Shown here: positions 1 through 58,251 of the stretch, piece by piece
How positions within the stretch are numbered: position 1 is the first letter of the stretch
How the letters are laid out: every line of letters begins with the position of its first letter
Source: a virus
Length of the DNA: 58,251 bases
Direction: 5' to 3' (one strand)
Virus record (IMG/VR): IMGVR_UViG_3300017708_002093
Location: 1 to 58,251 of that record
The notes under the pieces: model-generated
The model's database searches: none
What the model was told of the DNA's origin: nothing
What the model saw: the letters and a program-made list of their open reading frames with translations, nothing else
Made by a program: the position numbers and the translations under genes

Positions 1-71
1 CATATATCAAGACATTCTTGTGTTGGGGGTTCTCCCACATAACGAACAAAAATTTTAGCATCTATTCCCAT
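1..71 (-). CDS. Partial hypothetical protein, N-terminal 23 residues
   Basis: An ATG at 71-69 opens a frame running off the left edge of the window; it begins MGIDAKIFVRYVGEPP. An AAAGGA ribosome-binding sequence lies a few bases upstream. The opening resembles a cyanophage hypothetical family starting MG(I/V)DAKIFVR, recalled from memory and not checked. It follows gp46 in the direction of transcription. The rest of the gene lies outside the window, so no function can be given. Confidence 0.6.
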   Translation of the reverse strand, partial: MGIDAKIFVRYVGEPPTQECLDI

Positions 72-73
72 AG

Positions 74-307
74 TTAATTTCCTTTATAGACATTATACAA
101 TAAAGTCATCATACAAAAGAACCTCCCTTTTTGGGGGAGGTCATGTGACGGTTCTTGAAGTGTCTCAGTGCTTCCTTTCGGGAACGCATTGCCTGAGGTT
201 TCAATTTTCGTTTTTGCTCCTTCTTGGAGTGATGCTTCCAATTTGGGACTTGCATTGTTCTTTGATGTATCAGGACACCATACGGGAAAAACCTTTGACT
301 TTCTCAA
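74..307 (-). CDS. Doubtful small ORF after gp46
   Basis: A 77-residue frame overlaps the last 38 nt of gp46 and ends two bases before the next start codon, so it could be a coupled gene. Against this, a good transcription terminator hairpin (121-141) lies inside it, the overlap is long, and no family is recognised. The middle part is polar with ordinary codon use. It may be a true small gene with an internal attenuator, or just an open stretch of spacer. Confidence 0.25.
   Translation of the reverse strand: MRKSKVFPVWCPDTSKNNASPKLEASLQEGAKTKIETSGNAFPKGSTETLQEPSHDLPQKGRFFCMMTLLYNVYKGN
121..141 (-). terminator. Stem-loop terminator after gp46
   Basis: A 7-bp stem ACCTCCC/GGGAGGT with a 7-nt loop, followed on the minus strand by TCTTTTG. 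It would end transcripts coming from gp47-gp46 before the partial gene at the window edge. Confidence 0.7.
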
Positions 308-1982
308 ACCTTATGACACTTTGGAATTTGTCATGTAAGTCTGACTTATGAGAGATAATGAATATATTAGCATCTTTAACTACATAACGAATAATCTTAA
401 GAAATTCATCTGTACCATATCCATCCAAAGAACTATCAAATACCTCATCAAGAATTAACAGATTAGTACTAGTTGAATTTTTAAACTTAGCAACTTCCCT
501 CCAAGTGAAAAGAAGAGCTAAGTCTATTCTTTGTTTTTCACCTTCACTGAATGAACTATACGAAAAATCTTCATGGATTGGTGATTGAATTGTTTCATTA
601 AATTCTTCGTCAAGAGTAAAGTTAATGTAGAAATCCATCATCTGAAGATACTTATTAACCTGCTGATTAATCAGAGGAAGATACTTTTTGATGATCTTTG
701 TTTTTACACCTCCGTCTTTTAGAAGACTATAAATGTAATCATAGTAAGTAATGTTTTCTTTTTGTTTATAGAAGTCTTCAGTTAATGATTGAAGACTTTT
801 TCTAAAACTTTCTAACTTTTCATGTTCAATACTTCGATTTGCAAGGTCTTCGGCAGTTCTTTGAATTTCATTTTGTAAATCTTTGATTTGTCGATGTATT
901 GATGTAATCCGAGAATTGTTTTTAGAAATACCATTCGTTAAGTTAGAAACATCCTTGGAAATCTGAAGGAAATGATCTTCTCTGACTTCTTCATTGTGTA
1001 TTGCCTGCTCAAGTTCTTTATAAGCATTTTGCAGTTCTTTTGCCTTTGATTTGGCTTCACTAATTTTATTTAACCTAAACTGTTCTTCCAGATCTTGAGT
1101 GCATGTGGGGCATACCGTATTCTCCTTAAAGAAACTATGCTCCTCGGTAATCGTTGTTACCTTCTGGGTCATCTTTCCTTTAAGGTTTCCTAACTTACGA
1201 AGTTTATTTTTTGCTCCTTTGTAAGATTCTAGTTTTTTATTCAGGTCTTCAATTTCAAAACCAAGATTTTCTACTTTTTCTCCAAGATCAGTTTCTTCAT
1301 CGCAAAGTTCAGTGATCTTATCTTCCTTATCTTTTATTGATTGCTTTCCCCTTTTTTCAATGTCCTCAATAAAAGTTTCTTGCATTTCAATCTTATCAGA
1401 AAAAGATTCTTTCTTGAGATCAATACTTCTAACTTGCTCTTTCAAAAAACGAATCTTATCTTTCACAATGGATGTCATTGAAGAAAAGATTTTAATGTCA
1501 AGTAAATCTTCAATAACTTCTCTTCGACTTGCAGCAGTAAGCTGCATAAATGGAACAAAATTACTACTACCAAGAATAACCACTTGAGTAAATGACTTAT
1601 AGTTCATCTTAAGAACATTTTGCTCAATCCACTTTTGTTGATCAATTGAAGATGCTTCTTGGTTTAATGCTTCTCCGTTTTTATAAATTTCAAATACTGC
1701 TGGTTTGATTCCCCTACAAATTTTCCAATCAATAGTTCCAATTGAAAACTCAATTTGAACTAAACAATCTTTTTCGTTTGTGGAATTAATTAATTGAGGT
1801 TTATTAATTCCACGAAAAGATTTTCCGAATAAAGAAAAAGTCAGTGCATCAAGAACAGTGCTCTTTCCTGCTCCATTCGCACCAACAATTAATGTAGTAT
1901 TTGATTTATCAAAATCAATCTCAGTAAATTGATTTCCAGTAGAAAGAAAGTTTTTAAATTTAATTTTTTTAAACAGTATCAT
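270..1982 (-). CDS. 46: Recombination endonuclease subunit gp46 (Rad50/SbcC-like ATPase)
   Basis: This 570-residue protein is close to the 560 residues of T4 gp46. It carries a Walker A motif GANGAGKST at about 34-42, a long heptad-rich coiled-coil middle, a zinc-hook CPTC near residue 291, an ABC signature FSEGEKQR, a Walker B LLILDEVFDSS and the switch histidine in ISHK. With gp47 it forms the Mre11/Rad50-type complex that resects DNA ends for recombination-dependent replication and host DNA breakdown. It starts 14 nt inside the upstream DUF3110 gene, and gp47 lies just beyond that, so the three genes look translationally coupled. A terminator follows it. The CxxC hook and ABC motifs make the call firm. 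Confidence 0.96.
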   Translation of the reverse strand: MILFKKIKFKNFLSTGNQFTEIDFDKSNTTLIVGANGAGKSTVLDALTFSLFGKSFRGINKPQLINSTNEKDCLVQIEFSIGTIDWKICRGIKPAVFEIYKNGEALNQEASSIDQQKWIEQNVLKMNYKSFTQVVILGSSNFVPFMQLTAASRREVIEDLLDIKIFSSMTSIVKDKIRFLKEQVRSIDLKKESFSDKIEMQETFIEDIEKRGKQSIKDKEDKITELCDEETDLGEKVENLGFEIEDLNKKLESYKGAKNKLRKLGNLKGKMTQKVTTITEEHSFFKENTVCPTCTQDLEEQFRLNKISEAKSKAKELQNAYKELEQAIHNEEVREDHFLQISKDVSNLTNGISKNNSRITSIHRQIKDLQNEIQRTAEDLANRSIEHEKLESFRKSLQSLTEDFYKQKENITYYDYIYSLLKDGGVKTKIIKKYLPLINQQVNKYLQMMDFYINFTLDEEFNETIQSPIHEDFSYSSFSEGEKQRIDLALLFTWREVAKFKNSTSTNLLILDEVFDSSLDGYGTDEFLKIIRYVVKDANIFIISHKSDLHDKFQSVIRFEKVKGFSRMVS

Positions 1983-2238
1983 TTTCGATTGGAGGTATCA
2001 CAATATCATTAGAGTCAAAAATTATGTAACTATGCCCGTGCAGTTCACATAATTGTAGTATTAGTTTTTTATCAACTTCAACTACATTCATTTCTGGACT
2101 ACCTGAATTTTCTAACATCATAGCAAAACGAGTTGCATCATCATTTTCTTCGAAGATATAAAGAACTTGTTCTTCAAATTCATTTCTTACGGAATATGCA
2201 CCTTCCTCTTCTTTTCCATCAATAGTTATTATAAACAT
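1969..2238 (-). CDS. DUF3110-like protein between gp46 and gp47
   Basis: An 89-residue acidic protein abuts gp47 on one side and overlaps gp46 by 14 nt on the other. The segment VLYIFEENDDATRFAMMLE, followed by a short acidic stretch and a Cys near the end of the domain, matches what I remember of DUF3110 (pattern F-E-x-D-D-A-x-R-[FY]-A-x-x-L-E), a small domain found mainly in cyanobacteria. Its function is unknown. Its place inside the recombination nuclease operon suggests it works with or regulates the gp46/gp47 complex, which is inference. The family call comes from pattern memory, not a search. Confidence 0.8.
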   Translation of the reverse strand: MFIITIDGKEEEGAYSVRNEFEEQVLYIFEENDDATRFAMMLENSGSPEMNVVEVDKKLILQLCELHGHSYIIFDSNDIVIPPIENDTV

Positions 2239-3270
2239 TTAAAACACTTCGCAAGACTCTCGATAAACTTCTTGAATCATGTTTTTTAGAACTGATTTAT
2301 CTAATTCATTTTCAGATTCAGTGATATATCTATTCAAGATAGAAAGAGTGTTTTCAGACTGAATGTCTTCCAATATTTCTTCTCCTTCAACTACCTGGAA
2401 GTTTTCAACGATTTTAACTTCAGCAGGATTTTGAGAATAAAGATACTCTAAGTATTTTTCAAACTTGAGATGATTTTTCTTTTCTCTCACAACAACTTTT
2501 ACAATTTTATTTTCAAAGTCTTGTTTTTTATCCATACCATCTTCCACATAATCAACTAGTTTAAAGATACTGTATGGATTATCTACCGGAAAATGTTCCA
2601 GAGTTTCTGTATCAAAGATGGTGAATCCTCTCCTATCACCAACATCTGACCAGAACATTTCGTATGGATTTCCCAAGTAGAATATTCTTCTATCATCCGA
2701 TCTAGTGTGGTAGTGACCAGAGAAGACTTTGGTGAACTTTGAATATAATTTGCCATCATGACCATGGTCCATGACGATTTGTTTATTAACTCTAAATCCG
2801 TTGAGTTCAAGGTGCCCCATCGCGATTTCGCAAGTTGTATTTTTAATAAGTTTGAAAGATTGCGTCTCATTGTTTTCGTTAATCCAAGGTAAGAATAGGA
2901 TATTTAATCCACCAATAGTAACCTCTGTTGGTGAGGAATAAGTCGTAATGTTAGAATAAGACTTAAGAAGAAGTTCTGGAGAATTAACTTGACTAGTGTT
3001 CTTATAGTAAGTATCATGATTGCCTACCATAAGATGAACCTTGTAATTAGACAAAGGATCAAAGACAACTCTTTTTGCCCACTCAAGACTTGAGTAATCA
3101 ATGTTTTTGCGAGAATCAAACGCATCGCCCATATGAATGACTGTATCTATCCCGTACTGTTCCAGCGTCGGGAAAAATACAGATCTATAAAAGTTCTCAA
3201 AGTACTCCTCAAATACTTTAGAACCTTTTTTAAACCCATAATGAGTGTCGGTAATAATCGCTACTTTCAT
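2239..3270 (-). CDS. 47: Recombination endonuclease subunit gp47 (Mre11/SbcD-like)
   Basis: A 343-residue metallophosphoesterase, the size of T4 gp47 (339 aa). The metal-binding motifs are in order: D8 and H10 in DTHYG, GD at 48-49, GNHD at 83-86, a GH around 152 and SGHYH at 184-188. It is the nuclease partner of gp46 in end processing, recombination-dependent replication and host DNA degradation. It sits immediately downstream of gp55 with no gap, so gp55 and gp47 are probably on one transcript. The rest of the protein should be the capping domain and the Rad50-binding tail. Confidence 0.96.
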   Translation of the reverse strand: MKVAIITDTHYGFKKGSKVFEEYFENFYRSVFFPTLEQYGIDTVIHMGDAFDSRKNIDYSSLEWAKRVVFDPLSNYKVHLMVGNHDTYYKNTSQVNSPELLLKSYSNITTYSSPTEVTIGGLNILFLPWINENNETQSFKLIKNTTCEIAMGHLELNGFRVNKQIVMDHGHDGKLYSKFTKVFSGHYHTRSDDRRIFYLGNPYEMFWSDVGDRRGFTIFDTETLEHFPVDNPYSIFKLVDYVEDGMDKKQDFENKIVKVVVREKKNHLKFEKYLEYLYSQNPAEVKIVENFQVVEGEEILEDIQSENTLSILNRYITESENELDKSVLKNMIQEVYRESCEVF

Positions 3271-3810
3271 TCAATAACGAAGTTTGATGTGAACGTTTTC
3301 TTTGATACTATTATAATCTGAATAGTTTGATCCGTCAATAGTGTTGTCATCACAGAAGACTTCACTAAAACCGGTCTTTTCAAGAATTTTATTTTTAATT
3401 TCTAATTGTCTTTTCTCTTTTGCAATTCTTCTCAAAAAAGCATAAGTAATAACTTGTGTGAAGTATGCAAAAGGATTAGATGATTTATCTGGATTGAAAT
3501 TTAATACACATTGAATACAATTTTCAATTCCATCAGATACCATCTCATCAATAAAGATGTAGTTGATAAAATTAGTTTTGTATGATAGGTGAGTTGCCAT
3601 TTTAATAAAACAATCTCCAATGTACCTCGGAACTTGAGGTTTATCAGGACTTTTCCACTTTTTTAATTGATCAATTGCAATCTCTGGATTTTCCTTAACT
3701 GCTTCTGCCATTACAAGATTTCTGTATTCAATCAAAGAAGCAAGAAATTCTTTATTATTTACATAATGTTCTGATTTTTTTTTCTTAGGCATTGTTCCAA
3801 CATTAATCAT
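3271..3810 (-). CDS. 55: Late-transcription sigma factor gp55
   Basis: This 179-residue protein compares with 185 in T4. The N-terminal YVNNKE, a middle EMVSDGIENCI followed by FNPDKSSNPFAYFTQV, and a basic RRIAKEKRQ segment fit the reduced sigma-70 region 2 of T4 gp55. It directs host RNA polymerase to late promoters with a TATAAATA-type -10 and no -35, the motif seen upstream of many structural genes here. Two starts are possible (Met1 or Met7, at 3792); Met7 has GGA close by. The C-terminal tail ends in KLRY and lacks an obvious T4-type sliding-clamp-binding SLDFLYE sequence. A sigma-70-like promoter lies just upstream. Confidence 0.93.
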   Translation of the reverse strand: MINVGTMPKKKKSEHYVNNKEFLASLIEYRNLVMAEAVKENPEIAIDQLKKWKSPDKPQVPRYIGDCFIKMATHLSYKTNFINYIFIDEMVSDGIENCIQCVLNFNPDKSSNPFAYFTQVITYAFLRRIAKEKRQLEIKNKILEKTGFSEVFCDDNTIDGSNYSDYNSIKENVHIKLRY

Positions 3811-3837
3811 AAAATTTATTAATCCAACTATCTAGAT

Positions 3838-3866
3838 ATTATAACATCTGTACTCAGAATAAACAA
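3838..3866 (-). promoter_or_regulatory. Sigma-70-like promoter for gp55
   Basis: On the minus strand TTGTTT (3866-3861), 17 nt, then TATAAT (3843-3838), about 28 nt before the gp55 start. The -10 is a perfect match; the -35 matches 3 of 6. It would allow host polymerase to make gp55 and perhaps gp47-gp46 before late genes. Confidence 0.6.
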
Positions 3867-3869
3867 GAG

Positions 3870-3899
3870 TTGACACCACCTGCTGCTTACGTGTATAAT
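3870..3899 (+). promoter_or_regulatory. Plus-strand consensus sigma-70 promoter, back to back with the gp55 promoter
   Basis: TTGACA (3870-3875), 18 nt, TATAAT (3894-3899); both hexamers are perfect. Transcription would start near 3906 and run antisense through the 160-residue gene and toward uvsW. No plus-strand gene follows, only a 7-codon reading frame. It is either an antisense-RNA promoter or chance in AT-rich DNA, but two perfect hexamers in a 116-nt gap are notable. Confidence 0.5.
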
Positions 3900-3926
3900 C
3901 TGTTTGTCAGGTTTGGATGAGATTAC

Positions 3927-4409
3927 TTAGCTATCATTAAAGATCTTCTCTAAGGATCTCTTGGCATCATTCACACTAGAGAGATATCCCATCTTTCTTG
4001 ATGCTGTCTTCTGCATTTGTTCTTTATCACCGAATTGATTAAATTGCTCATACATAGAAATCATTTCTAGATCATTATTTTCAGATAATGATAAAACATC
4101 ATTAGTATCAATAATCAATAAAGTATCTTTTGTAGTCTTTAGCCAAGGTTCTATTTTGTAACCATTCAATCCTCTCCTATTTTTTAATTCAGTAACAGTA
4201 ATAGGAGAATTCAAAAGTAACATAGTTTTATTTTCATCTTTTGATGCCATTACTTTTGCAAAGATCTCTTCTCCAGTTTTAAGTTTGACTGTTGAATAAA
4301 AATCTTCTTCTAGTGGTTTTCCACTAAAGAGAACTGTTTCTGAAATTGTTTTTTTCTTTTCTTCTTTTTTATTAAATATTTTATTTAATAAATTTTTTAT
4401 CTTCTTCAT
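3927..4409 (-). CDS. Hypothetical protein, possible Sm-like domain
   Basis: A 160-residue protein whose ATG overlaps the uvsW stop, so it is probably co-translated with uvsW. After a very basic N-terminal 20-25 residues (KKIKNLLNKIFNKKEEKKK) comes FYSTVKLKTGEEIFAKVM, then a stretch ending ITV. This looks like the strand-strand-loop start of an Sm/LSm-type small barrel (inference from pattern only). The C-terminal third is helical and polar. Position between uvsW and gp55 suggests a DNA or RNA metabolism role, but no function is known to me. Confidence 0.75.
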   Translation of the reverse strand: MKKIKNLLNKIFNKKEEKKKTISETVLFSGKPLEEDFYSTVKLKTGEEIFAKVMASKDENKTMLLLNSPITVTELKNRRGLNGYKIEPWLKTTKDTLLIIDTNDVLSLSENNDLEMISMYEQFNQFGDKEQMQKTASRKMGYLSSVNDAKRSLEKIFNDS

Positions 4410-5869
4410 TCTTTTATGTTAATAGGGATTATTTCATAGTTAAAGTTTTCTTCATTATAGATTTTGATTCTTTCTATAAAATGATTTAATGTATAATTTT
4501 TTCTTGAATTATAAGTACAATCATCAGAAATATCATAAAGAACTGCTTTGGTTTTGTTTGTTCCTTTCCTTAGTACTCTACCGATTGACTGCAAATTACG
4601 AATGCGTGATTTACTTGGGGAAGCAAAAACTACGTTATGTAGATTTTTAATATTAATTCCTGTTGAGAAAACTCCATAAGAAGCAATAATAACAGCATTA
4701 TTTTCTTTTTCAGTAATTTCTCTTATTTTTTCTCTCTCAGTAGTATCTACACCACCATGAACAAAGAAAACTTTTCTATTTTCTTGAACTGCATTATTTA
4801 TGAGTTCAAATAAAGGAGCACCATGTCCTTCTATTCTTGCAAAGAGTACAAGAGTATTTCCACTTAAATCTAATACAAGATTACGAATAAATTTATTTCG
4901 CTTTTCATGTCCTATAATAAATTGTACTTCATCTTCAAAAGTTTCAAATATCTGAGGATTATGTTTTAATGTAAGACATCGAATGTCTAATTTAGAAATG
5001 TGACCCTTATCCATCAACTCTTTTGTTCTTGTTACCTTGTATGATGGACCAAACACTCCCTCTAAGACCCACTTATGCGTCTGTGTGCCGTCTAAAGTAC
5101 CTGTGAACCCAAATCTATACTTACATGAGTGTAACTTCGACATGATGCTGATTAGAGACTTACTTTTAAATAAATGTGCTTCATCACCAATCACTACTTC
5201 GTAATCATTAAAAAACTTTTTCTCTAACTTATAAATTGATTGCCAAGTTGTAATAGTCACTTGGTGTTCATTTGTTTTCTCTCTTCCACTATAAATTTTA
5301 TGACAGTATGACTCAGCATCCCAACCGTAATCCTCAAAATCTTTGTACATCTGCTCTACTAGAGATGTCGTTGGAACAACTAAAAGAATTTTTTTACCTT
5401 TATCCACATAGTATCGTACAACAGAATAAATCATCAAAGATTTGCCACTTGCAGTGGGACTTATCAATAATTTTCTATTATACCTTAGAGCACCATGTAC
5501 TCCCTCAATTTGATAATTACGGGGAGAAAAAGAACAAATAGAATTCATGTAATCTTTTACACCTTCCATTGAGATTTCTTCATTTATCTCAAATGGAAGT
5601 CCATAAAATTTATTCTCTACAAACTCATAACTGTAATTGTGAATTTTTAATTTTGAAATAACTTTATCTAATAATCCAACATAGATTTCTCCAGTATGAA
5701 TTGAAAGAAGACGGATCATTCCGTCCCAATATTTACTTCTCATTTGAGGCATAAACTTTGCCCCTGGAACTTCAAATGTAAAGTACTCTTGTAGTTCATA
5801 TAAAATATGAGGTTCACATTCTAACTTAATGTAAACCTCATTCTTTTTATGTATTCTTACATCACACAT
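4406..5869 (-). CDS. uvsW: UvsW RNA-DNA / DNA helicase
   Basis: A 487-residue SF2 helicase close to T4 UvsW (about 500 aa). It has a small N-terminal DNA-binding region, motif I SPTASGKS at 137-144, VPTTSLVEQM (Ia), DEAH at 229-232, GFTGTLDGT (III) and SIGRVLRKG (VI). In T4 it unwinds origin R-loops and branched DNA, shifting replication from origin to recombination mode. An 8-bp inverted repeat spans the start codon (separate entry). It is followed with a 4-nt overlap by the Sm-like gene and preceded by the 60-residue gene and uvsY, the T4 uvsY-uvsW neighbourhood. Confidence 0.96.
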   Translation of the reverse strand: MCDVRIHKKNEVYIKLECEPHILYELQEYFTFEVPGAKFMPQMRSKYWDGMIRLLSIHTGEIYVGLLDKVISKLKIHNYSYEFVENKFYGLPFEINEEISMEGVKDYMNSICSFSPRNYQIEGVHGALRYNRKLLISPTASGKSLMIYSVVRYYVDKGKKILLVVPTTSLVEQMYKDFEDYGWDAESYCHKIYSGREKTNEHQVTITTWQSIYKLEKKFFNDYEVVIGDEAHLFKSKSLISIMSKLHSCKYRFGFTGTLDGTQTHKWVLEGVFGPSYKVTRTKELMDKGHISKLDIRCLTLKHNPQIFETFEDEVQFIIGHEKRNKFIRNLVLDLSGNTLVLFARIEGHGAPLFELINNAVQENRKVFFVHGGVDTTEREKIREITEKENNAVIIASYGVFSTGINIKNLHNVVFASPSKSRIRNLQSIGRVLRKGTNKTKAVLYDISDDCTYNSRKNYTLNHFIERIKIYNEENFNYEIIPINIKE

Positions 5870-5891
5870 AACATAATTAAACCTGTTATGT
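5865..5891 (-). promoter_or_regulatory. Hairpin across the uvsW start codon
   Basis: Perfect 8-bp inverted repeat CACATAAC/GTTATGTG with a 12-nt AT-rich loop. On the minus strand the uvsW ATG (5869-5867) lies within the 3' arm and AGG of a weak ribosome-binding site lies in the loop. A folded transcript could hide the start, as known for several T4 late/early genes. The stem is weak (3 GC pairs). Confidence 0.4.
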
Positions 5892-5895
5892 GTAT

Positions 5896-6078
5896 TTAGT
5901 TCATATTATCAAACTGATATTCTAATATTATCCTATAGAAGTTATCTCTCATAGCGATTAAATCTTCTTGCTCTTGTGGATCACCACCAGACCATTTCTG
6001 AACTGCTTGTGATAATCCTGTATGAATTGATCGAATTGCTTTGATAGGTAATTCTAAAATATAATATTGTTCTTCCAT
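5896..6078 (-). CDS. Conserved small hypothetical protein between uvsY and uvsW
   Basis: A 60-residue protein whose start overlaps the uvsY stop. It reads as a single soluble, mostly helical domain with features such as ELPIKAIRSIHTGL and KWSGGDPQEQEDL. I associate this sequence type with cyanophage genomes at the same place (memory, not searched). In T4, uvsW.1 is also a small gene here, but no similarity is clear. No catalytic motif or membrane segment is seen. Function unknown; probably co-expressed with the recombination genes. Confidence 0.8.
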   Translation of the reverse strand: MEEQYYILELPIKAIRSIHTGLSQAVQKWSGGDPQEQEDLIAMRDNFYRIILEYQFDNMN

Positions 6079-6515
6079 TAACCTAAACCGGATTGAAATT
6101 TCATAAAATCTATGGAATTTTTAATTTGGTATGTTCTATTATGTATTTGTCTAAGTATATCTTCTAGATATTTAAGCATTACATCATAATACTCAACTTT
6201 TAAGGAAACTCTGGAAAGTTTATCATCAGCATTTAAATATCTTTCTAGGTCATTTTTATCACGAACTTTTTTTTGGAAAGGTTCTTCTATATAAACATCA
6301 GGATCTGCTTTTCCAGAGTAAAACTGATGTCTTTCATGTCTTATTTTTCTTTTCTGTTGATCAACATTCTTTCTTAGAAGAATTATGTTATTATATAAAT
6401 CAAAGTATTTTGCATGTAAAGAAGGAATATTTAAAGATTCTGTATGTAAATTGTCAATGTCAATCTTAGAATCTTTTTCCCACATACTTTGAATAATTTC
6501 AAGATTAATTGCCAT
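6078..6515 (-). CDS. uvsY: Recombination mediator UvsY
   Basis: A 145-residue, highly charged helical protein, close to T4 UvsY (137 aa), in the expected place before uvsW. Recognisable stretches are the N-terminal MWEKDSKID, then KYFDLYNNIILL, and a basic RRK-like patch (QQKRKIRHERHQFYSGKADP) typical of UvsY. UvsY loads the UvsX recombinase onto gp32-coated single-stranded DNA and forms ring oligomers through its C-terminal helix. It starts right after the tube-fold gene with a 3-nt gap, as part of the same minus-strand run. Confidence 0.93.
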   Translation of the reverse strand: MAINLEIIQSMWEKDSKIDIDNLHTESLNIPSLHAKYFDLYNNIILLRKNVDQQKRKIRHERHQFYSGKADPDVYIEEPFQKKVRDKNDLERYLNADDKLSRVSLKVEYYDVMLKYLEDILRQIHNRTYQIKNSIDFMKFQSGLG

Positions 6516-6518
6516 AAA

Positions 6519-7106
6519 TTAGTCGTATCTCTTAGGTAAGTAATTTCCTTTTGAATCAAGTACATTATACATCATATACTTGAAATTGACTTCTGCAGTG
6601 AAGTATTCCTCATCGGTATTTGTTGCATCAAAATTAAGTTCAGATAAACGATAAGGAAACATTCTCCTAAATGAAATTTGATATTTTAAGTTATCACTAC
6701 TCGTATTGATCAGCAAAGTCCCATCTGAATATAAATTCATTTGACTTTTATCTGGTTGACTAAAGTCTTCATTTGAATTTTGAAATTCATAAATTTGCTG
6801 AAGAGATTCTGGAAATCCTAGTCCCCTCATCCAATTCTGAATTTCCATGTAATTCTGTAAATCTTCATCAACTAAAAATTTAATAGTGAAATCATCAAAT
6901 TGCATCATGTCACCTGGGATAGGAATGTTGTTGGTGTACGTTGACTGAGTAGCAACACCTAACTCTATTCCAGGAACATTTACTGAATTTGTTAAGAATG
7001 ACACTTTTGGTGCTCTGTTTAAAGTAAATTTAAACTTAACAGACGATAAAAAATTTCTATTTTCTATTTGTCGTTTAGTGCCATAATTACCGTATCTCTC
7101 TGCCAT
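6519..7106 (-). CDS. Tail-tube-fold protein (gp19/gp54-like)
   Basis: A 195-residue protein with the pattern of the gp19/gp54 tube fold: an N-terminal strand NFLSSVKFKFTL, then VPGIELG, a middle PIPGDMMQFDDFTIKFLVDEDLQNYMEIQNWM, and a final strand pair with YFTAEVNFKYMMYNV. The last two match the general layout of gp19 (12603-13244) in this window, though the sequences are distant. It may be the baseplate tube initiator (gp54-like) or another tube-end protein. It is separated from gp23 by a strong terminator and leads into uvsY. The exact role is inferred from fold-like patterns only. Confidence 0.7.
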   Translation of the reverse strand: MAERYGNYGTKRQIENRNFLSSVKFKFTLNRAPKVSFLTNSVNVPGIELGVATQSTYTNNIPIPGDMMQFDDFTIKFLVDEDLQNYMEIQNWMRGLGFPESLQQIYEFQNSNEDFSQPDKSQMNLYSDGTLLINTSSDNLKYQISFRRMFPYRLSELNFDATNTDEEYFTAEVNFKYMMYNVLDSKGNYLPKRYD

Positions 7107-7127
7107 CTTTCTTTCTGATTATTTAGA

Positions 7128-7157
7128 CAAAAAAAGAGGGTTCCGAAGAACCCTCTT
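7128..7157 (-). terminator. Strong terminator after gp23
   Basis: A 10-bp stem AAGAGGGTTC / GAACCCTCTT with a TTCG tetraloop on the minus strand, followed by a run of T. It ends the abundant gp23 transcript, a position where T4 also has a terminator. Confidence 0.93.
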
Positions 7158-7181
7158 AGAAAAGTATGTGTACTTAATGGA

Positions 7182-8573
7182 TCACATAAGGTTTTTGACT
7201 TGAACCCTTCTGTAATAGCGGTTGCTATTTGAAGTAAGTCTGCCAAGACCCTGGTTAGAAACATTACCTTCAGCGAATGGGTTTGCGACCATGCCGTAGC
7301 GGGTCTTAAATCCAATTTTGGGCTGGAAGTTGTTCTCACCAACGGCGCGAACCATTTGGAGAGGAACGTATGGGCAGTAGAACATACCTGCGTCATAAGG
7401 TGAAGAACCTTTATAACCAGCAACATAGTACTGAGCGGCAGCACCGTTTGCAGAATAAGGATCGATGTAGACGCGATACTTACCCATGAGAGTACCAGCA
7501 AAGGTGTTGCCGGTATCATCAACGTTCAGGTTTGCATTGAGTGCAGGGGTGTAGTCAAGAACACCAGCCATGGTCAGTGCAGAAGCAACGTCTGCAGAAC
7601 ACAGAATGATGTTGCCCTTTCCTCTACGAGTTCTTTGTGCGATTGCGTTAGCATCACGCTCGATTTGGAACAGGAGACCTTTGAACTTCTCAACGCTCCA
7701 GCGACCGTTAGAATCAACGTCAAGGTCAAATACGCCTTGGTTAGCAACATTAGTTGCAGCACCTTGTTCGGCGGTCTTATAGATGGTTCTGATGACTTCG
7801 CGGTTGATTTCAGCAAGAATTTCGCTAGACAAGATGTTAGCGAGTTCTGCTTCTGCATTCAGACCGTGAATTGCCTTCAGATCTTGAGCAAGCTCAAGTG
7901 AATACTCAGCTTTCAGTGCGCGTGACTTAGCGGTCACGGTGACTTTTTCGATGCTGAATGCCATCTCAGCAAATGCTGAAGTGCCTTCAACTTCGCCAAG
8001 AGTCTCGGCATCACCGGTATTCATACCAGTACCGACACTGTAATCATCAGTACCAAGAAGACCAGGATTAGAACCTACTTGATCAGTACTACCAATGCCA
8101 GTTGCGCCAGCATAAGGAGCACCAACACCCAAATCTCCCTGAGCGTTCTGACCAGAGAATCCGGTATCTGCTTCATCAAACAGTGCTTCTGTACCAGACT
8201 GATTGGTGTAGCGTGAACGCATCGCGAAGATGAGTCCAGTAGGACCAGACATTGGTTGAACGCCTGCAAGGTCATAAGCGACCAAGTTAGGCATTGAACG
8301 TCTGATCAAGGAGATCAGTACAGGGTCGAAACCTGCAACAGGACCACCTTCAGCAGAACCACCAGTGAAACCACCAGTGCCAGCAGCGTTAGTTGGTGCC
8401 TCAGTCAGGAGTGAACCTGATTGTGCAAAAGCATTTTGCTCTTGCAGGAATTTTTCTTGATTTTCGAGCAGGACAGCTGTGACGGCTCTTCTGTGAGGAT
8501 CTGCGATTTTATCGAGACCTTCGTGCTCCAGAAGGGGTGCCCACTTATCCTGCAGATGTTCGGAATGGAACAT
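7182..8573 (-). CDS. 23: Major capsid protein gp23
   Basis: This 463-residue protein (T4: 521) begins MFHSEHLQDKWAPLLEHEG, the usual cyanophage gp23 start, and contains RRSMPNLVAYDLAGVQPM and GLIFAMRSRY, hallmarks of the family. The prohead protease site LLTE|A lies at residue 58, so the first 58 residues should be removed by gp21 during maturation. Codon use is richer in GC than neighbouring genes, fitting a highly expressed gene. No exact late-promoter octamer lies directly upstream, so it may be read from the gp22 promoter. The strong terminator follows. Confidence 0.98.
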   Translation of the reverse strand: MFHSEHLQDKWAPLLEHEGLDKIADPHRRAVTAVLLENQEKFLQEQNAFAQSGSLLTEAPTNAAGTGGFTGGSAEGGPVAGFDPVLISLIRRSMPNLVAYDLAGVQPMSGPTGLIFAMRSRYTNQSGTEALFDEADTGFSGQNAQGDLGVGAPYAGATGIGSTDQVGSNPGLLGTDDYSVGTGMNTGDAETLGEVEGTSAFAEMAFSIEKVTVTAKSRALKAEYSLELAQDLKAIHGLNAEAELANILSSEILAEINREVIRTIYKTAEQGAATNVANQGVFDLDVDSNGRWSVEKFKGLLFQIERDANAIAQRTRRGKGNIILCSADVASALTMAGVLDYTPALNANLNVDDTGNTFAGTLMGKYRVYIDPYSANGAAAQYYVAGYKGSSPYDAGMFYCPYVPLQMVRAVGENNFQPKIGFKTRYGMVANPFAEGNVSNQGLGRLTSNSNRYYRRVQVKNLM

Positions 8574-8614
8574 TGCGGTTTACCTCTTTTAGTGTGTTTG
8601 TTTAAATGTTAATT

Positions 8615-9712
8615 TCATGATTTGGACATTCTGGTCAGCATCTGAGCGTATGATGCAACTCTGGGATTAGAAATCTCAGAAGAAACATCAGCACCCTCGG
8701 TCAGCGTCTCAGTTTTTGTGTGTGGAGCAGCAGTATTTGAAGGGAAATAAGATTCCTTCAATGCCACTAACTTTTCACGATATTCTTTTTCACTTCCAAA
8801 CTCAACACTTTCGGCAAGTGAAGAGAGCTTCTCTTTCTGGCTCAGGGCAAGACCCTCAGCAATTTCTCCAAAGATTCCATCAGCAACCGACTCTGCGAGG
8901 CGCTTGTTTAATGATACATTCTTTTCGATCTGCTCGTTGAGTTTTGATTCCATTTCATCAAGTTTTTCTACCATGCTATTAAGTACATCATATTTTTCTT
9001 CAGGGATTGATACATAATGTTCTTCAAATAGATTTTTCAGACCTGACATGAATGACTCAGAGAGTTCTTCTTTCAGACCTTGCTCGACTGAGAGTTGATT
9101 TTCAGAAATCCACTCATCAGAAACATATTCAAGATAAGAATCTACACGCTCAGTAAGTGCTGCTTTAATTTCAGCAACTTCTTCGGTGAGTGCTTCTGCA
9201 TACTGAACTTCAAGTGATTCCTTAATTTCGGAAACTTTGGTGTTCAGTGCTGCTTCGAATACGACCTTTGCTTTCTCTTTAAACTCTTCGGAGAGTTCTT
9301 CATCAGTTTGAAGAATTGCATTCACATCTTCTTCAACGCTATATGCTTCTTCTGCAGATTCTTCTACTTCCTGTTCAGCAACAACTTCAGTTGCTCCTTC
9401 TTCAGTTTCGATTTCCTCTTCAGATACCACTTCTCCTTCAACTTCTTCTTCTTCTTTTACACCAGCAGGCATTGGATCTGCCTTACCAGCACCTTTATTC
9501 ACAACGTCATTTACAGTTTTTAGTGTAGGTTCTTTTAATTTTGCTGAATCGTCATCAGACTTATAATTCTCTGGTGTAGGACCACCAAGATCTTCATAAG
9601 AACCAGCGATAGAAGTATCCATTGAATCTCCTGTCTTTGCCTCAGCATTGACAGCAGTATTGGATTGTGATGTGCCTACTTCCATTTCGTGTAAATTTTC
9701 TCCACTAGACAT
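8615..9712 (-). CDS. 22: Prohead core scaffolding protein gp22
   Basis: A 365-residue, very acidic protein (T4: 269) located between gp21 and gp23. Long Glu-rich stretches at about 85-140 are followed by a helical, coiled-coil-like region (KVSEIKESLEVQYAEAL, ESKLNEQIEKNVSLNKRL) and end in RVASYAQMLTRMSKS, a tail common in gp22 proteins. It forms the internal scaffold on which gp23 assembles, and gp21 later digests it to peptides. A perfect late promoter lies about 40 nt upstream. The extra length is mostly in the acidic region. Confidence 0.92.
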   Translation of the reverse strand: MSSGENLHEMEVGTSQSNTAVNAEAKTGDSMDTSIAGSYEDLGGPTPENYKSDDDSAKLKEPTLKTVNDVVNKGAGKADPMPAGVKEEEEVEGEVVSEEEIETEEGATEVVAEQEVEESAEEAYSVEEDVNAILQTDEELSEEFKEKAKVVFEAALNTKVSEIKESLEVQYAEALTEEVAEIKAALTERVDSYLEYVSDEWISENQLSVEQGLKEELSESFMSGLKNLFEEHYVSIPEEKYDVLNSMVEKLDEMESKLNEQIEKNVSLNKRLAESVADGIFGEIAEGLALSQKEKLSSLAESVEFGSEKEYREKLVALKESYFPSNTAAPHTKTETLTEGADVSSEISNPRVASYAQMLTRMSKS

Positions 9713-9751
9713 TTGAACTCTCCGATGTTACCGTTTTTTTAAAACTATATT

Positions 9752-9759
9752 TATTTATA
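9752..9759 (-). promoter_or_regulatory. Late promoter for gp22
   Basis: TATAAATA on the minus strand, the T4 late consensus, about 40 nt before the gp22 ATG. A second overlapping AT-rich TATTTAT lies directly beside it. It probably also supplies gp23. Confidence 0.8.
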
Positions 9760-9783
9760 ATTTGTAAAGTTACACTATATGTG

Positions 9784-10434
9784 CTATAATGAATTTAGAA
9801 AATTATTAAACAATTCTATTTTCTGCTCTTCTAACTGCCTCTGTGCAGTTAATTCATTAATTCTTCTGCGATTTTTTTCTGCGAGTTGTTCACGAAGAAT
9901 TCCTCCTTCCCAAATCCACTCTTTTCCTTCCATAATACCTGATACAAATGCATCAGGCGCAGAAGGATCAGCAACAATATCTGCTGCTGTTGCAAGCATA
10001 AAGTCCTCACCAACTTGCTTGTATCCTTCTTTAGTAGCAGTTAATGAACCAATACCACGAGAGGAAACTCCAAGAGTGACACCATCTTTAAGAAGAGATT
10101 CGGCAATCTTACCCATTGGTGTTGACAAAATCTGTGCCTTCCCTACAAAATTATTACCTTCTCTTTGAAGTTCAACAATCTTATGTGAAACTCGATCAAG
10201 ATTTACAGTAGGACCATCAGGATGTCCAAGTTCTCCAAGAGCACGTCCTTTCTGAACATACTGTTCATTATAACGTTTTACCTCACGTTCCATAATAGAA
10301 CCTGGATAAAGTCTACCGTTACGATTGACTTGTTCTGATTGCAGAAAAATGCCTTTGATAAAAAGGTTCTTCTTACCATTAGATTCTTCTGTGAGAACCT
10401 CTACTTTTTCGATTTCTTCTCTGATTAGTTTCAT
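9784..10434 (-). CDS. 21: Prohead core protease gp21
   Basis: A 216-residue serine protease (T4: 212). The catalytic pattern is clear: His71 in GHPDGP and Ser124/125 in GVSSRGIG, followed by ADIVADPSAPDAF, typical of the herpesvirus-like prohead protease fold. It cleaves gp23, gp22 and other head proteins after the (I/L)xxE-type motif; a matching LLTE site is present in gp23 here. It begins 5 nt after the stop of the 87-residue head gene, so they are probably on one late transcript. The C-terminal 40 residues are a helical extension. Confidence 0.96.
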   Translation of the reverse strand: MKLIREEIEKVEVLTEESNGKKNLFIKGIFLQSEQVNRNGRLYPGSIMEREVKRYNEQYVQKGRALGELGHPDGPTVNLDRVSHKIVELQREGNNFVGKAQILSTPMGKIAESLLKDGVTLGVSSRGIGSLTATKEGYKQVGEDFMLATAADIVADPSAPDAFVSGIMEGKEWIWEGGILREQLAEKNRRRINELTAQRQLEEQKIELFNNFLNSL

Positions 10435-10438
10435 TTTT

Positions 10439-10702
10439 TTATGCGGTAAATCCTACTTTTGATCCAAGTACAGCATTATCAGAAGACCATATTTTATCAG
10501 CACCTGCTTTTTCAAAAAATTCAACAGTTCCAGCAGGGAGAGTCGCAGTTGCAGTATTGGCATAACCAGTTGCAGTGCTTTTAGCGATACTTACTGTTTG
10601 AGCACTAGTATCGCTATTATAAACTCTAATTACGGTTGCGTTATTTAATGTAGAAGTTACTGCTAAACCAACCTCTGTATCAATTAATTTTGTTCTTGCC
10701 AT
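10439..10702 (-). CDS. Small beta-rich head-region protein
   Basis: An 87-residue protein rich in Thr, Ala and Val with alternating strand patterns (ATVIRVYNSDTSAQTVSIA, TATLPAGTVEFFEKAG, ending GSKVGFTA). Similar small beta proteins occur next to head genes in marine T4-like phages (memory). Its own late promoter and its position between gp20 and gp21 suggest a virion or head-surface role; a capsid decoration protein is one guess. It has no transmembrane segment or catalytic motif. Confidence 0.75.
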   Translation of the reverse strand: MARTKLIDTEVGLAVTSTLNNATVIRVYNSDTSAQTVSIAKSTATGYANTATATLPAGTVEFFEKAGADKIWSSDNAVLGSKVGFTA

Positions 10703-10727
10703 TATTATAATAAAATACTTTAATTAT

Positions 10728-10735
10728 TATTTATT
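10728..10735 (-). promoter_or_regulatory. Late promoter for the small head protein and gp21
   Basis: AATAAATA on the minus strand 26 nt upstream of the 87-residue gene; it overlaps the last codon of the gp67-like gene. Confidence 0.65.
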
Positions 10736-10901
10736 ATTCTTTAGTTTCCAATCCTTCTCCATTAACAAAAACAGAATTTGCTGCTGAAGGTTTTAATGCA
10801 TCAACTCTTTCTGATGCCTTTGCATAAAGAACATCTTTAATCTGATCACTAACACTTGATGGTGATTCATCACTGATAATCATATCTATTAATTTATCCA
10901 T
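10734..10901 (-). CDS. Small prohead core protein, gp67-like
   Basis: A 55-residue frame, MDKLIDMIISDESPSSVSDQ to ...GEGLETKE. The pattern M-D-x-L-I-x-x-I then D-x-I-K-x-x-L-Y-x-K-A-x-E-R-V then K-P-x-A-A-x-S-x-F fits small internal prohead proteins of T4-like phages at this place, next to gp20 and gp21, as recalled from memory. The helical N-terminal part followed by an Ala-rich tail is consistent with an internal scaffold peptide. A perfect late promoter lies 22 nt upstream. No strong ribosome-binding site is visible. Confidence 0.8.
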   Translation of the reverse strand: MDKLIDMIISDESPSSVSDQIKDVLYAKASERVDALKPSAANSVFVNGEGLETKE

Positions 10902-10922
10902 AATTTTTTAATATACTTTTTT

Positions 10923-10930
10923 TATTTATA
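10923..10930 (-). promoter_or_regulatory. Late promoter for the gp67-like gene
   Basis: Perfect TATAAATA on the minus strand, 22 nt upstream of the ATG and beside the gp20 stop codon. Confidence 0.8.
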
Positions 10931-10931
10931 A

Positions 10932-12566
10932 CTAAATCTCCCCACCTTCTGGTGCATCTACTGGTGTTTCGTCAATTTCTGGTTCAACAGGAACTTTTCC
11001 CATTTCACCATTTACTGTATCAATAGGCATTCCAGTTTTAGGATCTACCATCGCTTGTGGATCAGGAACTATACCATCTTTAATTTCTTTTTCGATAATT
11101 TTATCTTGTTCAATAATCTCTTGATCTGTTTGACGAAGAATGTGTCTTCTTACATAATCTTGAGAATAATACTTTCCAACATAAGGTTCTGCAGTAGAAA
11201 CTAAATTTAACCTTTCAGTTAGCAACTCGGATTCTTTAAGTTCTGAGAAGTGATTATCATACAAGAAATCATACTGAATGTGCTCAGACATTTTATTCCA
11301 ATCTTCTGGAGTTACAATGTTCTTCAGAATCAATTGAGTTTTAAGTATGTCATTGAACATGGTTGAGAATCTTTTTCTCAAACGTCCAACAAATTTAGTA
11401 AACTTAAGTTCATCTCTTAAGATTTCAGAAGATCTGCCCATGTTAAACCCACCTTCTCCATCCATTCTTGAGGGTGGAACATTGAGTGATCTGTATAGTT
11501 TTTTCTTAAAATATTCAATATCAGTGATTTCTCCAAGGTTTTGGCCTCCTGGCAAAGTTGTGATTTCTGTTCCCCTTCCGCCTTCTCTGCGAGGCAACCA
11601 AAAATCTTCAAGCATTGACATGTATTTTTTGTCATCTCTAAGTTCCCCTGTATTGGCATCATAAACCATCTTATTTCGATAGCGCATCATAACATCTCTA
11701 AGATATTGCTCTGCTTTTACTTTTGGAAGATTTCCTACATCAATGTAAAAAATACGACGCTCTGGTGCTCTTGATAATCTATAAATTACCAAAGAATCTT
11801 CAATCATACGAAGTTGATTGATTGATTTGATTGATTTATGAAGATATGAAAGTACGGTATTCTTATTTCTATCTACGAGACCTGAAGTACAATAAGTAAT
11901 TGCATCTTTTGAAATCTTAATTCCTCCAGTATTATTATTTCCATAACCATTTTTTAGTTTTGGGTTGTATTGGAAATACTCTTCAATTTCAGGAAAATCC
12001 ATGTCAATTGGATTTTGTGACATGTTATTAGTAATTATCTTGTTTGGATCTGTCTTTTTTTGCTGTCTAACATAACGCATCTTGAGTGCGTCAATGTATC
12101 TAAGTTCTTTAATACCTTCCTGAGGATTTTTTAAATCAATTACTTTATGATAATAAAGTCTTCCGTCAATGTACCAATTTCTATAAATCTCATGAGACTT
12201 TTTATCAAAGTCTAAAATTTCTAAGATATTTTTAAATTCTTCTCTGATTTTATTTTTAAGACCATCGCTCGCATTCAAGTTAGATAATTCAACCTGTACA
12301 GGACTATCATAAGTGTCTGAAACAATTGCTTCATTCACAATGTCTTCAATAGCACTATCCACTTCTGGATGAAGTGCCATTTCCCTGTATCTACGAATTA
12401 AATCTTGTTCATTTTTATATACGCCTTCAATGTCAACCGAAGTACCAAAAAAACCACTCGACAAATAGTAGTCAACTCCGTCCTCGTTATTTTCGGGGAC
12501 GGGAGATACTATTGAAGGTGGTTTTTGCTCAGTATCTTCTACTGAAAATCCAAATAATCTAGACAT
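10932..12566 (-). CDS. 20: Portal vertex protein gp20
   Basis: A 544-residue protein (T4: 524). It shows the gp20 features: YREMALHPEVDSAIEDIVNEAI, the central SYLHKSIKSINQLRMIEDSLVIYRLSRAPERRIFYIDVGNLPK, and NVPPSRMDGEGGFNMGRSSEI. Twelve copies form the ring through which DNA enters and leaves the head and to which the neck binds. This gene is widely used as a marker for cyanophages. The C-terminal 60 residues are Asp/Glu/Pro rich and ungapped at the stop. A late promoter lies 31 nt upstream. Confidence 0.98.
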   Translation of the reverse strand: MSRLFGFSVEDTEQKPPSIVSPVPENNEDGVDYYLSSGFFGTSVDIEGVYKNEQDLIRRYREMALHPEVDSAIEDIVNEAIVSDTYDSPVQVELSNLNASDGLKNKIREEFKNILEILDFDKKSHEIYRNWYIDGRLYYHKVIDLKNPQEGIKELRYIDALKMRYVRQQKKTDPNKIITNNMSQNPIDMDFPEIEEYFQYNPKLKNGYGNNNTGGIKISKDAITYCTSGLVDRNKNTVLSYLHKSIKSINQLRMIEDSLVIYRLSRAPERRIFYIDVGNLPKVKAEQYLRDVMMRYRNKMVYDANTGELRDDKKYMSMLEDFWLPRREGGRGTEITTLPGGQNLGEITDIEYFKKKLYRSLNVPPSRMDGEGGFNMGRSSEILRDELKFTKFVGRLRKRFSTMFNDILKTQLILKNIVTPEDWNKMSEHIQYDFLYDNHFSELKESELLTERLNLVSTAEPYVGKYYSQDYVRRHILRQTDQEIIEQDKIIEKEIKDGIVPDPQAMVDPKTGMPIDTVNGEMGKVPVEPEIDETPVDAPEGGEI

Positions 12567-12596
12567 TAATATAATTTAGAACTTTACTTGTTCTAT

Positions 12597-12604
12597 TATT
12601 TATT
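12597..12604 (-). promoter_or_regulatory. Late promoter for gp20
   Basis: AATAAATA on the minus strand, 31 nt upstream of the gp20 ATG and overlapping the gp19 stop codon region. Confidence 0.7.
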
Positions 12605-13244
12605 AGGATTCAATTCCTGCCTCACTTACTTCACTTTCATTTTCTGGTTCAACTGGATACCAGAACTGTACTGCAAAATCAACAGTAAATTCTTCAACGG
12701 TATCTGTGCTGTCATAGGAAAGATCAATAGCAGAAACATTAACTGGATAAATGTCAACAAATCTGTATTGTGCTAAGATTTCAGCATTACCTGGAGTTCC
12801 AGCACCTCTTTCTCTTTCAACCGCACCTCTGCCAAGCTGATAAACTTTGGCATTTCTCATGTAATCAATTGGATCTGTAAGTCCACTGTGATCAGAATAT
12901 TGTGCAATAGCTTGCATCCAACCTTCCATTGCTCTTCTGATTGCAAAATCTTCATCATTCATAATGGTGACAGACCAGTTATCAAATGTCCTGTCGCCAG
13001 CAACTTTGAATTGTCTTCCTCTGAAAGGAATTTCAATTGAAGCAACATTAGACGCTGGAAGAACAGCGGTCTTACATAAAAATTTAGAATCAAGTTGAGC
13101 ATCTGAGTTACTGTCCCAATTTACTAAACCCTGTGGATCTCCAGGAATAGAACCTGGAAGAACCACTTCAAAAAGGTTGGGGCGAGCGCCGCCCCCGTTA
13201 AGTGACTTTTTAAAAGAAGATAAACTTCTGAATGGAATTGACAT
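12603..13244 (-). CDS. 19: Tail tube protein gp19
   Basis: A 213-residue protein (T4: 163). N-terminal IPFRSLSSFKKSLNGGGARPNLFEV, then IEIPFRGRQFKVAGDRTFDNWSVTIMNDEDFAIRRAMEGWM, and a final VEEFTVDFAVQFWYPV strand are typical for gp19. It polymerises into the inner tube of the contractile tail. It lies directly after gp18, as in T4, with 34 nt between. The Arg-rich loop and the longer C-terminal tail explain the extra length. It probably relies on the promoter ahead of gp18. Confidence 0.96.
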   Translation of the reverse strand: MSIPFRSLSSFKKSLNGGGARPNLFEVVLPGSIPGDPQGLVNWDSNSDAQLDSKFLCKTAVLPASNVASIEIPFRGRQFKVAGDRTFDNWSVTIMNDEDFAIRRAMEGWMQAIAQYSDHSGLTDPIDYMRNAKVYQLGRGAVERERGAGTPGNAEILAQYRFVDIYPVNVSAIDLSYDSTDTVEEFTVDFAVQFWYPVEPENESEVSEAGIES

Positions 13245-13278
13245 TTTATTTTCCCCCTGATGGTTTTGTTAGTTTACG

Positions 13279-15846
13279 TTAAACACTTCCTGCAACTTCT
13301 TCAAATGCAACTCCAGTTCGTGTTGCGACGAATGTGAGCTCTACATAATTAATTGATTTAGCTGGCTTCAGGAAGATGTCAGCTCTAAACTCATTATTGT
13401 CAATAATGTCTGGAGTGTTATTAGATTCATCACACTTAATTAGATAACCATAAAGACCTCTCTTAGATTGAATATCTCTAAGGAAAGGTTCAACGATGTT
13501 TCTAAAGTTTGCTCTTGTAATCTCATCATTCAATTCAAACAGAACTGTTTCTGCAGTTCTTTCAAGTGCTTGCTCAATAAAGAGGAACAATCGACGGACA
13601 TTAATTCTATCGAATGCTGATGCATAACTAAGAGCAGTCTTATCACCGAATAGAAGAATCCCATATCCAGGCTTATTAACAATTGAGTTAATTCTCTTAG
13701 GATAAAGTCTGTCTCTTTGTGCCTTATTCGGATTGTATGCTAGTTTAATTGCATTATTCAAAATACCTCTTTGCTGACCAGCAGGTGAGAACCAAGGAAA
13801 AGCAAAGATTGAAGTTCTTACGCAGAGACCAGCAACATCTGGATTACATGGGAGGTAACGGAACTTGTTGTTGAATCTATCGTAAGTATACTTATAACCA
13901 GTATCTAGGATAGCGTAAGAAGATGAAGAAATAGGAGCGAAGAACTCAATAATGTTGTTTGTTATTTGTTCTGCTGTCAAATATCTTGTTGTATTAGGTT
14001 CAGAAGGATCTCTCTCAGAAACAACGTCGTATCTATGAGGGGAAATTACTGCAATACAATCTTTTCTTGATCCGGCAATAGAGATTAGTTGATTCGCCTT
14101 TGCTTGAGACTCAAATTTATTAGAACAACCAGGTCCCATAATTAAGTAATCAACTTGAATTTCTTCTTTATTCTCGAATAGATTATAAGAAGTTGTTAAA
14201 TTTGAAAGCTCTGCCTTAAGGCTTCCTGCCTCACCATTTGCACCAGTTTTGTAATCAGTACCTCCAGTAAGTTCATAAGTAACGTTACCCATTACACTGA
14301 AAGTAGCATCTTGAACCGCTAAGTTCCAGAGACCATCCGCTGCGGTGTCGTTTACATTCCAATCATCATAGATTGAAGATGTTGCATCAGTTTCAAAGAA
14401 TGTTTGATAAACTCTTTCTGAGTTTCCATTATCTGAAGGATTGTCTCCTGCATAAACATAAGCAGAGTATTGTGCAAGATACTCTTTCCACCAAACTCTA
14501 AGGGATGGATTTACTGAAGAAATTGTATCGATTCCTTTGGAAAGGAATAAATGCTTTTCTAGAATGTTACCTTGAATTCCAGAAATTTCTCCGGTGTCAT
14601 CAATTACAACAACATGAAGCGCATCATGTCTTGCGTTTCTATCGTTTGCAAACTGAGTATCAGTTGGTTTTGGTGCAATCGATCTCCATAAAATTGTAGT
14701 ATTATCGAGTGCTAATGTCTGATTGTCATACCAGTCAGACACATCATCAGATGTTGTTGTAACTGATGTCAGCGCAGTACCAACAGAATTTACGAGTTTA
14801 ACAGTATCTCCATCTTTAATAGAAGTTATTCTGTTCTTTTCATCATAAGAAATTTTAGTAACAGTATTGTTTTCGGTATTTACTCTTTCAACAATTTTAA
14901 CGTCAATAGAGTCTTCGCTCTGACCTGTTACAATTCCTTTCAGGTAACCAGTGAATGTTTCAGTTGATCCTACTCCGGGAATAGTAGCTGTGCCAACTGA
15001 AACACTAACACCAAGACCAACTGCAGTTCCACCAGCACCGACTGCTTGAAGAACACTTGCTCCCAATTTAATTGTTTGGTCTGCTTTGTCGTCAATAAAA
15101 CAAACTTTTAAATTATTTGCCCAAGAACCAGGATTTTTTGCCGCAAAGACATAACCCTTACTGTCATCAGAGTGATTTGCATTATAGTCGTCAAAGTTCT
15201 TAATTTTAAGTGAGGCATTGCCTGTAACAGAAGAACCTTCTTGATTATCATTATAAATACCGTTTGTATTGAAAGTTAGGTCTACTGACCCACTACCTCC
15301 AAGAGCAGTTCCATCAATGCTGATTACTTCATCATCAGCAAATCCTTTACCGCCCTCAGTAACTGTAACCGTAACATCTGAAGTCGTGATACCAGAAACT
15401 ACAACTTCGAAAGTTGCTTTTTCTCCAGAACCGCCATAAGTTACAGTACCATCTCCACTAGAAACAGTATAAGTATTGGAAGCAAAATCTGATACGGATG
15501 TTCCAATTCCTACACCATCAACAGAGATAATTTCTCCACTAATAACTCTCTTTGCATTAGCGTTTACGAGGTCATCACCATCAGTTCTTACGACTTTCAT
15601 CACTCCACCATAGGAGAGGAATGACGAAGCACTCATCCAATATTCATATTGTCCGTCAAGATTATTTGGTTTTCCAAATACATTAACTAATTCTTGCTCA
15701 GTAGTAATATTAATTGGTTCATCTACTGGACCAATTGTAAATGGTCCAGCAATAGCACCGATGTTATCGAGTACATTATCTGCTCTTCCTACAGTTAGGT
15801 CAACCTCCCTGGATAATACTCCAGGAGATAATTGAGGAGTCGCCAT
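13279..15846 (-). CDS. 18: Tail sheath protein gp18
   Basis: An 855-residue protein (T4: 659). It begins MATPQLSPGVLSREVDLT and has the conserved C-terminal sheath core: INSIVNKPGYGILLFGDKTAL, RINVRRLFLFIEQALERTAETVLFELND, then the assembly arms. An insertion near residues 130-195 carries a Gly-rich beta repeat (VTEGGKGFADDEVISIDG) also seen in other virion proteins here. The sheath contracts to drive the tube through the cell envelope. A late promoter precedes it by 35 nt. Confidence 0.97.
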   Translation of the reverse strand: MATPQLSPGVLSREVDLTVGRADNVLDNIGAIAGPFTIGPVDEPINITTEQELVNVFGKPNNLDGQYEYWMSASSFLSYGGVMKVVRTDGDDLVNANAKRVISGEIISVDGVGIGTSVSDFASNTYTVSSGDGTVTYGGSGEKATFEVVVSGITTSDVTVTVTEGGKGFADDEVISIDGTALGGSGSVDLTFNTNGIYNDNQEGSSVTGNASLKIKNFDDYNANHSDDSKGYVFAAKNPGSWANNLKVCFIDDKADQTIKLGASVLQAVGAGGTAVGLGVSVSVGTATIPGVGSTETFTGYLKGIVTGQSEDSIDVKIVERVNTENNTVTKISYDEKNRITSIKDGDTVKLVNSVGTALTSVTTTSDDVSDWYDNQTLALDNTTILWRSIAPKPTDTQFANDRNARHDALHVVVIDDTGEISGIQGNILEKHLFLSKGIDTISSVNPSLRVWWKEYLAQYSAYVYAGDNPSDNGNSERVYQTFFETDATSSIYDDWNVNDTAADGLWNLAVQDATFSVMGNVTYELTGGTDYKTGANGEAGSLKAELSNLTTSYNLFENKEEIQVDYLIMGPGCSNKFESQAKANQLISIAGSRKDCIAVISPHRYDVVSERDPSEPNTTRYLTAEQITNNIIEFFAPISSSSYAILDTGYKYTYDRFNNKFRYLPCNPDVAGLCVRTSIFAFPWFSPAGQQRGILNNAIKLAYNPNKAQRDRLYPKRINSIVNKPGYGILLFGDKTALSYASAFDRINVRRLFLFIEQALERTAETVLFELNDEITRANFRNIVEPFLRDIQSKRGLYGYLIKCDESNNTPDIIDNNEFRADIFLKPAKSINYVELTFVATRTGVAFEEVAGSV

Positions 15847-15880
15847 TTTTCTCTCCTTGTGATCTCTGATTAACTATTTT

Positions 15881-15888
15881 TATTTATT
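15881..15888 (-). promoter_or_regulatory. Late promoter for gp18-gp19
   Basis: AATAAATA on the minus strand, 35 nt before the gp18 ATG. Confidence 0.7.
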
Positions 15889-15925
15889 AAAAGGTATTAT
15901 TTCGCGGGATGAAACTGTGAGTGAA

Positions 15926-16168
15926 CTACCAATCGGGGTACGCCCAGTTAGAATTCACAGATTTTTTATTTGAATTATTTTTTCTTGTCTCCATAATTCT
16001 TTTCACAGTACAACTTTTGCATTCATAAGAATATGAAGATGCATTATAATTTTTTTTCTTAGTCCTGTAGAAGCTATCAATTAAATCCTTCGTTTCTCCA
16101 CATACCCTACAAGTTCTTTCAGTCAAGTAAAGATGCTCTAAGTTAAAATGATCATTTATGTCCATCAT
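15926..16168 (-). CDS. Small zinc-finger protein between gp17 and gp18
   Basis: An 80-residue protein. The start chosen (16168) overlaps the gp17 stop as ATGA and has GGGA six bases upstream, which suggests coupling; another ATG follows directly, and a longer frame begins at 16180. It has CRVC (20, 23) and CKSC (50, 53), a single zinc-binding unit with a basic Lys/Arg-rich tail. The layout resembles the zinc-binding start of endonuclease VII-like proteins, but no catalytic core follows, so nuclease activity is unlikely. A DNA-binding role around packaging is a guess from position. Confidence 0.75.
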   Translation of the reverse strand: MMDINDHFNLEHLYLTERTCRVCGETKDLIDSFYRTKKKNYNASSYSYECKSCTVKRIMETRKNNSNKKSVNSNWAYPDW

Positions 16169-17808
16169 CGATATTCCCACATGTGTGACATATCTCCATA
16201 CTCATCACTAAACCATCTATCACCATTATTATCAACGAAACTAGTATCGTTCAAACCATCATCCATAAAACCAAATGGTGCCATGTCTTGTTCAATTTGG
16301 TTTTTTTGATCTTCGTATAATCTCTTGCGGACATCCTGATCAGTTAATTCTTTAAAATAATCTTGTGAAACTAACCAGGCATAAATGACTAAACACATTG
16401 CCAAGTCATCATTACACCCTTCTTCTGCTTCAAATGAATTGTGTTTTTGAATAAAAGTAGTAAGTTCTGAAATAATCTCATAGTCATTGAAGATAAGTTT
16501 ATCTTCTTCAATGATCGTCTTGAGATTAAGAGATCCAACTTTTTTAACTGTTTTAGACATCTTGACACCAAGTTGAGTTTTCTTTCCAGAAAAACCTTGA
16601 CCTACAATTTGACCTGCCCTACCTCTCATAGAGCACATAAGAAGATTTTGATACTCTAAGTCGTATTGGAGAATTGATGCTACTTGATCACCAATGTCAT
16701 TGACTTCACATAGAATAAATGCACTATTATAACTTTTTGCTACTTCATAGATGATGTTTGGGAACAACATTGGTTTTATTTCATTATTTCTATACTTTGC
16801 AACTATCCTATGTGGAAATTCTGTGATGTCCACAACAACAAAAGCAGAATAATCTTCACTAACTCCTCTTGCCACATCAACAGTCATTGCATAATCATGA
16901 TTTTCTTTAGATGTTTCATGTATATCCAATCCAGCATTTTGTTGAATTGGATTATCGTAAGCAAGACTTCTAAGTTTTGATGGTGCAATGAGAGTATCAA
17001 CAGACCCTAAGAACTCACATTCAAACTCAACTTTAAACTGTGATTCGGAAGTATTTGCAATTGTGGTCTCTTTCCACTTTGAATCTCTCCCAGGGACTTC
17101 TGACCAATGAACATCAGTTGGAAGATATTCATTTTTTCCTTTTTCCGCATCATGCCAATACCTATAAAAATGATTCATCCCGTGAGGGGTAGAAACCATA
17201 ATTACCTTGGTACTTTTACCAGAAGTAATAGTAGGATAAACAGAGGCAAAGAACGAGTCAGCAATATGATTTGGGACGAACGCGAATTCGTCGAGAAAGA
17301 GGATGTTAAATGACATACCTCGAACAGCACTTGCAGACGTAGAAGCTGCCAATATCTTACTGCCATTTTCTAATTCGATAGAACCTTTATTCCATGATAT
17401 AATACCTTGTTGCATCCACTTTGGTAAGTTTTCATAAGCAGTTGCAAGTCTTTGTAACAATTCTCTTGCAGTTGCTGCTTTGTTTGCCAAAATACCGATG
17501 TTTACACTATCATTAAAAATAAGATAATGAAGTAAGTAAGATATAACAGTAGTACTTTTTCCCGTTTGACGGGGCATTTTGCAAATATTAAATCTGTTCT
17601 CATGAAACCTATTAATGAGTTTCTCTTGAAAATCATAAGGATGAAACTGAGTCAATCCTTCATCTAGAGAAACAATCTTAATATAATTATTCGCAAAATA
17701 AACAGGGTTTTTTTTGCATTCAACAAATTCCTCAATTTGTTCTTGTGTAAATTCAATCGCAGTATTTGCTTTTTTTAATAATGGATTACCAAGATATACA
17801 TCACTCAT
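16165..17808 (-). CDS. 17: Terminase large subunit gp17
   Basis: A 547-residue packaging motor (T4: 610). The ATPase part has Walker A RQTGKST at 80-86 and Walker B ILFLDEF at 169-175, followed by a coupling motif (VSTP); the C-terminal nuclease half has MTVDVARG and later acidic residues (EEGCNDDLAM). It pumps DNA into the prohead through gp20 and cuts the concatemer. Only 8 nt separate it from the large lysine-rich protein upstream. Cells making virions need gp16 as partner, encoded two genes upstream. Confidence 0.97.
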   Translation of the reverse strand: MSDVYLGNPLLKKANTAIEFTQEQIEEFVECKKNPVYFANNYIKIVSLDEGLTQFHPYDFQEKLINRFHENRFNICKMPRQTGKSTTVISYLLHYLIFNDSVNIGILANKAATARELLQRLATAYENLPKWMQQGIISWNKGSIELENGSKILAASTSASAVRGMSFNILFLDEFAFVPNHIADSFFASVYPTITSGKSTKVIMVSTPHGMNHFYRYWHDAEKGKNEYLPTDVHWSEVPGRDSKWKETTIANTSESQFKVEFECEFLGSVDTLIAPSKLRSLAYDNPIQQNAGLDIHETSKENHDYAMTVDVARGVSEDYSAFVVVDITEFPHRIVAKYRNNEIKPMLFPNIIYEVAKSYNSAFILCEVNDIGDQVASILQYDLEYQNLLMCSMRGRAGQIVGQGFSGKKTQLGVKMSKTVKKVGSLNLKTIIEEDKLIFNDYEIISELTTFIQKHNSFEAEEGCNDDLAMCLVIYAWLVSQDYFKELTDQDVRKRLYEDQKNQIEQDMAPFGFMDDGLNDTSFVDNNGDRWFSDEYGDMSHMWEYR

Positions 17809-17816
17809 GACAAAAT

Positions 17817-19394
17817 TTAATTACAATTCCATGCTCTAAGGGACTTATTGATTCTGCTATCGGGATCTCTAGCAGTTTTGGCAGAAGTTAATTTCTTTTT
17901 CATACCTTTCATTCTTGCACAGAATGATGCTCTCCTCTTATTACCTTTCTTTTTGGATGGTGCTTTGAGATCAGAACCAGGATTTTCTTTCTCATAAGAT
18001 TTACGTCCTTTTTCATTTAGACCACCAGATTCAGATTTACCTGATTTCTTAGTCCAGGCAGCACCTTCAGTTACTTGTAATAAAGGTTGTCCTGGTTCAT
18101 AATCAGAAACCATAAAGTTATAAACTCTTGCTCCTGGATAGACTTTATTAATTTGGTTTTGTACTTCTGATTTATTGGGAATTTTTGTATTAGGGAAGAA
18201 AATTTTAATACCATAGTATCTTGCCCTCCACCCAAAATTAACTGCAACAATGTTTCCAGTTTTTGCGGGAAGTCTTACTGCTTCATTAACTTTAGATACT
18301 AAAGGATCTGGTTTAATAACATCAATTACTTCAATAAAAGTGTTTCCATTTGCATCTTCGATAGTAGTGTTTTCACCATAAAGTTTTGGACCTTTTGCTT
18401 TCTTTTCTGCTGCTGCTTTTTCTCCTGGATTGGAAGTATTTCTGGCAAGATTTCCAATCTTTGCGGCACGTTTTTCTTTATTATGTGCGTTTACATCTAC
18501 ATCGAAAGAAACTACTCCACCTTCCTTTACACAACGATTATAAGTTTTACCAAAGAGTTTTTGTGTTCCTGTTTTTTTATAACCTTTCCAGCACTTCTTA
18601 CCTGCTTCATCAAGTTCCACAAATCCATTTACTTCTAATGCAGCAATTTGTGCAGGACTAAACTCTTCTTTTTTAGTACTATTTCCCCAATTATCTGCGC
18701 CTTTTTTGCGGCACTTAACCAATGCACCAGATGCATAAGCACTTGGCCAAACTTTATACCGTGACTTGACTTTATGATAGCAGGCATCTTTTTTACCTTC
18801 TTCCATTGTTATTGATTTGGCATTATCATCCCAATAACTTGTTCCATAAGCGCAGTCAGATCTTGTCTCTGCTTTTTTGCACTTAGGACAATAACGGAGT
18901 TCTTCTTTTCCTTCAGTAGATACGTTTTTTGATTTCTGGCGTTTACTCCATTCCATGTAAGACTCACCTGGTCTTAGTTTTTTAGGATTTTCTTTTGGTT
19001 TGGGACTAGAACTAGCACCGTCTTCACGAGCACGTTGGTTAGCACCAGGACCACCCAATTTACGATCTTTATCGGGATCTGGATTCCAATAGTCACCACG
19101 CTCTAGGATAGTTTCTTCAGTTGCCACGTTTTTCGCTTTCCCTTTTTTATTTGGATTTGGGTCTTCGGCATTCTTACGACGAAATGCTGCATCTTCTTCG
19201 TCTTTATTTAGGTCTCTCTTCATTTTTGAAGAACCACACTTTGGTTTAGTAGTTTGACCTGGTTGTTTTGCACAGGGTTTCCCTGCATACTTACCGCCTA
19301 ATTGAACCCAACCAGGAGTTCCGTCAGAAGACTTACTCTTCTTAAACCAATCACGAAGAGAAGAATCTCCACTTTTATTGCCTTCACTGAGCAT
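17817..19394 (-). CDS. Lysine-rich multi-module protein between the terminase genes (DUF5872/DUF6321-like)
   Basis: A 525-residue, very basic protein. Modules in order: an N-terminal LRDWFKKSKSSDGTPGWVQL unit with two Cys (about 10-60), a disordered Lys/Asn/Pro region, a Cys-rich YCPKC segment near 168, a block with KVWPSAYASGALVKCRKKG near 215, a second Cys-containing stretch, a folded middle (370-450) and a C-terminal basic block with RASFCARMKGMKKKLTSAKT. I associate these with DUF5872 and DUF6321, known from cyanophages and some giant viruses (memory). A virion or packaging role is inferred from position between gp16 and gp17 and a late promoter 27 nt upstream. Confidence 0.75.
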   Translation of the reverse strand: MLSEGNKSGDSSLRDWFKKSKSSDGTPGWVQLGGKYAGKPCAKQPGQTTKPKCGSSKMKRDLNKDEEDAAFRRKNAEDPNPNKKGKAKNVATEETILERGDYWNPDPDKDRKLGGPGANQRAREDGASSSPKPKENPKKLRPGESYMEWSKRQKSKNVSTEGKEELRYCPKCKKAETRSDCAYGTSYWDDNAKSITMEEGKKDACYHKVKSRYKVWPSAYASGALVKCRKKGADNWGNSTKKEEFSPAQIAALEVNGFVELDEAGKKCWKGYKKTGTQKLFGKTYNRCVKEGGVVSFDVDVNAHNKEKRAAKIGNLARNTSNPGEKAAAEKKAKGPKLYGENTTIEDANGNTFIEVIDVIKPDPLVSKVNEAVRLPAKTGNIVAVNFGWRARYYGIKIFFPNTKIPNKSEVQNQINKVYPGARVYNFMVSDYEPGQPLLQVTEGAAWTKKSGKSESGGLNEKGRKSYEKENPGSDLKAPSKKKGNKRRASFCARMKGMKKKLTSAKTARDPDSRINKSLRAWNCN

Positions 19395-19420
19395 AGGTAG
19401 TAAGTATTATCTACAATTAT

Positions 19421-19428
19421 TATTTATT
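19421..19428 (-). promoter_or_regulatory. Late promoter ahead of the lysine-rich protein and gp17
   Basis: AATAAATA on the minus strand, 27 nt before the ATG at 19394; it overlaps the gp16 stop codon. Confidence 0.7.
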
Positions 19429-19855
19429 CTTCTTCTTTGTTCTGCTTTAATAGTTTTGATAATTCGGCAGTAGAACCTACAAATAAAGCATTAGTGACAT
19501 TAGTAGGTCCTTTCGATCCCTTATCTTCTTCAAGATCCTTAAGTTTCTTTTGAAGGTCTAATAGCTTATCTGTGGCATCACCAACACTCTTAATAAGTTG
19601 TCCAGCAACTTCATACGCACGGGCAGAATCACTTTCCTGTGCAAGTTCTAAAACTCCATCAAGTGCTTCTTGACCTTTTTCGATAATTGAATAAAGATTA
19701 CCTCTGGTATAGTTGTAATCTTTATCAATATCTACAACAACATCTTTAACCTTATTATCAATAACTTTTGCTTCAACTTCAACGTTTTTTAATTCCACAT
19801 GCTCATCATCCTTTGTATTAAAAACTTCATTTAGATTGTCAAATTGATCTTTCAT
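19424..19855 (-). CDS. 16: Terminase small subunit gp16
   Basis: A 143-residue protein (T4: 164) with an acidic N-terminus, then DKDYNYTRGNLYSIIEKGQEALDGVLELAQESDSARAYEVAGQL, a coiled-coil (LLDLQKKLKDLEED) and NVTNALFVGSTAELSKLL. This order (DY..R.N.., two helices, coiled coil, N-A-x-F-V-G-S-T-x-E-L) matches T4 gp16. It regulates the ATPase of gp17 and helps start packaging. It follows gp15 with a 2-nt gap. The lysine-rich protein separates it from gp17, unlike in T4 where 16 and 17 are adjacent. Confidence 0.9.
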   Translation of the reverse strand: MKDQFDNLNEVFNTKDDEHVELKNVEVEAKVIDNKVKDVVVDIDKDYNYTRGNLYSIIEKGQEALDGVLELAQESDSARAYEVAGQLIKSVGDATDKLLDLQKKLKDLEEDKGSKGPTNVTNALFVGSTAELSKLLKQNKEEE

Positions 19856-19857
19856 AT

Positions 19858-20859
19858 TTAAAATGTAGTATCAAATCCAAAACTATCGCCCAATTCTATG
19901 AGGTCGTTATCTGCGGATGTGATAAGTTTAACATCAGTTCCAAGTACATGCTGAGTAATTGGAGTTCCATAAGAACCTCTTTCTACTTGAATTTGTGTAC
20001 CATCAACGGCAGTAATTTTCATAGTTTCTGAATCAATAGTAATGTATTCGTTCACGATCAATTGAGAAGCATCACCTACATTAAAGATGTCTGTGGAAAT
20101 TTCCAAATCACTAGAGAGTGTTGTTGCTATATTATTGGTATAACTTTTTGTTGCAACAGGTTCTGTTCTATAAGTAACATCTCGGATAGAACCGTTTGAA
20201 TCTCCAGAAACAAAACCAATAGATGCCTTTTTGATAATGTCTTTGGAAGAATCTGAAGGAACTGGTCCAAAGAGATATGTTTTTGCAGTAAATCTAAGAG
20301 TATAAATTAATGCTCTTCTGGAACTGAAATCTCCTTCATAATCATCATCAAAATTAATATTCGTTAGAGTAAATGGAATATCTTTTTTTTCTCCAATAGA
20401 ATCAACTAAATCTATAGTTACTGTATATGCTGGTTGGAAGTACGGAAGAATTTGTTCTACAATCTGTAAAGCATCATCATTCTGCTTTGTCATAATACTC
20501 AGTTCAAATTCCATGTTGTATGGAACTGGCATAAAAACTTTAGCTACTTTAGAACTATCAGTTTTTAATGGAACTAAAAATGACTGAGTAGTAGTAACTT
20601 TTCTAGAAGAATCGTAATTAAGTCCAGTAAACTCAAATGACATTCTAGGTAAAGTAATCTGAGTTGGATTATTCAAATCATCTGGAGATTGATTTAATCT
20701 CGCAAGAAATTTTTGAGTAGGTCCATACGCAAGAGGAACTTTAATTTGTGATATAATTTGATTAGAACTATTTCTTTGTTTAATAATAATGTTATTAAAC
20801 AAAGTTCCAAAACCAATTACAGTTCTTCTAAGAATTTCGTGATAAAAATATTCAAACAT
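19858..20859 (-). CDS. 15: Tail terminator / sheath stabiliser gp15
   Basis: A 333-residue protein (T4: 272). Starts MFEYFYHEILRRTVIGFGTLFNNI, with MPVPYNMEFELSIMTKQNDDALQIVEQILPYFQPAYTV in the middle, both typical for gp15. It caps the tail tube and sheath and joins tail to head. The last 90 residues form an extra module (about 245-325: SSDLEISTDIFNVGDASQL ... VERGSYGT) that recurs in the giant baseplate proteins here. It lies just after gp14 and before gp16, as in T4. Confidence 0.94.
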   Translation of the reverse strand: MFEYFYHEILRRTVIGFGTLFNNIIIKQRNSSNQIISQIKVPLAYGPTQKFLARLNQSPDDLNNPTQITLPRMSFEFTGLNYDSSRKVTTTQSFLVPLKTDSSKVAKVFMPVPYNMEFELSIMTKQNDDALQIVEQILPYFQPAYTVTIDLVDSIGEKKDIPFTLTNINFDDDYEGDFSSRRALIYTLRFTAKTYLFGPVPSDSSKDIIKKASIGFVSGDSNGSIRDVTYRTEPVATKSYTNNIATTLSSDLEISTDIFNVGDASQLIVNEYITIDSETMKITAVDGTQIQVERGSYGTPITQHVLGTDVKLITSADNDLIELGDSFGFDTTF

Positions 20860-20879
20860 TGTCTCTATTTACAATAATT

Positions 20880-22295
20880 TTAAGGCATTCCAAAAGGATT
20901 TCTCTCTGTGAAATCTAAAATACCATCTGCTTCAATTTGAATTTGGTTATTATCTTCATATTGACCAGATTTATTTGTAGAATCTCCAGAATCTTCTAGG
21001 TTATCTGTATTTAGTATTCTTAATGAGTAAGATGCTCCGGACTCTTCACCAACTAAAGATTCACCATTTACAAAGTCTCCATTTATGTTAGCAACTTCTA
21101 GGATATTTGTAACTGCATTCCAAGATTTAACTCTTCCAGTAACTCCACTCGAAGAACCGGTAATAATCTCATTATACGAATAAGTACCAGAACCTCCAAG
21201 AGAAACTGGATCCCCAATAACTATAGTTGGAAATTCTGTATAACCATAACCAGCATTAATGATTCTTATTTGACTAATAGTGCCAGCAGCACTTACAACA
21301 GCATATGCTTCAGGGGAAGTAGATCCAACTCCAACAAAAGAAACTGGTGGAGGTGTTAAATATCCTCCACCACCATCAGTTACAGTAATAATTCCTATAA
21401 CTCCATCATTAATGTATGCAGTTGCTTTTGCTCCCGAACCTGGTTCTCCATCAGTAAAAAAAAGAACTTTAGGTGGTACAGTATAACCAGAACCTACATT
21501 GGCAAGTTCAACACCCTGAACCATAAGCTTAGATTTATTATCTGGACTACAAGAAATAAGTCCCCCCAACATTGTTGCAATTCCAATAGCAGTTGTTCCT
21601 ACATCAGGTGCCGATGAGAAGGATACTCTTGGTACACTTAAATAATTTTTCCCTCTATTAGTGACATCAACATACTGAACAGCACCATTTACAATGTTTG
21701 TAACTGCAGTTGCAGTAGAACCTGCACCAATCATTTGTAATGTCTGAATGTAACCAATTTCTTTAGTATTATCGTCAATAAATTCTATATCTGTATCAAT
21801 ATCTTCATCTTGATATCGGTATAGTTCACACTTTAATTCATAAACATAATTCTTTTTGAGTTGATAAAATGGTTGTTCATGTTCAACATACTTAATTTCA
21901 AATAATCTATCACCTAATGGGAAATAAATTAAATCTCCCTCTTTAGGTCTACTGGTAAGTTTTACATCAGGTATATTTTTTGATAATGGTCCAATATAAT
22001 TTTCGTATCTTTCTTTCGAAATAATCAAAGTGAGGTCATCAATTTCCTGTATACCAAATTTAGAAAGTAGAGTTCCTTGCCCACCGTATCCATCATAATT
22101 ATCCACATAAGCTTCAATTGGATAGGCGTTTCTGAATTCTGATTCAATAACTTCTTTCATAATGGTTTTTTCAGTCACATATCTTCTAGGAAGATAATAA
22201 ACCTCAACACCATAAATTTTTAATTGTTCGTTAATAAGGTCTTGAACAAGACCTTGCTCTCCTGCAGAACCCTGGAGAAAAAATGGATTTAGCAT
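20880..22295 (-). CDS. 14: Neck protein gp14
   Basis: A 471-residue protein, much longer than T4 gp14 (256). The N-terminal LNPFFLQGSAGEQGLVQDLI and YYLPRRYVTEKTI, then NAYPIEAYVDNYDGYGGQG and LTSRPKEGDLIYFPLGDRLFEIKYVEHEQPFYQL, are hallmarks of gp14. From about 213 to 360 an insertion holds Gly-rich beta repeats (GSGYTVPP, GGGGYLTPPPVSFVG, GYGYTEFPTI). The C-terminus returns to a conserved ESNPFG-like end (FTERNPFGMP). It forms part of the head-tail neck. It follows gp13 with 4 nt between. Confidence 0.95.
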   Translation of the reverse strand: MLNPFFLQGSAGEQGLVQDLINEQLKIYGVEVYYLPRRYVTEKTIMKEVIESEFRNAYPIEAYVDNYDGYGGQGTLLSKFGIQEIDDLTLIISKERYENYIGPLSKNIPDVKLTSRPKEGDLIYFPLGDRLFEIKYVEHEQPFYQLKKNYVYELKCELYRYQDEDIDTDIEFIDDNTKEIGYIQTLQMIGAGSTATAVTNIVNGAVQYVDVTNRGKNYLSVPRVSFSSAPDVGTTAIGIATMLGGLISCSPDNKSKLMVQGVELANVGSGYTVPPKVLFFTDGEPGSGAKATAYINDGVIGIITVTDGGGGYLTPPPVSFVGVGSTSPEAYAVVSAAGTISQIRIINAGYGYTEFPTIVIGDPVSLGGSGTYSYNEIITGSSSGVTGRVKSWNAVTNILEVANINGDFVNGESLVGEESGASYSLRILNTDNLEDSGDSTNKSGQYEDNNQIQIEADGILDFTERNPFGMP

Positions 22296-22299
22296 TTGT

Positions 22300-23130
22300 T
22301 TATCCGATCATGTCTAAAGGTGGAAGTTCATAAGTTGAAGACATTTGATCCATTATCGTATCAAGTTCTCTCTGTCCATCATCATACATTTGCCTTCCAT
22401 TCAACTCAACTCCTCCCGGAAGTTTTACTCCTTGAAACTTAATTAAATTTTGTCCCCACTGACGTTTAATTAAAGAAGTAAGATATTTTTTAAGGAATGA
22501 ATCATTCCAAACTTGAGAGTAATCATTTGGGTTCATCATTCGATAACAATCAATTACGAAATAATCTCCGACTGATACACTAGACCAATCAATGTCTAAA
22601 TATAATCTATCTTGTCTTTTATTAAATCTTATTTGCTTTTGAGTATTCAATAAGAAATCAATATCTTCCAAATACGTTTTAGTCATCGCATAAGTAAGAA
22701 GTTCAGTTGATCCCCAATAATAAATGTCGTTCAAAAATAATTGATACTTAATACTAAACATTCCAGATGAGACTGAATTAGAACCTCCAAAAGTGAAGAT
22801 TTTATTAACTCCTACCACAGAGTTAGGAACTTGAAGATAATTACTATTTTCATAAAAATTGAAGGTAGTTCCAGCTCCAACAGTAGAAATTGATGATATT
22901 CCAACTCCAGATAATCCTGTTGCTCTACCTCTATCAATATCTCCTTGTGTTACTTGATATTTTAAGAACGTAGGATAGACACCATCAAAATGCCTTTCTT
23001 GAAAATACTGAATTGCGTCATCCACAAGATCTTCAATTTGCTCTATTGCAACATTAATTTCTAAAACAGGGGCACCCAGTTTCCTTAAACTGTAATCTAT
23101 TAATTCTTGTCTGGTAGATGGTTGTGCCAT
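22300..23130 (-). CDS. 13: Neck protein gp13
   Basis: A 276-residue protein (T4: 309). MAQPSTRQELIDYSLRKLGAPVLEINVAIEQIEDLVDDAIQYF is the standard opening, followed by QVTQGDIDRGRAT and a C-terminal KRQWGQNLIKFQGVKLPGGVELNG. It forms the upper ring of the neck below the portal. Its ATG shares a base with the stop of the 54-residue gene upstream (TAATG), suggesting coupled translation. Motifs and position are unambiguous. Confidence 0.96.
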   Translation of the reverse strand: MAQPSTRQELIDYSLRKLGAPVLEINVAIEQIEDLVDDAIQYFQERHFDGVYPTFLKYQVTQGDIDRGRATGLSGVGISSISTVGAGTTFNFYENSNYLQVPNSVVGVNKIFTFGGSNSVSSGMFSIKYQLFLNDIYYWGSTELLTYAMTKTYLEDIDFLLNTQKQIRFNKRQDRLYLDIDWSSVSVGDYFVIDCYRMMNPNDYSQVWNDSFLKKYLTSLIKRQWGQNLIKFQGVKLPGGVELNGRQMYDDGQRELDTIMDQMSSTYELPPLDMIG

Positions 23131-23294
23131 TATAGTTTAAATACGACTTCTTGCTGTTTGAAGTATAATTTTAGATAAGACTTTGCTACATTTTTCAAAG
23201 TATCTAAATCATCTATACTATCTATGTCTCTAGCAATTTTCTCATATTCAAATGATTTAGATATTGTATCTAAATGAATGTTATTTGGATCCAT
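23130..23294 (-). CDS. Small conserved hypothetical protein upstream of gp13
   Basis: A 54-residue frame MDPNNIHLDTISKSFEYEKI..., with SIDDLDTLKNVAKSYLKLYF and a C-terminal KQQEVVFKL. It overlaps the previous gene by 14 nt and gp13 by one base, so it is embedded in the late gene run. Two helices are predicted by pattern. I recall similar short proteins at this place in cyanophages. The helix pair is loosely like NblA (phycobilisome degradation), but key residues do not match well enough to call it that. Function unknown. Confidence 0.8.
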   Translation of the reverse strand: MDPNNIHLDTISKSFEYEKIARDIDSIDDLDTLKNVAKSYLKLYFKQQEVVFKL

Positions 23295-23508
23295 CTGCAA
23301 TACTTCTCAATAAAGATTTAATTTCGCTAAGATCTTCTTTAATTGAAGAAACTTCTTCTTGAAGATCTTTTATTTTCTTAGTCTCGGATAATTTTTGCCT
23401 ATAAGATTGAATGTACTTTTTATAGTTTTCATAATCTGTACTTACTATCCCGTTAGATAATGAATCTCTAACGAGATGGTTTTTATCTTTTACTTTAATG
23501 TAATCCAT
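23281..23508 (-). CDS. Small coiled-coil protein
   Basis: A 75-residue protein starting MDYIKVKDKNHLVRDSLSNG; this start at 23508 leaves one base after the giant baseplate gene, which is more likely than the in-frame ATG nine codons earlier inside that gene. The C-terminal half (KIKDLQEEVSSIKEDLSEI) is a clear coiled coil. The N-terminal VKxxxxLVRDxxSxxI pattern is common to small proteins near baseplate genes of marine T4-like phages (memory). Its role is unknown; a virion or assembly accessory protein is plausible. Confidence 0.8.
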   Translation of the reverse strand: MDYIKVKDKNHLVRDSLSNGIVSTDYENYKKYIQSYRQKLSETKKIKDLQEEVSSIKEDLSEIKSLLRSIADGSK

Positions 23509-23509
23509 A

Positions 23510-26500
23510 TTATCCCTTTGGTTTGATAGTTGCAATTGCTCTCAATTCTTTCACTTCTGGTGGTACTGCCTGATTTTCAGATGCCATTACAATCTTGATA
23601 GAAAATGCATCAAACTCTGGCAAATCATCTACACTATATTCATAGTCTCTAAAGATTTGATTTGATGTTTCAGTAACTTTACTATCAGAAGATCCATCAT
23701 TCAGTGAATTATCAATAACTCTCTTTATTCCCTGACCATCTACACTATAGTTTGAATAACCTGGAAATAACTCATAGTTTTGTGAAATTTCAGTAGAATC
23801 AGATCTAAACAGTCTATAAAGAACTCTAACATCATTTTGATTAGTTCTACTTGCAGAAAGAAAAACTTTGAGAGAGTTTGCTGGAAGTTTCATTCTAACT
23901 GGTTTTGAGATGTAAATAGCAGCATGATCATCATCAAATAATGTTCTAGTGTTATCTGAAGTTGCGTATGTAGAATTGTCTCCAATTCCATTTGGATTAT
24001 TGACTAAATTACTGGTTAGAATAACATTAGTCTTAACTAAATCAATAACAGGAGAAACTAAAGAATTATTGGTGTTCATTAATATTTCCATAGTCAAAGA
24101 TTTGGAACCTGGAGATAAAGTTCCAATGTTCTTTTCTTCATTTACTTTAGAGCAAACAAATCTGGGTGATGACAGTAAATTAATTTCTCCGATAGAAACA
24201 TCTTCAAATCCTAAATCAGTAAATGAATTTTCATTTCCACCAACACTAGTTCCAGCAAAAGATCTCAATTTAGCATCCATTGATGTTTCTGAAGGAACTA
24301 TTGTTGCAAAATTTGGAGTAATTGCTTCATACTGAATGTTAGAACTAAGATTTGTGCCAGATCTTCCTTTCTGAACAGTTTCTAAGAAATATCTGTCATT
24401 TGTTCTATCTACGCCAATAGAAGTGCCTTCAAAGTCAGTAGCACCCATTTCGAGTTTGACATGGTAACTATTGAGATTAGTTGGATGTTTGGTTTGATCT
24501 ACCAAAGAAAGATTGTGAACTTTATTGATTCTTCTTAATGAAATTCCATTAAATTCATATTTTTCTACAGAAGATCCAATAGGATATGTTGGAGATCTAA
24601 CATCATTAAATGATCTTTGAGTGATTTGAAGTGTGTTATTAACAACATTGTTATACTCAACAAGTTCTTTTCCTATTAATGCATATCCTGGATTAGATGA
24701 GTCAACAGTATTTCCCTCGAAAGTATCAAATCCAGTAGCGTCTTCTAAACCAATTTCAGTTTCTGAAGCAATAATTTCTGTGGTAGTTTCGGATAAATAT
24801 CCTCCATCAAAAGTAGGTCTCATTTCTGAAATTCTCAGATAATTTTCTGGAGAATGCATTCCATGATTTACATGATAAATTTTCATGTGAAGACCGGTAT
24901 TATATTGATCGTCAATTACAGTTGAAGGTTTTACATCAGGACCAACATATGTAGTTATACCGGAAGAATTAATATAAGAAATGGTAGTAATACCAGTAGA
25001 GAACTGACCTTGAATATCTTCAACTATAAAAGTATTAGTTGATCCAATAGAAGTAACTTGGAACCTTGCCCCAAAACCACTGTTAATTGATGCATCTTCA
25101 GGAATTACTAAGACATCACCAACAGTATATGCATTTCCACCATCAGTAATGTTAATTACATTTACTTGACCATCAGAATTTGTATTTAACTCTGCTACTG
25201 CACCAAATCCATCTCCAGTCACTGATTCCAAAGAAATATTTGATAGAGTTGCAGAAGTACTATATCCCGTGCCAACAGTAAGAACTGAAGCACCAGAACC
25301 AACTAAAATACTTCCACCTATTGCAACTAAAGTTCCAGTTGCAGATCCTTGAACTAAAGATACTCCAGGAACAACATCTTGATCGTATGTAGTAGTATCA
25401 AAACCAACAATTGATTTCTTGGAAAGAGGGAGTAATTGATTTGCGCCAGTTACAGTTATTTTCTTATTAGACTTTGCAAGTGTTGGATTAAAAAATCTAA
25501 CTAGTCCTTGAGGTTTAAAATTAGCTCTATAAATCTTATATTTAAGATCTTCTAATTGGGATGGCGTCCAAACTGATCCATTTTGCGATTTAAATAGACT
25601 CCCCAAAGTATATTGCTGTGATAATTTTATTCCAGTGGTAATGTCGTTCTGACCTAATTCAGAAATAAACACCCTATAATTAGGACTTCCCGAAAGGAGA
25701 ACTATGGCATATTCTGATGATTGCTGAGATCCAATAGGTGCTTGCCTAGTTTGTATTTCCTTAGGTCCATTCAAATAAACTGGTGATGGGAATCTTATTC
25801 TTGTAGGAACAGATCCATCAATAGAAAGATTAACTTGACTTGGTTCTAAAGTAACTTCGGAGAATGGAACAACTAATGTGCTAGGAACTCCAGCAATCAT
25901 TGGTCTAATTTGGAACGTTACTGGAACCTGATTGTCTTTAGTTTCAAAATAAATATCACAAGATGTTAAGAAAATTCCAGAAGCATCACGTACATAAAAT
26001 GATTGTGCTAAAGGATCCCATTGCTCCCAAGATCCAAATTGCCCATTATTATTATTACTATTATTAGTAGTAGTTGCAGTTGTAGTATTGATTGTAGTAT
26101 TTGTAATATTAGTTGTGTTTTTTACTCTTTCCGGAATTATTGTGATATTTCTTGTTGTAGTAATTGTAGTTTCTTCAATATTACGAATCCCGGAAGAAAT
26201 ATACTCTGCTTCCGCTGAACTTTCATTAACTCTTTGATTTGGTATAAATTCATCAAATTTTAATCCAAGATCGCTTAAATTTGGAGTGTCAATAACAGTA
26301 AACGTGTTTTCTCCATTTATCCATTTTGGATTTCCAACTACGTTTGGATTTGGTATGAATATAGAACCAATAAGTCTTCCAGCATTATCTGAAATTAATC
26401 TCACTTTGGTGACTTTTGCTACAGCACCAGAACTATTTCCAATTAGAGTCATTTGCTCGTTAATCAAACCAAAATACTCAGTTTCTGCAGGTAATTGAAG

Positions 26501-29500
26501 AGCAAGAGTATCTACATTTAGGAAAGTTGAAGATTCGCTGTAAGTATTTTCAATTATCTGTTGAGTATAAGGATTCAATGTGTAAATGCCAGGATCAAAA
26601 GCAGGAGAGAATCCAGTAGGAGCTACATTACCAACTTCAAGTTGTCCAATATTATTTTCAAATACAGATCCATCAAAAGGTCCTGTTTTATGATTTGGTT
26701 TACATAATCTAAATGCAATTTGTGCTTCTGTATCGAAAGGACCACTAACAATAGTTTCCCCAACTTCAAATTTACCAGAAATCATTTCAATTTCAAGTAA
26801 TTTTGGTACGATATAATTGCTAATGTCAATACCTTCGAAGAAAGGATAAAATCTAGTAACGGGCTTTAAACCACGAACATCAAATTCTATATTTCTACTC
26901 CTAGTAAATCTTACTGTTTCTGTAAAGTTTGAAGTAGACTCTGATGTGGATTCATTAATTGTTATTTCTGGGGGAATAGTTATTGATGTTACTGAAACTT
27001 CTTGTGATACTTCTTGTGTTGTAACTACATCTGTTGTTTGATCAGTATCTTGAATGTTTCCTCCAAAAGGATCAAAAATAATCGTACCCCAACCAAGACC
27101 ACCACCTCTATCAATTCTTTTGAAGAAGTCATTGGCAGCATCCGGAGGAAGCAATTGTGAAATTAAATCCCTATCTTGTTGAGTAGTACTGTTGAAATCT
27201 ACTGTTAATCTTAATTTGTTATCTGATGTAATACCATTACCTCGATTACCAGCGCTTCTCCGGTTAGAATTTAATACTCCTGGTGGTGAAACTGGATAAC
27301 CTCCAATTGAAGTAATCCCATTAAGAATTGTCTGTGCGTTTAGTATCCATTCATCTGGATCAGACCCTAACTGAACATTAGTTTCATCTATAGCAACTTG
27401 CTCATCTATAACAACATCATTTACTATTGTTATATTTTCATCGGGAATTACATTGATAGTTTCATTTTCGATTACATTATTAGATGTTTTGAAAACTTCT
27501 TCAATCCAAGAATCAATTGGTGGAGTTAAAGTAATAAATCCTTCCCAATATCTTACTAAAAATGGTGTAACACTTTCAGTTTTTGATGCATATGGTTGAT
27601 CATAGTATACAATTTCATCATAATCTAATGTTACTAAATCACCCGTTTTTCTAATTCCAATAGATCCAAGATCACTTACATAACTTTGATCTACATTTGG
27701 ATTAAATGTACTTCCGACTCCATCTATTGCTTCAGACCCTAATTGTAAATCTATACTTGTGGTATAGTTTTTTGGTCGTATAGAAGAATTGCTGCTATTA
27801 TTAGCAATTCTTAAACTGGGATTAATTTTATCTTGATAGTCACTATTTGAAAAATTATCAACAAAAAATCCACATTTAAATCTATCAAGACCTGTATCGG
27901 CATCTTTAATTGTCAAAGTTTCAGTTTTTAATTCTAATAATGAAAGAGTTGTATATTTTTCTAGTCTATTAATTCTATTTTCTAATAAAGAGATATCTTT
28001 CATTCGGTATCTTTTATGTTCTGACATATCAACAGATACATTTTTAGTATTAAATGTATATGGAGGTATGTAGATATTTGCAATGTCTAAAGAATTTGTC
28101 TTAGAATTTGGAATAACTGGAGAATCTGATGGTATTCCTTCTATAATTTCAAACTTCCCATCGGGATTCAATATAACTTTATCAATTCTTCCAAGATAAT
28201 ATGAATAATTTAAAGTAATATTTTCTCCGGGAACAATGATGTAATTAGAATACTGTCCAGAAGAAGAGAAATTTCTCGAATCGAATTCAAATGGAGATTT
28301 AGTCGAAGAAGAGAATGGACCAACTCTTGGTCTAATGTCAATAAAATCAGATAATCTTGTATTGGCATAATATGGAACATTATGCTTAAAGTTATCAGTA
28401 GCATAACTATTAATTGTCATAACTTCTCCAGTATCTGAAGAATCTATAGTATAATTTTGAAATATGACTTTTAATTTTCTCTTTGGTTCTTCTACATTTC
28501 TTTTCCTAACTAATCTGGAATAATCATATAAAGTGTCTCTTTGACCATCATCTAAGAAGTAATTATCACTGACATTTTTACTTCCTCTTACTTTAACAGA
28601 CACTATTGCTTCTATCGAAGACTCTTTACCAACAATTACTTCTCCTATAGAGAATTTGAATGTATTTAAGTGAACATACTCTAACTTGTCAGTGTCTTTT
28701 CTGCTTACTACTAATCCAACTGCACCAGAAGATTTTCCTCTAATTTCTTCTCCGATAATAAAGTCTGAATTTATATTTGATGGTCCACTAAATGAACTTA
28801 AAGTCAAGTTTGGTAGGATTGGATCTAATGTATCAGTAGATTCATAAATTGCCAAGAATCTCAAAACATCAGGAACATTTAAACTTATCTGTCTATCTTG
28901 AACTCTAGTTCCATAGAGATTACTATAGTTTAATCCATCATTTAATGTAGTAGTTCCAATACCAGATGAAACAAGTTTAGAGTTTTGTATTGTAATGGAA
29001 GAAGTTTTATTTAATTTTTTAGATTTTGAAGTTAAATCTAGATTCTTAACTGTAGAAATTAGTTCGTAATCACCAGAAGACTTAGTGAGATTTGAAAGAG
29101 TGACAGTTTTTCCGGAAATATCTAGTAAAAACTGATCTCTTCTTAATTTTTCATATGAACCATCAGTGTAAGATAAGACATACTTATCCTCATCAAAAGA
29201 CTCAAAGAAAATATCGGTATCTTCTGATGGAATATTTACTTCAATAGAATTTAAATTAAAAGTTCCAGTAAAAGTTCTTCTTTGAAGTATTTCATTTTCT
29301 GTAAAATTTAATGAAGAAACATTTATGTTGTTAAGTTTGGTCATCATTCGACCAGAACTTGGAATGTTAGATTGTATTTTTAATATATTTGTTACACTTT
29401 GCGTGGAATTAGATAATTGCCCATTGCAAACACCACTAACTGATTCTATAGATTCTATCTCAAAGAAGGTTCCACCTACACTAACATTAGTAACTTTATT

Positions 29501-31354
29501 AAAAATTGGATCACTATCTACTGAAGAATATGAAATAATATCACCAATTTTTATTAGGTTTGTGAATTTTTTATCTAAACCAGCAGAGACAGTACTAATT
29601 CCTCCACTAGATCCTGTTATGTTAAATGTAGTTCCCGGAGAACTAATGTATGATTTTCTCGACAGAATTGTATCTGCATTAAACGTAGAAATTCCAGTTT
29701 GAGAATTTACTGATTTAACATCACTAATAGAATAATCAGTTACAGAACTGATCAGTCTTGAATTATCAATTCCATTTACTGAAAATGGCTCATTTTCTAA
29801 AAATGTTCCACCAACTTGATACAATGTTAAAGAATTGCTACCTGATGAAGTGTCAGATACTAAGTATCCAGAAGAACCACTTCTTTTTCCTTCAATGAAT
29901 GCTGGTGTATTTAATGTATCTGTTAATGGACTGGTTAATCCAATAGTTGTAAAAGTTTGAACATCAAACAATCTAAGTTCAAATCTACTAGTATCATCAA
30001 TATAACTAGATTCCGGAACAAAATCATAGACTCTTGCATACCCAATAGTCGTTCCTGCAGCAACATTTGGGGTTGCTCCAATTCTAGAGTCCATCAATTT
30101 TACGATAGAATCTGTGCCTAGACCTGGAGTTATTGACCCATAAACATTGTTTACTATGGTCAAAGAACCAGTATTAAAATTTACTGCCTGAATATCAATC
30201 TCTTTTGTTGTTCTTGCTTTTTTAGCATCTAATAAGGTAGCAGAAATGGTTTCTACATCATACCCTTGAACGTATGCTTTTCCAGGTCCAATTTGATATA
30301 CTATAGAATCTTCTGATGGTATATTCCCTTGAACAGTCTTTTGATCTTCGAAGTAAATACCATCAGAAAGAGTTCTATCATTTAAAGAATCTCTGACAAA
30401 AAGCGTAAATGGTTTTACGAAATAATCTCCAGATTCATCAAAAGTTCTTCTTGCTAGTTGATCTCTTAAAATATTATACTGAGGATCTTCATCAAAAAAT
30501 TGTGGAATTCCTCCATTAATTCTAAGAATTTCTACAAAAGAATCTGTATTTAAATCATCAACTTCCCTCTTTGATAACTTAAGTTCTATCTTAAATCTGT
30601 CTGCACCAGGAGCAGCAAAGTTTAAAAATCCTTTAGCATTATCAAATAATGTTTCATCATCATCAGAATTTACAATAGTTTCTAGTACATCAAATCCAAC
30701 TTTGTATGATGGGTCAATTCCATATTGGTCCAGTAAAATTGTTTGTGTTTCTACTTTAGCAAAAACTCCTCTTATAAAGTAAACACCTTTAGAAATAGTT
30801 ACAGCACTGCCTTCAGATATGGCATTTTCTGAAATGGTATTAGCAAAACCTTCACCAGTCTGAAGAAAACTATTAGTTCCGAAAGAAACGTCAGATTCTA
30901 AGATTAAAGTTTCTGAACTGGAGAAAACTTTAGTATCAAAATTTTCTCCACCACTACCAAGATATTTTACATATAATGTATAATTTCCTTTTTCTGAATC
31001 TGTATTAGGTAAGAGAAGTACTACTTCTGCAGTAACACCACTACTTAAACCTTTTATTTTTATTCCTTTAAGATCATTGAAATAAACAGACACAGGAATA
31101 CCATTGTATTCTGATTCAATCTGAACAGCATACAATGGATTTTCATATTTTAACTGTCCAGGTATAACTACAGATCCCTCTTTAAAGATATGCTTACCAA
31201 ATTGCTCAGATTGATTCTGTGCAATTGACTGTAACGTATTTAATTCTCTAGCCTGAACAGGATATCCTGGCTTGAATAATACTTTATAATAATCTTTCTG
31301 AGGATCAAAATCGTCAAAATAAGGTGAGACGTTGAGATTAGTTTCCTGTGACAT
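23510..31354 (-). CDS. Giant baseplate / fibre-attachment structural protein (DUF4815-like N-terminus)
   Basis: A 2614-residue protein. The N-terminus (LNVSPYFDDFDPQKDYYKVL, FKPGYPVQARELNTLQSIAQ, HIFKEGSVVIPGQ) matches DUF4815-type phage proteins as I recall them. A middle section holds many beta strands with S/T/G loops. Around 1750-1770 there is an Asn/Thr-only linker, then near 1780 the WDPLAQSFYV motif found in many virion proteins. A Gly-rich repeat lies at 2010-2110 and a gp15-like module near 2190-2265. It replaces gp9-gp12/wac of T4 between gp8 and gp13, so a wedge or fibre-holding role is likely. The exact homologue is not certain. Confidence 0.85.
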   Translation of the reverse strand: MSQETNLNVSPYFDDFDPQKDYYKVLFKPGYPVQARELNTLQSIAQNQSEQFGKHIFKEGSVVIPGQLKYENPLYAVQIESEYNGIPVSVYFNDLKGIKIKGLSSGVTAEVVLLLPNTDSEKGNYTLYVKYLGSGGENFDTKVFSSSETLILESDVSFGTNSFLQTGEGFANTISENAISEGSAVTISKGVYFIRGVFAKVETQTILLDQYGIDPSYKVGFDVLETIVNSDDDETLFDNAKGFLNFAAPGADRFKIELKLSKREVDDLNTDSFVEILRINGGIPQFFDEDPQYNILRDQLARRTFDESGDYFVKPFTLFVRDSLNDRTLSDGIYFEDQKTVQGNIPSEDSIVYQIGPGKAYVQGYDVETISATLLDAKKARTTKEIDIQAVNFNTGSLTIVNNVYGSITPGLGTDSIVKLMDSRIGATPNVAAGTTIGYARVYDFVPESSYIDDTSRFELRLFDVQTFTTIGLTSPLTDTLNTPAFIEGKRSGSSGYLVSDTSSGSNSLTLYQVGGTFLENEPFSVNGIDNSRLISSVTDYSISDVKSVNSQTGISTFNADTILSRKSYISSPGTTFNITGSSGGISTVSAGLDKKFTNLIKIGDIISYSSVDSDPIFNKVTNVSVGGTFFEIESIESVSGVCNGQLSNSTQSVTNILKIQSNIPSSGRMMTKLNNINVSSLNFTENEILQRRTFTGTFNLNSIEVNIPSEDTDIFFESFDEDKYVLSYTDGSYEKLRRDQFLLDISGKTVTLSNLTKSSGDYELISTVKNLDLTSKSKKLNKTSSITIQNSKLVSSGIGTTTLNDGLNYSNLYGTRVQDRQISLNVPDVLRFLAIYESTDTLDPILPNLTLSSFSGPSNINSDFIIGEEIRGKSSGAVGLVVSRKDTDKLEYVHLNTFKFSIGEVIVGKESSIEAIVSVKVRGSKNVSDNYFLDDGQRDTLYDYSRLVRKRNVEEPKRKLKVIFQNYTIDSSDTGEVMTINSYATDNFKHNVPYYANTRLSDFIDIRPRVGPFSSSTKSPFEFDSRNFSSSGQYSNYIIVPGENITLNYSYYLGRIDKVILNPDGKFEIIEGIPSDSPVIPNSKTNSLDIANIYIPPYTFNTKNVSVDMSEHKRYRMKDISLLENRINRLEKYTTLSLLELKTETLTIKDADTGLDRFKCGFFVDNFSNSDYQDKINPSLRIANNSSNSSIRPKNYTTSIDLQLGSEAIDGVGSTFNPNVDQSYVSDLGSIGIRKTGDLVTLDYDEIVYYDQPYASKTESVTPFLVRYWEGFITLTPPIDSWIEEVFKTSNNVIENETINVIPDENITIVNDVVIDEQVAIDETNVQLGSDPDEWILNAQTILNGITSIGGYPVSPPGVLNSNRRSAGNRGNGITSDNKLRLTVDFNSTTQQDRDLISQLLPPDAANDFFKRIDRGGGLGWGTIIFDPFGGNIQDTDQTTDVVTTQEVSQEVSVTSITIPPEITINESTSESTSNFTETVRFTRSRNIEFDVRGLKPVTRFYPFFEGIDISNYIVPKLLEIEMISGKFEVGETIVSGPFDTEAQIAFRLCKPNHKTGPFDGSVFENNIGQLEVGNVAPTGFSPAFDPGIYTLNPYTQQIIENTYSESSTFLNVDTLALQLPAETEYFGLINEQMTLIGNSSGAVAKVTKVRLISDNAGRLIGSIFIPNPNVVGNPKWINGENTFTVIDTPNLSDLGLKFDEFIPNQRVNESSAEAEYISSGIRNIEETTITTTRNITIIPERVKNTTNITNTTINTTTATTTNNSNNNNGQFGSWEQWDPLAQSFYVRDASGIFLTSCDIYFETKDNQVPVTFQIRPMIAGVPSTLVVPFSEVTLEPSQVNLSIDGSVPTRIRFPSPVYLNGPKEIQTRQAPIGSQQSSEYAIVLLSGSPNYRVFISELGQNDITTGIKLSQQYTLGSLFKSQNGSVWTPSQLEDLKYKIYRANFKPQGLVRFFNPTLAKSNKKITVTGANQLLPLSKKSIVGFDTTTYDQDVVPGVSLVQGSATGTLVAIGGSILVGSGASVLTVGTGYSTSATLSNISLESVTGDGFGAVAELNTNSDGQVNVINITDGGNAYTVGDVLVIPEDASINSGFGARFQVTSIGSTNTFIVEDIQGQFSTGITTISYINSSGITTYVGPDVKPSTVIDDQYNTGLHMKIYHVNHGMHSPENYLRISEMRPTFDGGYLSETTTEIIASETEIGLEDATGFDTFEGNTVDSSNPGYALIGKELVEYNNVVNNTLQITQRSFNDVRSPTYPIGSSVEKYEFNGISLRRINKVHNLSLVDQTKHPTNLNSYHVKLEMGATDFEGTSIGVDRTNDRYFLETVQKGRSGTNLSSNIQYEAITPNFATIVPSETSMDAKLRSFAGTSVGGNENSFTDLGFEDVSIGEINLLSSPRFVCSKVNEEKNIGTLSPGSKSLTMEILMNTNNSLVSPVIDLVKTNVILTSNLVNNPNGIGDNSTYATSDNTRTLFDDDHAAIYISKPVRMKLPANSLKVFLSASRTNQNDVRVLYRLFRSDSTEISQNYELFPGYSNYSVDGQGIKRVIDNSLNDGSSDSKVTETSNQIFRDYEYSVDDLPEFDAFSIKIVMASENQAVPPEVKELRAIATIKPKG

Positions 31355-31360
31355 GCTTCC

Positions 31361-32944
31361 TTAGAATTGTAAAATTACTTTGATATCTTCTTTTTGATTT
31401 GATGACCTAGTTATAGAAGGTCTATTATCAACATAAATTATGTTTCCAGAGTACTTTTCAACTTCTGGATTAGAGACCCCTCCAAAAAAAGATTGTCCCA
31501 ATTGATATGTATTATTATTTATTGACTCAGTTGAACCATCAAAACTAACATCAATTTGCAGATCTATACTATCTTCAAAGTTTATTTCAACACTTCCATT
31601 TGAAAATGGAGTGGCGGTAAATCTTTCCATGTTAAACCCATAAGTTGGAGACGGATTTTTACTTCCATCAGTATTAAATCCTACAAGTCTTCTATCTTGC
31701 CAATACTTTAATACTCCTGTATTCTTATCATATGAAATTACTCTACCGACAGCAGTTACATTAGTATCTAATGTTTGAGTAAAGAAAGAATCTGCGTTAA
31801 TTGTTACTTCTTTATAAAAATCTGGAGATTGAGTATCTAATGATTTTAATTTTAATGCATATAAAGAACTTACAGTTGAATCACTTAAAATCTCTGAAGA
31901 AGCATATTTTAATGCATTTTCAACTATACCAAATCTTGAGATTTGATTGCCTGTAATAAAATCGGGATTTTCTGTAGTATTTTCAATTCTGGTATAAAGA
32001 AGAACATTTGATGCTCCAAGTTCAGTGTAAATATCAAAACCGTGACCACCCTTAGGTGGAATAATCACATCAAATATAGGCATAGTGTCTTGGACAGTTA
32101 CGCCTCTTGACTCTAAATCTATTGTTCCAAAAGTATAACCAGAACCTCCTTTGGAAATAACAACACTTTCAACTTTTTGATCATTATTTAAAATGACTGT
32201 AGCAAAAGCACCAGATCCATCACCTTTAATTGGAACATCTGTAATTGTATTGCCTGAAGTAAATGATACACCTACTCCTCTATTTCTAATTTTTGCAATT
32301 TTTAATTGCCCACTAGAAGAAGCGTGATTTTTAACTGCTTGAGTGTCTGTATTTGTTGCCCAGTTTTTGGGGGTGGGTATGAAAAATACAGATTCAAATT
32401 TTACTAAATCTCTTGGTTTAATAGTATAGAGATATTTCCAAATATAACCATCTCCACTATTACCTGCTCTTCTTGGTTCTAATGCAATAAATGTAGGTTG
32501 ATCTAAAGATTGATTACCTTTAAAATTATTCTCTGGAGATGCTCCATTATCTAAGCAAATATAAACATTCAAATCTTCATTAATTATATAATAATTTGAA
32601 GAGTAGAGACTTGTTGCTTCCGACTGAGGAGAAACATTTGATGATGTAATATCATGGCGATACATGTCATAAATGAGTCCAGATTCCCATTCACGTTTTT
32701 TTACAACTTGAGATGCATCTTGAGGTAGGATTTTCGACAATCCTATCATAGTATCCCAATAATCATTTTCTTGGTCTAAGGAGTCTTTGGGTGCTGGAGG
32801 AGTAACATCCCAATCCGATGAATATTCATTAGAATTTGGCAATCCAATAAACGCATAGTAAGAATTATCATCAGAATTGGTAATTTTAGATACAAAATTA
32901 CTAGCATTTAATATTCTTAATTGATCAGTTATAATTGCCGACAT
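31361..32944 (-). CDS. 8: Baseplate wedge protein gp8
   Basis: A 527-residue protein (T4: 334). N-terminal SKITNSDDNSYYAFIGLPN, then DYWDTMIGLSKILPQDASQVV, and SGDGYIWKYLYTIKPRDLVKF are gp8 hallmarks. Residues about 215-280 are an inserted Gly-rich beta unit (VVISKGGSGYTFGTIDLES). gp8 is part of the wedge arms. A cluster of late promoters lies just upstream, and the giant 2614-residue gene follows after 6 nt. Confidence 0.93.
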   Translation of the reverse strand: MSAIITDQLRILNASNFVSKITNSDDNSYYAFIGLPNSNEYSSDWDVTPPAPKDSLDQENDYWDTMIGLSKILPQDASQVVKKREWESGLIYDMYRHDITSSNVSPQSEATSLYSSNYYIINEDLNVYICLDNGASPENNFKGNQSLDQPTFIALEPRRAGNSGDGYIWKYLYTIKPRDLVKFESVFFIPTPKNWATNTDTQAVKNHASSSGQLKIAKIRNRGVGVSFTSGNTITDVPIKGDGSGAFATVILNNDQKVESVVISKGGSGYTFGTIDLESRGVTVQDTMPIFDVIIPPKGGHGFDIYTELGASNVLLYTRIENTTENPDFITGNQISRFGIVENALKYASSEILSDSTVSSLYALKLKSLDTQSPDFYKEVTINADSFFTQTLDTNVTAVGRVISYDKNTGVLKYWQDRRLVGFNTDGSKNPSPTYGFNMERFTATPFSNGSVEINFEDSIDLQIDVSFDGSTESINNNTYQLGQSFFGGVSNPEVEKYSGNIIYVDNRPSITRSSNQKEDIKVILQF

Positions 32945-32960
32945 TTGGGTAGGTTTTTTT

Positions 32961-32976
32961 TATTTATTTATTTATG
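32961..32976 (-). promoter_or_regulatory. Tandem late promoters for gp8
   Basis: Three overlapping late-type octamers (AATAAATA at 32968-32961 and 32972-32965, CATAAATA at 32976-32969) in a TATT repeat, 16 nt or more upstream of the gp8 ATG and covering the stop codon of the gp7-like gene. Confidence 0.75.
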
Positions 32977-35900
32977 ATGAATACAGATCATTTTTTAATG
33001 GTTGAACTCTCTGAATAATTGCAGAAGACTCAATTCCAGAAATTCCATTTTGATTTACATTAAATTGTTTTGGGTTAGATCTAGTCAAATTACTAATTCT
33101 ACCCCAACTATAGTCACCATAGTAGTAAGTTTGCCCTAAACTTACTAAACCATTGTAATCTGAAACACTTACAATTACTTGTGCAATTGATGTAGTTCCT
33201 ACACCAGAAACTGTAGTTTGTGCAATAGAAACTTGAGAAACTCTATAAACATTATCTATGAAAGTAGATCCAATTCCAATCACATTATTGTTCTCATCAA
33301 GTGAGGTTAATCCATATCCAACATTACTATTTCTAATAGTAAAATAGTATCCAGTTTGAATACCACTTATAGAAGTAGATGCCGAACCTGTTATTTCAGA
33401 ATCTCTTATAAATGAGTTTTCTGTAATAAACAAGTCAAATACAATTCCAGTAGAAGCAACTCCTGCAATAGAAGTAGTTCCAATTCCAGTAATGATACCA
33501 AAGTCACCTTCATACTCTGCTTTTGTGATAGTTTCAAAGTCTCTTTCCGGAAATTCCACAAGAACTGATGGTGGTGTAGATGAAGTATAACCAGAACCAG
33601 AATTTGTAAGATTTATTACAGAAACTGAAGAACCAGATAATGTAGCAGTTCCAGTAGCAGTCGTTCCAAGTCCAACTGGAGAAGAAATAATAACCGAAGG
33701 TGTTGTGCTATAACCAACACCATTCTCATTAATTTCTATGGAAGTTATAGTTCCTGCAGATGATACTGTAGCAGTAGCAGCACATGAAACTAAATTATCT
33801 TGATTAAAGATTTTTATAGTTCTAAAGATTTCGTTAATTGTACCAAGTTCATCAAAACTATCAAAGAAAGTTTTCAGGTTATCAACAAACAACTCACTGT
33901 CACTAGTAGAAAGATTTTTTATTAAATATGCAGTTGGATTTATTGATGGTGATAATGATGATCTTGCTTTGGAAACTAAGAATCCTCTGGAAGAACTTGC
34001 TGACCCAACAAATGATGCGGAAGACAAGAATAAGTCATTTCTTTGCTTACACCAGATTGCATTTCTTAGTAAACTTCTATCGTTAGAAATTCCTACACCT
34101 GAATAGAGATTAGTTCTAACAGAATCTGATGAAATAATTTCATTAACAATTCTAGATTTTTCTTTTAAATTTTGATCATCTGAATCTAATCTAAGAGTAT
34201 CACCAACTTTTACAGTTTCTAATACATCAACATCTTTAACGTCAATTTTATCTGTACCTTCATAAAATAAAACTTGAGAAGTTGTATCATTAAAAAGTTT
34301 TGAAGATTTATCATCAAAAGATTGAGGAGCTTCTATGAATTCAATCACACTTCCACCATTAAATATGTAAGATTCTCCTGGAACTTGAATAACACCATTT
34401 AAGATAATAATAAAGTTATTTGCTAAATCTAAATTTGATCCTTGTCTGCTCTCAAACGAAGTCTGTTTACCATCAATTCTAAGTGGGAAAAATCTTCTCT
34501 TACCATCAATTAAATCATCAATCTTATCAATAGAAATTATCTTACCAAAATGCCAAGAAGCAACTTCATCTTGATATATTTCATCAATAACTAATTGGAA
34601 TTCTTGTAAAGATAATGAAGGATCTGTGGGAATACCTTCTAATCCATTAATGGGAATAGTAAGAATGTCATTTTTCTTATATGAATAACCATAATTTACA
34701 ATTTCAAAACTAAGAATACTACTATCTAAACTTACTTGAATGTTAGCAGCTGCTTGAGTACCAATACCAATCTGTGGAGTAGATGAACTGTAAACCATTG
34801 GTATATTTGAATATGTCAATGGGGCATCAAATACTATTGTTGGAGGCATAGATGATATAAATCCACCTACAGTTTCAGTGATGTCTACGGAAATAACATT
34901 ACCATTATTGACTACAGCAGTTCCAATAAACTGAATAGTAGAAACTTCAGAAATATTAGTGGTAACACCAACATTCACTGTTTGAACTCCTACTCTATAA
35001 CCAGATCCACTATTCCCAATACTAACCGAAGAAACTGTTCCAAGTCCAGAGATGATGGCAGTACCACCAGCAGAAACTAATGGTTGATAACCAAACCCAG
35101 CAGAAGAACCTACAGATACGATAACACCACCTCTAGGTATACTGGAGGTATTAATGTCATAAACTGCTTGTACAGGGTCTCCTGTAAAGGTTATAGAGGT
35201 TATTCCTGCAGACTCTACAAGATCATAAGAACCTTGAATAGGAACTACACTGTCCCTTTTTGGTTGTTGTAGTATACTTCTAATTAAAGTAACTCCATTA
35301 TTAGTAGAAATTCCTACAATGTCTTGACCATCGGATTGTATTGTGAAGGTATTATCAATACCATTAAATTGATTAGAGATAGAGTCAAAAATATAGTTAT
35401 CACTGTAAGGAGTAATGTCAGTTCCTTGTATTCCAGACCTCAAGAAAATTCTTCCACTAAATGTAGAAGATGTCTTTATGCTATTAAAATCAACTTCTTC
35501 TGGATCAGATGGATTTTCAATAGGTACTTTTCCTTTAGGTGCTTCTGCAAAATAAATTTCATTATCTATAATGTTATAATTTGCGGTTACTTTTCTTACA
35601 ATAGAACCAGATAAATGGGTTTCAAGTTCAGTTCCCAACTCAGATCTAGTCACTAAAACATCGTTGTTAATATTTTCATAATTAACAACGTTTATTCTGA
35701 CAATTTCATTGTTAATTTTAAGATAGTCTCCACTTGATAATTCTAATGCATCATCAACAGAAACGATGTTATTAATTGCAGTTAGATCTGCAGTGAGTGA
35801 TGTACTTTTTGCAGTGGCCACTACTGGAGACTGAATTACGTTATCAATAGCAATCAATGATTTTGTATTTTGTTTTTGTGAATTAAACTGATGATCTTCC

Positions 35901-38900
35901 CCAATTCCAGTAGATGCAATGTTCAAGTAAACTGGAGGTAATGCTAATGCATCAGTAGCAGATCCAGATACTCTAATTTGCAAATCATTAATCTTAACAG
36001 CATATACTAATTCAGGAAGAATATCCGTAGATCCTATTCCTGGAATGCTCGTGGTTTCTATTCCGATAGGAGATCCAAATGTTCCTCCCTGGTTATAAGT
36101 GAGTTTTTCTCCAGTAGTAAAGTAATGATTAGGAATTAAGAAAGTATCTTCATCGAGATTTACATAATCTGTGCTTGATCCATCAAAAACTTTTTTGAAG
36201 ATTAAATTATCTTGATGAGTAAGATTAAAGGTTTTCTTGACTGAATTGAGTGTTCCAGTATATTTTCCATGATCCTGTTCAATTCTAGATTGATGTCCTT
36301 CTATATCAATAAGATCTTTATTAAGAGAAGGACCAAAAACAAATTTAAATAATCTTATTTCATAATCAATGTTTGCATCTGGAGTGAAGAATAAAATAAC
36401 TTTTTCGGATGCCCCAGAACCAACAGTTCCGGTAGATAAAATACCTAAATTAGATCCAGTATTTACAATTCCATACTCTACTTGATTAGAAATATCTAAA
36501 GTTGGATTAAACAATGATACAACTTCACTAAACTGGTACTGACTATTAGTCACATCCTCAATTGATACTGCATAATAAGATGAATTATAATCACTCCCAA
36601 AAAATGATGAAATAGAGACCGTAGATGGAGATGATGAAGAAGGAATTGATGTGAATTCTGATTCAATATAGTTTTGATGCATTGAATCACTTGCTATTCC
36701 AGTTGCAGTACTATTTCCAATTCCAATAGTTAATGAATTTATGGTATATGTAGAAGCAGTAGATACATTTGGTGTAAATGAAACTATCAGATTTGATCCA
36801 GAAATAGAAGCATCAAATGTTCCTATCCCTGTTCCAAATGATGATGAAAAATTAGATTCTAAATTTCCATAATCAGTAATGTATACATTAGTATCATCAT
36901 GAATGACATTTATTTCTACGGATTCAAATTCATTATTATCTGCATTAGAAATTAAAGTATGAAGTTTGAGTGCTCTATAAGTACTTCCAACAGAAACAAT
37001 AGTACAAATTCCTGATGTTCCTTGTGGTAAAGTTGTTGTATGAGTATTTAAAGATGCTACATTACCTAATGATAGAGATCCAATTCCAGAAATAGTCTCA
37101 TCTAAACTAAAACTAGTAATACTTAGATTGTAATCATTAATAGAAAATTTAGATGGATATAAAAGTAATTCTATATTACCTGAATTAATTCTTGCATCAA
37201 AATATCCTAAATCATCTTGAGAAAATAATTTTGCATACTGATTAATGTAAGTAAATGAATCATCATGAATTAGTGAAACTATGTTGAACATAGATTCACT
37301 AGAGAATAATTTATCCGTAGTATTAATGAAGTATTTTACATATCTATAATTACTGTATTGTTTTTTATTGACTACCGTAAATTTTTCAAATCTAGATTCA
37401 GAATTAAAAAATTCAGAAATGTCGTCAATTTTAAGAACTCTATTTCCAGATGATTCTCTATAATCTTGGATGATGCTAGAATTAAAAAATATTTTATTTG
37501 ATGTAGTTAAATCCGAAATTGTATTTAAATTTTCTGTTGCTAGATCAAAGTTAAATACACAATCTAAATCAATTACAGAATCTAAATTTCGAATTGCTCC
37601 TATAAATCCAGAATTTTGGTTAGTAGAAATTCCACTACTTATTTTTTGGGGGGGTAGAATTTCTAGAGTAGAAAACTTTTTAAATCCTGAAGTATGGTTT
37701 AATGAAGAAACTGAATCATTCCAAGTTTCAAAAGGAACTTCTGATTTTACATCATAAGAAAAATACTGATAGTAATCATTATCAGATATTCTCTGGAATG
37801 TATCATTTAAAAATCCCTTTTCAAATTTCCAACCTTTTCTTTTGTCGGAAGAATCTGAAATTTTATAGTACCCATTTGATTCTACTAAATCTTGAATAAT
37901 TGACTTAGATCCACTTGTTTCTCCTAATAAGGTATTACCAATCTCAAATGTATCCGAAGAAGATACTATAAGAATTCCTTGTTGTGGACTCCAATTCTGA
38001 ACAATTCCTTTTGATTTTTTTGAAATTATTCTTTCACTAATAGCAAAATTAGTTTGCTTGAGTTTAGAATTAAAAGTAGGAAAGTATGATTCTGGTACTA
38101 CTTGAGCACTAGATAAATTTGAATTAAAAACACCCAGAATTTCATCAGATCCTATAAGATCAGATACACTATAAGTAAAGTTTCCACCAATACCACCTAT
38201 GTTTGGGTCAATTGATGAAATTTCAAAGAGAGCATAGTCAAATTCGGAAGAATTATATGATTTTGTATTTACTCTTATTTCTGGGTCATTAATTTTAACA
38301 CCTTCAATAAATACTTTCGTCCCAATTTGAAACGGAAAATCTGCAATAGCACTGAATTGAGTTTCTAAAGTAACCGTCACATTTTTTAGATCAGAATCAT
38401 AAGTTATGTTTATAATTTTAAATCCATTTGAGTTTGAAATTGGTATTAATTTAGGTTGAACTTGATTAATACCTGAAGTATTTTTTAATATTTTTACTTT
38501 TTTCTCACTAGGTAAATACTCTAATTTAACATCATTTACAGGTTTTTTAGTTAAACCATCAATTACAACTAAATCTGTATCAGTGAGATAAGAAAATCCT
38601 GCTGTCACAACTTCAATTTCATCGAAGGTTGATAATACATCTACATTCAAAATAGTCGGTATTTTTGCAGAAGGATTGATAGTGGAATCTATAGAATAAT
38701 TAAATCCTATGGAATTGAATGAATAATCTTTAATTTTTCCAATTGTGTTCGAAGAAGCATAAACATGCCCATCCTTTCCAAGATCACTTTCTATAAAAAT
38801 TTCTGGAATTGAGTAGAATTCAAAAGTTTTATTTTTTAGAACTATCTCAGAGATTGGTCCAATCAAATTAGTATCATTTGTAGAATATTTAAAAGTTGCT

Positions 38901-41900
38901 TCTGAAGAGTCATAAGATTGTTTCTCTGGATAATTTTCTAGTTCATATGAAAATGTATTAATACCAACAATATCAGTGACTTTCTGGATACCATTAAATT
39001 TACTAGGAATCAAATTAATACTATTATTATTAATTTGATCCACATCGACTATCAATTCTTTTTTGGAAATATTTTCTCCAGTTAGAAGTGGAGATAATTT
39101 ATAGAATATTTGTTTATTAGTATCTGAACTTATTTCTATCGTTAAGTTTGCATCAGAATCTATTCCAATTTTCCCATTGGTTGTTATTAAATAACCTTTG
39201 TTATTTGAAGGGTAAATTTTATCTAATAAATTTCTATCAAAGAAAAGTTCTAATTCAAATGCAGATTCTAATGATGATCCTCCTCTGGAATAAGAAAGAC
39301 TACTATCAGATAGGTCAAACTTTAATTTTTGATATTCTATTAATTCTATTCCGGGATTAACTTTTGAAACTATTCCTTCAGTTCCATCAGATGTTAAATC
39401 TACATAAATTTTATTATTTAAGTTATAAAGATTAGTGGAAAGTTTAAATGAATTTGAGTTTACTGGTGTCACATAATAAAGGTTTTCATTCACTAACCCA
39501 TCAAAACCACTAGTTTTTTCAAATAAAATCTTTTCTCTAAAAGTTAATTGATGATTATTAATGATTATAGTATTATCTACTAAATTTATTGAAGATACAC
39601 TTAGTGGATCTACTACAAATCTTCTATTAGTATCATTATATTTTACTACTACAGTTTTAGTATTTGTTGGTAGAACTTCTATGTCAACAGTAGATAATAA
39701 AGAAAGTCCATGAGATTCTGCAAGAGAAACATTAACTACATTTTTCAAAAGGTCAGTAGTAAGTACATTATCTTTTGCTGTTTTTAAACTATGAAATGTA
39801 TTAGTTCCTATTCCAGTAAAGAATAATAAATTTGCTGCAGTAGAACCTATTCCTGCATAATTACCCAGTGAGTTCAATCCAACAGGAAGGGTAGATAAAC
39901 CAATAGTATCATTAGTAAATTTAGTAGCATAGAGGGAATTAAAAGAACTGAGGGTTGTAGATACTCCAGAACTAGTTTCTGATACCTCTATAGAACCTCC
40001 AGAATTTGAAGAGTATAAGAGTAAGTCGCCAGTTATTAACTCGTGATTTGGGAGATAAATTGCCCTGGTTGGAATTGAAATTGAAGTACTTCCTGATCCT
40101 GGATTTGAAAAATAAAGAGATGAAGTTATTCCAACTCCGAATGAGGTCCCGATTCCCACAGATTCTGAAGGATTAAAATAAATTTCTTTATTTGTTTGTG
40201 TATTATACTTATTTGAAGACCTATAATTAAGTTTAATATGTCTGGGTCTTTCTGTAAGTATAGAACCTGATGAATAAGTACTTACTCCACTAGTTCCATT
40301 TTGTGCCCTCAGGATTCTAATCCTAGAAGAATTAGAATCTACAGAAAGAATTTTAATCTCTTCATTTTCAATAGTATAGACATCATTTTCTCTAATCCCA
40401 GAAAGATTTCCTGAAACAGAAAAATAAGTAGTAATTCCTGTATCTCCAATTGATGAAATACCTGTTGTTAATCTAAAAGTTTTTTCATCTACAGTTACAT
40501 TTAAAAATTGTGGAGATTCTAATGGAGAAAATACATTAATATTAGTCCCATCTACTATATTGTGAGGAAGAGATGAATAACCAACATAAAATGTTGAATT
40601 TTCCTTATGCAATTCAACATTTAGAATTGAGATTATAGATGAAATACCTATACTATCAACAGATTTACCTAAAATTTTAGATACTTCTCCAATTTTAGAT
40701 TTTCTATCTGTTAATATAATATTATCACCAACCTTATATCCATCTCCTGGAATCTTTAATATTAAATCATCAATTTTCCCTAGAGATGTTGAGTTTACTT
40801 TAGCATCAATGATTAAATCTGAAGAATTTAAGAAATAATCATAAGTACTTCTATCTTTATCTTCATTATAAGGTTTTGTATTTCTTAACCAATTTTGTGA
40901 ATTAATATCTAATTGATCTTGATTTGAGGTAAGGTCAAAATTAAATTCTATCGGTGATGATTTATAAGTATTACCAATCAAATATGGAAATGCTGGTAAC
41001 CTATTACCATCATCATCTAGTCGAGATTCAAAAGTCGAGAAGTAAGCATATACTCCATTTGGAAACTCTGGAGTAACACAAAATCTTCCATTATGTATGT
41101 CAAGATCTCCAGAATTATCAAATTTATAATCCTCTAAGAAAAATCCAACATTAGATGGAAGTCCAAAATTATTTGCAGATGGTCTATTATCATCATCATT
41201 ATTATTTAACTTATATCCAGAGGACATTAACTTAATTCCACCAGTTCCATCAGTATTTTTATATGCGTATGGTCCATAAATTGGATTTCCGTCGTATGCC
41301 CATCCAATTATTCCAGAGTGAGATAACAAATTTCTTTCATCAAGAGCATCTGACAGAATATCTGGGGTAAAAGACTTTACTCCATTAGAAAAATAAGTAC
41401 TTAAGAGTTGAGATCTTAATGGCCGACTAGCATAAAAATGTGTGTACTGAAGACCATCTCTATTTCCAGCAATTAGATAACCATCATCACTATTTTTTAC
41501 CGTATTGAAAATACTTAAAAGGGAAGGATATCTCTTAGTTGTTAAAATATTCCAAGACTGAATATTTGCAGATAACTTCGCTTCTTCTCCAGCAGATAAG
41601 ACATCAATAGAAGTTGTATTTTTATTATATCCTACTCCACTAGAAGATACAATTACGTCAATAATATTTCCGGACTGAATAACTGGCACTAAAACAGCAC
41701 CTTTTCCTTCTCCATTTACAACTAAAGTAGGAGGAGAATTATATTCAACACCGGGATCTAAAATAAATGCTGAAGTTATCTTTCCATCTTCAATAGATAA
41801 ATCAATAACGGCACCTTTTCCAGATTTTAAAATTATATTTGGTTGCTCTTTATAATTAATAATTCCTTGATTTCCATACCTATTTCCTGGATTGTCTAGA

Positions 41901-44900
41901 AATAAAGACTTTAATTCACCTCTAAAAATTGGTTGCACTTCACACTTAAAATTTGCTGATGATAAATTCAATGTTGGAATTTCCAAATCTCCAATAACTT
42001 CAACTGTTATTGGAGGATAATTGAAAATGTGCTCTTCCCCACCGACAGAGGTTAAGTCTACATACTGATCAGATTCTAGAAGAAAATCTTCATTTCCAGA
42101 AGAAAAAATTTCATAAACTCTGAATGTATTATTATCAATTGGATTTACAAAGTAAGTTTTTCCTGAAGTTAATCCACCAATAGGATTACTTGATGTATAA
42201 ACCACTTTCTCCCTAAATTTAAATCCATGATTTTTTATGGTGACAGTATCAGTTGCTATGTTGATTTCAGATTTAGATGAAAATGCAATTACTTTTTTAT
42301 TTCTATATCCAGAACCACCAGATGTAATGTTAATGAATGATACTTTTCTTTTTTTTAGTTTTGATCTAAAAGTTTGATTTCCTAAATCACCAGAAGCTGC
42401 AATAGAAATAAAATTACCATTTGAAAAATTTTCTTCTGTTGAATACAATTTTATTGTATTAATTCCTACAACTCCAACATAATAAGTTGAATTTGTAGAT
42501 AAACCAGAGATAACAGAGTTATTTCCTGGATCGTAAATTACTTCTTCAAGATCAGAAAAATTATGTGCATCTTCAAATGTAATCTGATTTCCGTTGAGTG
42601 ATTGAGTATTTACAGTTAAAGATTTTAAATAATCATATTGTATTAAATTTGCTTCTGCACTAGCTCCAGATCCATTACCACCACTAATAATAACTTGTGG
42701 TATTTTAAAATAATTAAATCCAGAATTAGTGATATCAATTCTTTCTAATGATCCTGATACTGAAGCAGTTGCTACTGCCCCAGACCCTGACGATGAATCT
42801 ATACTAACTTCTGGAGGATTAATTACATCATACCCAAATCCTCCAGAAGTTACATCTATAGATTTTATTTCCCCGAAATAAATATAATCTTCCGATTTAT
42901 AATTTTGTATCTCTACACCATTAATAAAAATACCAGTAGGACCTGACTTAGTTTGAATAACTTTTTTGGTATTTAATGGGTCGCATATTTTTCTTATTAA
43001 TTTTTGTGGATGTAATATTTTTGATTCAAATAAATTAGTTTCTGTATTTAATTCATTGAAGTTAAAGAACTCAACTTTTACTTCATTAGATGAATAATCT
43101 GAAAAATTCAAATAAGTATTAGAAATAATTGATTCTTTATTCCTTGCAATTTTTATTGTTTTCGCATTAATTTTTTTTACATATCCAATTTCTTGAAAAT
43201 TGGGAGATTTTAGGATTACAAGATCCCCAGTCAAGAATGAATGCGAAGCAGATACAATCAGATTTATTTCTTCTTTAACAAAGTTTTCAACAGAAACACT
43301 CAAATCAGTAATTCTAATTTTAGTATTATTATAATTTGGTAGTGATGGTGATGTCACATAAACACTGTTTTCATCTCTATCATAGTAAGTATTCGAAACA
43401 TTAGAATTATAGATAGATAATTCTGGATAATTTAAAATTTCCGGTTTGGAAATTAATTTACGAATAGAACCTGAGTAATTTTTTTCTATTTCACCCTGCC
43501 CTCTAATAACTAAAGTGTTTTCATTATTGATCGATTGAACGACGCCAGTGGCATTTTTTGTATTTGTAAGTTCAAACTTATCTCCGATGTTAAAATCATT
43601 AGTTTCATAAGTTTTAATGCGATAAGTATTATCTGAACTATCTTCTAAATCAATAATACTTTCAATCTCATAACTAGATGAGACATTATAAATCCAACTA
43701 TCAAGTCTAGGGGAATTTAAATCACTTACTCCCAAACTTGATGATTTAATTACATCTCCAGGTCTTAAATATCTGCCATTGTCATTGTATTCAAGTTCTG
43801 AGATTACACCAGTAATTCTAACTCTTATTTCATCATCACCATCAATAGCAAATGAATATGATGTATCCTTTACTTCCTCTCTTTGATTTATTGTTTGATT
43901 GATTCCTTCACAATCAAAAAATTGATTTATACTTTTTGATTGGTAAGTAATATTTACAGTAGAACCGTTTGGTTGATCTATTATGAGTTGTCCACTATTT
44001 GGAAATCCCAAAGTCGAATCAACATCTAAATGAGTATCACCAGAAAATGCTCTACTAACTAGTCTTGTTTTTGGATGAATAGAAAAATTACCAGTAGTTG
44101 TTCCTCTAGTTTCAATGTCTTTATCGTAGTCAAAATCTATACTAACCAGATAATAAACTTTCGTTAGTGCTTCTGAAGATAATTCTGATGTATCGTCCAG
44201 AAATACACTATCCCTGAAAAGATTAGAAATTTCTATTTCTTCTACTGATGAGACTGTACCACTAGATCCATCTAAATTAAAAAGAGTTCTATTTTCCAAA
44301 TCTAAAGGATTACCTTGAATTTTTTCAACAACAAGATCTTTAGTTATTCTATAAGAAGATGCAGAAGGTTCTAGAAGATGATCTTTTGGTAAAATTATCT
44401 CGACAGGTTTCCCATAAAGAGCGCCAAATAAGATTCTAAATGATTCTATAGTTCCTTTAGATGAATAGAAATTATTAGATTGCTTTACAAACAGACTTTC
44501 ATTTAAATCATCAAAAAACGACCTATCCTCAAATCCAGGAGTAATTTGATTTTTTACTTTTCTAAAAAACTCTGTTAGTAAAATAGTATTTAAGTTATTT
44601 ACAACAGAATCCGAAGAATGTTCTACAGATTCAGTCTGTGAGAATGTCAATTCATCAATTGATGTCTTAGTATTATATGAAGTTACTCCAGAAAATCCTC
44701 TATAACAATTTTCGAAGGTTGTTGCAGTTTTGCTTTCATAAGAAATAATCTCATCATTAATTTGTATCAATCCATAACTATCTACAAATCCTGCAGTTGA
44801 CTCTACATTAATAACAGTATCAAACAGATCAACGTTAGCAGTTAATGTAGTAGAGTTGATCAGATTTGAAATATTATCAACCTTAACGTATTGGTCGATA

Positions 44901-45049
44901 TTATTCATCAAATCATAAGGATTTCCCATAGACTCTAAGGACTTATAATACTGTCCTAAGAATTCTGATAGTAATGGAAATTCTGATCTAATAAACTCTG
45001 GCAGCTGATTATTCAGAATAGAAGAAATCTTAACTCTTTTCTCTAACAT
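32972..45049 (-). CDS. 7: Giant baseplate wedge protein, gp7-like, with a YHYH domain
   Basis: A 4025-residue protein between gp6 and gp8, where T4 has gp7 (1032 aa). The N-terminus (SSILNNQLPEFIRSEFPLLS, EFLGQYYKSLE, NIDQYVKVD, and SKGTIESFRILFGALYG near 210) matches cyanophage gp7 proteins. Residues about 1243-1340 form a YHYH-type domain (GWAYDGNPIYGPYAY ... NGRFCVTPEFPNGVYAYF). Gly-rich repeats occur near 725-800, 3330 and 3776-3850; gp15-like modules near 70-118, 316-385 and 3063-3146. The remainder is beta-rich repeats. It takes one fifth of the window. The gp7 assignment rests on N-terminus and position. Confidence 0.85.
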   Translation of the reverse strand: MLEKRVKISSILNNQLPEFIRSEFPLLSEFLGQYYKSLESMGNPYDLMNNIDQYVKVDNISNLINSTTLTANVDLFDTVINVESTAGFVDSYGLIQINDEIISYESKTATTFENCYRGFSGVTSYNTKTSIDELTFSQTESVEHSSDSVVNNLNTILLTEFFRKVKNQITPGFEDRSFFDDLNESLFVKQSNNFYSSKGTIESFRILFGALYGKPVEIILPKDHLLEPSASSYRITKDLVVEKIQGNPLDLENRTLFNLDGSSGTVSSVEEIEISNLFRDSVFLDDTSELSSEALTKVYYLVSIDFDYDKDIETRGTTTGNFSIHPKTRLVSRAFSGDTHLDVDSTLGFPNSGQLIIDQPNGSTVNITYQSKSINQFFDCEGINQTINQREEVKDTSYSFAIDGDDEIRVRITGVISELEYNDNGRYLRPGDVIKSSSLGVSDLNSPRLDSWIYNVSSSYEIESIIDLEDSSDNTYRIKTYETNDFNIGDKFELTNTKNATGVVQSINNENTLVIRGQGEIEKNYSGSIRKLISKPEILNYPELSIYNSNVSNTYYDRDENSVYVTSPSLPNYNNTKIRITDLSVSVENFVKEEINLIVSASHSFLTGDLVILKSPNFQEIGYVKKINAKTIKIARNKESIISNTYLNFSDYSSNEVKVEFFNFNELNTETNLFESKILHPQKLIRKICDPLNTKKVIQTKSGPTGIFINGVEIQNYKSEDYIYFGEIKSIDVTSGGFGYDVINPPEVSIDSSSGSGAVATASVSGSLERIDITNSGFNYFKIPQVIISGGNGSGASAEANLIQYDYLKSLTVNTQSLNGNQITFEDAHNFSDLEEVIYDPGNNSVISGLSTNSTYYVGVVGINTIKLYSTEENFSNGNFISIAASGDLGNQTFRSKLKKRKVSFINITSGGSGYRNKKVIAFSSKSEINIATDTVTIKNHGFKFREKVVYTSSNPIGGLTSGKTYFVNPIDNNTFRVYEIFSSGNEDFLLESDQYVDLTSVGGEEHIFNYPPITVEVIGDLEIPTLNLSSANFKCEVQPIFRGELKSLFLDNPGNRYGNQGIINYKEQPNIILKSGKGAVIDLSIEDGKITSAFILDPGVEYNSPPTLVVNGEGKGAVLVPVIQSGNIIDVIVSSSGVGYNKNTTSIDVLSAGEEAKLSANIQSWNILTTKRYPSLLSIFNTVKNSDDGYLIAGNRDGLQYTHFYASRPLRSQLLSTYFSNGVKSFTPDILSDALDERNLLSHSGIIGWAYDGNPIYGPYAYKNTDGTGGIKLMSSGYKLNNNDDDNRPSANNFGLPSNVGFFLEDYKFDNSGDLDIHNGRFCVTPEFPNGVYAYFSTFESRLDDDGNRLPAFPYLIGNTYKSSPIEFNFDLTSNQDQLDINSQNWLRNTKPYNEDKDRSTYDYFLNSSDLIIDAKVNSTSLGKIDDLILKIPGDGYKVGDNIILTDRKSKIGEVSKILGKSVDSIGISSIISILNVELHKENSTFYVGYSSLPHNIVDGTNINVFSPLESPQFLNVTVDEKTFRLTTGISSIGDTGITTYFSVSGNLSGIRENDVYTIENEEIKILSVDSNSSRIRILRAQNGTSGVSTYSSGSILTERPRHIKLNYRSSNKYNTQTNKEIYFNPSESVGIGTSFGVGITSSLYFSNPGSGSTSISIPTRAIYLPNHELITGDLLLYSSNSGGSIEVSETSSGVSTTLSSFNSLYATKFTNDTIGLSTLPVGLNSLGNYAGIGSTAANLLFFTGIGTNTFHSLKTAKDNVLTTDLLKNVVNVSLAESHGLSLLSTVDIEVLPTNTKTVVVKYNDTNRRFVVDPLSVSSINLVDNTIIINNHQLTFREKILFEKTSGFDGLVNENLYYVTPVNSNSFKLSTNLYNLNNKIYVDLTSDGTEGIVSKVNPGIELIEYQKLKFDLSDSSLSYSRGGSSLESAFELELFFDRNLLDKIYPSNNKGYLITTNGKIGIDSDANLTIEISSDTNKQIFYKLSPLLTGENISKKELIVDVDQINNNSINLIPSKFNGIQKVTDIVGINTFSYELENYPEKQSYDSSEATFKYSTNDTNLIGPISEIVLKNKTFEFYSIPEIFIESDLGKDGHVYASSNTIGKIKDYSFNSIGFNYSIDSTINPSAKIPTILNVDVLSTFDEIEVVTAGFSYLTDTDLVVIDGLTKKPVNDVKLEYLPSEKKVKILKNTSGINQVQPKLIPISNSNGFKIINITYDSDLKNVTVTLETQFSAIADFPFQIGTKVFIEGVKINDPEIRVNTKSYNSSEFDYALFEISSIDPNIGGIGGNFTYSVSDLIGSDEILGVFNSNLSSAQVVPESYFPTFNSKLKQTNFAISERIISKKSKGIVQNWSPQQGILIVSSSDTFEIGNTLLGETSGSKSIIQDLVESNGYYKISDSSDKRKGWKFEKGFLNDTFQRISDNDYYQYFSYDVKSEVPFETWNDSVSSLNHTSGFKKFSTLEILPPQKISSGISTNQNSGFIGAIRNLDSVIDLDCVFNFDLATENLNTISDLTTSNKIFFNSSIIQDYRESSGNRVLKIDDISEFFNSESRFEKFTVVNKKQYSNYRYVKYFINTTDKLFSSESMFNIVSLIHDDSFTYINQYAKLFSQDDLGYFDARINSGNIELLLYPSKFSINDYNLSITSFSLDETISGIGSLSLGNVASLNTHTTTLPQGTSGICTIVSVGSTYRALKLHTLISNADNNEFESVEINVIHDDTNVYITDYGNLESNFSSSFGTGIGTFDASISGSNLIVSFTPNVSTASTYTINSLTIGIGNSTATGIASDSMHQNYIESEFTSIPSSSSPSTVSISSFFGSDYNSSYYAVSIEDVTNSQYQFSEVVSLFNPTLDISNQVEYGIVNTGSNLGILSTGTVGSGASEKVILFFTPDANIDYEIRLFKFVFGPSLNKDLIDIEGHQSRIEQDHGKYTGTLNSVKKTFNLTHQDNLIFKKVFDGSSTDYVNLDEDTFLIPNHYFTTGEKLTYNQGGTFGSPIGIETTSIPGIGSTDILPELVYAVKINDLQIRVSGSATDALALPPVYLNIASTGIGEDHQFNSQKQNTKSLIAIDNVIQSPVVATAKSTSLTADLTAINNIVSVDDALELSSGDYLKINNEIVRINVVNYENINNDVLVTRSELGTELETHLSGSIVRKVTANYNIIDNEIYFAEAPKGKVPIENPSDPEEVDFNSIKTSSTFSGRIFLRSGIQGTDITPYSDNYIFDSISNQFNGIDNTFTIQSDGQDIVGISTNNGVTLIRSILQQPKRDSVVPIQGSYDLVESAGITSITFTGDPVQAVYDINTSSIPRGGVIVSVGSSAGFGYQPLVSAGGTAIISGLGTVSSVSIGNSGSGYRVGVQTVNVGVTTNISEVSTIQFIGTAVVNNGNVISVDITETVGGFISSMPPTIVFDAPLTYSNIPMVYSSSTPQIGIGTQAAANIQVSLDSSILSFEIVNYGYSYKKNDILTIPINGLEGIPTDPSLSLQEFQLVIDEIYQDEVASWHFGKIISIDKIDDLIDGKRRFFPLRIDGKQTSFESRQGSNLDLANNFIIILNGVIQVPGESYIFNGGSVIEFIEAPQSFDDKSSKLFNDTTSQVLFYEGTDKIDVKDVDVLETVKVGDTLRLDSDDQNLKEKSRIVNEIISSDSVRTNLYSGVGISNDRSLLRNAIWCKQRNDLFLSSASFVGSASSSRGFLVSKARSSLSPSINPTAYLIKNLSTSDSELFVDNLKTFFDSFDELGTINEIFRTIKIFNQDNLVSCAATATVSSAGTITSIEINENGVGYSTTPSVIISSPVGLGTTATGTATLSGSSVSVINLTNSGSGYTSSTPPSVLVEFPERDFETITKAEYEGDFGIITGIGTTSIAGVASTGIVFDLFITENSFIRDSEITGSASTSISGIQTGYYFTIRNSNVGYGLTSLDENNNVIGIGSTFIDNVYRVSQVSIAQTTVSGVGTTSIAQVIVSVSDYNGLVSLGQTYYYGDYSWGRISNLTRSNPKQFNVNQNGISGIESSAIIQRVQPLKNDLYSS

Positions 45050-45055
45050 TTTATC

Positions 45056-46993
45056 TTATTTTCTAATTAAGGAACCGTTTGAATAACTTGAAGTTACTTG
45101 ATAATTTGTACCAGAGATATCATTACCAGAAGAAATGTTATCTTCTAAAATATTTAAGTCACTGTTACTAATATCTAGTTGTAAATATAAGTCCTGTAAT
45201 CCAATTACATCATTAGACTTTGGATTCATTGAAATTTGAATAGTATTAAATCCATTTTTAATTTTTTGTGTTCCTGTTATATTTAAGGTACTTAATTTTA
45301 TCTCTCCTTTCACATAATCAATTGATCCAGCATTATTTTTTAATATTTTAGGAGATCCATTTTCAATTTTGAAAATTGAAATTTTTCCTTTTTTGCTATC
45401 AATTGGAAAGTCTGTCAAATAAACGTTTCCAGTTACTCCTGCAATTTGAAAAGCACTTGACTTAATGTTATAACCAGTGCTGCAATTTGGTAAGTGAAAA
45501 GCATTTCCATAACAAATTTCATACGCAGCGAATTTGTTTATTTCTGGCATCAAATCTCTTCTAATTCTAATCTTTGTAATGTTTGATGTAATTGATGCAT
45601 TACTACTATCAATCAGATTCAAAAACTTACTGTATTTAAATCTAGATCCATAAGAATTTAATTCTGATGATTTTGAATACTTTGTAATATTATCCGATAC
45701 TATACTGAGAACTTCTGATCTTGAATTTGCTTTATTAGTATCAAAGTAAATTACGGTATCATATTCAACGTAAAGATACTTTAGATCAATTATTTCAGGA
45801 ACAATTCCAGCAACATTATATTTTTTAAGTCTTGCCTTAATGTTATCTTTTACTTGGTTAGAAACAAATTGCCCATTGATTGGTTTGATTGAGATAAAAA
45901 CTCTACCATAATTTGGAGGATTTAATTCTTCTCCACCATAAGCAGAAACTGATTCTGCTTCTGGATAAATCATGGGAATTAAAGATTCATAATCTGAAGA
46001 AGTAACTGCTCTATTTTGAGCAGCGTAAATTCTTGGAGCATACTTTCTCACAAACTCCACAGACTCTATTGGTTTTCCACCACGAGAAGCAGAATCTGTA
46101 CTTACAAGTGAAAAATCTCGTGTTATTAACCTATCCTTATCATCAAGAATTCTACCAGCAAAACTAAAGTTTGATGCGCCATTTGATTCTTCACCTGAAC
46201 TAATGTTATAAGAAACTTCAATAACATTACCATTATTTAATTTTTTACCAAAAATACCATCACCAAAAATAAGTTCGTATCTTTGATCTTCAATTTCCTG
46301 AATGTAAAAAACTTTTGATGTTGAATCGACATCAAAAATAGTGTTTGCTAAATTAAATTTCCTAACTACACTAGATCCTTCACTATCTCTGACATAGACA
46401 TTTAATGTAGAGGTGTCAATTTTTGGATTAGATAAAATAAATTTTTGATTTGGAACTAAAGAATCAACTACAAAAGATTCCGAGGTGTAATTACCTTCAA
46501 TAATTTCTATAGAATCAAACTGTGCAATGTTATTGACAATTGGTACAGTAATAGTTTCTGGAATTGCAAATGTAAATGATTTTGATGCACTTCCAGCACC
46601 AAAAGAATTTGTAGTTGCTACAATTCCTTTCTGGAGAATTAATTTTAATGGTTTATTTTCTGCTGTCTCATTGTTTATAGAAAGTTCTGTTATGTCAACA
46701 AAGAAACTAATGTTTGCTCTTGAAGATGTTACTGATCTAGGAACATAACCAATGTTCCTTGCAAGAGAAACAACATTCTCTCTTAGAGTAGCACTATCAA
46801 TAAAAACCTCATTACTAAGCATGTTAGCATTGTATGAGGTAATGTATGTGTTATATGATAATGCATCGATAATGACTGAAAGATTTGACCCCTCAAAATC
46901 ATAGTCAGTAAAATCTGAATTCGCTCTTAGGTAATCGCGAATTGTTTCTTTTATTTGGTCGAAATCTAAATTTGAAAAATTTGCTAATGTCAT
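45056..46993 (-). CDS. 6: Baseplate wedge protein gp6
   Basis: A 645-residue protein (T4: 660). MTLANFSNLDFDQIKETIRD, NLSVIIDALSYNTYITSYNANMLSNEVFIDSATLRENVVSLARNIGY, and AVTSSDYESLIPMIYPEAESVSAYGGEELNPPNYGRVFISIKP are classic gp6 features. It forms the inner ring of wedges around the hub. It abuts gp25 on one side and precedes the giant gp7-like gene by 6 nt. It probably uses the late promoter ahead of gp25. Confidence 0.96.
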   Translation of the reverse strand: MTLANFSNLDFDQIKETIRDYLRANSDFTDYDFEGSNLSVIIDALSYNTYITSYNANMLSNEVFIDSATLRENVVSLARNIGYVPRSVTSSRANISFFVDITELSINNETAENKPLKLILQKGIVATTNSFGAGSASKSFTFAIPETITVPIVNNIAQFDSIEIIEGNYTSESFVVDSLVPNQKFILSNPKIDTSTLNVYVRDSEGSSVVRKFNLANTIFDVDSTSKVFYIQEIEDQRYELIFGDGIFGKKLNNGNVIEVSYNISSGEESNGASNFSFAGRILDDKDRLITRDFSLVSTDSASRGGKPIESVEFVRKYAPRIYAAQNRAVTSSDYESLIPMIYPEAESVSAYGGEELNPPNYGRVFISIKPINGQFVSNQVKDNIKARLKKYNVAGIVPEIIDLKYLYVEYDTVIYFDTNKANSRSEVLSIVSDNITKYSKSSELNSYGSRFKYSKFLNLIDSSNASITSNITKIRIRRDLMPEINKFAAYEICYGNAFHLPNCSTGYNIKSSAFQIAGVTGNVYLTDFPIDSKKGKISIFKIENGSPKILKNNAGSIDYVKGEIKLSTLNITGTQKIKNGFNTIQISMNPKSNDVIGLQDLYLQLDISNSDLNILEDNISSGNDISGTNYQVTSSYSNGSLIRK

Positions 46994-47395
46994 CTATCGT
47001 GTTTGCTGTAATGCAAATGATAATTGTTGCTGTGAAGCATTAATGCCTATGATTCTATAAGTTACTGATACATCAAATTCTAAAGTAGAGAAGTTTGGTA
47101 CTACTTTAACATCTAGTAAATTAACTCTTGGTTCATACAGATTGATTGATTCTCGAATCTGATCTTTAATAGTATCTGCAGAAAACTCACTCATGTTTTC
47201 AAATAAAGAGTTTGAAACAAAACTTCCAAAGTCTGGATCAAAAAACTTCTCTCCAGGTTGAGTTAATACAATATTACGAATAGAACGAGAAATTGCAGTC
47301 TCATTTTTGAGTGCAATCAAGTCATTATTCAGTGGATTCATTAGAAATGACCCACTGATATCTTTAAATCCTTTGCTTATTCGTTCTAAGGGCAT
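46994..47395 (-). CDS. 25: Baseplate wedge protein gp25 (lysozyme-like fold)
   Basis: A 133-residue protein (T4: 132). It contains the conserved EPR motif at 88-90 (NLYEPRVNLLDVKV), the SRSIRNIVLTQPGEKFFDPDFGS segment and a final QQQLSFALQQTR. gp25 joins sheath to baseplate and triggers sheath assembly. It leads directly into gp6, as in other cyanophages. A late promoter lies 22 nt upstream. Confidence 0.97.
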   Translation of the reverse strand: MPLERISKGFKDISGSFLMNPLNNDLIALKNETAISRSIRNIVLTQPGEKFFDPDFGSFVSNSLFENMSEFSADTIKDQIRESINLYEPRVNLLDVKVVPNFSTLEFDVSVTYRIIGINASQQQLSFALQQTR

Positions 47396-47416
47396 TAAAA
47401 ACCTATAAGTCTATCT

Positions 47417-47424
47417 TATTTATT
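47417..47424 (-). promoter_or_regulatory. Late promoter for gp25-gp6
   Basis: AATAAATA on the minus strand, 22 nt before the gp25 ATG, overlapping the stop codon of the 76-residue gene. Confidence 0.7.
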
Positions 47425-47654
47425 CACTCAAAAAGAGGTTCTTTATCAAACAACTCTCCTGAGTCATCAAAACGCTCAAAAAGTTCAGTTTCTTTCTTTT
47501 TATTAGACTTTTTAGGTGTCATTTCATCTTCATTAATCTCTCTAAGCATTTTTTTATCCACTTTTATGTCTCCGTAGTCTGTAATAAGTTTATTTGTTCC
47601 CCAATTTGCCATCATGTAATCTACATTTCTATCAGGATTTGGTGAATTTGCCAT
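47424..47654 (-). CDS. Small hypothetical protein before gp25
   Basis: A 76-residue polar protein whose start overlaps the stop of the 220-residue gene by one base. The N-terminus (NPDRNVDYMMANWGTNKLITDYG) looks ordered, followed by a Lys-rich stretch (TPKKSNKKKETELFE) and an acidic end. I recall similar short proteins upstream of gp25 in marine T4-like phages, but no function. It is probably part of the same transcript as the 220-residue gene. Confidence 0.75.
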   Translation of the reverse strand: MANSPNPDRNVDYMMANWGTNKLITDYGDIKVDKKMLREINEDEMTPKKSNKKKETELFERFDDSGELFDKEPLFE

Positions 47655-48316
47655 TACTCCTCCTCTAATTGACGTTCTTGTGATGTTTTCCAGAAGTATT
47701 CGTCCTCTCGACCCATACCGAGACGTTCAAATCCATTTTCTACTGAGTAAAGTTGAGTAGAAACCTTGAAATCTGGCATCTTAGGGTCAATTGGAGTTAA
47801 ACTATTATCAAAAATGCGGATTCTATTGTTGGGATAGAGTGCATATTGCCCATTATTGAGTTGTATTAAGTTATGAGACTTATGTTCTGCAGGATTTTCG
47901 CTTGTTGCATAGTCAATCATGTCACAATCTTGATGATAATTATCTATAGTACAAATGTAAGTGCCTTTTTGCACACCATGATCTCTTGTATACAACTCAA
48001 AGTCCATAGATCCAATGAATTGTTTAGAAATTGATACAACACCATAGTCCATACAATTCCAAAACTGAAGATTTGGAAGATTCATATCAGGATCAGGAGT
48101 TTTAGGTTCACTCACAAAGGCACTGATAGGTAACTTATCATACATCGCAGCATACTCAGGTAGATAAGTCTCAAAATAAAACGCACGTCCAGGTATACTC
48201 TTACAAGATACCCATACACCTTTCACAAATTCACCATGACCACTTTGATGATCTGTAAGGTATTCTTTACGAACCCATATTTCCTCCGATGGAAGATTAC
48301 AAATTAATGTAGACAT
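47654..48316 (-). CDS. Conserved hypothetical protein, 220 residues
   Basis: A soluble protein rich in aromatic residues, Tyr, Asp and Cys: LPSEEIWVRKEYLTDHQSGH, GVWVSCKSIPGRAFYFETYL, LQFWNCMDYGVVSISKQFIG and IRIFDNSLTPIDP. No known catalytic motif is recognised. It lies upstream of the 76-residue protein and gp25 in a conserved position as far as I recall. It has no signal peptide or transmembrane helix. A baseplate-related or assembly role would be guesswork. Confidence 0.8.
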   Translation of the reverse strand: MSTLICNLPSEEIWVRKEYLTDHQSGHGEFVKGVWVSCKSIPGRAFYFETYLPEYAAMYDKLPISAFVSEPKTPDPDMNLPNLQFWNCMDYGVVSISKQFIGSMDFELYTRDHGVQKGTYICTIDNYHQDCDMIDYATSENPAEHKSHNLIQLNNGQYALYPNNRIRIFDNSLTPIDPKMPDFKVSTQLYSVENGFERLGMGREDEYFWKTSQERQLEEE

Positions 48317-48431
48317 ACTTAATAAATTTACACTTTATTATTTAACCACTATAACGAGCTTCCGCTTTCTATATTATCATAAACGCCTATAAGAAGCATA
48401 AACACACATCATACTCAAAGATACGCAGACA

Positions 48432-48458
48432 TAAAAAAAGACCCCTCCAAGGGGGTCT
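48432..48458 (-). terminator. Strong terminator after the small basic protein
   Basis: A 7-bp stem AGACCCC/GGGGTCT with a 6-nt loop, followed on the minus strand by seven T. It ends the run containing the glycosyltransferase and basic protein genes, separating it from the 220-residue gene. Confidence 0.92.
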
Positions 48459-48480
48459 GAGGTGTCTTACAGGTCTTGTC

Positions 48481-48627
48481 TTAACGACCCTGACCACGAT
48501 AACGCTTCTTTGCATTGTTACTGCTAGATGCAGCATACTTCGTGTGCTTCCCTTGACCCTGACGGGTATTCTTGGGTTGTGATTCGATGAATGCTGAACC
48601 CATCAGTGACTTCTTAATTTTTGCCAT
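48481..48627 (-). CDS. Small very basic protein
   Basis: A 48-residue frame, MAKIKKSLMGSAFIESQPKN..., ending KKRYRGQGR. More than a quarter of residues are Lys or Arg; the middle is Ser/Asn/Gln rich. It overlaps the preceding gene by 14 nt, and the strong terminator follows. I recall nearly the same N-terminus (MAKIKK..MGSAFIE) in many cyanophages at this place. A nucleic-acid-binding role is suggested only by charge. Confidence 0.85.
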   Translation of the reverse strand: MAKIKKSLMGSAFIESQPKNTRQGQGKHTKYAASSSNNAKKRYRGQGR

Positions 48628-48793
48628 GAATTAACTCCAATTCAATTTTATCTGGATTATATGCACCAGTATCATAATACTCTGATGCTAGTTCGTCAAG
48701 TGCTTCTGTAACCTCTTCATACGTTAACTCAGAACGTATGACATCACCCTCATAAAGTATGTTGAATAAATTAGATGACTCTTGTTTTTTCAT
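48614..48793 (-). CDS. Small acidic hypothetical protein
   Basis: A 59-residue protein starting MKKQESSNLFNILYEGDVIR at 48793; a longer frame from 48847 would lie well inside the glycosyltransferase gene, so the inner ATG is preferred. It has the regular feature ELTYEEVTEALDELASEYYDTG, likely a helix plus a Tyr-rich turn, then ELELIHGKN. It overlaps the genes on both sides (23 nt and 14 nt). Function unknown. Confidence 0.75.
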   Translation of the reverse strand: MKKQESSNLFNILYEGDVIRSELTYEEVTEALDELASEYYDTGAYNPDKIELELIHGKN

Positions 48794-49565
48794 GCCCAAC
48801 ACGAATTCTTGGATCACACCAAATCTTAAACCCTGCCTCAATTGCATCTAAACAGAATGAGACATCCTCTCCACACATGTCTTGTACTGCACCAGATTCA
48901 AAAACTTGCATCTTTGGTGCAAACCATGGATACTTCATCTCTTCATTCTCAAAGACTCCTTTCTCAATCATCACCCACCCAAATCCAGTGTAGTCAACTG
49001 TAAATGGCTTACGACGCTTTGAGATTGTCTCACCAGTTTCATGATTCATGACTCCACCATTGTTTCGGAAGTCATCCTCATCTAACCAATGTGCAACTGA
49101 TGTAGTACGACCATCTTCTGTCATGTACCATCCAGCAGCAATAGATCTTTTCTTTGTCTCATCCTCTACTGCTTCTGCAGGAAATGCAAGATCACATAAT
49201 TGCCAGAACTTCTCACTACTAAACACAATGTCACTATCAATCCATAATTGATAATCATAATTTAACTTACCGCCCCATGGTATCTGATCAGGTCCTCTCA
49301 GTACATTCGCACCTAAACACTTACATCTTGCAAAGTTTACCATTGATGAGTAATCTTGACTAATCTGAATACTCATTCCATTCTGTACAAGATCAAAGCA
49401 TAGTTGTACAAAGTTTTTCAAATACGTATAAGAAACTCCTCTACCAGGTAGGCAAAATACAATTGCCTTTCCTTTCATTCTTTCCTTAATTGCATCATAG
49501 TCCCATTCAGACTCTGTTGATGCTTTCTCAGGCGCTTTTGCCTTTACTGTAAATCCTTTTGCCAT
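48771..49565 (-). CDS. Glycosyltransferase-like protein (GT-A fold)
   Basis: A 264-residue protein. After a short linker come CLPGRGVSYTYLKNFVQL, QISQDYSSMVNFARCKCLG, the DxD motif WIDSDIVF (D110, D112), TVDYTGFGWVMIEKGVFE and GEDVSFCLDAIEAGFKIWCDPRIRVGHEK (232-260). The DxD, the FGWVMI acceptor loop and the GEDVxF helix fit family-2-like transferases of the GT-A fold. A role in modifying virion sugar or host envelope is inferred only from family type. It has its own late promoter 36 nt upstream. Confidence 0.85.
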   Translation of the reverse strand: MAKGFTVKAKAPEKASTESEWDYDAIKERMKGKAIVFCLPGRGVSYTYLKNFVQLCFDLVQNGMSIQISQDYSSMVNFARCKCLGANVLRGPDQIPWGGKLNYDYQLWIDSDIVFSSEKFWQLCDLAFPAEAVEDETKKRSIAAGWYMTEDGRTTSVAHWLDEDDFRNNGGVMNHETGETISKRRKPFTVDYTGFGWVMIEKGVFENEEMKYPWFAPKMQVFESGAVQDMCGEDVSFCLDAIEAGFKIWCDPRIRVGHEKTRVI

Positions 49566-49600
49566 AAGAGAATAAAAACCTCAATTCAATTCTAATACCT

Positions 49601-49608
49601 TATTTATT
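49601..49608 (-). promoter_or_regulatory. Late promoter for the glycosyltransferase-like gene
   Basis: AATAAATA on the minus strand, 36 nt before the ATG at 49565. Confidence 0.7.
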
Positions 49609-49613
49609 TCCTG

Positions 49614-49805
49614 TCAATAACTTGCCTCTGCTAATTCTTGTCTATTATTCACAACTTCCTCAAATGTTAAATCTTCCCTTTGATACTCTGTGAATACTTC
49701 TACAAGATTATTCAGTGCTTCCCATGTTACATTAAACTCTGATTCACTCAGAGAATGGTAGATACAAGTATTCTTTGCGTATATGTGATAAACCTTTTCG
49801 CTCAT
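49614..49805 (-). CDS. Small conserved hypothetical protein
   Basis: A 63-residue protein starting MSEKVYHIYAKNTCIYHSLS; the upstream in-frame ATG at 49829 would add a run of Lys and Arg and is less likely. It is mostly aromatic and acidic, with NVTWEALNNLVEVFTEY and a final ELAEASY. I recall close relatives (MSEKVYHIYAK..., ...EASY) in cyanophage genomes. No motif for activity. Confidence 0.8.
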   Translation of the reverse strand: MSEKVYHIYAKNTCIYHSLSESEFNVTWEALNNLVEVFTEYQREDLTFEEVVNNRQELAEASY

Positions 49806-49840
49806 AATTTTTTTTCGGATTTTTTTCACCTCACTCTTAT

Positions 49841-49981
49841 TTACCTTATCGCATTATATACCATTACTAATAAAATCCCTACAGGTACTCCGATAATCTT
49901 GAAAAATTTTCCAGGATACCTAATCGCCCATCCTGCTAAGACTACTCTATAAAAATTCCAATACGGGTGGCGTTTTTTCAT
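49841..49981 (-). CDS. Small single-pass membrane protein
   Basis: A 46-residue protein starting MKKRHPYWNFYRVVLAGWAI at 49981; the frame can be extended to 50047, but the extension is unconvincing. The C-terminal 20 residues (FKIIGVPVGILLVMVYNAI) form a clear membrane helix, preceded by a basic, aromatic N-terminus. A host-membrane role or inner virion component is possible. Lysis-related function cannot be excluded but there is no support. Confidence 0.7.
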   Translation of the reverse strand: MKKRHPYWNFYRVVLAGWAIRYPGKFFKIIGVPVGILLVMVYNAIR

Positions 49982-50297
49982 CAGAGGGGTTTCAGAGGGT
50001 TTATAAATTTGGGAAATTTTTTTATGAGCGTGATACTTATGTCGCAAAAGACATACAGTGTAGGTTAGGGTAGTGGGGGGTTTTATATACGCACGGCCCG
50101 TTAATAAGAATTAACAATTAATCGTAATACCTGTCTATTACTAATAACGAACAATCGTTATTCGTGCTTATTACTAATAACGAACAATTACTGTTTATTA
50201 TTAATAATTAACGATTACTATTTGTTACTTAGTAATCACTGTTTATTAGTAATAAGAACTGGTTGTCTATTACTAATAACGAAGAACTGTTTATTAG

Positions 50298-50332
50298 TAA
50301 TAAGAACTGTTTCGATCATTGTATATCGAACT
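50298..50332. repeat. 35-nt perfect direct repeat, copy A
   Basis: Identical to 50346-50380, 48 nt apart (two 24-nt periods). It starts TAATAAGAACTG and includes the TTCGAT...ATCGAA palindrome. Confidence 0.9.
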
Positions 50333-50345
50333 AGTTGTCTGTTAC

Positions 50346-50380
50346 TAATAAGAACTGTTTCGATCATTGTATATCGAACT
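50346..50380. repeat. 35-nt perfect direct repeat, copy B
   Basis: Second copy of the repeat at 50298-50332; it abuts the terminator-like hairpin at 50381. Confidence 0.9.
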
Positions 50381-50411
50381 GTGCCCCTCACGAATAACAC
50401 ATAAGGGGCAC
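50381..50411 (-). terminator. Terminator-like hairpin
   Basis: Perfect 8-bp stem GTGCCCCT/AGGGGCAC with a 15-nt loop, directly after the 52-residue gene on the minus strand. No long T run follows, so termination strength is uncertain. Confidence 0.6.
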
Positions 50412-50426
50412 ACAGTTAGCATCACA

Positions 50427-50585
50427 TTAGAACGCGATTGCCTCTCCGGAAGTGTAACTCACTGCGTCTCCTTGAGTATCATCAGAGGACGCATGATTGC
50501 CCTCAGCGATAACATCGAGAATGGACAGAATATCGTTTCCGGTGTTACCCTTACGAAGAAGAGTAAGCATCAGATTACGGGGCAT
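50427..50585 (-). CDS. Small conserved protein with GNTGNDIL motif
   Basis: A 52-residue frame, MPRNLMLTLLRKGNTGNDIL, SILDVIAEGN, then a Ser/Asp-rich tail ending SYTSGEAIAF. The pattern (A/T)LLRKGNTGNxIL.xLD is one I recall from small cyanophage and cyanobacterial proteins of unknown role. Codon use is GC-richer than the surrounding spacer, which supports a real gene. It is flanked by hairpins on both sides, so it looks like an independent cassette. Confidence 0.75.
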   Translation of the reverse strand: MPRNLMLTLLRKGNTGNDILSILDVIAEGNHASSDDTQGDAVSYTSGEAIAF

Positions 50586-50634
50586 AATAACGAAAGAAAG
50601 TGTTGACGAAAGTTGTGTGCTTATGTTAAACTTA

Positions 50635-50666
50635 ATGTGGGGCAGTGAGTATCACGAACCCCACAT
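50635..50666 (-). terminator. Hairpin after the KTSC-like gene
   Basis: 8-bp stem ATGTGGGG/CCCCACAT with a 16-nt loop, followed on the minus strand by TAAGTTT. It lies 9 nt past the stop at 50675. Confidence 0.65.
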
Positions 50667-50674
50667 GATTACCC

Positions 50675-50896
50675 TCAGGCAGCAATACGCTGAAGGGTCT
50701 CATTCTTGACGCTTTGATTTACAAAACGACCGACAGACTGACCGCCTTCGATTACACTGGAAAGAGCAGATACAAAGGCAGCAACATCTGCAACGGTGTA
50801 GTCATAGTTACGACCTCCGTTGAATGTTACGGTGGCAGTGTTATCCTCAAGAGCGATTGCTTCGATTGCAGTGCTGTTAGAGATAGCGAAGTTCAT
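50675..50896 (-). CDS. Small protein with a KTSC-like domain
   Basis: A 73-residue protein. STAIEAIALEDNTATVTFNGGRNYDY followed by VADVAAFVSALSSVIEGGQSVGRFVNQSVKN has the order of a KTSC domain (S-x-I-x-x-I, V-x-F-x-x-G-x-x-Y-x-Y, a helix, then G-x-[YF]-x-N-x-x-I/V-K). In other proteins KTSC follows Lys-tRNA-synthetase-like genes or stands alone; its role is unclear. The family name is a pattern-based guess. Confidence 0.75.
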   Translation of the reverse strand: MNFAISNSTAIEAIALEDNTATVTFNGGRNYDYTVADVAAFVSALSSVIEGGQSVGRFVNQSVKNETLQRIAA

Positions 50897-50966
50897 GATA
50901 AAATGTGAAATAGTGTGTGTACAGTTTGAGTGTCTTTAGAGCGCATCTCATTCTCTTAAGTGTTAC

Positions 50967-51152
50967 TTAGGAGAGAATCATACTCTTCTGTGAGATCTCC
51001 TTAATCTCCATGATCACGTAGTCATAATCACGCTCAAGTTCTTCCTTGTAGGCATCAGCAGCAGACTGAGAATCGAAGAGGCGAAGTGTTACCATTGATT
51101 CTCCTTCGTAATCAATGCCACCGATGACAGCGATACATTTAATGGGTTCCAT
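50967..51152 (-). CDS. Small hypothetical protein
   Basis: A 61-residue protein, MEPIKCIAVIGGIDYEGESM ..., with an early strand pair and the helix SQSAADAYKEELERDYDYVIM. The layout suggests a compact alpha/beta unit; no known motif. It is the first gene after element copy 1 (core 51206-51227), 39 nt away. Confidence 0.75.
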   Translation of the reverse strand: MEPIKCIAVIGGIDYEGESMVTLRLFDSQSAADAYKEELERDYDYVIMEIKEISQKSMILS

Positions 51153-51190
51153 GATTGTGACTTAGTGGTTTGGATTGTGTGGGTTGTGTC

Positions 51191-51228
51191 CTTACACCTA
51201 AGGGTCAATCTCAAAGTTAGCTATTTTG
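51191..51228 (-). promoter_or_regulatory. Conserved intergenic element, copy 1
   Basis: Core 51206-51227 identical in all nine copies (plus-strand CAATCTCAAAGTTAGC...). It precedes the gene starting at 51152. Flanking CAATCTCA/TGAGATTG can pair to form an 8-bp hairpin. Confidence 0.75.
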
Positions 51229-51263
51229 TAACCCTGAGATTGTGATGCTTATGTGTTACTTAC

Positions 51264-51509
51264 TCAAGCAATGAGTTCTTGTAACATTTCGTTCAATTCT
51301 TCATGGTTCAGATTCTCATCCTGCCATAATGTGCCATCGGGGGTTTCTTCTTGAAACATCACAACTAAGCACTTTGCAATTGCTGAATATTCAGTCACTT
51401 TGCTATTAAGTAGACCAATCACTTGGCGATAGATTGACTCATCATTCTGTATCCAAAGTGATACATTCCAAGTCTGATAGTTTGCCCAACCGTTGTAAGT
51501 TTGTGTCAT
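51264..51509 (-). CDS. DUF7249-like small protein
   Basis: An 81-residue protein starting MTQTYNGWANYQTWNVSLWI. This start (51509) has GGAGA ten bases upstream and lies downstream of the conserved element; a frame to 51551 exists but its extra residues are encoded by promoter-leader sequence. The opening YNGWxNYQTWNVxLWIQND is a well-known motif of small proteins in phages and plasmids (DUF7249 from memory). The C-terminus is acidic (ENLNHEELNEMLQELIA). Function unknown. Confidence 0.85.
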   Translation of the reverse strand: MTQTYNGWANYQTWNVSLWIQNDESIYRQVIGLLNSKVTEYSAIAKCLVVMFQEETPDGTLWQDENLNHEELNEMLQELIA

Positions 51510-51552
51510 GATTGTTGTCTCCATTTGGTTTGGATTGTGTGGGTTGCTCACC

Positions 51553-51590
51553 CTTACACCTAAGAGGCAATCTCAAAGTTAGCTATTTTA
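51553..51590 (-). promoter_or_regulatory. Conserved intergenic element, copy 2
   Basis: Core 51568-51589. It precedes the gene starting at 51509 by 44 nt and follows the large inverted repeat at 51624-51715. Confidence 0.75.
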
Positions 51591-51623
51591 ACTCAAAAAT
51601 ACTAAATGATGAATAAGGACACA

Positions 51624-51715
51624 ATAAGACCCTTAGGATACACTGAGACCTGAGATGAGTTTCTGTTGTTCTCAGAGGCATGTAGAGGGGTCTCAGTGTA
51701 TCCTAAGGGTCTTAT
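51624..51715. repeat. 27-bp perfect inverted repeat
   Basis: Arms 51624-51650 and 51689-51715, perfect over 27 bp, loop 38 nt. A nested 6-bp pair CTGAGA/TCTCAG (51650-51655, 51670-51675) lies at the loop edge. No T run follows on either side. It lies between the gene ending at 51742 and element copy 2. Confidence 0.9.
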
Positions 51716-51741
51716 GAGTAGGTGATACTTATGGAGTGCAA

Positions 51742-51927
51742 TCACCCATGGTAGTGATAAGCATCATCTCCTTTATCGAAGTCTTCAATGTAACTCTCTA
51801 CCTTCTCATTTGGTTCGAGTTTGAATAACTTATTGAAGTCAATCTCTCTTGGATTAAAATCAGGCATCACAGTTAAATCAAGTGTAATCCTAACCTTTCT
51901 CTTTCTTGCTATCTGATAAGAAACCAT
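51742..51927 (-). CDS. Small hypothetical protein
   Basis: A 61-residue protein, MVSYQIARKRKVRITLDLTV, then MPDFNPREIDFNKLFKLEPNEK and an acidic tail with YHYHG. No family is recognised. A consensus sigma-70 promoter lies 29 nt upstream, so it is likely an early gene. The large inverted repeat follows its stop. Confidence 0.8.
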   Translation of the reverse strand: MVSYQIARKRKVRITLDLTVMPDFNPREIDFNKLFKLEPNEKVESYIEDFDKGDDAYHYHG

Positions 51928-51955
51928 GAGATTAATGCGAATTGATGACCTTGTT

Positions 51956-51984
51956 ATTATAGTATCTTATGGGGAAGATGTCAA
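51956..51984 (-). promoter_or_regulatory. Consensus sigma-70 promoter
   Basis: On the minus strand TTGACA (51984-51979), 17 nt, TATAAT (51961-51956): both hexamers and the spacing are ideal. It lies 29 nt before the ATG at 51927. An AATAAATA (52003-51996) just upstream is probably chance. Confidence 0.85.
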
Positions 51985-52114
51985 CGAAGTCTTTGTATTT
52001 ATTCGGAGACCTTATGAGAATTTTATGAATGTCCTGGGATGCTTATTATTGGGGCGCTTGACTTATGGGGGCGTTGATGATAGAATTCCATCTAAGATCA
52101 CAAGGTCTCAGCAC

Positions 52115-52260
52115 ATTTCCACAAGGATTAGTGGTCTTAAGAGTACATTAATCATAAGGTTTTCCACACATAACCAATACTTTTCCACAGGTTTTCCACA
52201 CACAACAAAACACACAACATGATTAAAAATAACATTTAATTATCTTTTTAATGTATTTTA
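52115..52260. other. Candidate replication origin: DnaA-box cluster plus AT-rich DNA
   Basis: Within the gene-free stretch 51928-52322 the plus strand has three TTTTCCACA (52160-52168, 52181-52189, 52192-52200) and one ATTTCCACA (52115-52123). TTTTCCACA is the cyanobacterial form of the DnaA box. Starts are 21 and 11 nt apart, close to whole helical turns. A very AT-rich segment (52215-52260) follows, as in DNA-unwinding elements. The origin role is inference. Confidence 0.5.
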
Positions 52261-52285
52261 ACCCCTATTTTACCTCATAGGCATT

Positions 52286-52307
52286 AAAAAAGGGGCATAA
52301 GTGCCCC
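52286..52307 (-). terminator. Terminator after the charged coiled-coil gene
   Basis: 6-bp GC stem GGGGCA/TGCCCC with a 4-nt loop, then six T on the minus strand. Confidence 0.88.
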
Positions 52308-52322
52308 CCTAACATAAAAGAA

Positions 52323-52520
52323 CTAAATCCCTTTCCTAAGTTCATCTTTCACTTCATCTTTCACTTCATCCTTTAATTTTTTCAACCTTTCTTCTTCTCT
52401 CTCTTCTCTTTCTTTTTCTAATTGTTCTTTCTTTCGGAGTGAATCATCTTCTCTTGCTTGATTCGCAATGTCAAGTCTTCGAGTATCAATGTCCTCCTTA
52501 AATCTATGAAATGATTTCAT
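52323..52520 (-). CDS. Small charged coiled-coil protein
   Basis: A 65-residue protein, over half Lys, Arg, Glu and Asp; KKEQLEKEREEREEERLKKL is one long charged helix. The repeat DEVKDEVKDEL ends it. It may be a simple charged helix with DNA- or protein-binding properties; no family is recognised. A terminator follows it and a direct repeat lies upstream. Low-complexity sequence makes the prediction less certain, but ATG, length and terminator fit a gene. Confidence 0.65.
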   Translation of the reverse strand: MKSFHRFKEDIDTRRLDIANQAREDDSLRKKEQLEKEREEREEERLKKLKDEVKDEVKDELRKGI

Positions 52521-52579
52521 CTATCTCTGTATGATTGTTTCCACTATTTAATAAAAACTGTTTTTCTTGCATTGGGATT

Positions 52580-52612
52580 GTCATTCAGATGTCATAGGTC
52601 ATTCAGGTGTCA
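52580..52612. repeat. 15-nt direct repeat, 18-nt period
   Basis: GTCATTCAGATGTCA (52580-52594) and GTCATTCAGGTGTCA (52598-52612), one mismatch. It lies 60 nt upstream of the gene starting at 52520 and could be an operator. Confidence 0.6.
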
Positions 52613-52640
52613 GTTATTAACAAATCAGTTTATATACATT

Positions 52641-52667
52641 AAAAAACCCCCTGTATGTTACAGAGGG
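52641..52667 (-). terminator. Terminator after the 44-residue gene
   Basis: 9-bp stem (CCCTCTGTA pairing with TACAGGGGG, one G-T wobble) with a 3-nt loop, then six T on the minus strand. Confidence 0.9.
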
Positions 52668-52694
52668 ATGTAAGTTACCTTAAAGTTATCTACT

Positions 52695-52829
52695 TTAATT
52701 GGCAATGTAGTTAGTATCAACAATCGTCACAACTTCTCCATCAGATTGTAAAACATCGTATTGAACTTGATTCGTTCCGATGTCTGCTTTACCGACAATA
52801 ATGGCAGTGGAAAGAATGAACTCTAGCAT
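52695..52829 (-). CDS. Very small protein (44 residues)
   Basis: MLEFILSTAIIVGKADIGTN, then QVQYDVLQSDGEVVTIVDTN and YIAN. The first half is hydrophobic with only one charged residue early (E3), so it may be membrane-associated or a strand pair. The sequence is not low-complexity and a proper terminator follows. I recall similar short proteins in cyanophages, but without function. Confidence 0.7.
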   Translation of the reverse strand: MLEFILSTAIIVGKADIGTNQVQYDVLQSDGEVVTIVDTNYIAN

Positions 52830-52859
52830 TTGTGTGTGTGTGTTGGTTTAGTGTAAGAA

Positions 52860-52884
52860 ATTAAGATTAAGATTAAGATTAAGA
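52860..52884. repeat. TTAAGA tandem repeat
   Basis: Four consecutive copies of TTAAGA, at and after the stop codon of the gene ending at 52879. Slippage there would not change the protein except at the very end. Confidence 0.85.
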
Positions 52885-53136
52885 CACTGGATCTAATCCT
52901 AATCGATATCTTGCTGCATCAATTGCATCCTTTCTCTTATTGAATAGTGCTGGTTCTTGTTCATACCTTAGTTGAGTGTAACGATACTTTTTAACATAAT
53001 GTCCTAGTTGTTCATCTTTGTCCATGACTGTTTTACTATAAAAGTAAATTGCAAAATTACCTTTTGGATTTCTTTTACTCTCCTTATTAATAAGATAAGG
53101 AGAAGGAGTTGTTGTTGATGGAAGTAGTTTAATCAT
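52879..53136 (-). CDS. Small basic hypothetical protein
   Basis: An 85-residue protein: MIKLLPSTTTPSPYLINKES, FAIYFYSKTVMDKDEQLGHY, KKYRYTQLRYEQEPALF and an Arg-rich end (AIDAARYRLGLDPVS). The start overlaps the stop of the next gene upstream (53133-53136), so the two are coupled. No family or motif is recognised. Confidence 0.75.
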   Translation of the reverse strand: MIKLLPSTTTPSPYLINKESKRNPKGNFAIYFYSKTVMDKDEQLGHYVKKYRYTQLRYEQEPALFNKRKDAIDAARYRLGLDPVS

Positions 53137-53477
53137 GAGAAGATGTAACCGTTAGTGAAATCATAGACGTTGTAGACTTTACTTTGTCCTGCCATTCCTA
53201 CAAACTTTCTTACAAACCACTTATAATTCTTTTGGAATACACCTTCACCAGCAATACAAAACTCATCACAGAGTGCATTAAGTCTGGATTTTGTTGTATT
53301 TGATTGATAACCACCATCAAAGATAGTCATGCTATCATCATCAATCTCCGCAATTTTATTACCGTGAAGATATACTTCTGACACATTATTTGCATCAGTG
53401 ATAACACTTGTGTTTGCAGATTGCCAGTTCTGATTGTTATGAACTGCTGCACACATTTGGGTTTCGATCTTTCTCAT
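53133..53477 (-). CDS. Conserved hypothetical protein, 114 residues
   Basis: MRKIETQMCAAVHNNQNWQS, NTSVITDANNVSEVYLHGNK, IFDGGYQSNTTKSRLNAL, and GEGVFQKNYKWFVRKF. The pattern (MRKIExQM..A, VYLHGNKIAE, DGGYQSNTTKSRLN, GVFQK) is one I recall from several cyanophage genomes with no assigned role. It may be a small alpha/beta regulator. It is coupled to the 85-residue gene after it. Confidence 0.85.
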   Translation of the reverse strand: MRKIETQMCAAVHNNQNWQSANTSVITDANNVSEVYLHGNKIAEIDDDSMTIFDGGYQSNTTKSRLNALCDEFCIAGEGVFQKNYKWFVRKFVGMAGQSKVYNVYDFTNGYIFS

Positions 53478-53516
53478 GATTTTAGAATAGTGTTTGTTTG
53501 GTTTAGTCCTTAAGTA

Positions 53517-53702
53517 TCACTCACCGTGAAAGGCAAAGTGTGCATCGACTACAAAATCAATGACTTCGACAACTTCATGATCCTGAACATCATGACGATC
53601 ACAAAACCAGTCGATGCAATCATCAGCAGGTAACATAGTGTCGAGCATGAAATCTTGCAGATCTGAAAGATTTTCGGCGGAGAAAAGAATGGTTTTGTTC
53701 AT
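53517..53702 (-). CDS. Small acidic hypothetical protein
   Basis: A 61-residue protein: MNKTILFSAENLSDLQDFML, CIDWFCDRHDVQDHE and DFVVDAHFAFHGE. Several Asp, His and Cys might bind metal but no known motif is formed. Element copy 3 lies 24 nt upstream. Confidence 0.75.
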   Translation of the reverse strand: MNKTILFSAENLSDLQDFMLDTMLPADDCIDWFCDRHDVQDHEVVEVIDFVVDAHFAFHGE

Positions 53703-53725
53703 AGTTGGTTTGTCTTGGTTGTGTG

Positions 53726-53762
53726 CTTACACCTAAGTGGCAATCTCAAAGTTAGCTATTTT
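53726..53762 (-). promoter_or_regulatory. Conserved intergenic element, copy 3
   Basis: Core 53741-53762; it overlaps the stop codon of the gene ending at 53761 and precedes the gene starting at 53702. Confidence 0.75.
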
Positions 53763-53949
53763 AATCCAACTCGATTTGCCAGTCATTGTCATCAATTAGA
53801 TTCACCCAAAAGTGATTCTTATTGTTCGCAGAGGTGAGGAATACTTTGTTTCCTAAATGTTGCTCTACAAAACATTCCTGTAGTTTGTCCATTAAGTTAC
53901 AGAAACGATTCTGTGCTTTTTTACTCTTTGGTGTTACGATTGCGATCAT
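53761..53949 (-). CDS. Small hypothetical protein
   Basis: A 62-residue protein: MIAIVTPKSKKAQNRFCNLM, then DKLQECFVEQHLGNKVFLTS and a tail with NKNHFWVNLIDDNDWQIELD. A compact alpha/beta fold is likely. I recall similar proteins in cyanophages; role unknown. It directly precedes element copy 3, with 6 nt separating it from the gene upstream. Confidence 0.8.
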   Translation of the reverse strand: MIAIVTPKSKKAQNRFCNLMDKLQECFVEQHLGNKVFLTSANNKNHFWVNLIDDNDWQIELD

Positions 53950-53955
53950 GATGAT

Positions 53956-54225
53956 TCAGGCGGTAAGATTTGCAATTTTGAAGACACTCACCTCATGAGA
54001 GTCGTTAGCATCAACAAGGACAGGATTATCCTCAAAGGTCATCTTAATGATGCTAGGATTATGCTCCTGCCATTCAGTTAATGTTCGACCTTGAATGTTA
54101 CCCTTGCGAGGGCGATTGGTAAGTTGTTTAATAGTTTTGAACTCTGAATCAGAAGTTCTATCATCAAAGAAAAAGGTAATCTTTCTCCTAAATGTTGCAA
54201 CCACTGGGTAGTTTGGAATGTTCAT
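53956..54225 (-). CDS. Small hypothetical protein
   Basis: An 89-residue protein: MNIPNYPVVATFRRKITFFF, DDRTSDSEFKTIKQLTNRPR, QGRTLTEWQEHNPSIIKMTF and HEVSVFKIANLTA. Beta-rich with no recognised motif. It follows element copy 4 by 24 nt, with a leader nearly the same as that of the gene starting at 53702. Confidence 0.75.
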   Translation of the reverse strand: MNIPNYPVVATFRRKITFFFDDRTSDSEFKTIKQLTNRPRKGNIQGRTLTEWQEHNPSIIKMTFEDNPVLVDANDSHEVSVFKIANLTA

Positions 54226-54248
54226 AGTTGGTTTGTCTTGGTTGTATC

Positions 54249-54285
54249 CTTACACCTAAGTGGCAATCTCAAAGTTAGCTATTTT
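54249..54285 (-). promoter_or_regulatory. Conserved intergenic element, copy 4
   Basis: Core 54264-54285; the last base meets the stop codon of the gene ending at 54285. Confidence 0.75.
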
Positions 54286-54515
54286 TATTGCTGGAAATAC
54301 TCTCCGATTGCCTTACTCATGGCGATAAGTTTCTCGTGGATCTCATCAACCTCACAGCGAAGATTCTCTTCTTCACCCATTAAACTCATCAGGTCAACTT
54401 CACTCCAATCCTCAAAATTTACCGTTCCATCTTGATACAAAGGAGTGTAATATAATGCCCCTTCACTACAAATGGAATAGGCACAACCTTGATTCTCAGC
54501 GATGTAAATGTTCAT
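54285..54515 (-). CDS. Small hypothetical protein
   Basis: A 76-residue acidic protein: MNIYIAENQGCAYSICSEGA, LYYTPLYQDGTVNFEDWSEV, then a helix with EVDEIHEKLIAMSKAIGEYF. It has an ordered look but no recognised family. Its last codons (GEYFQQ) resemble those of a decayed fragment at 57410. Confidence 0.75.
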   Translation of the reverse strand: MNIYIAENQGCAYSICSEGALYYTPLYQDGTVNFEDWSEVDLMSLMGEEENLRCEVDEIHEKLIAMSKAIGEYFQQ

Positions 54516-54523
54516 TGTAACAA

Positions 54524-54664
54524 TCAGAATGAAATGTTGATTTTGTTTGTTGTATCAGGATTGACGATTTCTGCTGCATTGTTGAGACCATCAGCAGCAA
54601 TTCTTCGGGCGTCATCACTACTCCAGAACAGAATAGCGATGACAATCAGTGCAATAACTTTCAT
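54524..54664 (-). CDS. Very small secreted or membrane protein (46 residues)
   Basis: MKVIALIVIAILFWSSDDAR is a short hydrophobic N-terminal helix, which may be a signal or anchor, followed by RIAADGLNNAAEIVNPDTTN and KINISF. It sits between the 76- and 83-residue genes and starts 4 nt after the latter stops. No cysteine for lipidation. Role unknown. Confidence 0.75.
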   Translation of the reverse strand: MKVIALIVIAILFWSSDDARRIAADGLNNAAEIVNPDTTNKINISF

Positions 54665-54668
54665 GGGT

Positions 54669-54920
54669 TCAGCAAGAACAAGCAAGAGCAGAATTGAACA
54701 ACTGAGGAATCATAGATTCGTCGGTTACTTGATAACCATAACCATGAGTACGGGAATCAAACTCATACTGAAAGTCTTTTTTATTGATGTAACGCTTGGA
54801 CTGAGATTCGCCCATGAAAGTTACAATTTTGAGCATCAGACGATTGTGAATCTCACCGTCAGCAAATTTGACGGGATAGAAGTCAACAACCATGTTGCCA
54901 TCTTTGGAAGTGAGTTGCAT
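54669..54920 (-). CDS. Small hypothetical protein
   Basis: An 83-residue protein: MQLTSKDGNMVVDFYPVKFA, EIHNRLMLKIVTFMGESQSK, KDFQYEFDSRTHGYGYQVTD and LFNSALACSC. Beta-rich N-terminus; two Cys at the end. No family recognised. Element copy 5 lies 15 nt upstream. Confidence 0.75.
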   Translation of the reverse strand: MQLTSKDGNMVVDFYPVKFADGEIHNRLMLKIVTFMGESQSKRYINKKDFQYEFDSRTHGYGYQVTDESMIPQLFNSALACSC

Positions 54921-54934
54921 AATGGAAATGCGTG

Positions 54935-54972
54935 CTTACACTATAGGGACAATCTCAAAGTTAGCTATTTTA
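54935..54972 (-). promoter_or_regulatory. Conserved intergenic element, copy 5
   Basis: Core 54950-54971; here the downstream flank contains TATAGT, a near-consensus -10. It can form an AATCTCA/TGAGATT hairpin with the flank. Confidence 0.75.
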
Positions 54973-55008
54973 ATTGCCTGAGATTATGATGGTTTGATGT
55001 TACTTAGT

Positions 55009-55290
55009 CTACACCATTTCTTGTTGATACTGCATCAGTTGCTCTTCTGTAACCTCATCCACACAGTCTTGAATGACAGTGTAGATATAATCAATCTGAC
55101 CAACATCATCAAAGATACGTGCAATCAATGCAGGATCTTCTACCTGAACATCATAATCAACCTCACCATTTTCATCCTTTACATGTATATCTTCCTTCGT
55201 ATAAATCCATGCTGCACATTCTGCATCTTCTCCCTGTTGTGCAATCATACTTGATACTCTGTCTTGAAGTTGCTTGAGAGTGTAGTTCAT
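55009..55290 (-). CDS. Conserved acidic hypothetical protein
   Basis: A 93-residue acidic protein: MNYTLKQLQDRVSSMIAQQG, ECAAWIYTKEDIHVKDENGE, IARIFDDVGQIDYIYTVIQD and EEQLMQYQQEMV. The MNYTLKQLQDRVxxMIxQQGExA..AAWIYTKED pattern is one I recall from cyanophages. No activity known. Confidence 0.85.
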   Translation of the reverse strand: MNYTLKQLQDRVSSMIAQQGEDAECAAWIYTKEDIHVKDENGEVDYDVQVEDPALIARIFDDVGQIDYIYTVIQDCVDEVTEEQLMQYQQEMV

Positions 55291-55346
55291 AATTTGAATA
55301 AATGAGGTGAGTGAGTGTTAATTAGTGTGAGATGAGTAAGTGTTAG

Positions 55347-55589
55347 TTAAGAGAGAACATAGGTACTCAGATCATTACGATTATCGCAAGATGCCCAAGT
55401 ATCATAGAAAGAATCCCATGCTGTTTCGTTATCAACAAAGGAAACAATTTCCAACATCTCACATACCCAATCGTATGCCATATCTATGTCGGCATTTGTA
55501 TCATTCACAAAGACGCACATTTGCCCCATAATGTCATCCCACTTCGCTTGTTGTTCAGATGGAATCAGAGAGAAAATTGGAGTTGACAT
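55347..55589 (-). CDS. Small hypothetical protein
   Basis: An 80-residue protein: MSTPIFSLIPSEQQAKWDDI, MAYDWVCEMLEIVSFVDNET and a Trp/Asp-rich end (WASCDNRNDLSTYVLS). Mostly helical. No family recognised. Element copy 6 lies 29 nt upstream. Confidence 0.75.
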   Translation of the reverse strand: MSTPIFSLIPSEQQAKWDDIMGQMCVFVNDTNADIDMAYDWVCEMLEIVSFVDNETAWDSFYDTWASCDNRNDLSTYVLS

Positions 55590-55617
55590 AAAGAAAGATT
55601 TTTGGTTTGGTTGTGTG

Positions 55618-55655
55618 CTTACACCTAAGGGGCAATCTCAAAGTTAGCTATTTTA
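55618..55655 (-). promoter_or_regulatory. Conserved intergenic element, copy 6
   Basis: Core 55633-55654; partial GGGGCAAT...ATTG and AATCTC/GAGATT pairing with flanks. Confidence 0.75.
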
Positions 55656-55666
55656 ATTGACCGAGA

Positions 55667-55822
55667 TTACTGAACCTTGATTTCTAGTTCTTCAATGCGA
55701 TCATAAAGACTAGAAACTAATTCTAGGAGTGCTCTAAACTTCTCATTAGTCTCCTTTTCTTCTCTCTTATAACATACTCCATTGGAGTAATATTCATGAT
55801 AGAAAATGTCGTCTGTGTACAT
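55667..55822 (-). CDS. Very small coiled-coil protein (51 residues)
   Basis: MYTDDIFYHEYYSNGVCYKR, EEKETNEKFRALLELVSSLY, DRIEELEIKVQ. The second half is a clear coiled coil. Its stop lies 12 nt before element copy 6. It is probably real: the frame is intact with ATG and the composition is protein-like. Confidence 0.75.
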   Translation of the reverse strand: MYTDDIFYHEYYSNGVCYKREEKETNEKFRALLELVSSLYDRIEELEIKVQ

Positions 55823-55844
55823 TTGATTTTCTTTTTAATTGGTC

Positions 55845-56132
55845 TCAATCGTTCCATGCAGTTACAACAAACTCATCATTCTTAATGATGACATTGGCAC
55901 CGAATGTACCACCCAAAGCAAACATCAACATGTCGCTAATCTCATCATCAGTGAAATTACCTTGAGTAAAACTACCCTTGTTGATTGTTGAACAACCAGA
56001 TGCTTGAATGTCACTCAAGTTTAGGCAAATTGCTTTCCTAATCTCTTCAGTATTGATGCACTTCATTGCACCAGAGTCATACTGTATCATAGTGGTGAAA
56101 GTGTCGAGAATGTTAGTTTTGGTTTGTGTCAT
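55845..56132 (-). CDS. Small hypothetical protein
   Basis: A 95-residue protein: MTQTKTNILDTFTTMIQYDS, EEIRKAICLNLSDIQASGCS, FTQGNFTDDEISDMLMFALG and VIIKNDEFVVTAWND. No family recognised. It has an ordered helical core. Element copy 7 lies 20 nt upstream. Confidence 0.75.
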   Translation of the reverse strand: MTQTKTNILDTFTTMIQYDSGAMKCINTEEIRKAICLNLSDIQASGCSTINKGSFTQGNFTDDEISDMLMFALGGTFGANVIIKNDEFVVTAWND

Positions 56133-56151
56133 AATTTTGTTTGGTTGTGTG

Positions 56152-56189
56152 CTTACACCTAAGGGGCAATCTCAAAGTTAGCTATTTTA
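56152..56189 (-). promoter_or_regulatory. Conserved intergenic element, copy 7
   Basis: Core 56167-56188. The full element here is bounded by a perfect 8-bp GGGGCAAT/ATTGCCCC inverted repeat and followed by a 7-bp stem-loop. Confidence 0.78.
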
Positions 56190-56192
56190 ATT

Positions 56193-56211
56193 GCCCCTGA
56201 TTTACAGGGGC
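56193..56211 (-). terminator. Stem-loop beside element copy 7
   Basis: Perfect 7-bp stem GCCCCTG/CAGGGGC with a 5-nt loop, just after the DUF2786 gene and just before element copy 7 on the minus strand; no long T run. This is a stem-loop plus promoter arrangement. Confidence 0.65.
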
Positions 56212-56221
56212 ATTGTATCAA

Positions 56222-56902
56222 TCAAACACCGCAGAGTTGTTTAGTAGTTCTACCACCAGTTTGCTTTCTTAGTGATACATTGCTGCCTACATCTGCTCCA
56301 GCAGTAGCACCAGCACCAGAAGCACCTCTGAATTTAGTGTTAGAATTGAATCGCATTTTGCTCAATGCAGTAACAACTGCTTGCTTATCTTCGTGAATAC
56401 GATTCTCCTCTTTTTTCATCTCTCGCAGTCGATCAGAAACCTGTTCTGCAAATGATTTCTTGAAATTAATCTTGAAAGATCGTGAAACTTTAGTATCAAT
56501 AAGTTCACCAATAATCTTCTCTGCTTTGTATGCTTTATCTGCCTCACGGTTCATAACATCAATCAGAAACTCACTGTAAAGATTGACCTGAATCTGTTGT
56601 GCTTCACTACCAATTACTTGGATAGTTTTAGCACCATTGATGTCAGTTTTAACGTATGCTTTTGCATCGTAAAACTTAGCAACAGCGTTGACAATCTGAG
56701 TGAAAGCAACATCCATCTTCTTAAAAGATGTAAACTGTTCATCAACAGCAAGAACCTCTTTTGCTTCCTGCAAAGTGATACCGTGCTTTGCACACAATTT
56801 ATCAATCATTGCCGCAGCAGCAGATGCTTCACCATCAAAATCTGTGCTCTCTTGAAGTTTGAGCATAGACTTAATCTTGGCGATGACTTGATTACGATCC
56901 AT
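56222..56902 (-). CDS. DUF2786-like protein
   Basis: A 226-residue protein starting MDRNQVIAKIKSMLKLQEST at 56902; the frame could extend to 56947 but the extra residues are encoded by element copy 8. The N-terminal 45 residues (KIKSMLKLQ...EASAAAAMIDKLCAKHGI) match a DUF2786 domain as I recall it (K-I-x-x-L-L-x-L, E-A-x-A-A-x-x-x-x-x-L-x-x-x-H-G-I). Then a beta-helix mix, NREADKAYKAEKIIGELIDT, and a Gly-rich tail. DUF2786 proteins are often near plasmid and phage regulatory genes; function unknown. Confidence 0.8.
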   Translation of the reverse strand: MDRNQVIAKIKSMLKLQESTDFDGEASAAAAMIDKLCAKHGITLQEAKEVLAVDEQFTSFKKMDVAFTQIVNAVAKFYDAKAYVKTDINGAKTIQVIGSEAQQIQVNLYSEFLIDVMNREADKAYKAEKIIGELIDTKVSRSFKINFKKSFAEQVSDRLREMKKEENRIHEDKQAVVTALSKMRFNSNTKFRGASGAGATAGADVGSNVSLRKQTGGRTTKQLCGV

Positions 56903-56923
56903 TTTTGTTTGATTTGGTTGTTG

Positions 56924-56961
56924 CTTACACCTAAGGGACAATCTCAAAGTTAGCTATTTTA
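56924..56961 (-). promoter_or_regulatory. Conserved intergenic element, copy 8
   Basis: Core 56939-56960; it overlaps the stop codon of the gene ending at 56959. Confidence 0.75.
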
Positions 56962-57159
56962 ATCAGGCATCAATCCTTCAAGAGTTTCTTCATCATAAAG
57001 GTCAAGGATTTCAGACTTAACATCATCTTCATCCCAATCTTTGATGTTCTGTTCAATACTCTCAACAGCAAAAGTGATGAGAGTATCCATGTCCATGCCT
57101 TCAACAATCAACTCAGCATAGTTGAGTTTGAGTTGGTCAAGTTTAGAAGTGGTCAGCAT
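56959..57159 (-). CDS. Small acidic hypothetical protein
   Basis: A 66-residue protein: MLTTSKLDQLKLNYAELIVE, MDTLITFAVESIEQNIKDWD and VKSEILDLYDEETLEGLMPD. Acidic and helical. I recall relatives in cyanophages. It starts 2 nt after the gene upstream ends, so they are likely on one transcript from element copy 9. Confidence 0.8.
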   Translation of the reverse strand: MLTTSKLDQLKLNYAELIVEGMDMDTLITFAVESIEQNIKDWDEDDVKSEILDLYDEETLEGLMPD

Positions 57160-57161
57160 AA

Positions 57162-57362
57162 TCAGTTCAGAATAATTTTGTAGTCAATAGACTTAATGCA
57201 CCAACCAAAGGTACATGTGATCTCTTCGATTAGATCATCTTCATCATCTGCTTTCCAAATTGTTTCAAGAGTGTCAGCAGTTACATTATCAAAATGGTGT
57301 TGAGTCCATTCACCAAACTCATCTTCAAAATCAAACTCAACTTGTGTGACTTGGAATTGCAT
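57162..57362 (-). CDS. Small acidic hypothetical protein
   Basis: A 66-residue protein: MQFQVTQVEFDFEDEFGEWT, TADTLETIWKADDEDDLIEE, ITCTFGWCIKSIDYKIIL. The DEDDLIEEITC..GWCIKxIDY pattern recurs in cyanophages as I remember. Compact beta/alpha unit. Element copy 9 lies 11 nt upstream. Confidence 0.8.
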   Translation of the reverse strand: MQFQVTQVEFDFEDEFGEWTQHHFDNVTADTLETIWKADDEDDLIEEITCTFGWCIKSIDYKIILN

Positions 57363-57372
57363 TGGTTTGTTG

Positions 57373-57410
57373 CTTACACTATAGGGACAATCTCAAAGTT
57401 AGCTATTTTA
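57373..57410 (-). promoter_or_regulatory. Conserved intergenic element, copy 9
   Basis: Core 57388-57409; the flank contains TATAGT as a -10-like sequence. Distance to the ATG at 57362 is 11 nt. Confidence 0.75.
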
Positions 57411-57576
57411 ATTGCCGGAAATACTCGCGGAAACTATACATCAACGGAGATATAAGTATGAACATGCCCAATCACAGTTCTCTAATACAAACTCACGATC
57501 TTTGATGATTAGCAGATTGAAACAAACACCTTTGCAGGTGCTTTGATTGATGCTGCCTTGTATACTTCATCAGTCA
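57411..57576 (-). pseudogene. Possible decayed gene fragments
   Basis: Short frames with protein-like stretches but no complete gene: MTDEVYKAASIKAPAKVFVS then a stop, an overlapping frame with KDREFVLENCDWACSYLYLR, and near 57430 a tail FREYFRQ like the end of the gene at 54285. It looks like the remains of one or two small genes broken by frameshifts. Alternative: ordinary spacer. Confidence 0.35.
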
Positions 57577-57927
57577 TCAATAGTGCCGATAATGTGTATG
57601 CCAACATTTTTCACAGAGACAAGTTCTTGACTCCATCTCTTTTTTAATTGCATTACGACTATTTCTACCAACCATCTCAGAAACTTGTTCTAACCTAGTA
57701 GATGAAATCGTCAAATCATAAAATCCAAGTTTATCATAAACTTTAGATCCACAATGAGAGCATTGATACTTTTGTTTCTCTTCCTTAAACCATTTCTGAG
57801 TGGTTCTTTTAGATTCAAGTGCTCTTCTTTTTGATAATACCTTGTTACGTTCATACCATTCTTTTCTTTGTTGCTTCTTTATTGCTTCGGAAGCAGTCAA
57901 TGGTCCAATTAGTTTAGGTCTTCCCAT
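57577..57927 (-). CDS. HNH-like zinc protein, probably without catalytic histidines
   Basis: A 116-residue protein. A basic N-terminus (MGRPKLIGPLTASEAIKKQQ, KEWYERNKVLSKRRALESKR) is followed by CSHC (56, 59), LGFYDLTISSTRLEQVSEMV, then a CxxC (105, 108) with HTHYRHY. The order CxxC, LxFxxL, K/R-x-IKKEMEs, CLCxxCW resembles HNH endonucleases (C..C, F-H-H-L, KKEIEKC..LCANCH), but the HH pair is YD here. It may be a DNA-binding relative that has lost nuclease activity. The pattern match is mine, not a search. Confidence 0.75.
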   Translation of the reverse strand: MGRPKLIGPLTASEAIKKQQRKEWYERNKVLSKRRALESKRTTQKWFKEEKQKYQCSHCGSKVYDKLGFYDLTISSTRLEQVSEMVGRNSRNAIKKEMESRTCLCEKCWHTHYRHY

Positions 57928-57930
57928 AAT

Positions 57931-58089
57931 TTATGCTGGTGTTACACTCCATTCATCTGTTGGAACCATTGTGTTGATAACATGCTCAACATTTTCAATT
58001 CCGTAGACTACAACTTTCTGAGTTGAAGAATAACCAGTTTTCTTCTCACGTTTCCATGAGACAATCCAGCGATCACATGATACTTTCAT
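57931..58089 (-). CDS. Small hypothetical protein (52 residues)
   Basis: MKVSCDRWIVSWKREKKTGY, SSTQKVVVYGIENVEHVINT, MVPTDEWSVTPA. Beta-rich with a Trp and Lys-rich start. Its ATG overlaps the stop of the upstream partial gene as ATGA, so the two are coupled. It starts an uninterrupted run with the HNH-like gene 3 nt later. No family recognised. Confidence 0.75.
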   Translation of the reverse strand: MKVSCDRWIVSWKREKKTGYSSTQKVVVYGIENVEHVINTMVPTDEWSVTPA

Positions 58090-58251
58090 ACCCAATTCCC
58101 CATAAACTCTTCAAGTGTGTAACCTTCACCAGTTGATGTTTCTTCAATCAATTGTTCGATTGTAAGTTCTTCCATCTCCTTACGATATTCTTCTGGTGTT
58201 GGATCTTCTGGGTCATAATCATCATGGCAGAGATAGTCCCACTCTGCCACA
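58086..58251 (-). CDS. Partial small acidic protein at the right edge
   Basis: C-terminal 54 residues of an acidic protein, VAEWDYLCHDDYDPEDPTPE, EYRKEMEELTIEQLIEETST, ending FMGNWV. The start lies outside the window. It overlaps the 52-residue gene as ATGA. Function not recognised. Confidence 0.7.
   Translation of the reverse strand, partial: VAEWDYLCHDDYDPEDPTPEEYRKEMEELTIEQLIEETSTGEGYTLEEFMGNWV

Follow-up and report, generated by a model that had tools for sequence, protein, structure and literature searches.

A lineage-specific 24-nt array of dyad repeats within the conserved junction ahead of g25 in a T4-like cyanophage

At the junction between the accessory genes and the g25 cluster of a T4-like cyanophage, we find a tandem array of short palindromes that is real, unusual and lineage-specific and that lies within a conserved setting. 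The DNA analysed here, which we call the window, is a virus record of 58,251 bp. We take it to be a fragment of a T4-like cyanophage because it encodes the portal, terminase, sheath, major head protein and baseplate wedge subunits. Its relatives are Kyanoviridae phages of Synechococcus and Prochlorococcus. Our tentative reading, which we hold with somewhat less than even confidence, is that the array arose by tandem, lineage-specific expansion of an operator-like dyad module in an early-promoter/leader spacer before the g25 cluster. If the dyads are operators, they would reveal a previously undescribed point of control where accessory transcription gives way to structural transcription, in marine phages that are abundant but little understood in their regulation.

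Genes at the junction are directed leftwards (Table 1). In that direction, the order is a small ORF, a hairpin, the array, a conserved noncoding element, the phrog_2626 gene, the phrog_1574 gene, a ferredoxin-family hit, g25 and g6, and the array occupies the spacer between the hairpin, which ends an accessory gene and is conserved in loci L021-L025, and the element ahead of the g25 cluster. The first-pass annotation had the array separate the structural from the accessory region, and the positions of g25 and of the small accessory ORFs above 50.4 kb bear this out. The product of the phrog_2626 gene gave no convincing match to DNA-binding proteins. Between accessory ORFs at 51624-51715, the window also contains a long inverted repeat (GACCCTTAGGATACACTGAGAC...GTCTCAGTGTATCCTAAGGGTC), which was detected only as weak matches to microRNA models.

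Table 1. Positions in the window of the features at and around the junction
Feature	Position	Strand	Remarks
g25	46994-47395		
phrog_1574 gene	48771-49565	-	conserved
phrog_2626 gene	49614-49805	-	63 aa; first gene downstream of array and element
Noncoding junction element	50016-50095	.	approximate limits; core TGTAGGTTAGGGTAG at 50059-50073, TTTTATATACGC at 50081-50092
Lineage-specific stretch	50105-50380	.	276 bp in the window versus 49 bp, array-free, in the closest relatives with both flanks
Two-dyad module	50136-50180	.	centres 50141 and 50174, 33 nt apart
24-nt tandem array	50189-50380	.	eight dyad units
B-type palindrome TTCGAT-N8-ATCGAA	50311-50330	.	centre 50320.5
Weak sigma-70-like promoter GTAACA-16-TACAAT	50318-50345	-	inside the array; 9/12, not above shuffles
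Second B-type palindrome	50359-50378	.	identical to 50311-50330; centre 50368.5
Hairpin GTGCCCCT...AGGGGCAC	50381-50411	-	after the upstream accessory ORF; terminator-like stem, T run absent
Small ORF MPRNLMLTLLRKGNTGNDIL...	50427-50585	-	52 aa; upstream neighbour of the array
Three DnaA-box-like TTTTCCACA, then AT-rich DNA	52160-52200	+	at 52160, 52181 and 52192; 41 bp; 1.8 kb from the array

The array is slightly bigger than first described, comprising eight dyads at a 24-nt step and the two dyads of the element-proximal module. The first-pass annotation had the step begin at centre 50249. The step is exact, but it starts earlier: a dyad that had been missed, GATTACTA-N9-TAGTAATC at 50213-50237, has its centre at 50225 in the 24-nt register, so that the step spans centres 50201, 50225, 50249, 50273, 50297, 50321, 50345 and 50369. 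Of six centres to which TTATTA-N-TAATAA had been assigned, four carry it in perfect form (TTATTANTAATAA), with C at the centre at 50174, T at 50201 and G at both 50249 and 50297, and these are the only four copies in the whole 58 kb. The other two, at 50141 and 50273, are CTATTACTAATAA, with arms of 5 bp and the outer pair absent. The TTCGAT..ATCGAA palindromes assigned to 50321 and 50369 were recovered, the minus-strand loop of the former containing a -10-like TACAAT, and the dyad at 50345 is imperfect, as had been reported. The two dyads of the module are separated by AATAACGA-ACAA-TCGTTATT.

Several statistics set this stretch apart. Self-similarity within the array is strongest at a lag of 48 and next strongest at 24, an independent run of TRF returned a period of 24, and in a period scan against dinucleotide shuffles 1 of 500 was equally good. 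Eleven inverted repeats (arms of at least 6, loops of at most 10) cover 172 of the 285 nt of the array region, the most palindrome-dense stretch of the window, and none of 2000 dinucleotide shuffles equals this, the maximum being 112 nt covered and 8 inverted repeats. When unit columns were permuted such that the 24-nt repeat was kept and the dyads were destroyed, the observed dyad score was matched in 0.05% of 20,000 trials. The units have diverged to about 65% identity with their dyad symmetry kept, and the copies at 50288-50332 and 50336-50380, which are 93% identical, are by their sequence a recent duplication. A step of 24 bp places adjacent sites on different faces of the helix.

Relatives of the junction were fetched with the phrog_1574 protein as the query. 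The closest relatives with both flanks (L021, L022, L025 and L271; about 82% identical to the window, with individual DNA identities of about 77-83%, and 90% for a short piece of L021) have about 49 bp between the flanks and no array, and in junction blastn comparisons their homology to the window ends at 50104 and restarts at 50381. The closest relative of all, L020 (93% at the DNA level), has a sequence that stops about 60 bp short of the array. Because it is missing from the closest relatives, the array is probably a regulatory addition that changes quickly rather than a fixed component of the core. Among 157 junctions, ATTANTAAT occurs only in the window (7 copies), L116 (2) and L184 (1); L279 and L280 fall outside this count, having been found later by a scan for the unit. 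L116, L279 and L280 have in common the two element-proximal dyads, 33 nt apart and at the same place beside the element (the TATTANTAATA pair), with the centre of dyad 1 being G, T or C across the three and its arms unchanged. In L116, the last base of the -10 box in TTTACA-N17-TATAGT is also the first base of dyad 1, and the -10 at the same place in L279 and L280 is the weaker TAAAGT. When L116 is aligned with the window, the dyads match at 22 of 22 positions and the rest of the spacer at 38 of 72, a contrast that is only supportive since the aligner favours such matches.

Two further lineages carry arrays of this period. The phage Sf-FR1 (PV340855) has six units of TATTAGTAATA/TAATACTAATA at 24-nt steps, located at 56.2 kb, about 3.8 kb ahead of g25 and directly before a homologue of the window's 52-aa ORF (58% over 26 aa). 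Its self-similarity lags are 48 and then 24, in the same order as in the window, and the two arrays belong to the same unit family (best ungapped score of 35, compared with at most 18 for shuffles). L066 has a 24/48-nt array of a different unit beside the element, 47 nt upstream of a TTGACA-N17-TATAGT early promoter, and this array has no palindrome with 6-bp arms. The L066 junction spacer holds two such tandem arrays (L066:5440-5570 and 5820-5932) together with several DnaA-like boxes, one of which is the perfect palindrome CCTGTGGAAAACTAGTTTTCCACAGG. Thus, the pattern that the first-pass annotation had named as pointing to neutral DNA, a region that varies among relatives without palindromes, is found at close range, but the two-dyad module or 24/48-nt arrays recur in L116, L279 and L280, in Sf-FR1 and in L066. 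On the accessory side of the junction, 72-nt tandem repeats (TCTATACGAATCTTATCTAATCACGAATGACTTT...) are present at L062:4770-5019, L133:7826-8003 and L252:993-1172.

Broader searches returned little. A strict search of viral contigs for the window unit gave no matches, and a generic palindrome-pair search of viral contigs gave 14 unrelated AT-rich loci, one of which (L003) is a further dyad-repeat array. TTCGAT-N8-ATCGAACTG matched 33 times, a number like that expected by chance, and a scan of genome contigs for triple units gave mostly uninformative TAA-type microsatellites. TATTASTAATA was rejected as a genome-wide regulon site, as it was not enriched over the reversed control across 12 cyanophage genomes. 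A match in S-8S53 was likewise rejected as an array, being a single unit counted twice where the ends of the record overlap.

An early-promoter/leader spacer with operator-like dyads is the best-supported reading because the spacers of relatives hold gene-strand sigma-70 promoters together with an ACAGT box. In the homologous spacer, 68 of 148 loci (about half) have a gene-strand promoter scoring at least 10.5, compared with 6 on the antisense strand. The gene-strand promoters usually lie 45-105 nt from the element and are followed by the ACAGT box, which the window units carry too. TATAGT is absent from the window at the homologous place. The position of the array relative to the promoter differs among lineages, being upstream in L066 and across the start in L116. 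At the Sf-FR1 array, no good promoter was seen, and dyads are not enriched at transcription starts across the family. Under the operator reading, the dyads would be putative binding sites of a dimeric DNA-binding protein of phage or host, which would control leftward transcription into phrog_2626, phrog_1574 and the g25 cluster, and the extra dyad copies would raise local occupancy. Dimeric repressors are known to use clustered operator arrays, with repeated dyads in promoter or leader regions. The window resembles these in having several dyad-symmetric copies of one site in such a region, with arms kept and a varying centre base. As to the promoter, dyad 1 overlaps one in L116, the -10 is weaker in L279 and L280, and the window has only a weak promoter-like site. 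The window differs in that the spacing is not helically phased, the array is not kept in close relatives and the binder is putative.

The regulatory array that the first-pass annotation had offered as one option therefore draws on the module of L116, L279 and L280, the -10 overlap and the early promoters of relatives, set against the array-free closest relatives; we consider a regulatory role moderately likely, with a putative mechanism. Its argument that variable centres and fixed arms indicate selection for a dimer site agrees with dyad 1 in those three loci but not with the absence of the array from the closest relatives or the lack of dyad enrichment at starts. The changes of centre base also have an alternative explanation to dimer binding, since they follow a G/C alternation that makes adjacent units complementary; this complementarity is full in Sf-FR1, where the alternation is clearest, and the alternation is also seen at 50249-50297 in the window. 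Reversed-strand copying was rejected as the source of the centre changes because the flanks of C- and G-centred copies share the same orientation. A MarR-type regulator has been described in cyanophage P-SSP7 (PMC9692554), and as a binder of these dyads it stays a lead only, with no matching motif reported and no such gene known in the phage studied here.

Nearly as likely as operator-dyad expansion is neutral or nearly neutral turnover, in which replication slippage and hairpin template switching would repeatedly build up and remove AT-rich tandem palindromes that have no role in binding, within a spacer that evolves quickly. We place it so close because the nearest relatives are array-free and other tandem repeats come and go in these phages, with periods as diverse as 21, 24, 35 and 72 nt. 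The L066 array without 6-bp arms and the recent duplication in the window fit turnover as well. It accounts less readily for the dyad symmetry that persists despite the divergence of the units, for the same two-dyad module at the same place in L116, L279 and L280, and for a period of 24/48 that three junction lineages share but that is seldom found in the other longer arrays of these phages. Complementarity between units raises a different explanation, that the array acts at the RNA level as tandem 5'-leader hairpins affecting transcript stability, processing or termination. Folding energies are indeed low, the MFE z-scores of the two strands being -5.4 and -6.0 in the window array, and -8.7 and -6.9 in the Sf-FR1 array; several adjacent units are complementary at 12 of 13 positions, and in the first Sf-FR1 pair (13 of 13) self-symmetry is broken but pairing is kept, with the alternating centres as described above. 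We nonetheless judge an RNA element highly improbable: the two strands fold to a similar degree, stems made only of AT pairs and closed by short loops have little stability, and dyad 1 of L116 overlaps the -10/start region and therefore cannot fold in that transcript. Rfam gave no match by which the array could be taken for a known RNA.

The first-pass annotation had also proposed an iteron-like origin or a partition-like site. No evidence supports the latter, as the ORFs next to the array have matches only to unknown, baseplate and ferredoxin families, with no parA/parB-type genes among these matches. That the array itself belongs to a replication origin at this junction in T4-like cyanophages, either as iterons or as AT-rich repeats for unwinding, is quite improbable, since neither the array nor the surrounding 50000-50450 contains a DnaA-like box and the nearest relatives lack the array. 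The array has a low melting stability, yet still lower values occur elsewhere in the window, and the detrended GC-skew extremes of S-SM2 lie at 47.3 and 121.4 kb with its element at 58.9 kb, although in these phages skew carries little evidential weight. Origins of the iteron or DnaA type include lambda ori iterons, T4 oriE and bacterial oriC. Short AT-rich tandem repeats and a junction with DnaA-box-like clusters recall such origins, whereas the window array has no initiator gene or box and is not conserved; L066 has boxes directly beside its 24-nt array.

What keeps the junction a candidate is the set of DnaA-box-like clusters found 0.5-2 kb upstream of it in many relatives, as well as in the window (TTTTCCACA, which we take to be the cyanobacterial DnaA box). 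TTWTCCACA reaches 1.34 per kb at 0.5-1 kb upstream of the element, compared with at most 0.07 downstream; control 9-mers in that upstream bin reach 0.007. A cluster lies within 3 kb upstream in 14 of the 42 loci with enough sequence, and within 3 kb downstream in 1 of 118. The clusters of Sf-FR1 (54558-54590), S-SM2 (58064-58093) and S-PM2 (S-PM2d 9689-9722) are on the same side of g25; in Bellamy, SynMITS9220M01, ACG-2014f and others, the boxes are scattered without a cluster. TTWTCCACA clusters were also noted in L066, L132, L123, L204 and L059. On these sequence grounds, the junction may be an origin region, with the array itself lacking an origin signature. A fuller proposal, which we consider rather unlikely, is that replication of many T4-like cyanophages starts at the junction ahead of g25. 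In this scheme, the TTWTCCACA clusters would be sites for host DnaA, and early transcription across the TGTAGGTTAGGG element or the AT-rich 24-nt arrays would assist in DNA opening, an arrangement that would differ from the known T4 origins. With its element in 170 distinct loci, early promoters and DnaA-box clusters, the junction is a specific and testable place for such an origin, and the element and the clusters are more promising leads than the array. One theta origin has been predicted in Syn9, according to a review (PMC2984593). A limited literature set yielded no paper on DnaA-box clusters at the cyanophage junction.

Other families of repeats offer partial parallels to the array. REP and BIME sequences are interspersed intergenic palindromes; the window palindromes are likewise repeated and intergenic, but they are confined to one junction array with a period of 24/48 and are not dispersed over the 58 kb. 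A CRISPR-like array was rejected because the units are shorter and more divergent than such an array would have. PeSL (promoter early stem-loop) cassettes are known in T4-type phages (Arbiol 2010; Comeau 2014, via PMC4503421), where they combine an intergenic stem-loop with an early promoter in regions of gene shuffling; several relatives of the window have this layout here. In the window, the hairpin directly adjoins the array. The window array differs in that it has no strong early promoter of the kind present in relatives, and PeSLs as described in that source are not 24-nt tandem dyad arrays; nor is the array a repeated cassette, as its DNA matches only itself within the 58-kb fragment.

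The conserved noncoding element beside the array is newly seen and widely conserved. A profile of TGTAGGTTAGGGTAG...TTTTATATA places it ahead of the g25 cluster in all of the distinct cyanophage loci counted above, many of which were fetched using the core itself, and a unique copy is present in 42 of the 80 loci fetched independently with the phrog_1574 protein. It occurs as a single copy per locus. Isolates in which the core, followed by TTTTATATA, holds this position include Bellamy, S-SM2, S-SCSM1, S-B05 and S-SRM01, and diverged forms are present in ACG-2014f and S-T4. Rfam gave no match to the element, and a search for conserved RNA structure in it found none. About 10 bases left of the core, there are discrete alternative forms (TTGTCACCTC, AAAGACATACAG, GTATATACTTT, GGTCCGT and GTAACACTT). 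The linear record PV261924 (RN05-S, L262) stops 64 nt beyond the start of the core, beside a run of nine G residues; this end may be a genuine terminus or may reflect a break in the assembly. In L265-L267 (S-SRM01, ACG-2014f and S-T4), the gene that follows the element differs: it is phrog_2626 in the window, is annotated as a DNA-binding-domain protein in S-SRM01 and appears AbrB-like by eye in ACG-2014f.

Follow-up and report, generated by a model that had tools for sequence, protein, structure and literature searches.

The window (the whole 58,251-nt stretch analysed here, a fragment of a T4-like cyanophage of the Kyanoviridae) carries nine copies of a short intergenic element, and the family to which these belong probably consists of early-class promoters, at which host RNA polymerase would work with a lineage-specific factor acting at a 9-bp box. 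The geometry, copy number and location of the elements are established at the level of sequence, and so is the behaviour of the box, which is uniform in one genome, different across genomes, and changed in concert at orthologous genes.

The 22-nt core (CAATCTCAAAGTTAGCTATTTT on the plus strand) is identical in all nine copies, exactly as the first-pass annotation had reported. A 16-mer of the core has exactly nine exact matches in the window, all on the plus strand (at 51206, 51568, 53741, 54264, 54950, 55633, 56167, 56939 and 57388); shuffled windows gave a mean of 1.15 matches, even with three mismatches permitted. Because the genes served lie on the minus strand, the element is written here in the minus-strand sense, in which it reads TTAAAATAGCTAACTTTGAGATTG-N4-(TTAGGT or TATAGT)-GTAAG; copy 1 starts with ACAAAATA. 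The spacer before the hexamer is 4 nt in every copy, rather than the variable 4-5 nt first described. The -10 hexamer is TTAGGT in seven copies and, in agreement with the annotation, TATAGT in two. All nine elements are indeed intergenic and in one orientation, in short gaps before minus-strand genes, and most start at or adjoining the stop codon of the preceding gene. The distance to the ATG is short, as claimed, and was first given as 11-44 nt; our recount places the ATG about 10-38 nt downstream of TGTAAG, with the start codon after the copy at 51568 uncertain. The elements and the genes that they precede are as follows.

51191..51227, minus strand: element 1, box TAGCTAACT, -10 TTAGGT; precedes gene 51152-50967
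51553..51589, minus strand: element 2, box TAGCTAACT, -10 TTAGGT; precedes gene 51551 (GTG) or 51524 (ATG) to 51264
53726..53762, minus strand: element 3, box TAGCTAACT, -10 TTAGGT; precedes gene 53702-53517
54249..54285, minus strand: element 4, box TAGCTAACT, -10 TTAGGT; precedes gene 54225-53956
54935..54971, minus strand: element 5, box TAGCTAACT, -10 TATAGT; precedes gene 54920-54669
55618..55654, minus strand: element 6, box TAGCTAACT, -10 TTAGGT; precedes gene 55589-55347
56152..56188, minus strand: element 7, box TAGCTAACT, -10 TTAGGT; precedes gene 56132-55845
56924..56960, minus strand: element 8, box TAGCTAACT, -10 TTAGGT; precedes gene 56902-56222 (226 aa)
57373..57409, minus strand: element 9, box TAGCTAACT, -10 TATAGT; precedes gene 57362-57162
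50967..57362, minus strand: small genes of unknown function, together the block that the elements serve; adjoins gp25 (46994-47395), gp6 and gp7-like baseplate genes

Scanned with a weight matrix, the full 58 kb yielded these nine elements and zero further copies, so the structural half lacks the element, as had been noted at first pass. In its place the structural genes have late promoters of the T4 type (NATAAATA), and the T4-type late-promoter -10 (TATAAATA), when tested on the elements, was absent. Comparison of the nine copies gave 100% identity in the core, 71% downstream and 33% upstream; identity is thus restricted to about 18-22 bp, beyond which the flanks diverge.

The first-pass annotation had proposed a search for the core in other cyanophages and in the rest of the genome. 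None lies elsewhere in the 58 kb, the exact core is present in further contigs, and the family to which it belongs is widespread; the refuting condition that related phages lack the core thus does not apply. Pattern matching yielded 256 elements (209 non-redundant) from IMG/VR contigs and the isolates S-SM2, SynMITS9220M01, S-B05 and RB11-B, with a common layout: the 9-bp box at -34..-26 is followed by 9 bp, a further 4 bp, a -10 hexamer that is mostly TATAGT, GTAAG and, usually, an ATG about 9-13 nt beyond the expected start. Among these pattern-matched elements T is found at -12 in 90% and at -7 in 98%, and A at -11 in 76%; the patterns used to collect contigs had themselves fixed a portion of the proximal half and, for some scans, also the -10. 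When the -10 was not used as a search pattern, the share of TATAGT was 9/12 in S-B05, 7/12 in RB11-B, 7/9 in SynMITS9220M01 and 11/14 in contig L050. The predicted +1 lies 8-15 nt from the ATG in about two thirds of the copies with an assigned ATG. In annotated isolates 41 of 48 copies are intergenic, even though the stretches concerned are 85-88% coding; some copies there overlap annotated genes or are without an annotated start close by. In other contigs (L049) certain copies look duplicated. With the type A element as query, BLAST returned zero matches in INPHARED; queries of types C, D and E and the GGGGGGACG query matched isolates, and a literature search did not find the box sequence in a promoter context. 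The neighbourhood of the small-gene block is the same in S-SM2, SynMITS9220M01, S-B05 and RB11-B as in the window, and each of the three complete genomes has its copies confined to one strand and to the small-gene block that precedes gp25-gp6-gp7:

SynMITS9220M01, 36.3-50.0 kb, one strand: element copies, complete genome
S-SM2, 42.7-57.1 kb, one strand: element copies, complete genome
RB11-B, 159.6-171.3 kb, one strand: element copies, complete genome

The box is phage-specific. S-SM2 has 12 copies with GGGGGGTCG at the element position occupied by TAGCTAACT in the window; SynMITS9220M01 and RB11-B have the same box, and S-SM2 another. Among contigs retrieved by the proximal half of the element alone, distal-box identity was 96.2% within a contig versus 45.1% between contigs, and the maximum of 500 permutations was 53.3%. 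Orthologous genes across types retain the element, and the box goes with the genome: core identity for cross-type orthologous genes is 72% between genomes, versus 90-100% among different genes of one genome. For example, orthologues of the 226-aa gene in contigs L050-L053 are 89-90% identical to that of the window and are preceded by an element with the box TTACTCACC.

In the mechanism that we propose, each element would be the promoter of whatever follows it, a small gene or a short operon. The -10 (TATAGT, but in most copies of the window the weaker TTAGGT) would be recognised by host RNA polymerase carrying its main sigma factor, and the box at -34..-26 (TAGCTAACT in the window) would stand in for the usual -35 contact. 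The presence of a -10 with no -35 argues for a special factor; the box would be bound by a putative lineage-specific, probably phage-encoded protein. Since all copies in one phage share the box, a single such factor could turn on all the small genes at once, probably at an early stage of infection. What we infer is that the elements are active as promoters, that a factor exists and is of this kind, that it activates rather than represses, and that the timing is early. TTAGGT is a poor match to TATAAT, and the -10 assignment in the window therefore comes mainly from alignment with the relatives. The conserved GTAAG right after the -10 is not accounted for by a standard promoter. The proteins of SynMITS9220M01, RB11-B and S-SM2 were compared for a recognition factor by listing those closer between the first two (same box) than to S-SM2 (other box), and no convincing candidate emerged. 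On seven contigs a 67-aa protein (phrog_2171) seemed a good candidate, but it is widely conserved; its follow-up covered 80 further contigs with zero countable elements, which made that test empty.

The role of the box would match that of the MotA box in T4 middle promoters, with a different protein binding it. In both cases a phage-specific box replaces the -35 and is combined with a sigma70-type -10 (TATAGT in most relatives here, weak in the window); the spacing to the -10 is 12+-1 bp for the MotA box (PMC2988021) and 13 bp for the present one. Unlike T4 middle promoters, the elements lack the MotA box WWWTGCTTtA, having TAGCTAACT, TTACTCACC, GGGGGGTCG and others in its stead, and in the three complete genomes the copies lie in small-gene blocks, with none at replication genes, which in T4 are middle genes. 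The MotA domains PF09114 and PF09158 are absent from the complete genomes of SynMITS9220M01, S-SM2 and RB11-B (the window itself being a fragment), and the same search finds them in T4; with neither sequence nor protein present, a MotA box was rejected. The first-pass reading is borne out in part. A phage-specific promoter with a special factor has good support from comparison, through the fixed geometry of more than 250 copies, the mostly TATAGT -10, the short start distance and the genome-specific box at the place of the MotA box of T4; the label "middle-type" is not supported, given the lack of copies at replication genes and of MotA domains. An early class appears more likely than a middle class, and the position in the small-gene block is compatible with driving early genes.

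In Syn9, Doron et al. 2016 reportedly found that a novel element controls early genes, with middle genes driven by host-like promoters, and the Syn9 elements are said to be widespread in T4-like cyanophages. That early element comes from the same virus family and concerns the same kind of gene set, and it may be related to the present one. The weight matrix of the present family had no match in Syn9, the Syn9 gaps when read directly contain a different, AAGKTGKCAC-like motif, and upstream of its genes a home-made motif search gave nothing but coding-sequence noise. PeSLs (promoter early stem-loops) join a strong promoter of the sigma70 type to a terminator stem-loop. As described for T4-type phages (Arbiol 2010 and Comeau 2014, as cited in PMC4503421), they resemble the present elements in being repeated promoter elements among small genes of a variable region. 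The elements differ in lacking both a good -35 and a conserved stem-loop, and a terminator or PeSL reading was rejected for want of a conserved stem or pairing and of any folding excess. Repeated intergenic sequences of halovirus HF2 carry promoters, as reporter assays showed, but HF2 is an archaeal virus with archaeal promoters, and its abstract mentions no genome-specific box (PMC8707807).

Asymmetric sites that recur in short gaps with a single orientation, uniform in one phage and different between phages, would suit a repressor no less than an activator. The box could then be an operator at which a phage-encoded repressor of phage-specific specificity shuts the small genes off jointly, a logic similar to that of the stoperators of mycobacteriophage L5. 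We consider this unlikely, since the box lies at a single fixed distance from the -10, at the expected -35 place, and no good -35 is visible, so that something must take its place; the phages concerned are, moreover, T4-like and of a lytic group. An ordinary host-type promoter without any special factor, its core kept identical by recent duplication or gene conversion, would agree with the -10 and with the duplicated appearance of the L049 copies. This is distinctly improbable, however, because the identity ends after those 18-22 bp and an exact search of the GTDB genome collection found the window element absent. The box is also totally different between S-SM2 and SynMITS9220M01, both of which infect Synechococcus, and a single host sigma factor would not explain this.

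Function at the RNA level, as a structured leader, a site of processing or a signal for translation before the start codon, was one of the possibilities left by the first-pass annotation. It would fit the nearness of the start codon, a conserved GTAAG(G) that could aid ribosome binding, and a CAATT/GATTG hairpin possible in some copies (8 bp at 56167). Pair counts, folding z-scores and Rfam lend it no support: the pairs are fully kept only in type B, with no compensating changes restoring them in other types, mean z-scores of the types lie between -0.57 and +0.30, and Rfam gave just three sub-threshold matches, to microRNA families, none on an element. A -10 pattern would also be unexpected, and we regard an RNA role as very improbable. 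The chance is slighter still that the elements are sites of recombination or cassette exchange, as proposed for PeSLs of T4-type phages, with any promoter role secondary. Gene content around the elements varies, which is only an indirect sign of the module shuffling between phages ascribed to PeSLs, gene plus element is cassette-like in a gene-rich variable block, and identical repeats are able to recombine; but there is no conserved inverted repeat or terminator, the uniformity of the box has sharp bounds, and the fixed -10 geometry and start-codon distance demand another reason.

Early and middle transcription in cyanomyoviruses has been considered unclear in a review because homologues of Alt, ModA, MotA and AsiA are missing (PMC2984593). 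The promoter reading turns the family into a precise model that predicts start sites and is testable in the isolated phages S-SM2, SynMITS9220M01, S-B05 and RB11-B. The element would let early genes of uncultured cyanophage contigs be recognised, and its positions suggest start-codon corrections. Tentatively, one may picture an early promoter class in many T4-like cyanophages whose 9-bp barcode at -34..-26 is shared by all 10-20 promoters of a phage and varies freely from phage to phage (at least 15 types). It might be read by a fast-switching specificity factor that the phage encodes, each phage thus addressing its own early genes only, for instance in the face of co-infecting relatives or of countermeasures by the host. 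The family would point to a putative DNA-recognition factor whose specificity has changed many times and, if this is true, would offer a rare natural series of co-evolving promoter and factor.

A 16-mer of the core occurs exactly nine times in the window, on a single strand and where the first-pass annotation had claimed nine identical cores before nine small genes; shuffled windows gave a mean of 1.15 matches even at three mismatches. The 22-nt core shows no difference among the nine copies, and most cores adjoin the stop codon of the preceding gene (minus strand). Read in the gene direction, the element consists of TTAAAATAGCTAACTTTGAGATTG, four bases, TTAGGT (seven copies) or TATAGT (two copies) and GTAAG, with the start codon about 10-38 nt further on. 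A weight-matrix scan of the window likewise gave nine matches, every one on the minus strand. The intergenic sequence separating element 2 from the gene at 51742-51927 also contains a perfect 27-bp inverted repeat (51624-51650 and 51689-51715, loop of 38 nt), which is a strong hairpin; a loose Rfam scan there returned sub-threshold microRNA matches.

The window is a fragment; its proteins match T4-type gp46, gp47, helicase, gp22, gp20, gp18, gp17, gp23, gp25 and UvsY, as well as a Kyanoviridae Gp96 protein, and at the DNA level it is closest to myoviruses of Synechococcus and Prochlorococcus, among them SynMITS9220M01, S-SKS1 and S-SM2. The element block is placed past gp25, gp6 and a 4,025-aa gp7-like gene, an order also annotated in S-SM2, SynMITS9220M01, S-B05 and RB11-B.

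Searches beyond the window found the exact core with the complete layout in the IMG/VR contigs 3300007541_000228 (about 20 copies), 3300010354_005760 and 3300020055_001096; the remaining exact 16-mer matches in IMG/VR do not have this layout and seem to be due to chance. The downstream half, used as query, yielded more contigs, with a type B core (TTACTCACT-TTGAGATTG) or a type C core (TTACTCACC-TCCAGATTG and similar). BLAST with type C led to the isolates SynMITS9220M01 (12 copies), S-B05, S-B43, RN05-S and RB11-B, with about 8-14 element places each. Some type B elements (contigs L041, L042, L044 and L045) have an inverted half-copy (CTTACACCTAAGGC...) upstream, possibly half of a divergent promoter or a hairpin.

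With the -10 hexamer set at -12 to -7, all types share one layout: a nine-base box (-34 to -26), nine bases (-25 to -17), four bases (-16 to -13), the hexamer, and GTAAG (-6 to -2). Among 209 non-redundant pattern-matched elements, the positions left free by the pattern are C at -13 (90%), T at -12 (90%), A at -11 (76%) and T at -7 (98%). Because some contigs were gathered by patterns containing the -10, the sets without that bias carry the weight; in these, TATAGT is found in 9 of 12 elements of S-B05, 7 of 12 of RB11-B, 7 of 9 of SynMITS9220M01 and 11 of 14 of contig L050. The hexamers of 3300007541_000228 are TAAGGT, TATGGT, TAGGGT and TTAGGT. Where an ATG was assigned, the predicted first base precedes it by 8-15 nt in about two-thirds of the copies.

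The box marks the genome rather than the gene. Eighteen groups of related downstream proteins cover at least two element types, and the 18-nt core is 72% identical in cross-type orthologous pairs (n=156). Between different genes of one genome, core identity is 100% in the window, 99% in 3300007541_000228, 96% in contig L044, 95% in L050, 96% in SynMITS9220M01 and 90-91% in S-B05 and RB11-B. The window's 226-aa gene (56902-56222) is 89-90% identical to its orthologues in contigs L050-L053, yet the boxes differ (TAGCTAACT in the window, TTACTCACC in the orthologues). In S-SM2, which is related to SynMITS9220M01, twelve copies carry GGGGGGTCG in the exact position of TTACTCACC, followed mostly by the same CTAAAGYGTCCCTATAGT.

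Contigs were also fetched blind to the box, by the proximal half TAAAGNGTCNCTATAGTRT alone. The resulting stretches (at least 120) hold at least 207 elements, and the matches listed include many boxes (GGGGGGACG 49, TTACTCACC 17, GGGGGGTCG 16, ACTGAGCCA 12, TTAGTTACC 12, TTAGTAACC 11, TCCGGGGCC 10, ACTGAAGCC 8, TAGCTCACC 7, and others), the count of types being approximate because contigs are fragments, some perhaps from one virus population. Among the matches listed, box identity in contigs with at least two copies is 96.2% within versus 45.1% between contigs (maximum of 500 permutations, 53.3%), compared with 35% versus 27% just upstream (-50 to -44) and 42% versus 36% in the leader; the sole invariant box position is C at -27.

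A weight-matrix scan of SynMITS9220M01 (190 kb) gave twelve matches, on one strand and all within 36.3-50.0 kb. By exact patterns S-SM2 has ten copies, at 42.7-57.1 kb, and RB11-B has twelve, at 159.6-171.3 kb, with no exact-pattern copy elsewhere in these two genomes. Of 48 copies in the annotated isolates, 41 fall between genes, though the stretches are 85-88% coding. The window's structural genes carry the T4-type late promoter NATAAATA, with 15 occurrences on the coding strand versus 5 on the other, several copies being directly upstream of gp22, gp20, gp18, gp8 and gp25 (some gp numbers assigned by position).

The simplest reading of these sequences is that the element is a promoter with a lineage-specific factor on the box: host polymerase would read the -10, and the factor-bound box would replace the absent -35. 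The proposal of a phage-specific middle-type promoter is supported in part, the promoter-like layout being shared across types; the middle assignment is not supported, since no element lies at the replication genes, a middle class in T4, in the three complete genomes. If the element is a promoter, annotated starts within it (TATAGT-ATGAG) are wrong and the next ATG is the likely one. Such starts occur in S-SM2 (42711, 53466, 54389 and 55323; at 54389 there is an ATG in frame 18 nt further on), in SynMITS9220M01 (45208, 46141, 46879 and 48601), and once each in S-B05 and RB11-B.

The strongest rival is that the box is an operator for a phage repressor, which accounts for the same box uniformity. 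Plain host promoters would leave the box unexplained. The case for an element acting as RNA is weak, as type B alone keeps all the candidate pairs and the elements fold barely better than shuffled sequence; any part in recombination may be incidental. With its predicted promoter activity, the family would belong among the phage-specific, factor-dependent promoters.

The closest known counterpart is the early regulatory element that Doron et al. 2016 reportedly described in Syn9. Early timing is inferred from the gene block and from what that study reportedly found. A weight-matrix scan of the Syn9 genome gave no match to the element family. A different repeated motif (AAGTGTCCAC, AAGGTGGCAC, AAGGTGTCTAC) sits in gaps of the Syn9 small-gene block; in several places TATTCTATAAGAGTC-like sequences lie downstream of it, and it is possibly the Syn9 counterpart of the element:
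NC_008296 46304, gap motif
NC_008296 47218, gap motif
NC_008296 49091, gap motif
NC_008296 51003-51292, gap motif
No description of a genome-specific box was found in the searchable literature, itself incomplete. Promoter activity has been demonstrated for intergenic repeats of halovirus HF2 (PMC8707807).

In T4 middle promoters the MotA box fills the -35 role at 12+-1 bp from the -10 (PMC2988021); the present box lies at 13 bp. MotA itself was rejected as the factor: both its domains were found in T4 and not in SynMITS9220M01, S-SM2 and RB11-B, in agreement with the lack of motA, asi, alt and mod homologues in cyanomyoviruses (PMC2984593). Because different Synechococcus phages differ wholly in box, a phage origin of the putative factor is more likely than a host origin. 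A comparison of SynMITS9220M01, RB11-B and S-SM2 proteins produced no convincing candidate for it. In cyanophages the small protein phrog_2171 (about 67 aa) comes in two clearly distinct forms:
L054 (SynMITS9220M01) 37474-37677, phrog_2171
L100 (S-SM2) 9723-9953, phrog_2171
L255-L334 (further stretches), phrog_2171, without countable elements
Its form agrees broadly with box type in seven contigs. A factor required within the first minutes would need to be delivered with the virion or expressed from another promoter.

Follow-up and report, generated by a model that had tools for sequence, protein, structure and literature searches.

The R-loop origins of bacteriophage T4, such as oriF(uvsY), use MotA-dependent middle promoters, and to our knowledge no T4 replication origin makes use of DnaA. 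Other phages have DnaA-assisted origins, including P1 oriR and the lambda origin with its promoter pR, and these operate with initiators of their own, RepA and O, that have their own iterons. Among the cyanomyoviruses, a theta-origin prediction for Syn9 is reportedly due to Weigele et al. 2007. A passage of PMC2984593 cites a single predicted theta origin for Syn9, and its place, its mechanism and any link to DnaA boxes are absent from that passage. For cyanobacteria themselves, a passage of PMC4674748 names TTTTCCACA as the species-specific DnaA box. Here we describe an array of this word in a cyanomyovirus, as part of a module for which no description was found in the open-access literature searched.

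The stretch of DNA analyzed (the window, 58,251 bases) covers part of the genome of a T4-like cyanomyovirus whose major capsid protein shares 81% identity with its counterpart in Synechococcus phage S-SCSM1. Three exact copies of TTTTCCACA occupy 41 nt of the plus strand (52160-52200), at 52160..52168, 52181..52189 and 52192..52200, and a weak DnaA-like box, ATTTCCACA, lies at 52115..52123 on the same strand. This arrangement had been reported in a sequence-only reading of the window, and a word count confirmed it. The same reading placed the boxes near whole helical turns; of the successive steps of 45, 21 and 11 nt, the latter two do approximate whole turns and recur in relatives, but the 45-nt step from ATTTCCACA, at about 4.3 turns, does not fit. 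The boxes sit in a 395-nt gap (51928-52322) flanked on both sides by minus-strand ORFs. We tentatively interpret this intergenic region as a host-DnaA-binding control region and, most likely, the site of the first round of phage replication, a putative assignment to which we give slightly less than an even chance.

Counting both strands, TTTTCCACA occurs three times in total in the 58,251-base record, a figure that describes this fragment rather than the complete genome of the source virus, and the reversed word has no copies in the record. The count alone is unremarkable, since at least three copies appeared in 6 of 100 shuffles of the record. Two copies no more than 60 nt apart arose in 3 of 2000 order-2 Markov simulations, and three copies within 60 nt in none of the 2000. 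The array signal is the clustering of TTTTCCACA, not its copy number.

To relate the word to host DnaA, we turned to host-family genomes reached via a genome titled Cyanobium, which was found with phage PsbA; we take this family to be the Cyanobiaceae. Loci were obtained from 30 of 121 host-family genomes, and 29 of the 32 loci were used for the dnaN count, three shorter ones being left out. Twelve exact copies of TTTTCCACA, distributed over 10 of these 29 loci, fall within 450 bp upstream of dnaN, and the other 107 kb of the same loci contain none. A tight TTTTCCACA pair is present in 22 of the 121 genomes. By coordinates, the pair adjoins dnaN in five (G006, G061, G075, G085 and G105), and some dnaN-side arrays share the 12- and 21-22-nt steps seen in the phages; in others, tight pairs adjoin unrelated genes. 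With tight pairs in only 22/121 genomes and upstream copies in only 10/29 dnaN loci, host oriC frequently carries fewer boxes than the phage does, a point against the origin reading. The word fits host DnaA, yet it is scarce at the dnaN of many hosts. Isolated pairs off dnaN were observed in host-family loci L411, L413, L416, L417, L430-L432 and L436, and some recur in similar sequence contexts across several genomes; such pairs possibly mark DnaA-regulated host genes. On the phage side, a search of 10 cyanomyovirus genomes found no phage-encoded DnaA, and host DnaA would therefore be the reader of the boxes.

Conservation of the array was assessed relative to two landmark genes, both on the minus strand of the window: the Kyano_Gp96 gene at 53133..53477 (PF23790; T4-GC 637, a label from S-SM2 and S-PM2), which serves as the positional landmark of the conserved locus, and the gene of the 264-aa family phrog_1574 (here GC102) at 48771..49565. 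Twenty-eight complete cyanomyovirus genomes, nearly all from different genera, were chosen from search matches and by accession to span genera, and Gp96 is present in 24 of them. Together they hold 108 exact boxes in 5.5 Mb, and 45 of these are no more than 2 kb from Gp96, against an expectation of about 2; the loci and genomes are mutually related, so probabilities derived from such counts are optimistic. Defining a tight cluster as two or more exact boxes no further than 60 nt apart, we found 15 clusters in 14 genomes, and all 15 are located 35-1762 nt from Gp96. S-SCSM1 and S-SSM4 have one exact box plus near-variants, as does S-SKS1 at a distance of 4.5 kb. The remaining 11 of the 28 genomes have no such cluster in the stretches examined, near-variants having been sought in part of those stretches, and two of them, RN05-S and Bellamy, have no exact box anywhere. 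The four genomes without Gp96, also among these 11, are likewise without any tight exact pair, and neither T4 nor the Pelagibacter myophage HTVC008M has a tight pair of TTWTNCACA.

Viral contigs provided a second view of the locus. In 80 contigs retrieved with Gp96 as the protein query, box density reaches 4.3 and 5.5 per 10 kb in the first kb on either side of the gene, against 0 to 0.37 per 10 kb in bins beyond 2 kb, and 200 letter-permuted words gave 0.11-0.23 per 10 kb in the same contigs. When 9-mers near Gp96 were ranked across 99 loci, TTTTCCACA scored highest, with 115 occurrences near the gene (291 kb) and 11 far from it (654 kb); several of the next-ranked 9-mers appear to stem from the Gp96 gene itself. 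Mild variants follow at lower counts, with 16 near versus 5 far for TATTCCACA and 7 versus 4 (a ratio of 3.7) for ATTTCCACA, the weak box of the window. The clearly enriched variants alter the first or second position, and most changes to CCACA bring no enrichment. An IMG/VR scan for three boxes in about 90 nt returned at least 120 stretches, and in 74 of the 120 listed at least one encoded protein has a relative in the cyanomyovirus set (blastp 1e-10). Among the listed stretches that have a landmark gene, 49 of 57 carry the phrog_1574 family gene; the cluster lies on the 5′ side of this gene in 49 of 49, at 1.0-3.4 kb in 37 of them by hand count. Conservation in close relatives, on which the sequence-only reading had staked its proposal, was thus found, though in about half of the loci: an exact box lies within 2 kb of Gp96 in 16 of 33 loci with both flanks complete. 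That reading had also called the boxes cyanobacterial in type, a description borne out by the published word, by its marking of the regions upstream of host-family dnaN and by the conservation of the clusters by position in many genera.

These data bear on whether the array is read by a protein other than DnaA, of phage or host origin, with a motif that merely equals the DnaA box. Such a binder would be compatible with two loci, L186 and L190, that have no boxes and carry a different repeated word, TGTCCCACAT, at the same place. We nonetheless regard it as improbable, because the 9-mer is the exact cyanobacterial DnaA box named in the passage of PMC4674748, because all 12 exact copies in the host-family loci fall upstream of dnaN and because the clearly enriched variants are confined to changes at the first or second position.

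The layout of the arrays is also constrained. Tandem boxes in relatives favor steps of 11-12, 20-22 and 42-44 nt, and inverted boxes are mostly 23 nt apart. The window pattern, box-21-box-11-box (with 20-22 and 9-12 nt allowed), occurs in 29 distinct arrays, one of them that of the window itself; hand-sorting of the other 28 assigned 21 to cyanomyovirus stretches or S-WAM1 and 7 to neither. In the inverted pair, the exact boxes and the 14-nt gap are kept in most relatives, and the gap shifts from GATAATGCGGAAAT to unrelated sequences. A chance cluster, or a by-product of coding or composition, is an exceedingly improbable account of these arrays. The inverted pair does overlap the end of a small annotated ORF in some relatives, as a coding by-product could, but the pair and its gap length persist where the gap sequence and reading frame change, and coding constraint was rejected as the cause. 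Chance and composition were likewise rejected on the basis of the permuted words, the Markov simulations (0/2000) and the clustering at Gp96 in the 28 genomes.

The 395-nt gap holds further features of a control region. A promoter-like sequence on the plus strand at 52058..52086 (P2, TTGACT-N17-TAGAAT with TG before the -10, 10/12) is directed into the boxes, and a second on the minus strand at 51956..51984 (P1, TTGACA-N17-TATAAT, 12/12) is directed away from them into an array of small minus-strand genes. The sigma-70-like promoter that had been noted beside the boxes is present and is probably P2; P1 is the better match and the sole perfect TTGACA-N17-TATAAT in the window. The first ORF past P1 (51742..51927, minus strand) encodes 61 aa and belongs to phrog_12516, of unknown function. 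On the CACA-3′ side of the boxes, an AT-rich and easily melted stretch at 52201..52292 is a candidate unwinding element, and the AT-rich DNA previously described as adjoining the boxes amounts to 74% AT in the 100 nt after them. A terminator-like hairpin with a T run at 52289..52310 (minus strand, from its fold), where the upstream minus-strand gene ends, bounds the intergenic region; its fold z-score is only -1.1, and a separate scan did not report it.

Several repeats were observed elsewhere in this part of the window. A 26-nt repeat, CTTACACCTAAGGGTCAATCTCAAAG, is present with up to 2 mismatches in seven copies (51191, 51553, 53726, 54249, 55618, 56152 and 56924 in plus-strand coordinates), all in a single orientation and each just upstream of a minus-strand ORF, and resembles a leader or promoter element common to these ORFs. 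A perfect inverted repeat of 27 nt, enclosing a 38-nt loop, lies between two minus-strand ORFs at 51624-51715 and folds far better than shuffles. Rfam returned only microRNA matches, far below gathering scores and all at this unrelated hairpin. At 50109-50380 there is a degenerate AT-rich array of direct repeats of the TATTACTAATAA type.

Promoters accompany the box clusters throughout the group. In the window and 16 complete genomes, the density of sites scoring 11/12 or better is 1.08 per kb up to 600 nt from the clusters and 0.10 per kb elsewhere, and 14 of 17 clusters (one per genome, including the window) have such a site nearby. Promoters were also counted at 82 distinct clusters. Identical clusters had been removed beforehand, as had clusters closer than 400/700 nt to the end of a locus and loci matching neither Gp96 nor GC102. 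Because some of the loci had been retrieved with the box pattern, the set is a test of promoters, not of boxes. A P1-like site lies 1-350 nt off, on the same side and pointing away in gene orientation, at 52 of the 82 clusters, where about 2 are expected and a scrambled-hexamer control gave 0-2. P2-like sites (10/12 with TG) were found at 24 of the 82, versus 2-3 in equal far stretches, and in an alignment of 24 P2-like sites many are followed by a AAGATCAC-like block and then by the boxes. The P2 RNA of the window has a fold only slightly more stable than those of its shuffles (z -2.2). Conservation of such a fold among P2 RNAs was rejected, as RNAalifold yielded no structure from 24 P2 sequences. 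As a separate observation, iteron-like AT-rich repeats of the GGCATTTAATAAG type occupy the P2-to-box interval in three loci (L014 near 6544, L025 near 1316 and L118 near 1076, in gene orientation).

The same promoters are found at loci that have no boxes. P1-like sites are present in 15 of 17 box-less loci and in 15 of 16 loci with boxes, and P2-like sites in 14 of 17 and 9 of 16, respectively. No near-variant boxes were found upstream of P1 in the box-less loci. In L186 and L190 (about 8.3-9.6 kb), several copies of TGTCCCACAT or its inverse lie upstream of the P1-like promoter and may perhaps form an alternative binding array in this position. The persistence of promoters in box-less loci indicates that they form the wider conserved core, with boxes as an extra in about half of the lineages, and it speaks against an essential origin. 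By the same token, the lack of exact boxes in 17 of 33 complete-flank loci means that boxes are not essential to every cyanomyovirus.

An optional regulator would show this pattern. Bound host DnaA could repress or activate P1 and P2, tying early transcription to the replication state of the host with no origin involved, and the tight co-occurrence of array and promoters agrees with such a switch, as do the isolated TTTTCCACA pairs beside other genes off dnaN in host-family genomes. However, P1 lies anywhere from 4 to 339 nt from the boxes (median 155), which is loose for an operator, and the first ORFs past P1 are spread over 12 families (17, 13 and 11 members in the three largest), leaving no single conserved target gene. 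Loose spacing and changing downstream genes together argue against a simple operator, and we consider a DnaA-responsive switch unlikely, while still giving it appreciable weight.

An origin would also be expected to melt. Near 17 clusters, the minimum of duplex stability falls at a median of the 0.9th percentile, compared with the 6.5th for random stretches (p 0.0005); in the window, the lowest 80-bp duplex stability starts at 52213 and ranks, more moderately, at the 3.7th percentile of the window. According to a passage of PMC8287927, a DnaA-trio run is expected 0-16 nt past a box. The window has a trio-like run of seven NAN triplets from 52215, a run that shuffles equal in 195 of 5000 cases and A-matched stretches in 42 of 945, which puts it only weakly above chance. 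No GC-skew inflection was seen at the boxes of four complete genomes (Syn9, S-PM2, S-RIM44 and S-WAM1), which counts against an origin; a phage with a recombination phase and a one-sided gene order presumably need not show a GC-skew switch.

The melted stretch and the promoters also help to evaluate a decoy function, in which the array would sequester host DnaA as the phage genome multiplies and thereby halt host re-initiation. The E. coli locus datA is a similar DnaA-titrating site. High-quality boxes in a compact array, in phages of which 10 genomes yielded no DnaA of their own, would suit such a sink. Arrays mostly hold only two to four boxes, however, and the fixed position, promoters and melted stretch are all conserved yet needless for a decoy, which makes this explanation improbable.

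Returning to an origin, we find that the locus combines elements of the described systems. With cyanobacterial oriC beside dnaN it shares the box word and, as in G006, G061 and G105, arrays with 12- and 21-22-nt steps; it differs in its divergent near-perfect sigma-70 promoters, in the lack of a GC-skew switch and in the lack of a phage DnaA in the 10 genomes. Like the R-loop origins of T4, of which oriF(uvsY) is an example, it has a host-type promoter reading into an easily melted stretch of a T4-like genome, although the T4 genome itself is without a tight pair of TTWTNCACA. The presence of host DnaA boxes in the control region of a phage recalls P1 oriR and the lambda origin, the latter also with transcription near the origin. 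In contrast to those phages, which encode an initiator with iterons, the present one is a T4-like myovirus, and the initiator searched for was DnaA. Syn9, for which a theta origin was predicted, is a cyanomyovirus that carries a box pair at 52565/52589. At the level of sequence, a DnaA origin is represented by a host-consensus box cluster, helical spacing (the 45-nt step excepted) and an adjacent unwinding stretch, and the layout of an R-loop origin by P2, which runs through the boxes into the AT-rich 52201-52292.

Overall, of the three functions suggested in the sequence-only reading (origin, decoy and regulator), conservation, divergent promoters and an easily melted stretch favor an origin without proving one. 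In the mechanism we envisage, host DnaA would bind the box array, and bound DnaA together with transcription from P2 would open the AT-rich stretch. Either the RNA made from P2 or the bubble itself could then let a T4-type replisome load, and later rounds would shift to recombination-dependent replication in the manner of T4. For replisome loading, Syn9 and P-SSM4 encode the helicase loader gp59. More broadly, many T4-like cyanophages may have an oriC-like, host-DnaA-dependent and transcription-assisted origin in a conserved position beside Gp96, with sister lineages that keep the promoters and have lost or replaced the boxes; we put forward this generalization as a plausible but doubtful one.

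Cyanomyoviruses are abundant viruses of the main photosynthetic bacteria of the ocean, and how their replication starts is not established in the literature searched. With exact coordinates for the module in Syn9, S-PM2, S-RIM44 and S-WAM1, the question is directly testable, and because the use of DnaA boxes varies by lineage, sister phages can be compared in this respect. If the proposed origin is real, the replication of a lytic phage would be linked to host DnaA, unlike that of T4, and its first round would hang on the replication license of the host, possibly on its light or clock state.
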